Positions 1-45,565 of a stretch of DNA of 45,565 bases are shown one piece after another; position 1 is the first letter of the stretch; every line of letters begins with the position of its first letter. Location: positions 1 to 45,565 of the forward strand of contig JAUXFX010000003.1 of NCBI GenBank assembly GCA_030622635.1, read 5' to 3'. The position numbers and the translations under genes were made by a program. The notes beneath the pieces are model-generated. The model was given only the letters and a program-made list of their open reading frames with translations. It did not search any database and had not been told where the DNA came from. This DNA comes from Bacteroidota bacterium (lineage in GTDB: Bacteria; Bacteroidota; Bacteroidia; Bacteroidales; JADFUO01).

Positions 1-21
1 CATGCATGTAGAAAGAATTCT

Positions 22-72
22 TAAATCAAAAATCGTTAACTTAGCTTCGCTAAGTTAACGATTTTTGATTTA
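22..72. repeat. Perfect inverted repeat, 24-bp arms, 3-nt loop
   Basis: Bases 22-45 are the exact reverse complement of 49-72, with TTC as the loop. RNA from either strand would fold into one long hairpin. It lies downstream of the minus-strand aminotransferase and could act as a two-way terminator, but neither side has a clean U-tract, so the role is inferred. Confidence 0.8.
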
Positions 73-137
73 TTTTCGATTGAATTATTTATTATTTATG
101 ATTTTTCTGTACAGTTTCAATACTTTCTACTTCTTAA

Positions 138-170
138 TTCATTATTCGTTAATCGATATTCGTTATTCAC
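138..170. repeat. Degenerate heptamer tandem tract
   Basis: Four phased 7-bp units (TTCATTA, TTCGTTA, ATCGATA, TTCGTTA) followed by TTCAC. The next bases, 171-211, resemble the right arm of the palindromic element at 25671-25929, sharing TGACTTTATAGACA. Confidence 0.6.
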
Positions 171-211
171 TTTTTTTCCATATCCTGACTTTATAGACAA
201 ACTCAACCATG

Positions 212-1438
212 CTAAAGTAATGGCTTAATACAATCAGCGAGACGTTTAATAGATTCTGCTAACTGCTCTTTTGAAGCATAAGAAAAATTTATTCTCATGT
301 GATTTTTTGCAGGATTTTCGCCGAAAAATTGCTCGCCGGGAACAAAAGCAACTTTATATTTTATTGCTTCAAAAAACAGTTCATCCGTATCAATATGTTC
401 AGGTACGGATACCCAAAGGAAAAGACCGCCTTCAGATGTTGTCCATGTTACTCCTGTTTCTTTTGGAAAATATTCTTCCATTGTTTTCAGAAATACCTGC
501 AGCTTTTCACGATAATATTTTTTACATTTTTCAAAATGAGCATCTAAATCCATTTCAGTAAGAAATGCCATACATAAGTCCTGATTGTATTTTGGTGTGT
601 TAAGAATATTTCCTTCTTTGATATTTGTCATTTTTTTAATTACTTCCGGTGGTCCGATATTAAATCCAACCCTTAATCCCGGACAGAATATTTTTGAAAA
701 AGTGTATAATCCTATCACATTTCCACCACCGTTATTATGTTTTTGGTCAAGTGAGAAAATTGAAGGAATAGGGTCACCATAATAACGAAGGTCGCGGTAA
801 GGGCTGTCTTCAATTATCGGAACATTATATTTATAGCTCAAATCCAATAATGCTTTTCTTTTTTCATAACTCATTGTTATTCCTGTCGGATTTTGGAAAT
901 CAGGCACAACATAAATGAATTTTGGTAATTTATTTTGCTTGTTCATTTCTTCGAGTTTTTGCTGGAAAACCTGAACATTTGAGCCATCGTTTTCAATGTC
1001 AACTCCGATAAATTCGGGACGTTCCATTTCAAAAGCGACCAAAGCACCTGCGAAAGTCGGTCTGTCAATGATAATTCTATCGCCTGGATTTAAGAAAAGT
1101 CGTCCAACTAAGTCCAGTCCATGCTGACCCGATGTAGTGATGAGAATATTTTTCTTTTCAACAGTTATATCATCCCTTTTTAAAAAATCAATTATAGCAT
1201 CTACAAGCGATTGCTCACCGGGGATAGCAGAGTACTGCATGATTTTATCAATATCTATGTCTAAAATCCTTTCGGATATTATTCTCATTTCCGATTTCTG
1301 AAACACTTTTGGCGAAGGTAATCCTCCTGCCAAAGAAATAATTTCAGGGTCAGCCAGATATTTAAGTGTTTTCCCTATAGGATAACCTTCGAAATCCTTA
1401 ATGTTTTCAGAAAATCTGTTTTGCCAGTTTTTAATCAT
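212..1438 (-). CDS. PLP-dependent class I/II aminotransferase (LysN / 2-aminoadipate transaminase-like)
   Basis: This is a cytosolic fold-type I aminotransferase of 408 residues, the normal length for the family. Visible residues are Asn183 in QNPTG, Asp211 and Tyr214 in the EDSPYRD segment that hold the cofactor ring, Lys249 in TFSKIF as the Schiff-base lysine, Arg256 in PGLRVG for the phosphate, and Arg382 in MRINF for the substrate carboxylate. All expected catalytic positions are present. The N-terminal stretch with SLAGGLPSP (35-43) is typical of the LysN and MocR-like branch, which acts on aminoadipate, aromatic or branched-chain amino acids; the sequence does not settle the substrate. 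The gene stands alone on the minus strand, more than 200 bp from the next gene upstream, and no biosynthetic operon surrounds it. Confidence 0.9.
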   Translation of the reverse strand: MIKNWQNRFSENIKDFEGYPIGKTLKYLADPEIISLAGGLPSPKVFQKSEMRIISERILDIDIDKIMQYSAIPGEQSLVDAIIDFLKRDDITVEKKNILITTSGQHGLDLVGRLFLNPGDRIIIDRPTFAGALVAFEMERPEFIGVDIENDGSNVQVFQQKLEEMNKQNKLPKFIYVVPDFQNPTGITMSYEKRKALLDLSYKYNVPIIEDSPYRDLRYYGDPIPSIFSLDQKHNNGGGNVIGLYTFSKIFCPGLRVGFNIGPPEVIKKMTNIKEGNILNTPKYNQDLCMAFLTEMDLDAHFEKCKKYYREKLQVFLKTMEEYFPKETGVTWTTSEGGLFLWVSVPEHIDTDELFFEAIKYKVAFVPGEQFFGENPAKNHMRINFSYASKEQLAESIKRLADCIKPLL

Positions 1439-1534
1439 AAGCGTTAATGTTAAGATAATTTATAACTAATCAGATATATAAAACACGATAAAATTAAGTT
1501 ATTCATTTATTTTTAACTATAAAAAAAGTGGAAT

Positions 1535-1598
1535 ATTCCAACTTTCCAACATTCTAACATTCCATTATTCCATCATTCCAACATTCCATTATTCCTTC
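1535..1598. repeat. Octamer tandem tract, 8 units
   Basis: Eight consecutive 8-bp units in strict phase, each a variant of ATTCCAAC or ATTCCATT. It lies between the aminotransferase start and the end of the next minus-strand gene. Read on the other strand, the units share AATGGA with the octamer array at 23204-23251. Confidence 0.85.
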
Positions 1599-1655
1599 AA
1601 GGAACCGGCTTTGACACATTTTTATTTATACACTAATGTTTATTGAAATAATTGG

Positions 1656-2177
1656 TTATAATATTTTTTTAAATGTGCCAATTTCCGTGAATATTTTTTT
1701 TCGTAACATTATTTTTAACTCTTTTTTATCAGGGTTAATTATATAATAGTCTATTTCTCCTTTACTTTTATATTTTTCTTTTACATTTGTAATTCTTTTC
1801 AATTCTTCTATTTTTTCTTTGTTTTCACCATCAATCATAAAAACCTTTAAATCCTTTTTGTTATTTAATTTTACAACAATTATATTCCACAGACTGTCGT
1901 TTTTTTCGTTAAGAAAATAGTATTTCTTATATTTTTTCAGGATAATATTTTCTGAAAGTTCTCCTTTACCATTGAAGATTGTTTTTCCATTCCCAAATCT
2001 GTAAGTTACATTATTTATAATCAATGTGTCATTATTCTCATCAATGTATGTACCTTGTAAATCTGCTGGAAATATTTTTTCAGCTTCTATTCCTGCCGGC
2101 TGTGGTTGTTCAAATTTAACTTCCACACAAGAGCTGATAAAGACTATAAAACTAAAAAACAGGATTAAATTTTTCAT
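1656..2177 (-). CDS. Small predicted lipoprotein, function unknown
   Basis: The protein has 173 residues. A short hydrophobic signal ends in a lipobox (FISSC) with the lipidated Cys at residue 17, so it should be exported and anchored in a membrane. The mature part is rich in Lys, Asn and Ile and looks like alternating beta strands, but I recognise no named domain. It lies 45 bp downstream of the porin gene on the same strand, so the two may be co-transcribed. The call as lipoprotein is firm; no function can be given. Confidence 0.75.
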   Translation of the reverse strand: MKNLILFFSFIVFISSCVEVKFEQPQPAGIEAEKIFPADLQGTYIDENNDTLIINNVTYRFGNGKTIFNGKGELSENIILKKYKKYYFLNEKNDSLWNIIVVKLNNKKDLKVFMIDGENKEKIEELKRITNVKEKYKSKGEIDYYIINPDKKELKIMLRKKIFTEIGTFKKIL

Positions 2178-2222
2178 ATTATTATAATAAATTTATGAAA
2201 TTACATTAAATTTTATTTAAAA

Positions 2223-3410
2223 TTAATAACCGAATGAATACTTGATGCCACCTCCAAAAACTGTTGGTCTTCTTATTACTCCGTCAACATCATGACTATA
2301 ATCAATACGTGCTGCAATGAAAATTTTACTTTCTTTAGCAAAATTATATGCCCCTTCTATAAGAAAATCTAATAAATCATATTTCCCTGCTTTTTTTTCG
2401 TTTTCGTTTGGTTTCATATAGTTAAATCCTGTAGCTACATGCCATTTATAATTGTTGGAAATATAATATTTTGCATATAATTCCATACCATAACCCGAAT
2501 AATATACTGTTGTAGTATCATTTAAAGCAAATGTTTCATGATTAATAAAATCAGAGTAAGTTAAAGCTAAATATATTTTGTTCTTTTCATAGCGAATACC
2601 TGCAACTGTGGCCTGGTCACCTTTTTTAGGTTCATCCGGTAACGGATTATTTACCCCATCGAGTACTTTGTTAAAGCCAACTCCTAAATAAAAACCCGAT
2701 TTGCTTTGATAAAAAATACTTGTACCGTAAGTATCGGGAAAAGCCTGATCGTTAGCTGTTAAAGTTCTCATTTGTGCCTGTAAACCAATACTAACAGGTC
2801 CAAATGTCCCAATATATTGCATAATGCTGTTAGATCGTCCCGTACCGGAAACACCACCATCGGTATTTGTATTGTATGTACCGCTTGCTTCACCGCCAAA
2901 TACTAAAAACATATCTGTTATTCCGCTTACCATATAATAAACCGACCATAACTTTCCGAAAGTAAGGTTACCATAAGGCGTTTGAAATCCAACATAACCC
3001 AAGCGTGTAAATAATGCATTATTTGCTTCTGCATATTCCGGCCCCGGATCAGGAGAGAATTTGATCTTATCATCTTTTTTAACCAATGAAGCGCCCCACT
3101 CAGCTCCTGCTAAAACATAATATATTTTTTTCGCCCCTAAAGGTATTTTTCCTTTCAAGCCAAAACGCGATGAATTGTCGGAAACCCCTGTGTGTCCATC
3201 TTTTGAAATACCTGCATTTATTCTGTAACTCCCATAAAATCTTACTTTTTCGCTGACTTCATATATCCATTCAGGTAAAGAATCCTTTTTTGTTGAATTT
3301 TGTTTTCCCTTTTTCTTGTTATTCTCGAATAAATTATTAGCAGATATAAAATCGGGTATCAGAAATAAAACAAACAGAAGAATTAATATTATACTTTTTT
3401 TTATATACAT
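2223..3410 (-). CDS. Outer-membrane porin
   Basis: The 395-residue protein begins with a signal peptide of about 24 residues ending near ISA. After a Lys/Asn-rich linker comes a barrel region opening with VRFYGSYRINAG and SSRFGLKG, the pattern of trimeric general porins (Porin_4 type). Alternating amphipathic strands continue to the end, which closes with YSFGY, an aromatic residue at the very C-terminus as expected for recognition by the BAM complex. A Gly-rich stretch around 175-195 is probably a loop. It likely lets small solutes cross the outer membrane; no substrate can be assigned. The lipoprotein gene follows 45 bp downstream. Confidence 0.85.
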   Translation of the reverse strand: MYIKKSIILILLFVLFLIPDFISANNLFENNKKKGKQNSTKKDSLPEWIYEVSEKVRFYGSYRINAGISKDGHTGVSDNSSRFGLKGKIPLGAKKIYYVLAGAEWGASLVKKDDKIKFSPDPGPEYAEANNALFTRLGYVGFQTPYGNLTFGKLWSVYYMVSGITDMFLVFGGEASGTYNTNTDGGVSGTGRSNSIMQYIGTFGPVSIGLQAQMRTLTANDQAFPDTYGTSIFYQSKSGFYLGVGFNKVLDGVNNPLPDEPKKGDQATVAGIRYEKNKIYLALTYSDFINHETFALNDTTTVYYSGYGMELYAKYYISNNYKWHVATGFNYMKPNENEKKAGKYDLLDFLIEGAYNFAKESKIFIAARIDYSHDVDGVIRRPTVFGGGIKYSFGY

Positions 3411-3494
3411 AACTAAGCTCTTTAAAATATCATTAGTGATAATATATTAAAGATAATTATTAAAATGTATTTACGAATTACGTGTTTTGTTTTC

Positions 3495-3525
3495 GTAACT
3501 TGTAATCTCGTAATCCCGTAATTGT
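3495..3525. repeat. Degenerate octamer tandem tract
   Basis: Phased units GTAACTT, GTAATCTC, GTAATCCC and GTAATTGT lie between the porin start and the end of the 413-residue gene. The rest of 3411-3618 holds nothing I can name. Confidence 0.6.
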
Positions 3526-3618
3526 TTGTAATATATCACACTTTTGTGGCTTTTTAACAAACTCGATCTTACAGATAAATTTTGAAAAAATATCGGCTCT
3601 TAAATACAGGATTTTATC

Positions 3619-4860
3619 TTAATACGACCCTTTCCCCAATACAACCCTGATTCCTTTTCTCATCATATCTTTGCCGTCGTTGGTTGCACGAAGTGCCTTA
3701 TAATAAATAACATCACCAATTTTTTGAGCATTTGCTTTTCTTTCATCATCCGCCATAAAATATGCAGCCATTGTGTCGAATTCTCTTGCTGTTCCGTCAC
3801 TTTCGTATTTAAAAGTCAAATCTGTTCCGCTTTCGAGAACTTTATAAGCATTTTCTGTCCAATCAAAATTCTCAATTCCCAAATCAGGATTAATACGAAT
3901 ATGAGCAGCAAGACTTACTCCCTTGATACCGCTTTCTTTAAGTTCTTTGGCACATTGAATAAAATTATGAGGACTTACACCGTTACCAATGTTTACTTCA
4001 TAAATCGGGGTAGTCTGGTCATCTCTGATATATTCATTAATGATATTAAACAGCATTCTTAATTGCATTGTGTTTTGAGTGGCAAGCAACATTGAAATTT
4101 TAAAGTTCAGATTTGGAATATCACGTCCAAAGTAACATGCAGCAATTATTGAGCTCCAGCTTGGATTTAGAAAGAAATCTGCACCATTTTCTTTGGCTGT
4201 TCTGATTACTCCATCAAGATAAAATAAATGATTATCATCAGCAATCTCAATTCCTCCGAAGTTTCCAAATGGTGTACCCTGGTTTTTCAAAATGATAGCC
4301 GACTTACCTTCACCCATATCAGCCCTGTCAAATGTTTTACCTGTAACTTCCTCTATTTCTAAGAACCTGCTTTCAGGGTGGGGTATCCCGATTAAGTTTG
4401 TACTGCAATATTTTGACGTTTGCATAATGTTCTCGGTCATGGCTAAAGTAGCCATCAAATCACCGCTGTAAACATAATAATCGGTTAAAGGAACAACTGA
4501 TATCATTTCGGCAGGAACAAATACAGGGCCGGTTTTTGCAGTTTCTACAACTTTTTTCATAAAATTATGTGTAACATAAGCTCCCTGAAAACCTGAAACC
4601 TGGCTTGTAGCAATCCCATAATTACTATTATATTGGGGATTAATCTCTTTAGTGAAATCATCTACTTTAGGGAATTTCTTAATTAATTCCTCTGCATCTG
4701 TTATCATTTCTCCAAAACCTTTTTCAACAAGGATTTTCTTACGTGTTTTAAAATCCCGCATTTCTTTAATGGTTTGGTTAATTTCGTCAGCACCGCCGTA
4801 AAATTCTTTTAAGGCATCAATCGCCTTGATATCACTATCTGATAATAATTTGTATTTCAT
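3619..4860 (-). CDS. Conserved-looking 413-residue soluble protein, family not recognised
   Basis: I do not recognise this family. The protein lacks a signal peptide and membrane segments, so it should be cytosolic. It has a helical N-terminal part (1-90) and then an alternating strand/helix pattern with conserved-looking motifs: VPAEMISVVPLTDYYVYSGD near 117-136, GIPHPESRFLEIEEVTGKTF near 157-176, NGADFFLNPSWSSI near 225-238 and IGNGVSPHNFI near 291-301. These Pro, Asp, His and Glu clusters look like an enzyme active site, perhaps in a TIM-barrel-like fold, but that is inference. The cupin gene lies 36 bp upstream on the same strand, so the two form a likely operon served by the promoter at 5236-5265. 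Confidence 0.75.
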   Translation of the reverse strand: MKYKLLSDSDIKAIDALKEFYGGADEINQTIKEMRDFKTRKKILVEKGFGEMITDAEELIKKFPKVDDFTKEINPQYNSNYGIATSQVSGFQGAYVTHNFMKKVVETAKTGPVFVPAEMISVVPLTDYYVYSGDLMATLAMTENIMQTSKYCSTNLIGIPHPESRFLEIEEVTGKTFDRADMGEGKSAIILKNQGTPFGNFGGIEIADDNHLFYLDGVIRTAKENGADFFLNPSWSSIIAACYFGRDIPNLNFKISMLLATQNTMQLRMLFNIINEYIRDDQTTPIYEVNIGNGVSPHNFIQCAKELKESGIKGVSLAAHIRINPDLGIENFDWTENAYKVLESGTDLTFKYESDGTAREFDTMAAYFMADDERKANAQKIGDVIYYKALRATNDGKDMMRKGIRVVLGKGSY

Positions 4861-4896
4861 AATGTTTGATTTTAATTATTAAATTTTATAATTGTT

Positions 4897-5217
4897 TTAT
4901 TTATAATCTTCTCTTACCGGATTAAAAATATCAATAATCTTACAATCGGTAATAGCTTTTCCTGAGTGCTTTGCATTTGAAGGAATAACAGCAATTTTTC
5001 CGGAATTTAAAATTTGTTTTTCTCCGTTAACTATAAGTTCAAATTCTCCTTCTGTAACACACGATAATTGTTCGTGATGATGTGAATGTTCGGGTAAAGA
5101 ATAACCTTTTTTAATGTTCCATGAGGCAATGGTCATATTTTCGGAATGAATAAATCTTGCTTTATAGCCGGGAACAATTTCTTTTTCTTTAATGTTTTGT
5201 AATTTAATAAACGGCAT
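4897..5217 (-). CDS. Single-domain cupin protein
   Basis: This is a small cytosolic beta-barrel protein of 106 residues. The two cupin motifs are visible: GYSLPEHSHHHEQLSCV with the metal-binding His, His and Glu, and GKIAVIPSNAKHSG with the third His. Stand-alone cupins bind a metal and either act as small enzymes or sense ligands; nothing fixes the choice here. A longer frame runs up to 5265, but its extra 16 residues are encoded by the promoter and leader (TTG at 5265-5263, TAATTTTG at 5243-5236), so the start at 5217 is preferred. It is followed after 36 bp by the 413-residue gene and is probably functionally tied to it. Confidence 0.85.
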   Translation of the reverse strand: MPFIKLQNIKEKEIVPGYKARFIHSENMTIASWNIKKGYSLPEHSHHHEQLSCVTEGEFELIVNGEKQILNSGKIAVIPSNAKHSGKAITDCKIIDIFNPVREDYK

Positions 5218-5235
5218 AATTATAAGTATTTGTTG

Positions 5236-5265
5236 CAAAATTAACAAAACAGATAAGAATAACAA
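5236..5265 (-). promoter_or_regulatory. Bacteroidota-type promoter for the cupin operon
   Basis: On the minus strand TTG (5265-5263) is followed after exactly 19 bp by TAATTTTG (5243-5236), a full match to TTG-N19-TAnnTTTG. Transcription would start near 5229, 12 bases before the cupin ATG. The site lies between the DUF3078 stop and the cupin start, so the cupin and 413-residue genes can be expressed without the upstream gene. Confidence 0.7.
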
Positions 5266-5270
5266 TATTT

Positions 5271-6194
5271 CTAATTCAAGAATTTATAAGTAACACCAAT
5301 ACCGAGTAATTGCATAATCTGGGTTCTTGGACCAATATTACCGTCTTTATCTGTAATCGGCATATCATCATCATAAACCATCTGTAAGCCGAAATTTGCT
5401 GCAAGCCATTCGTTAATTGTAAAATTTATCATTGTATCCCAATTAACATCAATATTTTGCGGATTATTAAAATAATCGGAGAACAGTTCCAGTTTTGTTT
5501 GTAAATCAACATTTTTTATAATTTCTTTTCTAAATAAAATCCGGAAAAAGACTCCAAATTCATTTTTCACTTTTTCCCCCTCTTTGATTATATTTCCCTG
5601 TCCGTTATATTCAGCAGGAGCAACCCCAAAAGCTCCTTTATTTGCCAAATCCTGGTCGTTAACTATGATTAACCTTTCAGTAATTGGCGATAAGTAAAAT
5701 GATAGAAAATCATAAGGGCTGTATTCCATTCCTAAACCTATTGATGTATAAGCGGGAGCTAAAAAATTGGAGATTTTAACTTTTGTAGAGTCCACATTAT
5801 CATGATAATTATAACCCGTGGCAAACTGTGATTTAAAATTGAATAATGCGGAGTAATACCATTTATCAGCCGCTTTTAAGCCATAACCTGACGAAAAATC
5901 AATTTTATCTTCACTTTTACGGAATTCTCTGGTGCCTGTTTTTGTTTGGCCGTAAACCAATGCTAACATATTTTTCCACTTCGACTTATTTTTTTCATAT
6001 TTTTCATACAGATTAATAAATCCATTTAAGGTAATATTGTTTTCCCCACCTGCAGCCCAGTTTGTAAATGAGGCTTGAGAGAACAGTAATGATGCATCTC
6101 CACTTGTTGTCCAGGCTGAAACTGTGTCATTTTGAGCTTTTGAGGCAAGTCCGAAAAAAAGTAAGCCTGCTAATAATACTATAATTTTTTTCAT
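5271..6194 (-). CDS. DUF3078 family exported protein
   Basis: The 307-residue protein has a signal peptide ending near residue 20 (ASKAQ). The motif SFTNWAAGGENN near 41-52 and the following strand pattern are typical of DUF3078, a Bacteroidota family found in the cell envelope and probably an outer-membrane beta barrel. The chain ends in VTYKFLN. The family function is not established. It reads away from lpdA across a shared 170-bp intergenic region and precedes the cupin gene, which has its own promoter. Confidence 0.85.
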   Translation of the reverse strand: MKKIIVLLAGLLFFGLASKAQNDTVSAWTTSGDASLLFSQASFTNWAAGGENNITLNGFINLYEKYEKNKSKWKNMLALVYGQTKTGTREFRKSEDKIDFSSGYGLKAADKWYYSALFNFKSQFATGYNYHDNVDSTKVKISNFLAPAYTSIGLGMEYSPYDFLSFYLSPITERLIIVNDQDLANKGAFGVAPAEYNGQGNIIKEGEKVKNEFGVFFRILFRKEIIKNVDLQTKLELFSDYFNNPQNIDVNWDTMINFTINEWLAANFGLQMVYDDDMPITDKDGNIGPRTQIMQLLGIGVTYKFLN

Positions 6195-6334
6195 TTTATT
6201 TAAATTGTAATTGGTTAATATTGTAATTTTAAAATCCTATCTCATCAATCTGGATAAACCAAAAAAGTTATCTTTTATATGTTATTAGTTATAAAATAGT
6301 GTCTGCAAAAAACTAAATAAATATATCTTTTTAT

Positions 6335-6342
6335 TAATTTCG
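6335..6342 (+). promoter_or_regulatory. Possible -7 box for lpdA
   Basis: TAATTTCG followed by C matches TAnnTTTG at seven of eight positions. It ends 22 bases before the lpdA ATG. No TTG element stands at the expected distance upstream, so this is tentative. Confidence 0.4.
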
Positions 6343-6364
6343 CAAAAATAAAATATTTTTTTAA

Positions 6365-7756
6365 ATGAATTACGATATTATTATAATAGGTAGCGGACCC
6401 GGTGGATATGTTGCTGCTATCAGGGCTGCTCAATTAGGATTTAAAACTGCTGTTGTTGAAAAAGCCGAATTAGGAGGGATTTGTTTAAACTGGGGTTGTA
6501 TTCCTACAAAAGCATTGTTAAAAAGTGCTATGGTTTATAAATATGCTTCACATGCTTCTGATTATGGTGTTGAAATTGATGGAGAAGTTAAACCTGATTT
6601 TGAAGCAATGGTTGAACGAAGCAGAGGTGTTGCCGAAACCATGAGCAAAGGAATTCAGTATCTTTTCAAAAAAAATAAAATTGAGCATATAAAAGGTTAT
6701 GGTAAAATTAAACCCGGCAAAATTGTTGAAGTTATTGATTATAATCGGAATATTACTGAATATTCAGCAAATCATATTATAATTGCAACCGGTGCATGCT
6801 CACGTGAATTTCCCGGTTTAGAAATTGATGGAAAAAAAATAATCGGATACAGACAAGCCCTGACATTACTGAAGCAGCCAAAGTCAATGGTTGTAGTAGG
6901 TTCCGGAGCAATTGGTTCTGAATTTGCTTATTTTTATAATACTATAGGAACCGAAGTTACTTTGATTGAGTTTATGCCTGAGATTGTTCCGCTTGAGGAC
7001 GGGGAAGTTTCAAGACAACTGGCAAGATCGTTCAAAAAAAATAAAATGAAGGTTAGAACCAATTCAACTGTTGAGTCGGTTGATAAAAGTGGTAAACTCT
7101 GCAAAGTATTGGTAAAAACAAAAAAGGGTGAAGAAATTTTTGAAGCAGAAATTGTTTTGTCAGCAGTTGGGATTACAACAAATATTAAAAATATCGGGTT
7201 GGAAGACGTTGGTATAAAAACCGAAAACGGTAAAGTAAGAGTTGATGAATTTTATGAAACAAATGTGCAGGGTTATTATGCCATTGGTGATATTATTCTT
7301 GGTCCGGCACTGGCTCATGTAGCTTCTGCCGAAGGAATAATATGTGTGGAAAAAATTGCCGGTAAAAATCCTGAACCGCTTGATTATGGCAATATTCCTG
7401 CTTGTATATACACACAACCCGAAGTAGCTTCAGTTGGTTTAACTGAGAAAGCAGCAAAAGAAGCCGGCTATGAAATCAAGGTCGGAAAATTCCCATTTAC
7501 AGCTTCGGGTAAGGCAACTGCTGCAGGAACAAGAGAAGGATTCGTAAAACTTGTTTTTGAAAATAAATCCGGAAAATTGCTCGGAGCTCACATGATTGGT
7601 GAAAATGTTACTGAAATGATAGCCGAAGCTGTTGTAGCAAAAAAATCAGGGTTAACAGCAAATGAAATATTAAATTCAGTACATCCTCATCCAACCATGT
7701 CGGAAGCAGTTATGGAAGCTGCTGCTGCCGCTTGTGGTGAGGTAATACATTTATAA
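6365..7756 (+). CDS. lpdA: Dihydrolipoyl dehydrogenase (E3)
   Basis: This FAD flavoenzyme reoxidises dihydrolipoamide with NAD+ in 2-oxo acid dehydrogenase complexes and the glycine cleavage system. At 463 residues it is full length. The FAD-binding GSGPGGY is at 9-15. The redox-active disulfide is Cys40 and Cys45 in GGICLNWGCIPTK. The NAD-binding GSGAIGSEFA is near 179-188, the second FAD motif is GYYAIGDI, and the C-terminal HPHPTMSEA carries the catalytic His-Glu pair. No E1 or E2 genes are nearby. The rfbC gene follows after 12 bp on the same strand, so the two are probably transcribed together although their pathways differ. Confidence 0.97.
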   Translation: MNYDIIIIGSGPGGYVAAIRAAQLGFKTAVVEKAELGGICLNWGCIPTKALLKSAMVYKYASHASDYGVEIDGEVKPDFEAMVERSRGVAETMSKGIQYLFKKNKIEHIKGYGKIKPGKIVEVIDYNRNITEYSANHIIIATGACSREFPGLEIDGKKIIGYRQALTLLKQPKSMVVVGSGAIGSEFAYFYNTIGTEVTLIEFMPEIVPLEDGEVSRQLARSFKKNKMKVRTNSTVESVDKSGKLCKVLVKTKKGEEIFEAEIVLSAVGITTNIKNIGLEDVGIKTENGKVRVDEFYETNVQGYYAIGDIILGPALAHVASAEGIICVEKIAGKNPEPLDYGNIPACIYTQPEVASVGLTEKAAKEAGYEIKVGKFPFTASGKATAAGTREGFVKLVFENKSGKLLGAHMIGENVTEMIAEAVVAKKSGLTANEILNSVHPHPTMSEAVMEAAAAACGEVIHL

Positions 7757-7768
7757 AATATTAATATT

Positions 7769-8317
7769 ATGCAAATAATAAAAACAAAAATTCCAGACCT
7801 GTTAATAATTAAACCTGATGTGTTTGAAGATGACAGGGGGTATTTTTTTGAATCATATAACAGGGAAAAATTTGTTCAGGCAGGTATTGATTACAAATTT
7901 GTTCAGGACAATGAATCAAAATCACAAAAAGGGGTTTTACGTGGTTTGCATTTTCAAAATCCGCCTTATGCACAAGGAAAATTAGTGAGAGTGATGAAAG
8001 GAGCAGTATTGGATGTTGCTGTTGACATCAGAAAAAATTCACCGACTTATGGTAAATGGGCTTCAATTGAATTGTCCGAATCAAATAAAATGATGTACTG
8101 GATACCTCCCGGATTTGCACACGGCTTTGTTACTCTTGAAGACAACACTGTTTTCTTTTATAAATGTACAAATGTTTATAACAAACAATCGGAAGGAAGT
8201 ATTAGATGGAACGATCCGGCTTTGAATATTGACTGGAAAACAAAAAATCCTATCCTTTCTGAAAAAGATAAAATTACCCCGTCTTTTAAAAACTTTGAAA
8301 GTAAGTTTGTGTTTTAA
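7769..8317 (+). CDS. rfbC: dTDP-4-dehydrorhamnose 3,5-epimerase
   Basis: The enzyme epimerises C3 and C5 of dTDP-4-dehydro-6-deoxyglucose on the path to dTDP-L-rhamnose, used in surface polysaccharide. It is a 182-residue cupin-fold protein of normal length. Visible residues are His61 in LRGLHFQ (catalytic base), Lys71 after QG, and Tyr131 in VFFYKC (the catalytic acid position). The IPPGFAHGF motif at 112-120 is typical. It follows lpdA by 12 bp. The other rfb genes (A, B, D) are not in the window, so this is a lone pathway gene here. Confidence 0.95.
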   Translation: MQIIKTKIPDLLIIKPDVFEDDRGYFFESYNREKFVQAGIDYKFVQDNESKSQKGVLRGLHFQNPPYAQGKLVRVMKGAVLDVAVDIRKNSPTYGKWASIELSESNKMMYWIPPGFAHGFVTLEDNTVFFYKCTNVYNKQSEGSIRWNDPALNIDWKTKNPILSEKDKITPSFKNFESKFVF

Positions 8318-8370
8318 TAAGCAGGATATTGGTTTTATGTTAAATACTATGGATGTTTTAACACAAGAAA

Positions 8371-8438
8371 GTTTCAGGTTTCTATGTTCCAGGTTCAAGG
8401 TTTTATTGGTTATAACATTGAACTTTGAACCTTGAATA
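8371..8438. repeat. Two facing heptamer tracts that can fold together
   Basis: Six 7-bp units run from 8371 to 8412 (GTTTCAG, GTTTCTA, TGTTCCA, GGTTCAA and so on). Three more (TTGAACT, TTGAACC, TTGAATA) run from 8418 to 8438 and are complementary to the GGTTCAA unit, so the rfbC-uvrA spacer can form a hairpin. Confidence 0.7.
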
Positions 8439-8484
8439 ATAATAATAAATTACCCACAAAAAACAACATAGTACCATAATAGTT

Positions 8485-11373
8485 TTGAAGGAAGAATTAC
8501 AAAATAATATTCAACAATTAAATGAAAAAAAGCCTGATTTTGAGGAAAACCTTGAAACTTATGGTGCCCGTGTTCATAACCTGAAAAATATTGATGTTGT
8601 TATTCCCCGAAACAAATTAGTAGTTATAACAGGTTTAAGCGGAAGCGGAAAATCCTCACTGGCATTTGATACGATCTATGCCGAGGGACAACGTCGTTAC
8701 ATGGAAACGTTTTCCTCTTATGCCCGCCAGTTTATTGGCAATCTTAAAAGACCTGATGTTGACAAAATAACCGGTTTGAGTCCGGTAATTTCAATAGAAC
8801 AAAAATCCATTAATCGTAATCCTCGTTCTACTGTTGGCACAATTACTGAAATTTATGATTTTCTGCGTTTATTATTTGCCCGTGTTGCTGAAGCTTATTC
8901 TTATGTTACAGGTGAAAAAATGGTAAGATACAGCGAGGAGCAGATCACAAAACTGATTATTGATAATTATTTAAACAAAAATATAATCATTCTTTCGCCG
9001 GTAGTTAAGGGCAGGAAAGGACATTACAGGGAGCTTTTTGAGCAAATTCGCAAACAGGGTTTTTTAAAAGTCAGAATTGATGGTGAAATTCAGGAAATTG
9101 GCTTTAGGTTACAACTTGACAGGTATAAAATTCATGATATTGAAATTGTTATTGATAAAATAAATGTAAGAGACGATGTGAAAAACCGTATCGGTAAATC
9201 AGTTCAAACAGCACTCAAACACGGAAAAGGCTCGTTGATGATTTTAGAAAATGAAACCAAAAAAATCAGGCATTTTAGCCGGTTACTGATGTGTCCGTCA
9301 TCCGGTATTTCTTATGATGAACCCGAGCCAAATATATTTTCTTTTAATTCGCCCTATGGTGCCTGTCCGAAATGCAATGGCTTAGGCAGCATCTCTGAAG
9401 TGGATTTAAATAAGATCATTCCTGATAAAACAAAAACCATAAGAAAAGGAGGTTTAGCACCTGCCGGAGAATATAAAAATAACTGGATATTCAGCCAGAT
9501 AGAAGCAATAGGCGAAAAATTCGGCTTTAACCTGAATACACCCATAAAAGATATTTCCGAAGAAGCAATAACTACGATTTTATACGGGTCAAATGAAACT
9601 TTTAATGTAAAAAAAGAATATTTAGGCGTAACTTCTACATATACCTTAAATTTTGAAGGTATAGTAAATTTTATCGTAAACCAATATAACGAAAACTCTT
9701 CAATAAGTATCAGAAGATGGGCAAAAAATTTTATGAACAAAATTGATTGTCCGTTATGCAATGGAAGCAGACTTAAAAAAGAGTCATTATATTTTAAGAT
9801 TGCAGGGGAAAATATTGCCGGACTGGCAAATAAAAATATTATTCATTTAGATGAATGGTTTTCAACTGTTGAAACAAAATTAAACGAAAGGCAGAAAATT
9901 ATTGCTCATGAGATTATTCGTGAAATCAGGACAAGGATACGATTTCTGCTTGATGTAGGAATTGATTACCTGACACTTAACAGAAGTGCAAGAAGCTTAT
10001 CGGGAGGGGAGTCGCAACGTATCCGGCTTGCAACACAAATCGGGTCGCAGCTTGTTGGTGTACTTTATATTTTGGATGAACCAAGCATCGGGTTGCATAA
10101 GCGTGATAATCTTAAATTAATTAATGCTTTAAAGGATTTGAGGGATATTGGAAATTCGGTTATTGTAGTTGAGCATGATAAAGAAACAATACTTTCGGCC
10201 GACCATGTGATTGATATAGGGCCGGGTGCAGGCATGCATGGCGGGAAAATTGTTGCTATCGGTTCACCCGATGTAATTGAAAAAAGCGAAACAATTACAG
10301 GCGAGTATCTTAGCGGTAAAAAGGAAATAAAAATACCCAAATTACGGCGTAATGGTAATGCGGAATTGATAACTCTTAAGGGTGCAAAAGGAAACAATTT
10401 AAAAGAAATTGAACTTAAATTACCTCTTGGGAAATTTGTTTGTGTAACCGGTGTTTCAGGCAGTGGAAAATCCACTTTAATCAATGAAACTCTTTATCCG
10501 ATTTTAAGCAGGCATTTTTACAACTCAAATAAAAAACCTTTAGCTTATCAATCAATTGAAGGACTGCAAAATATTGATAAAGTAATTGAAATTGACCAGT
10601 CGCCTATCGGGCGAACACCACGCTCAAATCCGGCTACTTATACAAAAGTTTTTGATGAGATAAGAAAATTATATGTACAACTTCCCGAATCAAAGATCAG
10701 AGGGTATAAACCCGGAAGATTTTCATTTAATGTAAAAGGCGGCAGATGTGAAACCTGTAAAGGCGCGGGAGTAAGAGTAATTGAAATGAACTTTCTGCCG
10801 GATGTTCATGTCCATTGCGAAACCTGTAACGGAAAAAGATACAACCGCGAAACTCTTGAAATCAGATACAAAGGAAAATCAATTAATGATGTTTTGAACA
10901 TGACAATCAATCAGGCAGTTGAGTTCTTTGAAAATATCCCTCATATTGTTCAAAAAATTAAAACTTTAAAAGAAGTCGGGCTTGGATATATCACACTTGG
11001 ACAGCAATCAACAACACTTTCGGGTGGTGAGGCACAAAGAGTAAAATTAGCTGCCGAGCTTTCAAAACGTGATACTGGTAAAACACTTTACATTCTTGAC
11101 GAACCTACTACAGGATTACATTTTGAAGATGTGAAAGTCCTGCTTGATGTATTGAACCGCCTTGTTGATAAAGGAAATACGGTAATTATTATTGAGCATA
11201 ATATGGAAGTAATAAAAGTTGCCGACCACATTATTGACCTTGGTCCCGAAGGCGGCGACAGGGGAGGAGAAATCATAACACAAGGCACACCTGAAGAAAT
11301 CATCAAAAATCCTAAAAGTTATACAGGGAAATATTTGAAGGAGGAGTTGGGAAATTACAGGGAACGAGAATAA
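8485..11373 (+). CDS. uvrA: Excinuclease ABC subunit A
   Basis: UvrA is the damage-sensing ATPase of nucleotide excision repair and acts with UvrB. The 962-residue protein has two ABC modules: Walker A GLSGSGKS at 50-57 and GVSGSGKST in the second half, and signature plus Walker B regions [12 protein letters not shown] with [12 protein letters not shown] and [12 protein letters not shown] with [12 protein letters not shown]. Zinc-binding pairs CPKC and CPLC lie in the first half, and CETC twice in the second half. The start is TTG, because no ATG or GTG lies between it and the essential ARVHNLKNI segment at 28-36. That TTG is the end of TAGTTTTG (8480-8487), itself a match to a -7 box, which makes the start odd. 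Confidence 0.96.
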
Positions 11374-11679
11374 TAATTTGTAGAATTTAGAATTTGTTTC
11401 ATGGTTTCATTGCTTCATTGCTTCATGGTTAAATTGTTGAATTGCTTAAACATTCCATTTCTTATTATATTACGACAGAGATAACTGTTTTAGAAATGGA
11501 ATGTTTTAGGTTGTAAACAATTTCAATAAATTTTTTTCTAATTCCCAAATCAAAAATTATATAATATTCTTTTGTTATAATAGAAATATTTAATATAATT
11601 GTGAAAAATAATATCCATGAGTGATTTTTTCAGTTATTGACTAAATTTAATAAATATATTAATCTAAAATTTTTATATC
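11374..11679. other. Intergenic region with octamer repeat and inverted repeat, no gene seen
   Basis: After uvrA come six 8-bp units at 11397-11444 (TTTCATGG, CTTCATTG and variants), then an inverted repeat with 15-bp arms (11448-11462 and 11492-11506) and a 29-nt loop. The remainder up to 11679 is AT-rich and holds the leader of the PKD lipoprotein gene. No open frame here looks like a gene. Confidence 0.7.
11448..11506. repeat. Inverted repeat, 15-bp perfect arms
   Basis: AAACATTCCATTTCT at 11448-11462 is matched by its exact reverse complement at 11492-11506. It is 75 bp after the uvrA stop and may end or stabilise that transcript. There is no U-tract after it. Confidence 0.75.
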
Positions 11680-12093
11680 ATGAAAACAAAAAGTATGATT
11701 TTATTATTAGCTGCTTTATTTTTTTGCAGCGTATTAATTTTACAGTATGGATGTAAAAAAGATGAAGACGAACCCGAGCAAAATAAACCACCAACAGCCG
11801 TTTTCACAATTGATCCTACCTTAGGCCCAACTTCTACAATATTTGAATTTGATGCTTCTGGCTGTTTCGATCCGGAAGAACCAATTTCGGTGCTTAAAGT
11901 GCGCTGGGACTGGGAAAATAACGGAAACTGGGATACAGACTGGAGCAATGATAAAACTAAAAATCACCAATATAGCAGTGAAGATACTTATACTGTAAAA
12001 ATGGAAGTTAAGGATACTGAAGGTTTAACTGATAATACAACACATTCGTTAACAGTAGATAACAGCGGCGGAAGAGTAGTTGTCAAGGAATAA
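11680..12093 (+). CDS. PKD-domain lipoprotein
   Basis: The 137-residue protein starts with a signal peptide and lipobox (LQYGC, Cys25). An acidic linker (KKDEDEPEQN) follows; such residues after the lipidated Cys often mark surface export in Bacteroidota. The rest is one PKD domain: PTAVFTIDPTLG opening near 38, FDASGCFDPE near 65-74, WDWENNGNWDTDW, and the closing YTVKMEVKDTEGLTD. PKD domains are Ig-like folds used for binding or spacing in extracellular proteins. At a single domain this is short for the class. It stands alone, with repeats on both sides. The exact role is unknown. Confidence 0.85.
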   Translation: MKTKSMILLLAALFFCSVLILQYGCKKDEDEPEQNKPPTAVFTIDPTLGPTSTIFEFDASGCFDPEEPISVLKVRWDWENNGNWDTDWSNDKTKNHQYSSEDTYTVKMEVKDTEGLTDNTTHSLTVDNSGGRVVVKE

Positions 12094-12396
12094 GTTCAAT
12101 AAGTTACCAGGGCAAGATTTACAAAAAATAATTTTTTGAGAAATGAAGATAAGCGAGATAGTAAAAGATGAAATCAATTGAGGAGGCGGATAGTTTTTGA
12201 TAAAATCAATAAATAGTTTCGTGAATATTTTGAAGTTTATAAATAGCACCTGTCATCCCGACGACCGAAGGGAGGAGGGAACTCCATCGTCCTATACTGC
12301 TGCTACCAAAATACCTTGTCAACATATTACAGAAAAGTTAATAAAGTGCTTTGACGGCGGGTTGCCAAACAAAATAATTTTCAATCTTCTTTACTT
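12094..12396. other. Intergenic region with a dispersed-type repeat, no gene seen
   Basis: The part at 12249-12289 is GC-richer than its surroundings and contains TCATCCCGACGACCGAAGGG, which looks like the short dispersed intergenic repeats known from many Bacteroidota. Open frames here are short and lack any protein-like pattern. The end of the minus-strand barrel gene lies at 12397. Confidence 0.5.
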
Positions 12397-13083
12397 TCAA
12401 AACGGATAATCCATAGTGTTTAACGGTGATGGTGGTAATGTTGGTGATGAAGGAAAGTTATGCGAAGGTCCGAAGTAAGGTTGAGGATAATAGGGATTTA
12501 CACCGTTTGAAACATTAATCTGCCCCCTGATAAATACATTTTCTCCGAGTTTATAATCAATGCCAAAAATAAATCCTTTTCTGTCAAAATTAAATTCCCG
12601 TGTAGCAGGATCAGGGACATTCAACAGGTTAATTTCTTTATATACAGCTCCTGTAAGCGTTACTTTTTCATTTAACCGGTAAGCTCCTTCAAGGTAAACA
12701 TAAGTTTGTGAAAATCCTGAGCCATGTATAGTAGACATATCGCTGTAAAAAGGATTGTAAGAATATCTGCCAAAATTATTATTAATAATTGCTCCGGCAT
12801 TCAGATTGAATCTTGGGCTAATACTGTAGCTTAAATGCGGAGCAAGATAAGTCCCGAAATAATTACCCGAACCGAATGTTGTTCCAAAGCTTGTTCCTAC
12901 TTCAACTCTAAGCTTAAGCTTTCTCTCTTTCAAAAAAGCAGCAATTTCTTCAGCATTGAAGTCTGAATTAGAATATTGAGTTGAATCATTTCCTGAATAC
13001 AAAAAATTGTTTCCTTCAGGGTTCTGGCTCAGAATCATCAAAGGAATAAATAAAATAAAAGCTATAAATAATTGTTTATACAT
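12397..13083 (-). CDS. Predicted outer-membrane beta-barrel protein
   Basis: The protein has 228 residues from the chosen start at 13083, which puts a clean signal peptide (MYKQLF through MILSQ) at the N-terminus. A frame nine residues longer exists, but its extra part would break the signal. The body alternates polar and hydrophobic residues with many Gly, Asn and aromatics (TSFGTTFGSGNYFGTYLAPHL near 47-67, SYSISPRFNLNAGAIINNNFG), as in small outer-membrane barrels. The C-terminus is Pro/Ser-rich and ends in YPF. No family or function is recognised. It is divergent from the LOG-family gene, whose promoter lies in the same 60-bp gap. Confidence 0.75.
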   Translation of the reverse strand: MYKQLFIAFILFIPLMILSQNPEGNNFLYSGNDSTQYSNSDFNAEEIAAFLKERKLKLRVEVGTSFGTTFGSGNYFGTYLAPHLSYSISPRFNLNAGAIINNNFGRYSYNPFYSDMSTIHGSGFSQTYVYLEGAYRLNEKVTLTGAVYKEINLLNVPDPATREFNFDRKGFIFGIDYKLGENVFIRGQINVSNGVNPYYPQPYFGPSHNFPSSPTLPPSPLNTMDYPF

Positions 13084-13128
13084 AGATGACAAAAATAAAA
13101 CAAAATTCAATAATAAAAAAATTCTGTT

Positions 13129-13136
13129 TACTTTTG
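13129..13136 (+). promoter_or_regulatory. -7 box for the LOG-family gene
   Basis: TACTTTTG is a full match to TAnnTTTG. Transcription would begin near 13143. This is downstream of the first in-frame ATG at 13086 and so favours starts at 13146 or later. No TTG element is seen 19-20 bp upstream. Confidence 0.5.
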
Positions 13137-13145
13137 AAATTTAAA

Positions 13146-13880
13146 ATGAAAATGAAAATGGAAGAAATGATTAATAAAAAAGAAGAAGCCAAGATAAGAA
13201 AAGCATTCAAGGATAAAAACTGGAATGAAATAAAAACCTATGACTCATGGCAGATATTCAAAGTTATTGCCGAGTTTGTGGAAGGTTTTGAAAAATTATC
13301 CAGAATAGGTCCTTGCGTGTCAATATTTGGTTCGGCAAAAGCCAAGCACGGAAGCCGGTATTACAAAATGGCTGAAGAAATTGCTTATCTTTTAACAAAA
13401 AAAGGATTTGGTGTAGTTACCGGAGGTGGACCCGGAATTATGGAAGCTGCAAATAAAGGTGCTCATTTTTCAGGGGGAAAGTCCGTTGGTTTGAACATTA
13501 ATTTGCCTAACGAACAAACACCTAATATTTTTATTGACCCTGATAAATTATTGGAGTTTGATAATTTCTTTGTAAGAAAAGTTATGTTTATGAAATATTC
13601 TCAGGGTTATATTGTTTTGCCCGGTGGCTTCGGAACTCTTGATGAAGCCTTTGAAGCAATCACACTTATACAAACCCAGAAACTTGTCCATTTCCCAATT
13701 ATAATGGTTGTTAAAGATTACTGGAAAGGATTGGTTGATTGGATTAATGAAAAACTGCTTAAAGAAGAAAGTATCAGTCCTGAAGATATAAATATTTTCA
13801 AAATGGTTGACACACCCGAAGAAGCTGTGAAAAATATTGAAGAATTTTATAATAAATATGCTTTGAAACCGAATTTTTAA
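13146..13880 (+). CDS. LOG-family protein (TIGR00730 Rossmann fold)
   Basis: LOG proteins release free bases from cytokinin-type nucleoside 5'-monophosphates or related nucleotides by phosphoribohydrolase activity; in non-plant-associated bacteria the natural substrate is often unclear. The two signature motifs are present: GGGPGIMEAANKGA and PGGFGTLDEAFEA, the latter with the catalytic Glu. SIFGSAKAK marks the nucleotide-binding start of the fold. The protein is 244 residues from 13146. An ATG at 13086 is in frame but would begin two bases from the opposite gene's start codon and upstream of the -7 box at 13129-13136; ATG codons at 13146, 13152, 13158 and 13167 are the plausible starts. Retropepsin-like protease follows 35 bp later. 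Confidence 0.9.
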   Translation: MKMKMEEMINKKEEAKIRKAFKDKNWNEIKTYDSWQIFKVIAEFVEGFEKLSRIGPCVSIFGSAKAKHGSRYYKMAEEIAYLLTKKGFGVVTGGGPGIMEAANKGAHFSGGKSVGLNINLPNEQTPNIFIDPDKLLEFDNFFVRKVMFMKYSQGYIVLPGGFGTLDEAFEAITLIQTQKLVHFPIIMVVKDYWKGLVDWINEKLLKEESISPEDINIFKMVDTPEEAVKNIEEFYNKYALKPNF

Positions 13881-13892
13881 AAATTGTTTTTG
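13862..13892 (+). promoter_or_regulatory. Promoter for the retropepsin-like gene
   Basis: TTTG ends at 13865, followed after 19 bp by TGTTTTTG (13885-13892), one mismatch from TAnnTTTG. The predicted start of transcription near 13899 fits a coding start at 13916. The upstream element lies inside the last codons of the LOG gene. Confidence 0.5.
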
Positions 13893-13915
13893 CACTATAA
13901 AAACTTAACACTGTT

Positions 13916-14350
13916 TTGATTACAAATATCCCTATAAAAATAATAACGATTGAGAACGATGGATGCCATATATTGGTTATAGTGAAAATTAATGGTAAAA
14001 AGGCAAATCTGTTAATTGATACAGGTGCATCACGAACTGTATTTGACAGAACTAAAATCAAAAAATTTATTCCCAAAGATCATAAAGTTTTTAAAGATAA
14101 TGAAAAGCTTTCAACAGGCATTGGAACAAATAAACTTGAAAGTCAGGTAACAGTACTGAAAAAACTGGAATTAGGAGAGATTATTGTTAAAAATTACAAT
14201 GCTATTGTTCTTGACATGAAACATGTTATTCAATCGTACTCATCTTTGAAACTTCCTGTAATTGACGGTATTTTGGGCGGGGATTTGCTTGCTAAATACA
14301 AAGCAATTATTAATTATCAAGATAAGGTTTTAACTCTTACTTCTGCATAA
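13916..14350 (+). CDS. Retropepsin-like aspartic protease
   Basis: The 144-residue protein carries a single Asp-Thr-Gly-Ala-Ser active site at 35-39 inside KANLLIDTGAS, preceded by the strand VIVKING. The second hallmark, DGILGGDLL near 118-126, forms the Leu-Gly-Gly psi-loop of the fold. With one Asp per chain the enzyme must work as a homodimer, as viral retropepsins do. There is no signal peptide, so it is probably cytosolic. The start is TTG: no ATG lies before the conserved part, and the promoter at 13862-13892 fits. Its 3' end overlaps the convergent T9SS gene by 14 bp. The substrate is unknown. Confidence 0.85.
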   Translation: MITNIPIKIITIENDGCHILVIVKINGKKANLLIDTGASRTVFDRTKIKKFIPKDHKVFKDNEKLSTGIGTNKLESQVTVLKKLELGEIIVKNYNAIVLDMKHVIQSYSSLKLPVIDGILGGDLLAKYKAIINYQDKVLTLTSA

Positions 14351-16682
14351 TAAACTTTCTATTCACAATAAACTTTCTATTTGGGTTTTCAGAATCAGCA
14401 ATTATTTTACAATAATAAACACCATTGCTTAGATTTGAAATATCTATCCTTAATTTTTCTGCTGAACTGAAAACTTCTGATTTAACAGGTATTCCCAGCG
14501 AATTAAAGATATAAATTTCTATGTTCTTCAGACGATTGGGAAATGAGATATTTAAAATTTCTTTAACAGGATTAGGGAACAGATTAATTTTTATTTTGTT
14601 TGTTGTATTTTCAATTATTCCCGGACTGACATTTGGATTTTCAACACCTGCAAAATATTTTAAACCACCTGAATAATTACCAACAAGTAAGTCAAAATAT
14701 CCGTCATTATTTAAATCGGCAATTGCAGCACCGGTTCTAATTCCTGTTGAGATTTCAAAAGGAATAGAATCTATTAAAATATACAATGAATCGGATTCGG
14801 TAAAAGCACCCGTTAGATTATCTTCAATATCTTTAAAATAAAATATTTTTCCCTGTTCGGAACCGACAAGCAGTTTCATCTTATTCTGATTATCCCTGAA
14901 AAAACACGGAACACTATAACCAGAGTATGAAAAATTGTAATCCGTAACATTAACTTTTCCAAGACTGTCGGTTTCAAGAGTAAATATAGGGTTGGATGAT
15001 GTTCCTGTGTTTTTATAATAATTCAGGTTTCCTTTTTTTTCGCCGATTACAATGTCAATCAAATCATCTTCATTTATATCAATTAGCTGTGGAGTGCTGT
15101 ATTCGCCAACATCAATTTCCTGATAATTCAATTCAGATAATTCATATTCAGCAGGATTGCCTGAACCGGCTATATTTTCAAAATAAATAATTGTTCCATC
15201 AGCATTACCAATTAACATATCTTTATCGTCATCGCCATCAATATCACCAAAAGTCGGGAAAATGCCATCCAAATCAAGTGAAGATATATTTGCAAAATCA
15301 CGTGTAATTAGTTCAAAAGCAGGAACAGTATCAGTTCCGACATTCTCAAAAAGTGCAATTTTTGAAATATAATTTGAATGTAATATCAACCAATCGTCGT
15401 AATATGATGATTGATAATAACCGAAATTCCCGATAAATAAATCCGGCAAACCATCATAATTATAATCAAACAAGACAGGATATGCTCCGGAACCCACATC
15501 TATTGTTTCATCCTGTAAAAATTTATTTGTCTGGAAAGTAAACACGGGCGCATTATTCTGTCCGGAATTTTTATAAATCCACACACTTTTGTAATTTCTT
15601 GATGTAATAATACTTGGGTCAAAAGGTGAAACTATCAAATCCTTTAAGCCATCATTATCAACATCAAAATAATTTGCCAAGGGCATAGAAAACTGCCTGA
15701 CAGGCAACGAATTTGACGGAAATGAAGTATCCTGACTTATCATAAAGGCTTCATCGGGAGTTCCGCCATTGATCAGTTCAATTAAATTAGGATAATCAAC
15801 ATCACCAAGTACAAGGTCTTTATCATTATCACCATCCAGATCAATAACGAGAAAAGTTGAACCGGTGTGTCTTTGCCCTTTATCCCAATCCCTTTTTATC
15901 TCATTAATTTTATTATCAGCGGTTTTATCAAAACCACAATTTTTATAAAAACATGTGTCAAGATATACCACGTTAGATTCTTCATTCTCTGCAAACCTCC
16001 CCCAGCAATATTCGGTTTTAATAAAATCCAGCGAATCGGCTGTTCCGTATTTTTCCATTGACATGTTTTTGTGCATTTCAACAAATGAGCCCAGCCCCCA
16101 GAAAGTAAGAATATCCAGATCACCGTCATTATCCAAATCAGTAATTGCAGGATAATCGGCGTAAGTAACAAATATATTCACATAACCACCACTCTGAAAT
16201 GATGTAAGATAAGGAGAAATTATTAAATCAAATTTTAAATCCGTATCCGAGATATTTTTATAAACCTTCATACTTGCCCATCCAACCGAATAAGTGAAAA
16301 TATCCTCTTTTCCATCTAAATCATAATCTACAAGGATTGCCCAGTCAAAAAGCTCAGGAAATAAAAACTGATATTCAGGAGCATAAGAATAATCAATACA
16401 ATTTGGTGTTCCGTTATTTATAAAAGTCATAATCCTGTTTCCGTTCCTGTCAAAAACAAACAAATCCTTTATTCCATCCATGTTCATATCAATTTCAGCA
16501 AACTGGCATGAGTTAAAACCTCCTGTCCATGGGAATAAATAATTATCTTTATTTGGGCTTTTAACTTTTATGGGATTTTTTACATCTGAATTTAATTTGA
16601 AAATTAACTGGGCATGTGAACTTCTCCAGAAAGTCAGCAGGAAAAGAAAAAACAAAATGACAGATAAATGTTTTGGTTTCAT
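14337..16682 (-). CDS. FG-GAP/VCBS repeat protein with T9SS sorting domain
   Basis: The 781-residue protein has a signal peptide ending at SHAQ (residue 25). Its body is a series of calcium-binding FG-GAP/VCBS repeats of the form D-x-D-x-D-G-x-x-D-L, for example DLDNDGDLDILTF, DVDNDGLKDLIVS, DYNYDGLPDLFIG, DIDGDDDKDMLIG, DINEDDLIDIVIG and DLNNDGYFDLLVG, which build a beta-propeller as in integrin alpha chains. The last 80 residues are a type A sorting domain (LFPNPVKEILNISFP, NLSNGVYYCKI), so the protein should cross the outer membrane by the type IX system and be displayed or released. Its last residues contain an in-frame six-residue duplication (NRKFIV then NRKFIM). Adhesion or carbohydrate binding is plausible but unproven. 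Confidence 0.92.
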   Translation of the reverse strand: MKPKHLSVILFFLFLLTFWRSSHAQLIFKLNSDVKNPIKVKSPNKDNYLFPWTGGFNSCQFAEIDMNMDGIKDLFVFDRNGNRIMTFINNGTPNCIDYSYAPEYQFLFPELFDWAILVDYDLDGKEDIFTYSVGWASMKVYKNISDTDLKFDLIISPYLTSFQSGGYVNIFVTYADYPAITDLDNDGDLDILTFWGLGSFVEMHKNMSMEKYGTADSLDFIKTEYCWGRFAENEESNVVYLDTCFYKNCGFDKTADNKINEIKRDWDKGQRHTGSTFLVIDLDGDNDKDLVLGDVDYPNLIELINGGTPDEAFMISQDTSFPSNSLPVRQFSMPLANYFDVDNDGLKDLIVSPFDPSIITSRNYKSVWIYKNSGQNNAPVFTFQTNKFLQDETIDVGSGAYPVLFDYNYDGLPDLFIGNFGYYQSSYYDDWLILHSNYISKIALFENVGTDTVPAFELITRDFANISSLDLDGIFPTFGDIDGDDDKDMLIGNADGTIIYFENIAGSGNPAEYELSELNYQEIDVGEYSTPQLIDINEDDLIDIVIGEKKGNLNYYKNTGTSSNPIFTLETDSLGKVNVTDYNFSYSGYSVPCFFRDNQNKMKLLVGSEQGKIFYFKDIEDNLTGAFTESDSLYILIDSIPFEISTGIRTGAAIADLNNDGYFDLLVGNYSGGLKYFAGVENPNVSPGIIENTTNKIKINLFPNPVKEILNISFPNRLKNIEIYIFNSLGIPVKSEVFSSAEKLRIDISNLSNGVYYCKIIADSENPNRKFIVNRKFIMQK
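14349..14381. repeat. 18-bp-period tandem duplication at the end of the T9SS gene
   Basis: AATAAACTTTCTATT occurs at 14349-14363 and again at 14367-14381. On the minus strand this doubles the residues NRKFI in frame, just before the stop. Confidence 0.9.
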
Positions 16683-16806
16683 TGTAAATAGAAATAAAAG
16701 GTTAATAATATTAATTACAAAGATACTTATTTTTTAGGGAAATTGCAAGTATTACTTTTTTTAAACAGATACTTGATGCTCGATACCGGATGTCATAATC
16801 TTTTAA

Positions 16807-16827
16807 CCAGAATCCAGAATCCAGAAT
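16807..16827. repeat. Three exact heptamers CCAGAAT
   Basis: CCAGAAT occurs three times without gaps. The third copy runs into the stop codon of the small minus-strand frame at 16827-16946. Confidence 0.9.
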
Positions 16828-16946
16828 CACTTTTTATAAAGCACAGCATCTCTGTACATTAAGGCAGTAACATCGTCGGTACTTTCTTCAACAGCATTAT
16901 TAAAACAGAAGCCGGAATTATATATCTTTTCATAATGGAACAACAT
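16827..16946 (-). CDS. Possible 39-residue small ORF or gene remnant
   Basis: An ATG at 16946 opens a 39-codon frame ending in TGA at 16827. The product has a protein-like composition (MLFHYEK, NNAVEESTDDV, ALMYRDAVLYKK), unlike the AT-rich noise nearby. It overlaps the last 17 bases of the membrane-protein gene in another frame, so it could be translated by coupling, or it could be the tail of an older, longer gene. I cannot assign a family, and the frame may be chance. Confidence 0.3.
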   Translation of the reverse strand: MLFHYEKIYNSGFCFNNAVEESTDDVTALMYRDAVLYKK

Positions 16947-18204
16947 TAAATGAAAAATCAATCGTTATTATAAAATGAAGCCCGTTATCTAAACCTATCC
17001 GAAAAGCTGTGAGCAACAAAAGAAACAAAATAATATATCCAATATTCAAGCTATACTTTCTTCGGATTTTTTTGTATATTTTATAGGGTTTTGCCATATC
17101 ATTAAAAAATACCGGAATTACCACAAAGGCAAGAGAGAAAAACATAAGAGTTTCGTAAGGATAATTAAAATTATTCGGAATTCTGATAATTATTAATATT
17201 AAGCTTCCAAGTAACCATGGAAGAAAAGCCTGGTTAAAAAGAAAAGTATTTCTTACACCCACTTTTACACGTTCAAGAGAATTAGAGGTGCTTAAAAATT
17301 TTGAAGTTGATTGATAACCTATTATTATTAAAATAAAGAATGCAATAAATATTAAAATAAATTTAAAAACTATTCCTAAATACAGCCATTCAACAACATA
17401 ACCAAAACCATCTGTTGTGACAATTCCGAGAATTAATGCACCTGCAAAATGATTGAAAGCATGTAGCGATATCCACAAAATAAAAAGTTTTTGTAAGCTC
17501 TTAAATCTTTTTAATTTAAAAAGATAATTAAAAAGGAACAGTCCGATTACCAAAGAAATAAATGGACCGGAAAAAGTGATAAAAATAATATTTAAACGTG
17601 ACCACAGTGGAGAAAGATCATCAAAATCAAGAGTAAAATAGTATAAAATGGAATCAATATTAAAAAGAGACGCACTTAAAATTACTGTAAGCTGGTAAAT
17701 GAAGTAAACTATAATATAAGAAATAATAAAAATTAAAGTTGAATTGAAAATATAATGATAGTTCTTTTTTAGTACGTTTTTTTGAATAATTTCTAAAACA
17801 ATTGCAAACAACTTATATTTTTCTTTGAGATTTTCAAGCCGTTCACTTGTATGAGGAACCCGGCTTTTCTTTTTTCTTTTTTTTGTTTCAGATTTTATTA
17901 ACTTTATATTTTCAAGTTCTTTTCTTTTATCCCTGTCTAAACGTTCACGCCTGTGTTTTGCCCTTATTCTTTTTCTTGCCTTTTCTTTCCTCTTCTTTTC
18001 GATACGCTCTTGTTTTCTTTGTGACCATTTACGCAAAAACAAGTCAAATGGATTTTTTGTTTTTTTATGCTTTTTTCTTCTTCTTTTTTTTATTTTTTTA
18101 ACAGGTTCATTTGTTTTTTCTTTTTCGTATAAATCTTGTACAGTAAATTTTGATTTTGTTTTTCTTCTATGATGACGGTTTAAAATTTTATCAAAAATAT
18201 TCAT
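16930..18204 (-). CDS. Polytopic membrane protein with a long basic N-terminal tail, function unknown
   Basis: The 424-residue protein falls into two parts. Residues 1-130 are extremely rich in Lys and Arg (for example KKIKKRRRKKHKK and KRKEKARKRIRAKHRR), would be cytoplasmic and might bind nucleic acid or acidic lipid. Residues from about 145 on carry some seven or eight hydrophobic segments separated by short loops. One segment contains SLHAFNHFAGALI, with two His spaced four residues apart, reminiscent of membrane metalloprotease helices, but the HExxH motif is absent. I do not recognise the family. The gene is divergent from the M23 gene across 59 bp; TAACTTTA on the minus strand (18233-18226) may be its -7 box. 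Confidence 0.75.
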   Translation of the reverse strand: MNIFDKILNRHHRRKTKSKFTVQDLYEKEKTNEPVKKIKKRRRKKHKKTKNPFDLFLRKWSQRKQERIEKKRKEKARKRIRAKHRRERLDRDKRKELENIKLIKSETKKRKKKSRVPHTSERLENLKEKYKLFAIVLEIIQKNVLKKNYHYIFNSTLIFIISYIIVYFIYQLTVILSASLFNIDSILYYFTLDFDDLSPLWSRLNIIFITFSGPFISLVIGLFLFNYLFKLKRFKSLQKLFILWISLHAFNHFAGALILGIVTTDGFGYVVEWLYLGIVFKFILIFIAFFILIIIGYQSTSKFLSTSNSLERVKVGVRNTFLFNQAFLPWLLGSLILIIIRIPNNFNYPYETLMFFSLAFVVIPVFFNDMAKPYKIYKKIRRKYSLNIGYIILFLLLLTAFRIGLDNGLHFIITIDFSFNVVPL

Positions 18205-18241
18205 TTTAGCAATTTTATTTTTCGGTAAAGTTAATAAAATT

Positions 18242-18249
18242 TATTTTTG
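18242..18249 (+). promoter_or_regulatory. -7 box for the M23 peptidase gene
   Basis: TATTTTTG followed by C fully matches TAnnTTTG and lies 15 bases before the ATG at 18264. The usual TTG element is not seen 19 bp upstream. Confidence 0.55.
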
Positions 18250-18263
18250 CAAAAAAAACCTTA

Positions 18264-20003
18264 ATGAATAATACAGAATTAATAAAAATAATTTTTTTTT
18301 CAATATTTTATTTATTTAGCAATTTAGCAGAAAGCCAGAATAAATATCCTCAATATTATTTCCGTTCACCTGTTGATTTTCCTGTCAAATTGTCGGGAAC
18401 TTTTGGCGAATTAAGAACAGACCATTTTCATTCGGGAATTGATATTAAAACCAACGGAAAGCAGGGAAAATTTATTTATGCAATTGCCGATGGTTATGTT
18501 TCAAGGATCAAAGTTTCTCCGTCAGGATTTGGAAAAGCTATTTATATTATTCATCCAAACGGGTATGTTTCGGTTTATGCCCATCTGAAAAAGTATAACA
18601 AAAAAATTGAAAAATTTGTCAGAGCAAAACAATATGAATGTGAGTTGTTTGCTATTCAGATTTTCCCTAAAAAAAATGGGTTTCCTGTTACAAAAGGAGA
18701 GATAATAGCTTTATCAGGAAATTCGGGAAGTTCAAATGGGCCTCATTTGCATTTTGAAATTAGAGAAACAAAAACCGAAATTCCAATAAATCCGTTGTTA
18801 TTTGGTATTGATGTGAAGGATTATGTTAAACCCAAGATCAGAACCCTGAAAGTTTATCCTTTTGATAGTAATAGCCGGGTTGACAGTAGTAGCTCCCCAG
18901 TTCAATATAAAGTTGTTGGTTGGGGACAATTACACCGTATAGAAAATTATGATACACTTGACATTTCGGGGAAGATCGGATTTGGCATTCAAACTTATGA
19001 TTTGCTTAATGATGTGAATAATAAGAACGGCGTGTATTCAATTGAACTTTATGTGGATTCGGTTTTGTATTATTCGCACAGCTTGGAAAAATTTTCATTT
19101 AATGAGTCGCGTTATATTAATAGTTTTATTGATTACAAGGAGTTTAAGCAGAATAAAAGACGAATTCAGAAGAATTATATTGACCCGAATAATAAATTAA
19201 GTATTTATGATAGTATTATCAATCGTGGCTGGGTCACTTTTTCAGATACATCATATCATAATATTACTTATATTGTTAAAGATGTTAAAAAAAATACTTC
19301 AAAGCTGCTTTTTACAATTAAAAGTCATTTATGTGAAAATAGTGATACTGTAATACATGATTCAACTTATGTTTCAGAGAATAGATTTTTATATGATACT
19401 GCAAACAGTTTTGAAAATGAAAAAATTAAAATTTACTTTCCTGAAAATAGTTTTTACGATTCTTTTAATTTTATTTATTCTGAATCCGAATCAATAGAAG
19501 AAGGTTTTTCAAAAGTTTATCATCTTCATAATGAATATACTCCTGTACATAAAAGATTTAAATTATCCATAAAAACGGATTCTTTACCGGAATTCCTAAG
19601 GGAAAAAGCTATAATTGTAAGACTGAATAAAAATGACGACCTAAGGACAAGAGGCGGAAAATGGAAGAACGGTTTCATAACAGCTAAAGTCAGGGAATTT
19701 GGAAGATATACTGTTGTTGTTGACACAATTGCTCCTGAAATAAAACCAGTAAATATTCATAATAAAAAGAAAATTTACAATTATAAAACTATTAAGATAA
19801 AGATTATTGATGATCTTTCAGGAATAAAATTTTATCGTGGCACAATGAACGACAAATGGATTTTAATGGAGTATGATGCTAAAAACGACCTTCTTACATA
19901 TTTTATTGATGACAGGATAAAAAAGGGAACTAACCTTTTTAAACTTGAGGTGAAAGATGAAAGAGGTAATTTGTCGGTTTATAAGGCGGTTTTGGATTAT
20001 TAA
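18264..20003 (+). CDS. M23 family (LytM-type) peptidoglycan endopeptidase
   Basis: M23 enzymes are zinc peptidases that cut peptide cross-links in peptidoglycan, or, when inactive, activate other hydrolases. A signal peptide covers about residues 1-24. The zinc ligands are complete: His56 and Asp60 in HSGID, then His163 in HLHFE with His161 and His107 (YAHL) as the other active-site histidines, so activity is expected. Between YAHL and GNSGSSNGPHLHF is a short insertion (111-140). The long C-terminal region (about 170-579) is beta-rich with no recognised domain and ends with Ig-like strands (IKIIDDLSGIKFYRG, LEVKDERGNLSVYKA). The protein is periplasmic. It is monocistronic, between divergent and convergent neighbours. 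Confidence 0.92.
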   Translation: MNNTELIKIIFFSIFYLFSNLAESQNKYPQYYFRSPVDFPVKLSGTFGELRTDHFHSGIDIKTNGKQGKFIYAIADGYVSRIKVSPSGFGKAIYIIHPNGYVSVYAHLKKYNKKIEKFVRAKQYECELFAIQIFPKKNGFPVTKGEIIALSGNSGSSNGPHLHFEIRETKTEIPINPLLFGIDVKDYVKPKIRTLKVYPFDSNSRVDSSSSPVQYKVVGWGQLHRIENYDTLDISGKIGFGIQTYDLLNDVNNKNGVYSIELYVDSVLYYSHSLEKFSFNESRYINSFIDYKEFKQNKRRIQKNYIDPNNKLSIYDSIINRGWVTFSDTSYHNITYIVKDVKKNTSKLLFTIKSHLCENSDTVIHDSTYVSENRFLYDTANSFENEKIKIYFPENSFYDSFNFIYSESESIEEGFSKVYHLHNEYTPVHKRFKLSIKTDSLPEFLREKAIIVRLNKNDDLRTRGGKWKNGFITAKVREFGRYTVVVDTIAPEIKPVNIHNKKKIYNYKTIKIKIIDDLSGIKFYRGTMNDKWILMEYDAKNDLLTYFIDDRIKKGTNLFKLEVKDERGNLSVYKAVLDY

Positions 20004-20068
20004 AGTAAAAATTGTGTAAGCAAGTATGAGATTCAGAACCGCTAACCAGCTTTAAAACAAAATGCAAA

Positions 20069-20089
20069 ATTTCCAATTTCCAATTTATA
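20069..20089. repeat. Heptamer units at the 3' end of the hydrolase gene
   Basis: ATTTCCA, ATTTCCA and ATTTATA are in phase. The last unit overlaps the hydrolase stop codon on the minus strand, as the similar tract at 26611-26708 does for its gene. Confidence 0.6.
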
Positions 20090-21440
20090 ACTTAAACCAC
20101 CCTTCTTTAAAATGTTTTTTTCTCGATTTGCATTTATCGGAAATTAATGAAAATTCAAGAACATTATCTTTTAAATTTATGCGGTAAGTTCCTTCAATTC
20201 CACTACATACATCTGAATCGGGTTTATAAAGAAAAATAATTTTATTTCCTTCAATTTTATAAGTGCCTTGGGTGCTTGCTGCAGATTCAACTGAAGGATA
20301 GTCAATAGTAAATGTTCCGTTGGAGTTTATTGTCAGCATGGCGCCGTCCATATTACTTACCCATGTTGTTTCAAATAAAAATTTGTTTTTGAAAACAGTT
20401 ACGGGTTTTGAATGTTTTTTTAGAAATGAGACCATCTTGGAATAAATTGTTTGCCATTCATTTCCGAACCAGAATAGATGTCCTAAGCCATCAAATGTAT
20501 AAAATTCGGCATTTGGGACGGTTTTAGCAACGAATTCACCATTATCAAATTCCACATCCCTGTCAACTTTACTTTGTGTGACAAGCGTGGGAACTTTTAT
20601 TTTTTCAAGGGGGTATCTCGGGATTTTTGCTGCATATTCAATTTCACTGTTTAATCCGGTTTTTCGTTTGCTCATTGGAGAAATCATATTAATTAATGCT
20701 TCTAATTTTTCAACCTCTTTAGGATCTTTCATGATTTCTTCGGCAAGTTGCTTTGTTTTATTTTTATCGTAAAAAGTTTCAAGCTGAAGATATTCATCAA
20801 ACAATGATACCGGAGTATATTTTACTGCCAGGTATTGTATCCATCCAGACAGATCACTACCAAATTTTGATAAGAACAATTTTCCCAAAAAGGAGTCTTT
20901 GGCTTTCTGACTTGGGAGATATTTTTTACTTACAGCATCCTGCATTATCAATCCTTTGCAGCGGCCGGGATGTCGGAGTGCAAACTGTAGTGCAGTGGGA
21001 CCGCCAAGAGATATTCCAAGCATAAATACTTTTTCTTTTATTTTAAGAGCATCCAGCAAAGCAGCCATCATGTCTGCCTGCTCTTCAAAAGCAGGCCCTA
21101 CATCTAATGGTGTGCGAAGGTATCCCGGACGAGACGGACAAAGCAATGTAAATCCTTCATCCACTAGATCTTTATACATGTAAATATTATCATAGCCTGT
21201 AGCCCCTCCATGCGAAATCAATATCACAGGTCCTTTGCCCATTTTGGCATACTCAACCGGACCAACTGAAGTTTGAATAATTTGACTCCCGTGTTCCAGA
21301 CTGCTGATCAAGTTGCTTTTCCATGAATAAAAACTGATGAGACCGGCAATGATCAATAGTATAATTATTGATAAAAGGATTAGCAATATCTTTTTTATTA
21401 TGCCTGTTTTTTTTTTTATAGCTTTTCTTTTTTTATTCAC
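20085..21440 (-). CDS. Membrane-anchored alpha/beta hydrolase with C-terminal lipocalin-like domain
   Basis: The 451-residue protein begins with a basic stretch and a transmembrane helix (about 16-40) that places the rest outside the cytoplasm. Residues 70-340 form an alpha/beta hydrolase: the nucleophile Ser144 in GISLGG, the oxyanion segment ISHGGATGYD near 75, an acid in KVDRDVEF (Asp293 or Asp295) and His321 in GLGHLFW. The triad is complete. The last 95 residues (TTWVSNMDGAMLTINSNG, TQGTYKIEGNKIIFLY) resemble small lipocalin-like beta barrels that test for lipid or ester groups. Such a fusion is not common. A carboxylesterase or lipase role is likely; the substrate is unknown. A copy of the dispersed repeat at 21441-21522 lies directly upstream of the start. 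Confidence 0.85.
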   Translation of the reverse strand: MNKKRKAIKKKTGIIKKILLILLSIIILLIIAGLISFYSWKSNLISSLEHGSQIIQTSVGPVEYAKMGKGPVILISHGGATGYDNIYMYKDLVDEGFTLLCPSRPGYLRTPLDVGPAFEEQADMMAALLDALKIKEKVFMLGISLGGPTALQFALRHPGRCKGLIMQDAVSKKYLPSQKAKDSFLGKLFLSKFGSDLSGWIQYLAVKYTPVSLFDEYLQLETFYDKNKTKQLAEEIMKDPKEVEKLEALINMISPMSKRKTGLNSEIEYAAKIPRYPLEKIKVPTLVTQSKVDRDVEFDNGEFVAKTVPNAEFYTFDGLGHLFWFGNEWQTIYSKMVSFLKKHSKPVTVFKNKFLFETTWVSNMDGAMLTINSNGTFTIDYPSVESAASTQGTYKIEGNKIIFLYKPDSDVCSGIEGTYRINLKDNVLEFSLISDKCKSRKKHFKEGWFKL

Positions 21441-21522
21441 AATTTATTTGTTATTTAAAATTTGTTATTTGGTGCTTTATTTCAAAATTTGTTTGACTTT
21501 ATAGATACAGACTAAATAATAC
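21441..21522. repeat. Solo copy of the right arm of the 25671-25929 palindromic element
   Basis: It aligns along about 80 bases with 25850-25929: both begin AATTTATTTGTTATTT, share TTTGTTATTTGGTGCTT, then TTTGACTTTA and end near GACTAA or CACTAA. No matching left arm is found nearby. It ends where the minus-strand hydrolase gene begins. Confidence 0.75.
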
Positions 21523-21583
21523 ACAATTATATTTTTCCGACTGCTAAATTAATATTTTCAGGGGAAAATAATAATTAAATTTT

Positions 21584-21604
21584 GAGTTCTGAATTCTTAA
21601 TTCT
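21584..21604. repeat. Heptamer units upstream of guaA
   Basis: GAGTTCT, GAATTCT and TAATTCT are in phase, in the leader region 70-90 bases before the guaA start. Confidence 0.55.
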
Positions 21605-21676
21605 AAATTTGTAAGTTTAATTGCTAATGGAATATAAGGCTGTAAAAAAATATTTAATTTAAAGAGTAATATCTCA

Positions 21677-23206
21677 ATGGAAGAAACAATAATAATCCTG
21701 GATTTCGGTTCACAATACACACAATTGATAGCTCGCAGAGTGAGGGAACTAAATGTTTATTGCGAGATACATCCTTTTAATAAGATTCCTGTAATTACTT
21801 CAAATGTCAAGGGTGTGATATTTTCCGGAAGTCCATATTCAATTATGGATATAGATTCTCCAAAACCCGGACTTGAATTGATTAAATCAAAAATACCTGT
21901 TCTCGGAGTTTGTTATGGTGCTCAATATATGGCTCATGTGGATGGAGGAGAAGTTCGGAAGTCAAAAAACAGGGAATACGGAAGGGCCAATCTTTTATAT
22001 ATTGATCGTAAAAGTCCTTTGCTTAAAGGAATTTCAAATGATAGTCAGGTTTGGATGTCGCATGGTGACACTATTCTAAGTATTCCTGAAAATTACGAAA
22101 TCATAACCAGCACAACTGATGTTAAAATTGCAGGATATCAGATTAAAAATGAAAAAACTTTTGGTATCCAGTTTCACCCGGAGGTTTATCATACACCAGA
22201 AGGAAGTGTTTTACTAAAAAATTTTATTGTTGATATTTGCGGCTGTTCTCAATCATGGACACCCGATTCGTTTATTAAATCAACAATAGATAATTTGAAG
22301 AAAAAAATTGGAAATGATAAAGTTGTTTTAGGTTTATCAGGTGGTGTTGATTCGTCGGTTGCAGCAATGCTGTTATATGAAGCTATTGAAGATAATTTGT
22401 TTTGCATTTTTATTGATAACGGCTTATTAAGGAAATTTGAGTTTGAAAGCGTTTTGGATCAATATAAAAATGTGGGTCTGAATGTAAAAGGTGTTAATGC
22501 AAAAGATCGTTTTCTGGATGCTTTGAAAGGGATTTCCGAGCCTGAGAAAAAAAGAAAAGTTATTGGTAATACATTTATTGAAGTTTTTGATGAAGAAGCT
22601 CATAAGATTGAAGATGTTGAGTGGCTGGCACAGGGAACGATTTATCCGGATGTTATTGAATCGATTTCGGTTAACGGACCATCTGCAACAATAAAATCCC
22701 ATCACAATGTAGGTGGGTTACCCGATTTTATGATTCTTAAAGTTATTGAGCCATTAAATTCTTTATTTAAGGATGAAGTTAGAAGAATAGGAAAAGCACT
22801 TGCTATGCCGCCAGAAATAATTGGCAGGCATCCTTTTCCGGGTCCCGGTATGGGAATAAGGGTTTTAGGTGAAGTAACCAGAGAGAAAGTTCGTATCTTG
22901 CAGGATGTGGATTTTTTATATATTGAAGGTCTGAAAAAATATGGCTTATATGATAAAGTATGGCAGGCAGCTGCAATCTTACTGCCTGTTCAGTCAGTAG
23001 GTGTGATGGGTGATGAAAGAACTTATGAAAATGTTGTAGCTTTGAGGGCGGTAGGTTCAACTGATGGTATGACTGCCGACTGGTCGCACCTTCCTTATGA
23101 CTTTCTGGCTAGGATTTCAAGTGATATTATTAATAAAGTGAAAGGTGTGAACAGAGTAGTTTATGATATAAGCTCAAAACCACCTGCTACTATTGAATGG
23201 GAATAA
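21677..23206 (+). CDS. guaA: GMP synthase (glutamine-hydrolysing)
   Basis: GuaA turns XMP into GMP using ATP and ammonia from glutamine. The 509-residue protein is full length. The class I glutamine amidotransferase domain has Cys79 in GVCYGAQ and His167/Glu169 in FHPEVYH. The synthase domain starts with the ATP-pyrophosphatase loop SGGVDSS at 221-227, and the dimerisation domain carries [17 protein letters not shown] and ends in [10 protein letters not shown]. The gene is complete and unremarkable. Its TAA stop codon (23204-23206) forms the first bases of an octamer repeat array, so the array begins exactly at the end of the gene. Confidence 0.98.
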
Positions 23207-23251
23207 TGGAGTAATGGAGTAATGGAGTAATGGAGTAATGGAGTAATGGAA
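23204..23251. repeat. Octamer tandem array TAATGGAG
   Basis: Five exact copies of TAATGGAG and one variant (TAATGGAA) in a row, starting in the guaA stop codon. A purine-rich stretch follows to 23284. Exact identity of neighbouring copies suggests recent slippage or expansion. Confidence 0.95.
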
Positions 23252-23284
23252 ATAGGGAAATAAGGGGAATAAGGGAAATAGGGG

Positions 23285-23326
23285 TTTAGCCTTTTCACTT
23301 TAGCCTTTAGCCTTTTCACTTTAGCT
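23285..23326. repeat. Six phased heptamers TTTAGCC / TTTTCAC
   Basis: The unit order is A, B, A, A, B, A-like, with A being TTTAGCC and B being TTTTCAC. The mixture suggests that a 14-bp pair was duplicated along with single units. Confidence 0.9.
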
Positions 23327-23431
23327 TCCCCCTATACCATTTAACAATTTACCCTTAAAGCCACAAAATAGAAATTGATTATTTAGCTGATTAGTTGCTG
23401 ATTTTTTTTAATTCAAAAAAAATAATATAAA

Positions 23432-25675
23432 GTGAGAAAAAATATTGTTCTGTTAATTGTTTTTAGCTTTTTTATCGGAAACCTGATTTATGCCCAGGAA
23501 AATGTTCCGGTTACAAAAACCACTGTTGTTAAAAGCATTAATGGAAAAGATTATTATATGCACAAGGTAGAAAAAGGGCAAACATTATATTCTATTTCAA
23601 AAGTTTACAATGTTCCCATTGACGATATTATTTATGAAAACCCAGGTGCAAAATCAGGAATAATAATTAATCAGATTTTAAAGATACCTTTGGTTAGCCG
23701 TGAATCGGAAATATCAAAAACATTAAGCAGGAAAGATTTTGAATTTTTTTATCATGTAGCAAGGCGAGGTGAAAGATTTAAAGATGTTGCTGATATATAT
23801 ATGGTATCAGTTAATAATTTAAAAATGGCTAATCCTGATGTTGTTGAGCCGATGAAAGAAGGTGAATATGTAAAAATTCCAGTGGTTATTAAGGAATCCA
23901 AACCGGTAAAAACTTACGAGAAACCTAAAATAAAACATCAAAAACCTCCTGTAACTGATCAAAAACCTCAGGATATCAGTGATGATGAGTATATAAATCA
24001 TATTGTAAAAAAGGGAGAAAATCTATACAGGATTGCCTTATCATATAAAATCAGTATAGACAGTTTGAAAATTATTAATCCGGGTTTGTCTGAAAAACTG
24101 AAGATCGGACAGATTATAAAAATTCCGAAAAAAAAATCCGATAAGGGTTTCATCAATCATACGATTCAAAAAAGATCAAATGTAAAACGGATTGCAAAAA
24201 AGTATGATATGGATGTAATGGAAATACTTGAAATAAATCCTCTCGTTGATTATAAATTAAGAAAAGGGCAGATATTAAAAATTCCTGTTGAAGAAATTAT
24301 TTTGGATTCTGAAGCCTTATCCGATACTTTACCCGGAGATTTTATAAAAAAAGAAAAACTGCTGAATATAGATAGTATAAGGTGTAACCAAGCATTTAAA
24401 AATATTGAAAAAACCTATAATGTTGCCCTTATGCTTCCGTTTTATCTTGAAGAAGCTGATAGTCTGATTATTGAAGAACCTTTTGAAATTGATTATATCT
24501 TATCAGCAAAACCATTTAATTTTATACAGTTTTATGAAGGGTTTATGTTGGCGGTTGATTCATTAAAAAAATCAGGATTAAAATTACGCTTGTTTGTTTA
24601 TGATGTAGATCAAAATATTACAAAAACTATTAAAGTTCTGCAACAACCCGAATTAAGCACTATTGACCTGATTATCGGCCCTTTATACAGTAAGAGTTTT
24701 GCTTTGACATCAAATTTTGCTAAAATTTTTAATATAAAAATTGTAAATCCCTTATCAGGCAGAAATGAAATTTTGTATAACAATCCTCATGTTTATAAAG
24801 TTAATCCTTCACTAAATGCTCAAGCAGAACAGGTAGCAGAATTTATAAAAGAATATTATCCTGATGCAAAAATTATTTTTGCCCGCCATAATAAATACCG
24901 TGGAACTAAGGAAATTAACCGTTTTGAAAAAGCGTTAAAAAATGTAATGAACGAAAGCGTATTAATACCTAATGTTTTACTTTATAATATTTTAATAGAA
25001 TGTTCGGAAAATGATACTGCTTTGGTTGTAGGTGAATTAATGGAAAATGTTCAGGTTGAAGAAAATGTAATTTTTAGGGATCAACTGGAAAATTTATTAG
25101 ACGATAGTACAAGGTTCAGGAATTATATTACCGAAGTAATTTATGATCGCGACAGCATATATGGTGTTATTAATAATGCTTCGGTTGCCCGTGAAAATAT
25201 AATTTTAACTTTTACAAATGATAAAGTATTTGTTTTGGATTTCCTTACAAAGTTAAAAGTACTGAGAGATACTTTTGATATTAAAGTAATTGGTTTGCCT
25301 GTGTGGAATAAATTCAATGATATTGAAGCCGGGCTATTTATAAATTTAAAACTACATGTGTTTTCTCCAACTTACATCAATTATAATGAAGATAATACCA
25401 AAAACTTTGTTTTGGGATTTCGTTCAAAATATCGAACAGAACCACAGCAATATGCTTTTGAGGGATTTGATATCGCATTTTATTTTTTAAGTGCATTAAT
25501 GAAATTTGGAAAAGATTTTGATAATTGCCTGCCATATTTTTATCCGGGTTTATTACATACTAAATTAAATTTTGAAAGAAATTCACCTAACAATGGATAT
25601 GGAAATACTTATTGGAATATTTATAAATATGAGGATTATAAACTAAAGAAACTCCCAAATCCAGCATTCAATTAG
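23432..25675 (+). CDS. Four-LysM protein with type 1 periplasmic-binding fold
   Basis: The 747-residue protein has a GTG start and a signal peptide ending at YAQ (residue 22). Four LysM modules follow at about 42-86, 106-150, 188-232 and 240-285, each with the HxVxKGxTLYxIS-like opening and an LKIP-like end; they bind peptidoglycan. The second and fourth are divergent. From about 330 to the end the pattern matches a Leu/Ile/Val-type substrate-binding fold (YNVALMLPFYLEEAD, IDLIIGPLYSKSFA, YAFEGFDIAFYFL). The combination ties a ligand-binding domain to the cell wall. Proteins of this layout are seen in Bacteroidota, where the ligand is not known. No transporter genes are nearby. Its stop codon lies inside the left end of the palindromic element. 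Confidence 0.9.
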   Translation: MRKNIVLLIVFSFFIGNLIYAQENVPVTKTTVVKSINGKDYYMHKVEKGQTLYSISKVYNVPIDDIIYENPGAKSGIIINQILKIPLVSRESEISKTLSRKDFEFFYHVARRGERFKDVADIYMVSVNNLKMANPDVVEPMKEGEYVKIPVVIKESKPVKTYEKPKIKHQKPPVTDQKPQDISDDEYINHIVKKGENLYRIALSYKISIDSLKIINPGLSEKLKIGQIIKIPKKKSDKGFINHTIQKRSNVKRIAKKYDMDVMEILEINPLVDYKLRKGQILKIPVEEIILDSEALSDTLPGDFIKKEKLLNIDSIRCNQAFKNIEKTYNVALMLPFYLEEADSLIIEEPFEIDYILSAKPFNFIQFYEGFMLAVDSLKKSGLKLRLFVYDVDQNITKTIKVLQQPELSTIDLIIGPLYSKSFALTSNFAKIFNIKIVNPLSGRNEILYNNPHVYKVNPSLNAQAEQVAEFIKEYYPDAKIIFARHNKYRGTKEINRFEKALKNVMNESVLIPNVLLYNILIECSENDTALVVGELMENVQVEENVIFRDQLENLLDDSTRFRNYITEVIYDRDSIYGVINNASVARENIILTFTNDKVFVLDFLTKLKVLRDTFDIKVIGLPVWNKFNDIEAGLFINLKLHVFSPTYINYNEDNTKNFVLGFRSKYRTEPQQYAFEGFDIAFYFLSALMKFGKDFDNCLPYFYPGLLHTKLNFERNSPNNGYGNTYWNIYKYEDYKLKKLPNPAFN

Positions 25676-25929
25676 TGTCCGTCTATAAATTCCGAAAGTT
25701 TAAATAAATATTAAAAATCACAAATGACAAGCACCAAAATACAAAACTTGTCCGTACGAAGCAAAGCAAGTCCGTATGGATGGATAAATCTCAATGACCA
25801 AAATCTCAATATTCAAAGCTGTTTTGAACATTTGATCATTGATATTTGTAATTTATTTGTTATTTGTTATTTGTTATTTGGTGCTTCATTTTATGTAAAT
25901 CTTTGACTTTAAAGACAGGCACTAATTAA
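25671..25929. repeat. About 255-bp imperfect palindromic (MITE-like) element
   Basis: The left end TTAGTGTCCGTCTATAAA (25672-25689) matches the reverse complement of the right end, TTTAAAGACAGGCACTAA (25907-25924), at most positions. Inside, AATGACAAGCACCAAAAT (left) pairs with the reverse complement of TTATTTGGTGCTTCATTT (right), and near the centre CAATGACCAAA pairs with TTTGATCATTG. The right arm carries four exact TTATTTG heptamers (25853-25880). It fills the gap between the LysM gene and the MORN gene and encodes no protein. Target-site duplication is not obvious. Confidence 0.75.
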
Positions 25930-25942
25930 AATCTTTCAAGAA

Positions 25943-26614
25943 ATGACCGGAAAAATACATTTAGTTATTTTTATTTCTATCCCGTTAATTATACTTATTA
26001 GCAGTTGTAATAAGAAAAAGATAAATTATTGGGAAAACGGAAATAAAAAATCGGAAATACTATACAAAAAAGGAAAAATTGATGGTATTGCTGTTTGGTG
26101 GTATGAAAACGGGAAAAAACAATTGGAATCAAATTATAAAGATAATATTTTAAATGGTTTGACTATCAGGTGGTATGATAACGGAGTTAAACAATCCGAG
26201 GCTAATTACTTAAACAATATGCTAAACGGAACTTCTATAGAATGGAATGTGTCAGGAAAAAAAATATCAGAGGAAAACTATGTTAATGATACTTTACATG
26301 GCAGTTATAAAAAATGGCATCCCATTGGTGAACTTCAAATTGAAGGTTCGTATTATAAGGGCAAGTTTGACGGATTATGGTATTATTATGATTTCAATGG
26401 TAAAGTTGTAGGTTCTGCAAATTTTCATAAAGGAACAGGCAAACAAAAAGCCTGGTACTCTAACGGGCAACTTAAAAGAGAAATTAATTATATTAATAAT
26501 TTAAAAGATGGCAAAGAGCGTTGGTGGTATGATGACGGAAAGTTGCAAAAAGTGATCACTTATGAATTTGGTGAAATAATTTCAGAGGAATCTTATTATA
26601 CTGATAGAAATTGA
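25943..26614 (+). CDS. YwqK/MORN-like repeat lipoprotein
   Basis: The 223-residue protein has a lipobox (LISSC, Cys22) and then about eight repeats of 22-24 residues with the pattern W-x-x-x-G-K-x-x-x-x-x-x-Y-x-x-G-x-x-x-G, such as WYENGKKQLESNYKDNILNG and WYDNGVKQSEANYLNNMLNG. These are the degenerate MORN repeats of the family annotated as YwqK antitoxin; despite that name, a toxin partner is not evident here, and most Bacteroidota members are probably envelope proteins. It is anchored in a membrane by lipid. Its promoter region lies inside or next to the palindromic element at 25671-25929. Confidence 0.85.
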   Translation: MTGKIHLVIFISIPLIILISSCNKKKINYWENGNKKSEILYKKGKIDGIAVWWYENGKKQLESNYKDNILNGLTIRWYDNGVKQSEANYLNNMLNGTSIEWNVSGKKISEENYVNDTLHGSYKKWHPIGELQIEGSYYKGKFDGLWYYYDFNGKVVGSANFHKGTGKQKAWYSNGQLKREINYINNLKDGKERWWYDDGKLQKVITYEFGEIISEESYYTDRN

Positions 26615-26708
26615 GAATTGAGATTTGAGATTTTAGAATTAAGATTTAAAATTTAAGATTTTAGATTTCAGAATTTCTAATTTCTAATTTCCAATTTCCA
26701 ATTTATAC
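26611..26708. repeat. Fourteen consecutive degenerate heptamers
   Basis: Starting at 26611 every seventh base begins a new unit: TTGAGAA, TTGAGAT, TTTAGAA, TTAAGAT, TTTCTAA, TTTCCAA and so on for 14 units. Neighbouring units resemble each other more than distant ones. The array fills the space between the convergent MORN and glycosyltransferase genes and includes both stop codons. Confidence 0.9.
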
Positions 26709-27575
26709 CTTCTTATAATTTTTATGTCGTCCGATTTCCAAACCGGTTGCTTTTTCCATATAATTAAGGAATTTTAGTCTGGGCGAGAGTTTTATTCCTT
26801 GGGTCGGATCAAAGTCGAAAGTCCAGTTTTGTTTGCTGATCCTTTCTTTCATAACCTCGGGATGTTCACCTTCAAATCTGGTAAGTGTATCAATTTTTGA
26901 ATAATCAAATTTATTTGTTTGAGCAATATATTTTTCAACATAATCATCGTTATGCCAAAGTTTTTCAAAAGCTTCACGTTTTGCTTGCTGTGCTTTCGGA
27001 TGTTTTACCCATCCATAGTGATAGATTGTTGCATTTACAGGTTTAACTTTTAAGAGTTTATTATTTTTTCTGAAACTCATCGCATCTTTCCATGAATGGA
27101 TTTGTTTATCGTTTCTGATAACACGAATTTGATTATATAACCATTTTCTTGAATCGGCAATATAATCATACGAACCGTAAAAATTAATATGTTTAAAAAG
27201 TAAGCCCTCAACTTTTGGATTATCTTTCCATTTTAACATTGCTTCCTTTATTGCCGGCATATCTTTTTCCGACATTATCTCATCAGCCTGGATATAGAAT
27301 GCCCAATCACTGTCAGGAGAAATGGCATCAAATGCTTTATCGGTTTCAACAGCCAGCACTTTTCCTCCTTCTCTTAAAGAATCATCCCAGATGGTTTCAA
27401 TAATCCTGATTTTTTCTGAATCTATACTTTTAATTAATCCCAGTGTATCATCCTCTGAATTACCTACTGTCACAATTACTTCATCGCAAACCGGAAGAAT
27501 GGATCTTATTGCCTCAACAATGGGAAAATCAAATTTAATTCCGTTTCTGATAATTGTAAAGCCCGAAACTTTCAT
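26703..27575 (-). CDS. Family 2-like glycosyltransferase
   Basis: The 290-residue protein has the GT-A start VSGFTIIRNG (residues 3-12), the nucleotide-sugar-binding strand EVIVTVGNSEDDTLGLI (32-48) and a metal-binding acidic motif QADE at 96-99 in place of the usual DxD. There is no membrane segment, so it is cytosolic. The family moves a sugar from a nucleotide donor to a glycan, lipid or protein; the acceptor is unknown. The C-terminal half contains a conserved-looking HYGWVKHPKAQQAKRE segment. It has its own promoter element at 27599-27606 and is the first gene of the accessory stretch. It runs in the same direction as the upstream protease gene, 73 bp away. Confidence 0.85.
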   Translation of the reverse strand: MKVSGFTIIRNGIKFDFPIVEAIRSILPVCDEVIVTVGNSEDDTLGLIKSIDSEKIRIIETIWDDSLREGGKVLAVETDKAFDAISPDSDWAFYIQADEIMSEKDMPAIKEAMLKWKDNPKVEGLLFKHINFYGSYDYIADSRKWLYNQIRVIRNDKQIHSWKDAMSFRKNNKLLKVKPVNATIYHYGWVKHPKAQQAKREAFEKLWHNDDYVEKYIAQTNKFDYSKIDTLTRFEGEHPEVMKERISKQNWTFDFDPTQGIKLSPRLKFLNYMEKATGLEIGRHKNYKKV

Positions 27576-27598
27576 TTTTTATTGATAAAAATTCCGGG

Positions 27599-27606
27599 CA
27601 AAGTTA
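27599..27606 (-). promoter_or_regulatory. -7 box for the glycosyltransferase gene
   Basis: On the minus strand TAACTTTG followed by C is a full match to TAnnTTTG. It lies 23 bases before the ATG at 27575. No TTG element stands 19-20 bp upstream. Confidence 0.55.
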
Positions 27607-27648
27607 CAAAAAGATAATTTTGAATAATATTTTTTAGAAAAACAAATA

Positions 27649-29940
27649 TTAATCCGTATCATAATCCGGTAAACAATACCTGCAGCCATTATAATTATGT
27701 TTAATGGCACGTGGGATTTCTTTGTAGGCAATTTTATTTTTGTTATTCATCTTTTTTACCCATTTGCAATTATTGTTATGCAGTTCTTTTGTGTTTTTAT
27801 TTGCTATAAATGGATGCTCTCCCACAGCAAGTAATTGAGTAACACGACCCATTTCGAGGTTATCAACTAATTGTGCTACTGATATCTCATATCCTCCGTC
27901 CGGTATTGAATCAGGCAAGATAAATTCCAGTTTGGCAATACAATTATCATTTGATTTTAATTTGATATTACGCAAATAAGATTTTTTCCCGGATAAGACA
28001 TAATATTCATTGTAAAGTGTTGATTCGTTAATTTTTGATAAACCATCAGTTGAAGCCTCAATACACAATCTTTTTAATATCTTCAAATTCACTTCCATAC
28101 CTGTTGGTAAAGAACTCAGATCAATTTGAAGGTCTGAATAAATATTATTACCTGACCATCCTTGTATATGGAAATTAAGACTGTTAACTGAGCCTGCAAA
28201 CATATCTATTACATCAAAGTTTTTCCATGTTGCATTATTATTTTCCCTAATGAAGTTGTAAAAATCATTCATCGAAAGAATAGTGGCAGGGTCTGGTGCA
28301 GGATCATTACCACTGTTTACCAATGCAATAAAACAATAATGTCCCTGAGCAGGAATATCATCTGAAGGCCAAACCACAGGACCAACAACTTTAACACTAT
28401 TTGAAGGAACAGATGGAATAGTTATTTGATCAACAAGATTCCATGAAGCCGGAGTTGGAAAAGTTGAAGGGTGTGACCAATATACGGTGGCTGTTCCTCC
28501 GGTAGCATTATTTCCTCTGTTATGAACTCTGAGATAGATGTAATTGTTTTGTCCGAATTCCACCTGTTCACCAAGATTTGCCTGGCTAAGTGCTAAAGTA
28601 GTTCCCAAAATAGCTTCGGGATCGAGTAATTCCTGATTAAAAATTATTACATCAGGGCTGCATGAAATACCACCGTCAATAAGAGGTTCGCGGCCATGAT
28701 CTTCAAGATTATCTCGTAAATATAAGTCATGAGCAGGATAACCAAGAAAAATATTATCTCCTGCCCCTGCAGGTGATTCAGCTTCTACCGGTGTATCCGA
28801 ATAACCCCAATGCAGAACTACAACATCATCAGCGTAAGTATGTGCTTCAGCTGCAGAGATCCTTCCGTCAGTATTTGTGTCAACCACCTGTGAAAGAGCG
28901 CCACCATCTGCATATTGACCAGTTACTGCAGCAATCCAATCCAATGCAAACGGGTCAAAATCTGCCCCTCCGTTAGAATTTCTATCTTCTTCGCATGCTG
29001 CTGAAAAATGAGTCCATTTTGCAGTGCTGTTATTAATTACTGCATTTTCAAATCCTCCGGAATGACATTGTTCCATCATCACCATTAAAACAGCAAATCC
29101 AGGTAACTCAGCAAGTTTATTCCCAAAATCAGTGGAAGAATATTCATCCCATTCTATGTTATTATAGGCACATAAACCACTTATCGGGTATAATGGACTT
29201 GGTGGGCCATATCCATGATTATTTGTATGTATAAACAGAAAATCATCTTTTTTTAATTTTGTTTTCAGATCATCTATGGCATTTTCAAGAGCAACACCTG
29301 TTCCTTCATCATCAACAGGCATCTGGTAAGCCGTATTATCTCCAGGCCAATTATTGACCGGTTTTGGGCCACCATTATAGTTTAGTGTGCCATCATGATT
29401 TAAAACTGTGATCTTATTGGCATCAAAGCCGTAAATATCAATAAGGGTCCGGTAAAGAAATTCCATGTCATTAACATGTCTGTTGTTTGACTCACCGGAA
29501 AAAAATATAGCATACCTGTCTCCCCTGGCATTATTTAATGCATTTGTTATTGCCGGAATAGGTGAAGTAGAAAGTTTCCTGCCTTTTAACACATTTTCTC
29601 TTTTGACAGGAGTGTGAATATCTTCAAAATTTTCCGGATTTCTTATAAATTCTGCCGGAGGGAAGCATGCTTTTATTCTATTATATATTTCTCCGGTTTC
29701 AGAATCACATAAAATATGTTCACAGGGATGTGCCCAGTTTAGAGTTGGAGCCTCATCAATAAGAACAAAGGCAGTTTTTTTGGGGATGTCAATTTCTTGT
29801 AAACCTGCATTCATTTTAACTCCGGTATCAATTATATCATTCTTTAAATAAATATTGAATGCTTTCTGACAGTTCATCCTTCTCAGTCCACTAAGAACTT
29901 CATTCTTAATTTTACTTTTAATTTCATTTTTAATTTTCAT
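27649..29940 (-). CDS. Multidomain clan CD (caspase/C13-like) cysteine protease
   Basis: The 763-residue protein has no signal peptide, so it is probably cytoplasmic. Residues 20-110 form a domain with IDEAPTLNWAHPC that recurs in the neighbouring small protein. The protease core (about 120-400) opens with DRYAIFFSGESNNRHVNDM and carries the His-Gly of the catalytic dyad at 242-243 (NNHGYG) and the nucleophile Cys292 in EQCHSGGF. A canonical EF-hand loop (Asp354, Asn356, Asp358, Ser362, Glu365) follows, suggesting calcium control. Residues 415-550 look like a CARDB/Ig-like domain. The C-terminus has His721, Cys725, Cys753 and Cys756, like the Ada-type zinc-binding module. Its start has a strong Shine-Dalgarno sequence, unusual for this genome. 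Substrate unknown. Confidence 0.85.
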   Translation of the reverse strand: MKIKNEIKSKIKNEVLSGLRRMNCQKAFNIYLKNDIIDTGVKMNAGLQEIDIPKKTAFVLIDEAPTLNWAHPCEHILCDSETGEIYNRIKACFPPAEFIRNPENFEDIHTPVKRENVLKGRKLSTSPIPAITNALNNARGDRYAIFFSGESNNRHVNDMEFLYRTLIDIYGFDANKITVLNHDGTLNYNGGPKPVNNWPGDNTAYQMPVDDEGTGVALENAIDDLKTKLKKDDFLFIHTNNHGYGPPSPLYPISGLCAYNNIEWDEYSSTDFGNKLAELPGFAVLMVMMEQCHSGGFENAVINNSTAKWTHFSAACEEDRNSNGGADFDPFALDWIAAVTGQYADGGALSQVVDTNTDGRISAAEAHTYADDVVVLHWGYSDTPVEAESPAGAGDNIFLGYPAHDLYLRDNLEDHGREPLIDGGISCSPDVIIFNQELLDPEAILGTTLALSQANLGEQVEFGQNNYIYLRVHNRGNNATGGTATVYWSHPSTFPTPASWNLVDQITIPSVPSNSVKVVGPVVWPSDDIPAQGHYCFIALVNSGNDPAPDPATILSMNDFYNFIRENNNATWKNFDVIDMFAGSVNSLNFHIQGWSGNNIYSDLQIDLSSLPTGMEVNLKILKRLCIEASTDGLSKINESTLYNEYYVLSGKKSYLRNIKLKSNDNCIAKLEFILPDSIPDGGYEISVAQLVDNLEMGRVTQLLAVGEHPFIANKNTKELHNNNCKWVKKMNNKNKIAYKEIPRAIKHNYNGCRYCLPDYDTD

Positions 29941-29944
29941 TATT

Positions 29945-29951
29945 ACCTCCT
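29945..29951 (-). promoter_or_regulatory. Strong Shine-Dalgarno sequence of the protease gene
   Basis: On the minus strand AGGAGGT lies four bases before the ATG. Other genes in the window start without such a site, as is usual in Bacteroidota. Confidence 0.8.
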
Positions 29952-30174
29952 GTTTTAAGTTTATTTAAATATTAATACACTTTTATTTTTAATAAATTCA
30001 GTATTAGTTTACTATTATTAGTTCCGAAAATTGATAAAAGGTAACCCCGTAAGAAGAAAAAAATTGAATTTAAAATCAATCTAAATAATAATATAATAAA
30101 TCGGATTTTATATAAAAGGAATTATTCGTAGAAAATATTTTCGTAGAAAGTATTTTTAGCGAATGTTAAGCTCA

Positions 30175-30537
30175 CTAATCATAAACATTAAAATGCCTGT
30201 CATCAGAAGGTTTTGATCCATATCTTAAGAGCACTCTGTAGCTATCCGGATAATCTTCATAAAAAACAGGAAACTGTTCATGAAACAGTTCGGTTTCAAA
30301 TGTCTTGGAATCAATCAGAATATATATGCATGAATGCCCCCAGTTTAGGCGAGGTTGGAGATCTATAAATGCCAAATAGCTGGGTTTTTTTACTTCAATA
30401 CTCTTTCTGCCAATATTGATAATATCTCCATTTTTGTATGGTTCATAATTCAAATAAATAATTGATTGATCTTTTTGCTCTTTTGTCAAATGGTTCAGGA
30501 TTATTTTAAGTATTTCTTCTTTATTAAGATTTTCCAT
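30175..30537 (-). CDS. Small protein related to the N-terminal domain of the adjacent protease
   Basis: The 120-residue protein has no signal peptide. Residues 48-91 align with residues 51-95 of the protease encoded next door: both contain I-D-x-x-P-x-L-N-W-x-H-x-C followed by I-L-x-D-S-x-T and, further on, F-P. The region before it (YKNGDIINIGRKSIEV) also matches the protease (KNDIIDTGVKMNAGLQEI). Conserved Trp66, His68 and Cys70 suggest a binding site. The first 30 residues form a charged helix absent from the protease. A full promoter lies at 30563-30593. The protease gene follows 234 bp downstream on the same strand. It may regulate or be processed by the protease, or be its solo paralogue; this is inference. 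No named family is recognised. Confidence 0.75.
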   Translation of the reverse strand: MENLNKEEILKIILNHLTKEQKDQSIIYLNYEPYKNGDIINIGRKSIEVKKPSYLAFIDLQPRLNWGHSCIYILIDSKTFETELFHEQFPVFYEDYPDSYRVLLRYGSKPSDDRHFNVYD

Positions 30538-30562
30538 TTTAAATTATTATTATTGATTTATG

Positions 30563-30593
30563 CAAATATAGTAAATTAATAGCTGAAAAGCAA
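30563..30593 (-). promoter_or_regulatory. Bacteroidota-type promoter for the small protease-related gene
   Basis: On the minus strand TTG (30593-30591) is followed after 20 bp by TATATTTG (30570-30563) and C, a full consensus match. Transcription would start near 30556, about 19 bases before the ATG at 30537. Confidence 0.65.
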
Positions 30594-30601
30594 GCATATA
30601 A

Positions 30602-30974
30602 TTAGTTATACTCAAGTTTTAATCCAACACCCACTTCTCTAAGATTTATTACTTTTTTTAGAATAAAATGTTAAAGGATGAGCTATGATGATGGGATTCT
30701 TGTGATTTAAGTTTTCTATTATTGCTTCTGTATAGAGTCTGATCAGAGGATCTAAACCCCAGGTATGATCGAGGTGTCCATGAGAAAGAACCACAAAATC
30801 TAAATTTAATAGATCAATATTTAGCTTTTGTGCATTTTTAATAAATACATCAGAATATCCTAGGTCGAATAAAATTTTATTACCTTCATCTTCAATAAAA
30901 TAAGATACTCCTGGTTCGCCATAGAAATACCGGTCAATCAGAGTATTATTATCAACAAGGACTGTTAATTTCAT
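30602..30974 (-). pseudogene. Truncated metallo-beta-lactamase-fold hydrolase gene
   Basis: The open frame (30974 to 30639) gives 111 residues that match the start of MBL-fold hydrolases of the dihydropterin-phosphate synthase-like group: LVDNNTLIDRYFYGEPGVSYFIEDEG and the metal-binding motif SHGHLDHTWG near 64-73. These enzymes are normally more than twice this length, with further His and Asp metal ligands downstream. Here the frame ends soon after IIIAHPLTFYSKK. A run of seven A bases on the minus strand (30653-30659) sits just before the stop; dropping one A would continue the frame for about 16 residues (VINLREVGVGLKLEYN) to a stop at 30602. Even so it would be too short, so part of the gene is lost. 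Confidence 0.75.
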
Positions 30975-31084
30975 TTTTTATCATTTTTGGGTATTTCACT
31001 AATCAATTGTAAAATTTTATTTTTAGTTATTTATTGAAATTTTAACTAATAAATTTAACCTGAATAATTCACGGGTTATTATTA

Positions 31085-31177
31085 AACGCTGACAGGTTCT
31101 GCAAACGCTGTCAGGTTTCAAAAAATCTGTCAGAGTCTGTACATACGCATCCCTTCGGGAAAAGACCTGACAGCGTT
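31085..31177. repeat. Direct and inverted repeats of AACGCTGTCAGGT
   Basis: AACGCTGACAGGTT (31085-31098) and AACGCTGTCAGGTT (31104-31117) are direct repeats 19 bp apart. ACCTGACAGCGTT at 31165-31177 is the exact reverse complement of 31104-31116. The 48-nt space between contains the mini-hairpin CCCTTCGGG. It looks like one unit of a dispersed intergenic repeat. Confidence 0.8.
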
Positions 31178-31310
31178 GATATAACAAAAGTTTATGAATA
31201 GATCAGGTTAAGACATTGTGTGCTAACAATAAGGAAAAAAGTAAAGCAATTTAATAATGTTGAAAAATTTTAAAAACAGATTTTATAAAGCTTTACCTTT
31301 TACCAGCAAC

Positions 31311-31373
31311 CAGTAGTCGGCAGTCAGTAGTCGGCAGTCAGCAGTCAGCAGTCGGCAGTCAGTAGTCGGCAAT
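31311..31373. repeat. Nine phased heptamers CAGTAGT / CGGCAGT
   Basis: Nine 7-bp units in unbroken phase, variants of CAGTAGT, CGGCAGT and CAGCAGT. The units alternate, so a 14-bp higher-order unit is likely. Confidence 0.9.
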
Positions 31374-31684
31374 CACATTATCCACCAGCGACACGAAGTC
31401 CATCCATACGGGCTCCTTTTAGTTGTACGGATTTACTTCGTTTCATTAGCCCGCATGGGCCCGTATGGGTAACCAGCGAAGAAATGTAAGCCGGTAGTGT
31501 AACCGGTCCGCTTTTTTTCCTGTTAAAATAACTCTTAAACAATAATTAGAATATGTGTAATGTTAATAACTTAAACATGCAGGAAAAATATTAATAATTA
31601 ATTTTGCTTTTCTATAGCTTATTATAGCTGGAATTGGTTAAAACTTAGCGTAGCGAAGATACAAACAAATTAGCTTAAGTGAAA

Positions 31685-31802
31685 GCAGTCGGCAGACAGC
31701 AGTCGGCAGTCGGCAATCGGCAGTCAGCGATTAATAGACTGAAGACTGGGGACTGAAGACTGAGGACTGACCCCGAAAGCTTTCGGGGGAGGACTGGGGA
31801 CT
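31685..31802. repeat. Two heptamer arrays interrupted by an 18-bp palindrome
   Basis: From 31685 run seven units like GCAGTCG. From 31734 run units like GAAGACT, GGGGACT and GAGGACT. The perfect palindrome CCCCGAAAGCTTTCGGGG occupies 31771-31788, flanked on both sides by GAGGACT-type units. Confidence 0.9.
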
Positions 31803-31881
31803 GATAATCAAAAAACAAATACTTTGCAAAAAAACAAAGTTTTACAGGATAATAGAATAAAAATTTAGAGTAGTATTTATT

Positions 31882-33948
31882 ATGGAATTTGTAAATCCTT
31901 ATTTTTTATTCGGACTTTTTGCGGTGTCTATTCCGGTGATTATTCATTTATTTAATTTCAGAAAGTTTAAAAAGGTTTATTTTACAAATGTTAAATTTCT
32001 TAGGGAATTAAAGCAGGAAACCAAAAAGAAATCCCAACTGAAGCATTTGATTATTCTTATTTTGCGGATACTTGCCATTATTTGCCTTGTTCTGGCATTT
32101 GCCCAACCTTATGTTCCATTATCAAAAAATATTATTAGTCAGGATGAAAAAAGTGCAGTAAGTATTTATATTGATAATTCTTTTAGCATGGAAGCAAGGT
32201 CAACTGATGGATTTTTGATTGACGAGGCGAAAAATAAAGCTGCCGAAATTGCACAGGCTTATAATTCTTCCGACATTTTTCAAATACTTACAAATGATTT
32301 TGAAGGCAGACATCAGCGTTTTGTAAGCAGGGATGAATTGATTGAAATGCTTGATGAGATTCATGTTTCACCTTCGGTAAAAAATATCTCAGACGTTGTA
32401 AAACGTCAAAACGATAGGTTTTCTACTTGTCAAACAGAAAATAAAATATCTTATCTTATATCTGATCTTCAGATAAGTATTTCCGATATTGACCGGATTG
32501 ATGAGGACACCACCATAATCAATTATTTTGTTCCGGTTTATCCCGATAACACCGGTAATCTGTATATTGACAGTTGCTGGTTTGAATCGCCCGTTCATCA
32601 TATTAATCAAAATGAAAAACTAAGCGTTAGAATAAAAAATACTTATGATAATGATATGGAAAAGATACCTGTAAAATTAAAGATAAACGGCAATCAAAAA
32701 GCTATAGCAAGCGTTGATGTAAAAGCAGGTTCTGAAACGGAAATAATTCTGCGGTTTACTAATTACGAAACAGGTATTAAAAACGGTTTTATTGAAATTA
32801 CCGATTATCCGGTTGTTTATGATGATATTTTTTATTTTTCATATTTTGTATCTGACAAAATACCTGTTTTATGTATTAATGGCACAGAAGAAAATATTTA
32901 TCTGAAAGCACTTTTCGGAGGGGATACATCCTTTGTATTTGATAATTCACACAGGACTTATCTTGATTATTCATCGCTAAAAAACTATAAATTGGTAATT
33001 ATCAACAAGCTGGATGAGATTTCATCGGGTTTGGGACAGGAATTAAAACGATTTGTTGAAAATGGTGGGTCACTGGTTGTTCTTCCTTCCGGAAAAATGG
33101 ATTTTGATTCGTATAAAAACTTTTTATTAACAATGAATGCTGCCTGGTATTCAGGTTTGGATACTTTTAATACCAAGGTTGATTATATAAATTATAATAA
33201 CGAAATATTTAATGATGTTTTTGAAGATGATCCCACAACTAACAGGAAAGATAACAGGATCATAGATTTGCCTGTAGTTTTAAAACATTTTAAATTTACC
33301 CGCTTAAGCCGGTCTGAAATTGAACCATTATTGAAAATTCAAAATGGAGATGAGTTTTTAAGTGTTGTACCATCCGGATATGGGAAATTATATCTGTTTG
33401 CTGTGCCTTTTGAAACCTCTTTTAGTAATTTTACAAAACATGCAATATTTGTACCTGTTATGTATAAAATTGCTTTGTTAAGCGATATTGGAAATAGATT
33501 ATTTTATACAATAGGAAGTAATGAATATGTTGAGCTTAATCAGGCGCAGCTTAAAAAGGATGATGTTTATAAGATTATAATGGAGAATTCTGATTTTGAA
33601 ATAATCCCAGGACAAAAATATATTAATAACAGCTTACGCCTGAACATGTATGATCAGATTAAACAAGCAGGTAACTACATGTTAATGAATGGTGAAAAGA
33701 ATATTATCGGTATTTCATTTAATTACGATCGCAGGGAATCAAATCTCGGCTCGTATAAGATTGATGATTTAAATAATATTATCAGCAGTAATAATTTAAA
33801 GAAATTTATGGTTCTTGATGTTGGCGACAGGACGTTATCACAGGCGTTGATAGATTTGAACAAAGGAATACAACTTTGGAAGTTATTTATTATTTTAGCG
33901 ATGATTTTTTTAGCAGCAGAAGTGTTAATTATAAGGATTTGGAAATAA
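31882..33948 (+). CDS. BatA-domain (aerotolerance N-terminal) membrane protein with VWA-like domain
   Basis: The 688-residue protein begins with the BatA domain: FVNPYFLFGLFAVSIPVIIHLF (first membrane helix, about 5-24), a basic loop, and a second helix at 55-74. A VWA-like domain follows with VSIYIDNSFSME near 93-104, a D-x-S-x-S type metal site. The middle part is beta-rich and periplasmic, with a glutamine-amidotransferase-like segment (YKLVIINKLDEISSGLGQELKRFVENGGSLVVLPSG). A last helix lies near 667-686. Proteins of this kind are common in Bacteroidota, often near other bat genes, which are absent here. It heads a run of four plus-strand genes (parC 30 bp after). Function is envelope-related but unproven. 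Confidence 0.85.
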   Translation: MEFVNPYFLFGLFAVSIPVIIHLFNFRKFKKVYFTNVKFLRELKQETKKKSQLKHLIILILRILAIICLVLAFAQPYVPLSKNIISQDEKSAVSIYIDNSFSMEARSTDGFLIDEAKNKAAEIAQAYNSSDIFQILTNDFEGRHQRFVSRDELIEMLDEIHVSPSVKNISDVVKRQNDRFSTCQTENKISYLISDLQISISDIDRIDEDTTIINYFVPVYPDNTGNLYIDSCWFESPVHHINQNEKLSVRIKNTYDNDMEKIPVKLKINGNQKAIASVDVKAGSETEIILRFTNYETGIKNGFIEITDYPVVYDDIFYFSYFVSDKIPVLCINGTEENIYLKALFGGDTSFVFDNSHRTYLDYSSLKNYKLVIINKLDEISSGLGQELKRFVENGGSLVVLPSGKMDFDSYKNFLLTMNAAWYSGLDTFNTKVDYINYNNEIFNDVFEDDPTTNRKDNRIIDLPVVLKHFKFTRLSRSEIEPLLKIQNGDEFLSVVPSGYGKLYLFAVPFETSFSNFTKHAIFVPVMYKIALLSDIGNRLFYTIGSNEYVELNQAQLKKDDVYKIIMENSDFEIIPGQKYINNSLRLNMYDQIKQAGNYMLMNGEKNIIGISFNYDRRESNLGSYKIDDLNNIISSNNLKKFMVLDVGDRTLSQALIDLNKGIQLWKLFIILAMIFLAAEVLIIRIWK

Positions 33949-33978
33949 GAAAAAGATATTAGGAAAACTAAAAAATTA

Positions 33979-36675
33979 ATGGATATAAAAGAAGAAAATA
34001 AAGACCTGAAGCAAAATTTTGAGGAAAGCAAGAATAGTTCCGGCGAGTTGCACAAAACCATTCATCTTTCGGGGATGTATAAAAGCTGGTTTTTGGATTA
34101 TGCTTCGTATGTGATTCTCGAAAGGGCGGTTCCTGATATTTATGATGGTTTAAAACCCGTTCACCGGAGAATATTGCATGCAATGAAAGAGCTTGATGAT
34201 GGAAGATATAACAAGGTTGCAAACATTATTGGTCATACTATGAAATATCATCCGCATGGCGATGCTTCAATAGGTGATGCACTGGTACAATTAGGACAAA
34301 AAGACTTACTGATCGATACACAAGGAAACTGGGGAAATGTCCTGACCGGCGATGGAGCTGCAGCTCCACGTTATATTGAGGCTCGTTTATCCAAATTTGC
34401 GCTTGATGTTTTATTTAATCCCAAAACAACCTCATGGAAGTTGTCTTATGACGGAAGAAATAAAGAACCTGTTTCCTTGCCTGTTAAATTTCCTTTGTTG
34501 CTTGCTCAGGGTGTGGAAGGTATTGCAGTTGGCCTGGCATCAAAAATTTTACCTCATAATTTTAATGAACTGATTGATGCTTCTATAAATGTTTTAAAAG
34601 AAAAGGATTTTGAGATATATCCTGATTTTCAAACCGGATGTATGGCAGATTTTTCGAGGTATAACGATGGAATCAGGGGAGGAAAGGTTAGAGTAAGAGC
34701 AAAAATTAATCAACAGGATAAAAAAACATTGGTTATTACTGAAATTCCTTTCGGGACAAATACAACTAATTTAATAGATTCAATTGTTTCAGCTAATGAC
34801 AAGGGCAAGATAAAGATCAAAAAAATTGATGATAATACAGCCGAAGATGTTGAAATAATTATCCATCTTGCACCCGGGGTTTCTCCCGATCAAACTATTG
34901 ATGCTTTATATGCATTTACTAATTGTGAAATTTCAATTTCTCCTAATTCATGTGTAATTGAAAAGGATAAGCCTAAATTTGCCGGAGTTAAAGAAATACT
35001 AAGAACTTCAGTAAATAATACTGTGTCGCTTCTTAAAATGGAACTGGAGATCAGAAAAAATGAACTTCAGGAACAATGGCACTTTTCCTCTCTGGAAAAG
35101 ATTTTTATTGAAGAAAGAATATATCGTAATATTGAAGAATGTAAAACTTGGGAATCGGTTTTAAAGACTATTGATAAGGGATTAAAGCCGTTTAAAAGCA
35201 AATTCTTCAGGGAAATAACTAAAGAGGATATTATCAGGTTAACTGAAATAAAAATCAAAAGAATATCAAAATACAGTTCATTCAAAGCCGATGAAATTAT
35301 TAAAGGTATTGAATTTGAGATTGATGAAGTAAATAATCATCTTGAGCATCTGATTGATTATGCAATAAATTTTTATAGGCAAATAAAAAAGAAATACGGT
35401 AAAGGCAGGGAAAGAAAAACCGAAATACGAAATTTTGATACTATACAGGCAACTATGGTTGCAGCCGCTTCGCAAAAACTTTATGTTAACCGTGAAGAAG
35501 GTTTTGCAGGTACTTCCCTTAAAAAAGATGAATATGTTTGTGATTGCTCTGATATTGATGATGTTATCGTGTTTCGTTCGGATGGTACTTTTTTGGTGAC
35601 CAAAGTTTCAACAAAAACATTTGTTGGGAAAGTGATTATTCATATTGATGTTTTTAAGAAAAATGATGACCGGACAATTTATAATATGATATATCGCGAT
35701 GGCAGAAGAGGAAAAACTATGGTAAAACGATTTCCTGTAAAAGGAATAACTCGCGATAAAGAGTATAGCCTGACTAAGGGTACTGAAAGTACAAAAATTT
35801 TATATTTTACTGCTAATCCTAATGGTGAAGCAGAAATTGTAAAAGTTAATTTAAAACCAAAACCCAAACTTAAAAAGTTAGCTTTTGAATATGATTTTAG
35901 CGACCTGACTATAAAAGGAAGAAATTCAAAAGGAAATATTCTTACTCGTCATATAGTTAAAAATATTATTCAGAGAGAAGAGGGTGTTTCTACACTTGGA
36001 GCAAGGGATATCTGGTATGACGATATTGTAAAACGCCTTAATACCGAACAACGCGGTGAATATCTCGGAGCTTTTAAAAGTGATGATAAAATTCTTACAA
36101 TAATGCAGAACGGAACTTATAAACTGGTTAATTACGACTTATCAACACATTTTGATGAAGATATGATAAGAATTGAAAAGTTCAATCCTGATAAAATAAT
36201 TTCAGTTGTTTATCTTGAGGGAAATCAGAAAAAATATTATATTAAAAGATTTCAGATTGACCAACAAAGCAATGGAAGTAAAAAAGTTAATTTTATTGGT
36301 GAACATCCCGATGCTTTATTAATAAATATCAGTCTTGACAGTTTACCAAGGATAGAAGTGCTTTTTGATGCAAAATCAGATAAAAGAAGTGTTAAAAATG
36401 AAATTATTCAATTAGCTGATTTTATTGCCCTAAAAAGTTATAAGGCAAGAGGTAAACGTATTTCAAATAAAGAAATAAAAAAGATTGTTGTATTAGATGC
36501 TGTTCCTTATGAGAAAGAAGAAGCATCTCAACAGGAAAATCATGAAGTTAAAGACAATAATATTGCTGAAACCCAAGTTAATGAAGGTGAAAATAATATC
36601 AAGGTAAAGCAAAAAGAAAAAGAAAAAGAAAAAGAGGAACATGATAAGAACCAACAAATGACCATTGACTTTTAG
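33979..36675 (+). CDS. parC: DNA topoisomerase IV subunit A
   Basis: The 898-residue protein is a type IIA topoisomerase breakage-reunion subunit that works with ParE to unlink replicated chromosomes. The catalytic pair Arg131-Tyr132 lies in AAAPRYIEARL. The quinolone-pocket segment is HPHGDASIGDA at 91-101; the position of the usual Ser is Ala96, as I would expect for the ParC of this phylum. After the coiled-coil region (380-480) the C-terminal domain lacks the GyrA box QRRGGKG, which argues for ParC rather than GyrA. The tail is Lys/Glu-rich (KEKEKEKEE) and ends in MTIDF. The gene starts 30 bp after the BatA-like gene and is probably co-transcribed. Confidence 0.93.
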   Translation: MDIKEENKDLKQNFEESKNSSGELHKTIHLSGMYKSWFLDYASYVILERAVPDIYDGLKPVHRRILHAMKELDDGRYNKVANIIGHTMKYHPHGDASIGDALVQLGQKDLLIDTQGNWGNVLTGDGAAAPRYIEARLSKFALDVLFNPKTTSWKLSYDGRNKEPVSLPVKFPLLLAQGVEGIAVGLASKILPHNFNELIDASINVLKEKDFEIYPDFQTGCMADFSRYNDGIRGGKVRVRAKINQQDKKTLVITEIPFGTNTTNLIDSIVSANDKGKIKIKKIDDNTAEDVEIIIHLAPGVSPDQTIDALYAFTNCEISISPNSCVIEKDKPKFAGVKEILRTSVNNTVSLLKMELEIRKNELQEQWHFSSLEKIFIEERIYRNIEECKTWESVLKTIDKGLKPFKSKFFREITKEDIIRLTEIKIKRISKYSSFKADEIIKGIEFEIDEVNNHLEHLIDYAINFYRQIKKKYGKGRERKTEIRNFDTIQATMVAAASQKLYVNREEGFAGTSLKKDEYVCDCSDIDDVIVFRSDGTFLVTKVSTKTFVGKVIIHIDVFKKNDDRTIYNMIYRDGRRGKTMVKRFPVKGITRDKEYSLTKGTESTKILYFTANPNGEAEIVKVNLKPKPKLKKLAFEYDFSDLTIKGRNSKGNILTRHIVKNIIQREEGVSTLGARDIWYDDIVKRLNTEQRGEYLGAFKSDDKILTIMQNGTYKLVNYDLSTHFDEDMIRIEKFNPDKIISVVYLEGNQKKYYIKRFQIDQQSNGSKKVNFIGEHPDALLINISLDSLPRIEVLFDAKSDKRSVKNEIIQLADFIALKSYKARGKRISNKEIKKIVVLDAVPYEKEEASQQENHEVKDNNIAETQVNEGENNIKVKQKEKEKEKEEHDKNQQMTIDF

Positions 36676-36696
36676 AAATAAGTTTTTTCTTTTCAA

Positions 36697-36717
36697 CCTG
36701 AAACCTAAAACCTGAAA
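36697..36717. repeat. Heptamer units CCTGAAA / CCTAAAA
   Basis: Three phased units directly before the start of the 291-residue lipoprotein gene. Confidence 0.6.
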
Positions 36718-36725
36718 CAAATATC

Positions 36726-37601
36726 ATGTCCAAACGAATAAATTTTACGAAACTTATTCTGTTAGTACGTAAATATTATTTGCCAGTATTTTTTTTTATC
36801 ACATCGTTTTTGTTGTTTTCATGCAGTATTGAAAGAAAAATTGCAAAACAATACATTGAACTGAACAAGCCCGGTTCAATGCTTATCCTTATCCCGGATT
36901 ATGTTTACAAGAACAGCCTTAAGCAGTTTGAAATTGAAAATGCCGATAGCCTTAATGAGTGGACATTAGACTCCACTTTATTTGCAAACAGCCATTATAT
37001 TCAGAATATATCAGATTCAATTATTTTGAAAAAATTCATAGATAATATGATAAGTGGCTTGAAACAATATGGCTTTAAAATCTTTACTGAAAGCCAAACT
37101 GATACTTTTATGCTTATCTCACCACCGTCATTTATTGTAAATATTGCCCAGATAGAACTTGAGGAATATATTATGCCTGTGAGAGATGAAGAATTTTTTA
37201 ATGATGGCGATCTTTATTATATGGAATTTGACCTGAATGCTGTAAATATTAATTCATGGTTTGAAATAACAGAGTTGAATACACAAGATCAGGAAAGTAA
37301 AATTTTATTTACAAGTGATTATACCTTTGATGATATTGAGGGCAGTTTCAGGCAAATGCCTTTTACGTGGGAGGTTAAATATAAATATACAATTGATACG
37401 CTTACAGTTGATGATATCTATGATTTTGCAGAGTTTTTAGGTGAAGAATATGCAGCTTATATTTATGATTATATTATGAATGAATACATAAAAAAGCACC
37501 TTCCAGAAAATATTTTGCCTGATTATTATTTTCATTATAACAGGCAAAGACAAAGTTTATTGCCTGTACTTGAAGATAAGTTTATTGAGATGAAGCCGTA
37601 A
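36726..37601 (+). CDS. Predicted lipoprotein of 291 residues, function unknown
   Basis: A basic N-terminus and one hydrophobic segment end in a lipobox (LLFSC, Cys33), so the protein is exported and lipidated. The following part (ERKIAKQYIELNKPGSMLILIPDYVYKNSLK) looks conserved, and the protein has many acidic residues and strand-like segments. I recognise no named family. It lies between parC and menG with short gaps (50 and 32 bp), in a four-gene run that starts with the BatA-like gene. The position suggests co-transcription, not a shared function. Confidence 0.8.
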   Translation: MSKRINFTKLILLVRKYYLPVFFFITSFLLFSCSIERKIAKQYIELNKPGSMLILIPDYVYKNSLKQFEIENADSLNEWTLDSTLFANSHYIQNISDSIILKKFIDNMISGLKQYGFKIFTESQTDTFMLISPPSFIVNIAQIELEEYIMPVRDEEFFNDGDLYYMEFDLNAVNINSWFEITELNTQDQESKILFTSDYTFDDIEGSFRQMPFTWEVKYKYTIDTLTVDDIYDFAEFLGEEYAAYIYDYIMNEYIKKHLPENILPDYYFHYNRQRQSLLPVLEDKFIEMKP

Positions 37602-37633
37602 AGTTTTTATTTATTTATTCACTCACTTACATA

Positions 37634-38380
37634 GTGTCTACAAGAAAACTCAATATTTTGATAACACTATATAAAAATATTAATACAGGGAAAAAAGAGC
37701 AGGTTGTAGCAATGTTTGACAATATTGCCGGTAAGTATGATTTTTTAAATCATTTACTTTCAATAGGCATTGATAAGAATTGGAGAAAAAGAGCAATAAA
37801 AATCCTTAAAGAATTTAATCCTGAAAGCATTCTTGATGTTGCCACAGGAACCGGTGATTTTGCTATTGAGTCGATTAAATTAAATCCAAAGGAGGTAATT
37901 GGGATTGACATTTCACACGAAATGCTTAAAATCGGAGAAAAGAAAATAAAAAAAACAGGATTAGAAAATCTTGTGTCTTTTTATCCCGGAGATTCGGAAA
38001 AATTAAATTTTCAAGACCACCGCTTTGATGCCGTTATTGTAGCGTTCGGTGTGAGAAATTTTGAAAACCTGTCATCAGGAATTAATGAAATATTCAGAGT
38101 GATTAAACCCGGTGGAGTTTTTGTTGTACTTGAATTTTCAATACCCGGAAATTTTCCGGTTAAACAATTATTTAATTTTTATTTTTTTAAAATTCTTCCT
38201 GTTATTGGCAGAATTATATCAAAGGATAAATCGGCTTATAGTTATCTTCCTGCATCTGTCAAGGCTTTTCCTGACAGAGACGATTTTCTTTCCGTATTGA
38301 ATAGTGCAGGATTTGTTAATACAAAATATAAGCTGCAATCATTTGGTATTGCTGCAATATATTGGGGAACAAAAAATTGA
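37634..38380 (+). CDS. menG: Demethylmenaquinone methyltransferase (UbiE/MenG family)
   Basis: The enzyme adds the last methyl group in menaquinone synthesis, using S-adenosylmethionine. The 248-residue protein has the family start MFDNIAGKYDFLNHLLSIGID, the SAM-binding motif ILDVATGTGDFA near 72-83, IGIDIS near 96, GVRNFENLSSG near 137 and the C-terminal stretch SAYSYLPASVKAFPDRD. All key motifs are present. The start is GTG at 37634; a TTG at 37658 in frame is an alternative with a similar fit. In Bacteroidota menaquinone is the respiratory quinone, so menG is the better name than ubiE. Other men genes are not in the window. Confidence 0.94.
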   Translation: MSTRKLNILITLYKNINTGKKEQVVAMFDNIAGKYDFLNHLLSIGIDKNWRKRAIKILKEFNPESILDVATGTGDFAIESIKLNPKEVIGIDISHEMLKIGEKKIKKTGLENLVSFYPGDSEKLNFQDHRFDAVIVAFGVRNFENLSSGINEIFRVIKPGGVFVVLEFSIPGNFPVKQLFNFYFFKILPVIGRIISKDKSAYSYLPASVKAFPDRDDFLSVLNSAGFVNTKYKLQSFGIAAIYWGTKN

Positions 38381-38406
38381 AAAATATAATGTAATAAATC
38401 ATTTCC

Positions 38407-39429
38407 CTATTTAAAATATTCAGTCCTTGCATAAGGCACCGCTTTCTGGTCGGTAAAATCTTTTTTTAGAAATTTAAAGTATCCTGTAATGGCTATCATA
38501 GCTGCGTTGTCGGTTGTATATTCAAATTTGGGAATAAAAACCTTCCAGCCCAGTTCTTTTTCCGTGTTTTTAAGAGCTTCCCTGAGTTGAGAATTGGCTG
38601 AGACTCCTCCTGCTATTGCAATTTGTTTTATGCCCGTTTTTTTTGCTGCTGCTTTTAATTTTTTCATCAACACATTGATAATGGTTAATTGTATTGAAGC
38701 ACACAGGTCGGCTTGGTTTTGTTCAATGAACCTGGGGTTTTCTTTTAGCCTGTCTCTGATAAAATATAAAAATGATGTTTTTAAACCGCTAAAGCTAAAA
38801 TCCAGATCAGGGATGTCAGGTTCGGGAAATTTAAAAATATTCTGGTTGCCTTCCCGGGCGAATTTGTCAATTTCCGGTCCGCCGGGATAGGGGAGTCCGA
38901 GAATTTTCGCAGCTTTATCAAATGTTTCTCCTGCCGCATCATCAATAGTTTTCCCGATTATCTCCATGTCAAAATAATCCTTTACTATAACTATTTGAGT
39001 ATGACCTCCTGAAACTGTAAGACATAAAAAAGGAAATTCAGGTATTGAATTAGTTTCTTCATCTTCAATAAAATGTGCCAGAATATGCGCCTGCAGGTGA
39101 TCAACTTCAATCAACGGAATATTTAATCCTAGTGCAAAGGATTTTGCAAATGAAGTACCTACCAATAATGAACCAAGCAATCCCGGACCACGTGTAAAAG
39201 CAATTGCATTAAGCTGTTTTTTATTTATCTTTGCTTTTTTTAAGGCACTTTCAATTACAGGTATTATATTTTGCTGATGTGCCCTTGATGCTAATTCAGG
39301 AACAACACCACCATATTTTTTATGTACTTCCTGATTTGCAACAATATTGGCAAGAATTTTGGTGTTTTTTATAATTGCCGCAGAAGTGTCGTCACACGAA
39401 GACTCAATACTTAGAATAAAAGTGCTCAT
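38407..39429 (-). CDS. tsaD: tRNA N6-adenosine threonylcarbamoyltransferase
   Basis: TsaD, with TsaB and TsaE, transfers threonylcarbamoyl to A37 of tRNAs that read ANN codons. From the ATG at 39429 the protein has 340 residues, the normal length. Visible features are the ATPase-like start ILSIESSCDDTS, VVPELASRAHQQN, the metal-binding His111 and His115 in VDHLQAHILAH, LTVSGGHTQI and IAIAGGVSANSQLR. An in-frame ATG at 39465 would add 12 residues, but the -7 box at 39470-39463 lies across it, so 39429 is the start. Its promoter overlaps the first codons of tamB, which runs the other way. Confidence 0.96.
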   Translation of the reverse strand: MSTFILSIESSCDDTSAAIIKNTKILANIVANQEVHKKYGGVVPELASRAHQQNIIPVIESALKKAKINKKQLNAIAFTRGPGLLGSLLVGTSFAKSFALGLNIPLIEVDHLQAHILAHFIEDEETNSIPEFPFLCLTVSGGHTQIVIVKDYFDMEIIGKTIDDAAGETFDKAAKILGLPYPGGPEIDKFAREGNQNIFKFPEPDIPDLDFSFSGLKTSFLYFIRDRLKENPRFIEQNQADLCASIQLTIINVLMKKLKAAAKKTGIKQIAIAGGVSANSQLREALKNTEKELGWKVFIPKFEYTTDNAAMIAITGYFKFLKKDFTDQKAVPYARTEYFK

Positions 39430-39442
39430 TGTAATTTGGTAA

Positions 39443-42400
39443 TTGTACAATTTTTTAAAGAACAAAGTTATTAAAAAAAGGATTAGAAGAATATTAATAT
39501 ATACTTTTATGGTAATTCTTGCATTACCGGTATCATTATATTTTCTTGTAAAAAACCCGTTTGTTCAGACATTTTTAGCACAATCTGCAGCTAATTATCT
39601 TTCCGGGGAATTACATACCGAAATCAAGATAGGAAGGGTGAAAATTTCAAATTTATTTGATATTGTTTTAGCCGATGTATTAGTTAAAGATTTGCACGAT
39701 AATACGATATTAAGTGTTAAAAATCTCAGTCTGAACATTCAGAAGCTGAAAATAAAAGACAACATTATAAAAGTAAACAAGCTGATTCTTGAAAAGTCCG
39801 AAATCGGATTAATAAAATACAAGGGTGATTCAACTATGAATTTTAATTTTATTATTGATTATTTTGATACAGGTAAATCATCTGAAGTTATTGATACATC
39901 TGAAAAAAAAGCTTGGAAGATTCAATGTAATATTTTGAAAATCAAAGATTCACGTTTTAAGTATCAGAATCAAGATAAAGATAATTCACGTGAAGGAATT
40001 AGTTTTACAGATTTAGATATATCCGGCTTAAATTTGGATTTCAGGAATATTGAAATTATTAATGACACTATCCGGGTAAAAATAAATAATTTATCATTAC
40101 AGGATACAAGTGGCTTTATAATCCAAAAATTGAAAGGTGATTTTATAGTAAATTCTCAACTGATTCAAGCCGACCACCTGAAAATTATTACTAATAATTC
40201 TGAACTTTCATTGAAATTTGCTTTTACTTATAAAGATATTAAAAGTTTTAATGATTTTTTAACCGATGTAAAAATCAAAACAACCATTGGAGCTTCGGTG
40301 TTAAATCTTCATGATATCGGATATTTTGCACCTGAGTTATTTGTAATGAATAATAAAATTAAGATTTCCGGTGATATTAAAGGGACAGTAAGTAATTTCA
40401 GGGCTAAAAACTTTAAGTTTTATTATGGTGATAAAACAAAATTTATAGGAAATATTGATTTGAATGGATTACCTGATATTAAAGAAACATTTATTCATGC
40501 AAGAGTTAAAGATTTTGCAATTAATAAAAATGATATTGAATCATTTTTGATTCCCGGAAAGGAAAATCATCTGAACATGCCTGAAGAACTACTTGCTTTT
40601 GGAAATATAAAAATTAGAGGAACATTTACTGGGTTTTATAATGATTTTGTATCTAATGCCGAATTTTCAACTGATATTGGTGAGTTTTCTACTGATGTGT
40701 TGTTAAAAGACAATAAAAAAACCGATACGGTTGAATATCAGGGGAAAATTACAGCTAATGATTTTGATATGGGAAAATTTCTGAATATCAGTGATTATTT
40801 TGGAAAATTAAATTTAAATATTGATATTAAAGGAAAAGGATTAACTGCCGAATCGGCAATAATTGATTTGAATGGAGTTGTTGATTCTTTAGATTTTAAG
40901 GGAATTAATTATAATGAAATTGATATTAAAGGAGAATTAGCTGATAAAAAATTCAGTGGTCGTCTTAATGTTCTGGATGATAATATTAATCTCAACTTTG
41001 AAGGCATGGTTGATTTTAGTAAGGAATTACCTGTGTTTGATTTTTCATCACAAATAAGAAATGCAAAATTATATCAGCTTAATTTATTGGACAGGGATTC
41101 AACTATTATGCTTTCAACAAATTTGAATATTAATTTTGTTGGTGATAATCTTGATGATATTCAGGGTAAAATTATGATTGACAGTACCTTTTATTATGAA
41201 AAAAATAAAAAACATTATCTTGATCATTTTGCATTGGTTACAAAAGTGGATACTAATAACCACAAAAACATACAATTACATTCTGATATAATTGATGTTG
41301 ACTTAAAAGGAGATTTTCTTTTTACAGAACTGTATCCATCATTTAAAAAATTATTTAGCAATTACATAGATGTTTACTACACTGATGCTAAAGATATGCC
41401 TGAAGATAGCTTGACTCAGAGCTTTGACTTTCAAGTCAATTTGAAAAACACGGCAAATGTCAGTGAATTATTTTACCCTGATCTATTAGTAACTCCAAAT
41501 ACTGAAGTTTCGGGAAGTTACAATTCAAGCCTGAATTCTTTGGCAATTAACGGAAATTCTTCATTAATAACTTATAAAGGGATTAAATTTGAAAATTGGT
41601 TTATTGAATGTAAATCAGAAAATGATGATTTTTTTATAAAAACAGGTAGTAAAAATATATTGTTTAAAGAATCAAATGAAACCGACAGCATTTCGCTGGG
41701 AGTTGAAAATACTGTCTTTAGTGCTAATATTCATCGCGACAGCATAATCTATAATATTTCATGGAACGACACTTCTGCTAATGACCGGAATATTGGTAAT
41801 ATCATCGGCTATGTTTACTTTATTGACAGCAATAGAATTAAAGCTAAAATTTCTCATGCTGAAATGATAATTAATGACACGGTATGGAAGATAAGTGAGG
41901 ATAATTTCATTGAGATTGATACATCTTCAATATTAGTTAAAGATTTTGAGGTAATGGGAGGTGATCGTCAAAAATTTGAAATTGACGGAATAATTTCAAA
42001 ATTACCAACTGATACTTTTAATTTAGAATTTAAAAATTGGGATTTCTCTAATTTTGATATACTTATTGGAAATGATAATCTTGATTTTGATGGAATTATT
42101 AACGGCGATTTAAGTTTAGCTAATCTGTATAATTCCCCGAATATTTTTTCCGATATTATAATTGATGATTTTGTTTTTAATGATGAAAAATTGGGAAATG
42201 CAAAATTAAAAACAAACTGGAATTACCAGCAAAATTCTTTATACACAAATATTGAAATTATTAATGTAGGAAATGTTGGTAAGAGTAAAACCTTATCATT
42301 GAATGGATATTATTATCCGGCTAAGGATTCAAATAATCTGGATTTTGAAATATCCTTGCAAAATTTTAAATTAAGAGCAGTTGATCCGTTTATTTCAGGT

Positions 42401-43942
42401 TTTATATCAAATTTAAAAGGAATAGCATCGGGTAATTTTAAGTTAAGCGGTTCAACATCAAAACCCGATTTAACGGGAAAACTTAAGCTGATGCGAACCG
42501 AATTCAAAATTGATTATCTTAACGTTGTTTATTCGCTTGCAAATGAAATTGATTTTAATAAAAATGAAATTGTTTTTAATGATATGGTTTTATACGATTC
42601 ATTAGGTAATCAGGCAATTTGTAGCGGAAGAATTACCCATAAGAATCTTAAAAACTTCAAATTTAATATTAATATCAAACCAAAGAATTTCTCCTGCCTT
42701 AATACGGACAGTTACTTAAACAGTGAATTTTATGGCCAGGCAAATATTAGCGGAGATATAAAAATTAATGGTCCCTTAAACAAGCTGGTGTTGAACGTTA
42801 CCGTAACTACAAATAAAGGAACTAATATTAAGATACCCATCAGTACTACTGCAGATGTATCTGAACAGAATTATATAATTTTTATTAATAAAAGTGATAC
42901 GGCATTAGAAAAACCAACTTATAATGTTAATACCTCCGGTATTACATTGAATTTTAAGTTGAATGTTACACCAGATGCAAAAATCCAGTTATTTCTTCCG
43001 TCACAAATAGGTACTATTAAAGCTGATGGGAATGGAAATATAAACTTATCAATAAATCCTCAAGGCGATTTTCGGATAGTCGGTGATTATGTGATAAAAG
43101 AAGGGGTATTTCATTTTACTCTGCAAAATTTAGTAAACAAGCGATTTAGTATTATTGAAGGTGGGAAGATTTCCTGGACAGGCAGCCCCTATGATTCTGA
43201 GGTAGATTTAAAAGCATTATACAAGGTAAAAACATCGCTTGACGGTTTAGGACCGGAAATGGATTCTACAGTCAATTATGGCAGACGTGTATATGTTGAT
43301 TGTATTCTCGGATTAAAGGGTAAGCTTTTTGACCCTGATATTCACTTTAGTATCTTATTACCAAATGCGGATGAGACAACCCGTCAAATGGTTTATTCAG
43401 TTCTTGATACAACTAATGAGGCAGAAATGAATCAACAAATGTTATCTTTATTAGTGCTTGGAAGCTTTAGTTATAATACAACTGCAACACCATCATTGGA
43501 AGCATCATCATATAAATTAATTTCCAATCAGTTAAGCAATTGGCTGTCGCAAATTAGTAAGGATTTTGATATAGGTATAAACTATGTCCCGGGTAATCAA
43601 GTGTCAGATGAAGAACTTGAAGTGGCGCTTTCCACACAATTATTTAATGACAGGGTTTCTATTGATGGAAGTTTTGGTATTACAGGTGAAAAAACTGCTG
43701 ATAATGCAAGTAATATTGTTGGTGATGTAAATGTTGAAGTTAAATTAACCGAAGACGGAAGATTCAGGGTTAGAGCTTTTAACAGGTCAAATGCTAATTC
43801 AGCATACGATATTTATTCTTACGATCAAAGTTCTCCATATACACAAGGAGTCGGAATATTTTACAGAAAAGAATTTAACAGTTTTGCTGAAATTTTTCAA
43901 CGACAGAAACCTAAGAAACCGAAGAAAAAGAAGAAGAAATAA
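39443..43942 (+). CDS. tamB: TamB-type translocation and assembly module protein
   Basis: TamB-like proteins are anchored in the inner membrane and span the periplasm as a long beta-helical groove; they support outer-membrane protein assembly or lipid transport. The 1499-residue protein has an N-terminal membrane helix (about 16-36) after a basic stretch, long repetitive beta-rich regions, and the conserved C-terminal domain (about 1100-1470): GDYVIKEGVFHFTLQNLVNKRFSIIEGG, SWTGSPYDSEVDLKALY, DCILGLKGKLFDPDIHFSILLPN. The chain ends in a Lys run, KPKKKKKK. The start is TTG at 39443, the first candidate before the basic region; it is 14 bp from the tsaD ATG. A TamA partner is not in the window. 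Confidence 0.92.
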   Translation: MYNFLKNKVIKKRIRRILIYTFMVILALPVSLYFLVKNPFVQTFLAQSAANYLSGELHTEIKIGRVKISNLFDIVLADVLVKDLHDNTILSVKNLSLNIQKLKIKDNIIKVNKLILEKSEIGLIKYKGDSTMNFNFIIDYFDTGKSSEVIDTSEKKAWKIQCNILKIKDSRFKYQNQDKDNSREGISFTDLDISGLNLDFRNIEIINDTIRVKINNLSLQDTSGFIIQKLKGDFIVNSQLIQADHLKIITNNSELSLKFAFTYKDIKSFNDFLTDVKIKTTIGASVLNLHDIGYFAPELFVMNNKIKISGDIKGTVSNFRAKNFKFYYGDKTKFIGNIDLNGLPDIKETFIHARVKDFAINKNDIESFLIPGKENHLNMPEELLAFGNIKIRGTFTGFYNDFVSNAEFSTDIGEFSTDVLLKDNKKTDTVEYQGKITANDFDMGKFLNISDYFGKLNLNIDIKGKGLTAESAIIDLNGVVDSLDFKGINYNEIDIKGELADKKFSGRLNVLDDNINLNFEGMVDFSKELPVFDFSSQIRNAKLYQLNLLDRDSTIMLSTNLNINFVGDNLDDIQGKIMIDSTFYYEKNKKHYLDHFALVTKVDTNNHKNIQLHSDIIDVDLKGDFLFTELYPSFKKLFSNYIDVYYTDAKDMPEDSLTQSFDFQVNLKNTANVSELFYPDLLVTPNTEVSGSYNSSLNSLAINGNSSLITYKGIKFENWFIECKSENDDFFIKTGSKNILFKESNETDSISLGVENTVFSANIHRDSIIYNISWNDTSANDRNIGNIIGYVYFIDSNRIKAKISHAEMIINDTVWKISEDNFIEIDTSSILVKDFEVMGGDRQKFEIDGIISKLPTDTFNLEFKNWDFSNFDILIGNDNLDFDGIINGDLSLANLYNSPNIFSDIIIDDFVFNDEKLGNAKLKTNWNYQQNSLYTNIEIINVGNVGKSKTLSLNGYYYPAKDSNNLDFEISLQNFKLRAVDPFISGFISNLKGIASGNFKLSGSTSKPDLTGKLKLMRTEFKIDYLNVVYSLANEIDFNKNEIVFNDMVLYDSLGNQAICSGRITHKNLKNFKFNINIKPKNFSCLNTDSYLNSEFYGQANISGDIKINGPLNKLVLNVTVTTNKGTNIKIPISTTADVSEQNYIIFINKSDTALEKPTYNVNTSGITLNFKLNVTPDAKIQLFLPSQIGTIKADGNGNINLSINPQGDFRIVGDYVIKEGVFHFTLQNLVNKRFSIIEGGKISWTGSPYDSEVDLKALYKVKTSLDGLGPEMDSTVNYGRRVYVDCILGLKGKLFDPDIHFSILLPNADETTRQMVYSVLDTTNEAEMNQQMLSLLVLGSFSYNTTATPSLEASSYKLISNQLSNWLSQISKDFDIGINYVPGNQVSDEELEVALSTQLFNDRVSIDGSFGITGEKTADNASNIVGDVNVEVKLTEDGRFRVRAFNRSNANSAYDIYSYDQSSPYTQGVGIFYRKEFNSFAEIFQRQKPKKPKKKKKK
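39463..39470 (-). promoter_or_regulatory. -7 box for tsaD inside the tamB 5' end
   Basis: On the minus strand TAACTTTG fully matches TAnnTTTG. Transcription would start near 39456 and reach the tsaD ATG at 39429. The element lies within codons 7-10 of tamB. Confidence 0.55.
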
Positions 43943-43979
43943 TATCATTAAGTCAAACATACATGAAACTAACATGAAA

Positions 43980-43999
43980 CCGACGGGTTAACCCGTCGG
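43980..43999. repeat. 20-bp perfect palindrome between tamB and the T9SS gene
   Basis: CCGACGGGTTAACCCGTCGG reads the same on both strands. It lies 38 bp after the tamB stop and is GC-rich in an AT-rich setting. It could end the tamB transcript or be a dispersed repeat. Confidence 0.8.
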
Positions 44000-44041
44000 C
44001 TCACACTGGGATATGATTATTTTTTACAAATATAAACAAAC

Positions 44042-45403
44042 ATGAAAAAATTTACATTGATTATTTTTATAACCGGCTTAATAAGCATGGTAGCATTATC
44101 GCAAATTACTATTACCACTGATGACATGCCGAATATTGATGATACAATTCGGTTAAGTTCAACTGTTTTTGTTCAAGGTATTGATTATACTGAAACCGGT
44201 GAAGATTATACATGGGACTTTTCAAGTCTTTTGCCATTATCACAGCAGGTTGACACTTTTGTAAGTGTTACTTCAACTCCTCTTCTGTATCAGATTGTTT
44301 TTATCCCTTATATCATATCAAATATAGCTTCTCCTATCGGTGAAATTGATTTTATTCCAAACTTTGAATTTACTGATATTTATCAGTTCTATAAGAATAC
44401 AGATACAGAATATAAGGATGTTGGATTTGCTTTTTCTTTTAATGAAATTCCTATTCCGGTAAAATATGATGATCCTGACATCCTGTATGAATTTCCAATG
44501 AATATGAGTAATGTTGATTCTTCCGAATCAAGTTTTGAATTTGAATTGAGTGGTTTGATTTATATTTCAAGTTATAAAAAACGTGTAAATACTGTTGATG
44601 GATGGGGAACTTTAATAACACCTTATGGTTCGTTTCAAACACTGCGTATAAAGTCAGAAATTGAACAATACGACAGTATTTATATTGATTCATTAGGTAT
44701 TGGATTTCCTGTTTACAGGGAAATAACCGAATATAAGTGGCTTGGAAATAATTTTGGATTACCATTATTGCAAATTAATGAAGAAGGCTTTGCTTTAAGT
44801 GTAAATTATATTGATTCGGCTCGAATATCTTATGCACCTCCTGCACCAAATGCAATAGCAGCTACAAATATTACACAAACAAGTTTTGATGCTAATTGGG
44901 AAACTTCAATATTTGCTGAAGGTTATTATCTTGATGTTGCAACCGACACAGGTTTTACAAGTTTTGTTTTAGGATATGAAAACCTAAATGTTGAAAATGT
45001 TGCAACTTACAATGTTTCAGGCTTAAGTGCAAATACCGGCTTTTATTATAGACTAAGAGCTTATAATGCAGGAGGTACAAGCGGAAATTCAAATGTTATT
45101 ACTGTAACTACAATTTCTGATATAAATGAACTTAAATATAAGTTGCTCAATATTAATGTTTATCCAAATCCTTGTGATGATATAATTACACTTGAATACA
45201 ATCTTCACGAGCCTTCTAAGGTAAATATTTCGTTATATTCAATAATTGGCTATGAAATTAAAAATTTGATTAATACTTCCAAATCAGCAGGAATACACAA
45301 AGAATTATTTAATCTTAAGAAATTAAATATATCCTCCGGAGAATATTTATTTAGGATAATAATTGATGATGCTATTTATATAAAAACAATTATAGTTAAC
45401 TAA
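44042..45403 (+). CDS. Secreted protein with fibronectin III domain and T9SS sorting domain
   Basis: The 453-residue protein has a signal peptide ending near VALSQ (residue 21). Residues 22-255 are an exported domain I do not recognise, opening with ITITTDDMPNIDDT and containing ETGEDYTWDFSSL. A fibronectin type III domain covers about 262-355 (TSFDANWETSIFAEGYYLDVATD, ANTGFYYRLRAYNAGGTSGNSN). The last 80 residues form a type A sorting signal (NVYPNPCDDIITLEY, LNISSGEYLFRIII) that sends the protein through the type IX system to the cell surface or medium. It follows tamB by 99 bp, with a palindrome between. An adhesive or binding role is likely, but unproven. Confidence 0.9.
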   Translation: MKKFTLIIFITGLISMVALSQITITTDDMPNIDDTIRLSSTVFVQGIDYTETGEDYTWDFSSLLPLSQQVDTFVSVTSTPLLYQIVFIPYIISNIASPIGEIDFIPNFEFTDIYQFYKNTDTEYKDVGFAFSFNEIPIPVKYDDPDILYEFPMNMSNVDSSESSFEFELSGLIYISSYKKRVNTVDGWGTLITPYGSFQTLRIKSEIEQYDSIYIDSLGIGFPVYREITEYKWLGNNFGLPLLQINEEGFALSVNYIDSARISYAPPAPNAIAATNITQTSFDANWETSIFAEGYYLDVATDTGFTSFVLGYENLNVENVATYNVSGLSANTGFYYRLRAYNAGGTSGNSNVITVTTISDINELKYKLLNINVYPNPCDDIITLEYNLHEPSKVNISLYSIIGYEIKNLINTSKSAGIHKELFNLKKLNISSGEYLFRIIIDDAIYIKTIIVN

Positions 45404-45565
45404 ATGAAATCCCGATTCAGCAGGGAATAATACATGCTGTAACTTCCTCTAATTATTTTCGTCTAAAAAAATGAAGTGAATACTTTATTTCCTTGTTCGC
45501 TTGTGAACATAAATAATCAAAAAACGAACAGTTTTATATAAAAAAATATTTACAAAACGGTTTTA

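Follow-up and report, generated by a model that had tools for sequence, protein, structure and literature searches.

The minus strand of the 45,565-nucleotide stretch analysed here (the window) encodes a non-secreted C13/legumain-like protease of 763 residues (27649..29940; identified by its ORF, homology and Foldseek matches) and, upstream of it, a protein of 120 residues (30175..30537) that, by homology, model and dN/dS, is a free-standing copy of the front domain of that protease. Since this two-gene pair was found in five distant lineages, including an archaeon, the small protein is probably a dedicated regulator of the protease, most likely its inhibitor. A regulator was among the roles that the preliminary description of this DNA had suggested for it, and the recurrence of the pair in five lineages makes this the best reading.

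BLASTP aligned the small protein with residues 8–84 of the protease at 34% identity (E=6e-11, a single comparison). The homology of the two regions proposed earlier is thus real, while the shared stretch proved longer than the residues 54–95 originally assigned to it. A profile made from the N-domains of non-secreted proteases alone recovered the small protein at E=1e-13 from the 338 ORFs of the window; the absence of such profile similarity had been named beforehand as a possible refutation. In the reverse direction, a profile of the small proteins matched the protease at 2e-16, and one built from the secreted relatives alone detected both window proteins (4e-12 and 6e-11). The maximum score obtained with 5000 shuffles of the small protein was 7.1 bits against 45.6 bits for the real sequence; these values together with the profile matches indicate that the similarity is not due to chance.

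The front domain, also called the WxHPC domain, occupies approximately residues 1–115 of the protease (29590..29940, minus strand, delimited by homology to the small protein). Structures of the two proteins were modelled separately as single chains, using an alignment that omitted the plasmid-record sequence. The front domain was predicted as a helix and beta strands (pLDDT mostly 65–92), and for the small protein (pLDDT 82) helices were predicted to precede the beta strands, the elements coming in the same order as in the front domain. Neither had a match in Pfam, NCBIfam or PHROGs, and the best hit of the small protein fold in the PDB (E=0.07) was not significant; this beta-rich, putatively regulatory domain appears to be undescribed. 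D62, W69, H71, and C73 were invariant in the fused front domains of 20 relatives; the conserved Cys was lost in the free copies of Chloroflexota. The free copies do not contain the H-x-P-[IV] segment, which in the protease connects the front and catalytic domains, therefore their function may differ from that of the cis domain.

The catalytic domain, defined by legumain profile and structure matches, extends over residues 138–400 or so (28740..29530, minus strand). The caspase/C13-type dyad recognised previously, His242-Gly and Cys292, was confirmed, but the family is C13 of the legumain type and not that of the true caspases. H242-G243 aligns with the NHGG motif of legumain, and C292 of the E-x-C motif with its EAC motif, as does E290 with the EAC segment and R154-H155 with the NYRHQAD segment. 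H242-G243 and C292 (MEQCHSGGF) were invariant across 20–21 relatives, and Ser322 and neighbouring motif residues were likewise invariant in 20. The window protease itself gave nothing at E<=1 with the Pfam C13 profile. Its archaeal orthologue, 48.5% identical to it across 98% of the length, scored 32 bits (cut-off 22.8), and the Chloroflexota, Elioraea and Frankiaceae members scored 35.8, 38.2, and 22.9 bits, respectively. Profiles of the protease family matched plant and animal legumains (best E=7e-20), and in a Foldseek search with the protease model ranks 1–10 were all legumains or asparaginyl endopeptidases (E 1e-8 to 2e-7). The window protease therefore has the dyad, the R-H and E-x-C motifs and the fold in common with legumain and family C13, and it may also have an asparaginyl (Asn/Asp-type) cleavage specificity. 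Eukaryotic legumain has its pro-domain at the C-terminus; the window protease differs from it in bearing the N-terminal WxHPC domain and in being accompanied by the free copy.

In contrast to the secreted relatives, the N-terminus of the window protease has no hydrophobic stretch, and the enzyme has no export signal. Among the accessory elements described earlier, an EF-hand-like loop (DTNTDGRISAAE) is present at residues 354–365, whereas the Ig-like domain and the Ada-like zinc module both remained below every Pfam threshold in the window protease, and for the latter even the archaeal orthologue gave only a weak resemblance (E=0.15). The C-terminal region (residues 405–763; 27652..28728, minus strand) is variable between members and is missing in those of Chloroflexota, Elioraea, and Frankiaceae. 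In the predicted structure, pLDDT was mostly 65–95 in the N-domain and the catalytic domain and <50 beyond residue 402. Residues 405–719 are also found, at 31% identity, in a plasmid-encoded S8 peptidase of Paracoccus (window 27652–28728; L053 4582–6984), and a shorter stretch of them occurs in a Photobacterium metalloprotease. Judging from these matches, this segment seems to be an accessory module, without a Pfam match, that serves proteases of differing catalytic types.

Scanning of approximately 85,000 species genomes revealed the front domain in Bacteroidota, Chloroflexota, Elioraea, Frankiaceae, Delongbacteria, Phycisphaerae, Verrucomicrobia, Kiritimatiellia, and Lentisphaerae. It preceded a C13-type domain in all loci read except for one secreted free copy (L037 5734–6450, genome G494), which has a T9SS-like C-terminal region and is the sole match to the domain in its genome. 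The preliminary description had proposed repeated adjacency in unrelated genomes as the test of a functional unit, and such adjacency was found in Bacteroidota, Chloroflexota, Alphaproteobacteria, Actinomycetota, and on an archaeal plasmid. The free copy adjoined the protease in 12/12 non-secreted loci or records, namely in four genomes of the window's genus, three of Anaerolineae, three of Elioraea, one of Frankiaceae, and on plasmid pMETHO01 of Methanomethylovorans hollandica. The seven non-Bacteroidota genomes and pMETHO01 each contained exactly two matches to the domain, lying side by side. Both genes were present in every carrier of the non-secreted enzyme among the roughly 1,600 genomes and records searched. 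In the secreted members, the domain occurs only within the protease and no neighbouring free copy is present. The gene order varies, with the free copy downstream in Chloroflexota and upstream in the other pairs, and the gap between the two genes is 234–393 bp within the window's genus and 50–88 bp where it was measured elsewhere.

The cassette is rare: only 1 to 3 carriers, including the genome at the centre of the search, were found per sampled group (395 Bacteroidia, 400 Chloroflexota, 154 genomes of one Chloroflexota order, 299 of the Elioraea order, and 246 Actinomycetota), and the phage and plasmid libraries yielded no pair besides that of the archaeal plasmid. The small gene of the archaeal pair (L052 5534–5908) is missing from the PLSDB gene table. 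The window's own genome also encodes a secreted protease paralogue on contig 147 (L017 7607–10006) that has an in-frame stop right after the signal peptide, and a related gene in another genome (G002) is situated at the end of a contig and shows no obvious intact start.

The strict genome-by-genome co-occurrence of the two genes and their co-inheritance would also suit a free copy that is an indispensable subunit of the protease or its folding chaperone and that binds substrate or stabilises the fold without any silencing, and pro-regions commonly serve as folding chaperones. Nevertheless, the secreted relatives, which have the same fused domain, manage without a free copy, and we regard this explanation as unlikely.

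In the phylogenetic tree, the front domains of the non-secreted proteases formed a single clade (93/90) with the free copies outside it. The small proteins of the window and the archaeon were sisters (94/86), and so were the front domains of their proteases (97/91), although the tree includes several long branches and the exact branching order of the free copies is unsure. Pairwise scores agreed with this topology, as the window small protein scored 168 with its archaeal counterpart and 109 with its own protease. Such parallel grouping indicates that the pairs are not repeated recent duplications, and these sister relations rule out a recent tandem duplication. Thus, the free copies do not derive from the protease of their respective hosts. 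The tree and the pairwise scores together indicate that the duplication is old and that both genes travelled together; the cassette is an old one that spread horizontally as a unit.

Both genes are under purifying selection. The dN/dS values were 0.16–0.34 for the small gene and 0.08–0.32 for the protease gene in the window's genus and 0.09–0.18 and 0.05–0.10, respectively, in Chloroflexota; across three groups, the small gene ranged from 0.09 to 0.35. These values, and the fact that five lineages have kept an ancient copy, exclude that the small protein is a functionless relic of duplication. That it serves as a substrate, decoy or bait would be in line with the use that small free domains may find as baits and with the loss of the conserved Cys in the Chloroflexota copies, but no conserved cleavage site of the legumain type was apparent when the alignment of the free copies was inspected by eye, and we consider this group of explanations, the relic included, very improbable.

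Upstream of the pair, the window contains a gene of the metallo-beta-lactamase fold (30639–30974), which is broken by an internal deletion of 467 bp. The gene is intact (279 aa) in two relatives. A three-gene operon including this gene was rejected because of its deletion in the window genome and its absence from the corresponding locus of a third relative (G003). A scan for terminators was negative, and the number of promoter-like matches was close to chance level.

With PADLOC-DB, neither window protein nor the archaeal and Chloroflexota proteases gave any match, and the same was true for the neighbours tested in the window and at loci L030, L038, and L020, while one HEAT-repeat gene in the vicinity of the archaeal pair hit HEAT-type PADLOC models. 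The pair was therefore rejected as a known anti-phage defence system; a defence role is possible but unsupported. These results also bear on the idea of an adaptor or activator role, in which the free copy would gather proteases, or link them to a sensor, by like-with-like domain contacts in the manner of EADs and death-fold domains. The front domain is indeed a portable module occurring both fused and free, and EADs operate on the principle that the same operon encodes additional copies of the domain fused to the effector (PMC8195603). However, the free copy carries neither a sensor nor any further domain, a conserved third gene was not observed, the predicted fold is chiefly beta whereas most EADs differ, and apart from the HEAT-repeat gene the proteases and tested neighbours had no PADLOC match, thus we find an adaptor rather unlikely.

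A free copy of 111 residues was detected on the 122-kb contig of an uncultivated virus (IMGVR_UViG_3300032053_000013; L080 5001–5333), the only one of five viral contigs scanned to have one. It was recognised by the small-protein profile (2.5e-11) and the secreted-domain profile (1e-11), and an ATGA junction marks the overlap of its start with the end of the gene before it. The contig encodes a portal and virion structural proteins, and a search with the catalytic profile found no C13 protease on it, although the virus record may be incomplete. The phage-borne free copy would fit a counter-regulator, but a single case proves nothing. We hold it quite improbable that the pair is a mobile protease–inhibitor cassette of bacteria and archaea that serves as an internal suicide or defence switch and that one phage or more would use a free copy of its own to silence the enzyme during infection. 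At another locus (L081 1765–3162), a secreted relative adjoins transposable-phage-like genes; its catalytic His is replaced by Tyr and its Cys by Ala, and it is likely a pseudoenzyme.

Taking the pair as a protease with its inhibitor, we propose that the front domain, as a prodomain, would keep the protease inactive, and the free copy would bind the catalytic domain in trans, either at the seat of the front domain or in place of it after cleavage. The free copy would then be a dedicated inhibitor shielding the cytoplasm, and its loss or capture, or a signal of the cell, would release Asn/Asp-type proteolysis within the cell. The inhibitory nature of the front domain, the inhibition in trans by the free copy, the substrate specificity and the trigger for release are inferred. 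In favour of this scheme we counted the homology, the adjacency in five lineages, the restriction of pairing to non-secreted enzymes, the co-inheritance, the purifying selection, and the legumain-type domain; against it, the gap in the window's genus, whose length leaves room for a separate promoter, the lack of H-x-P-[IV] in the free copies, and the secreted free copy at L037. On balance, we give about even chances to the complete reading, in which an old, spread two-gene cassette would combine a silencing prodomain with a dedicated trans inhibitor. If it holds, family C13 would gain a branch of non-secreted prokaryotic enzymes whose dedicated partner is derived from their own front domain, and the reading offers a testable claim on how a legumain-type protease is safely contained in cells and on the control of caspase-like proteases in organisms other than eukaryotes.

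The preliminary description had held that no system with this pairing was described. This stands for C13, for which no counterpart of such an enzyme/free-domain pair was found in the literature, but not for other protease families, where SpeB–Spi and the I29 inhibitors embody the same idea. The I29 propeptide-like inhibitors are animal cathepsin inhibitors of helical fold. Examples are CTLA-2alpha, crammer, and BCPI, which inhibit cysteine proteases (PMC4089206). The small protein resembles them in being a free homologue of a protease pro-region (here the front domain, for which inhibition is proposed), but has no sequence relation to them in Pfam. The propeptides of gingipains, which belong to clan CD as well, inhibit their own enzymes in trans (PMC3677877).

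In EAD conflict systems, including the caspase EACC1 (PMC7159879, PMC8195603), a non-catalytic domain is similarly both fused to a clan CD protease and encoded separately; however, the domain is a different one here, no NTPase or sensor partner was seen, and the defence-gene context is not conserved. Pfam and NCBIfam revealed no known EAD domain in the small protein, and the EACC1-caspase model had a single, weak match, to a secreted relative (17.8 bits against a cut-off of 140). Spi, encoded beside SpeB (a C10 protease of Streptococcus pyogenes), is described as a propeptide-like inhibitor (Kagawa 2005, as summarised in PMC2873492). As in that system, the small protein is encoded beside the protease and resembles a region preceding the catalytic domain, there the pro-region and here the N-terminal domain. 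Unlike the papain-like, secreted SpeB, the window protease is a clan CD enzyme without an export signal and its domain is unrelated; being C13 by both profile and fold, it does not belong to the SpeB–Spi family. As a precedent for a protease whose gene is flanked by that of a free propeptide analogue, SpeB–Spi nevertheless comes closest.
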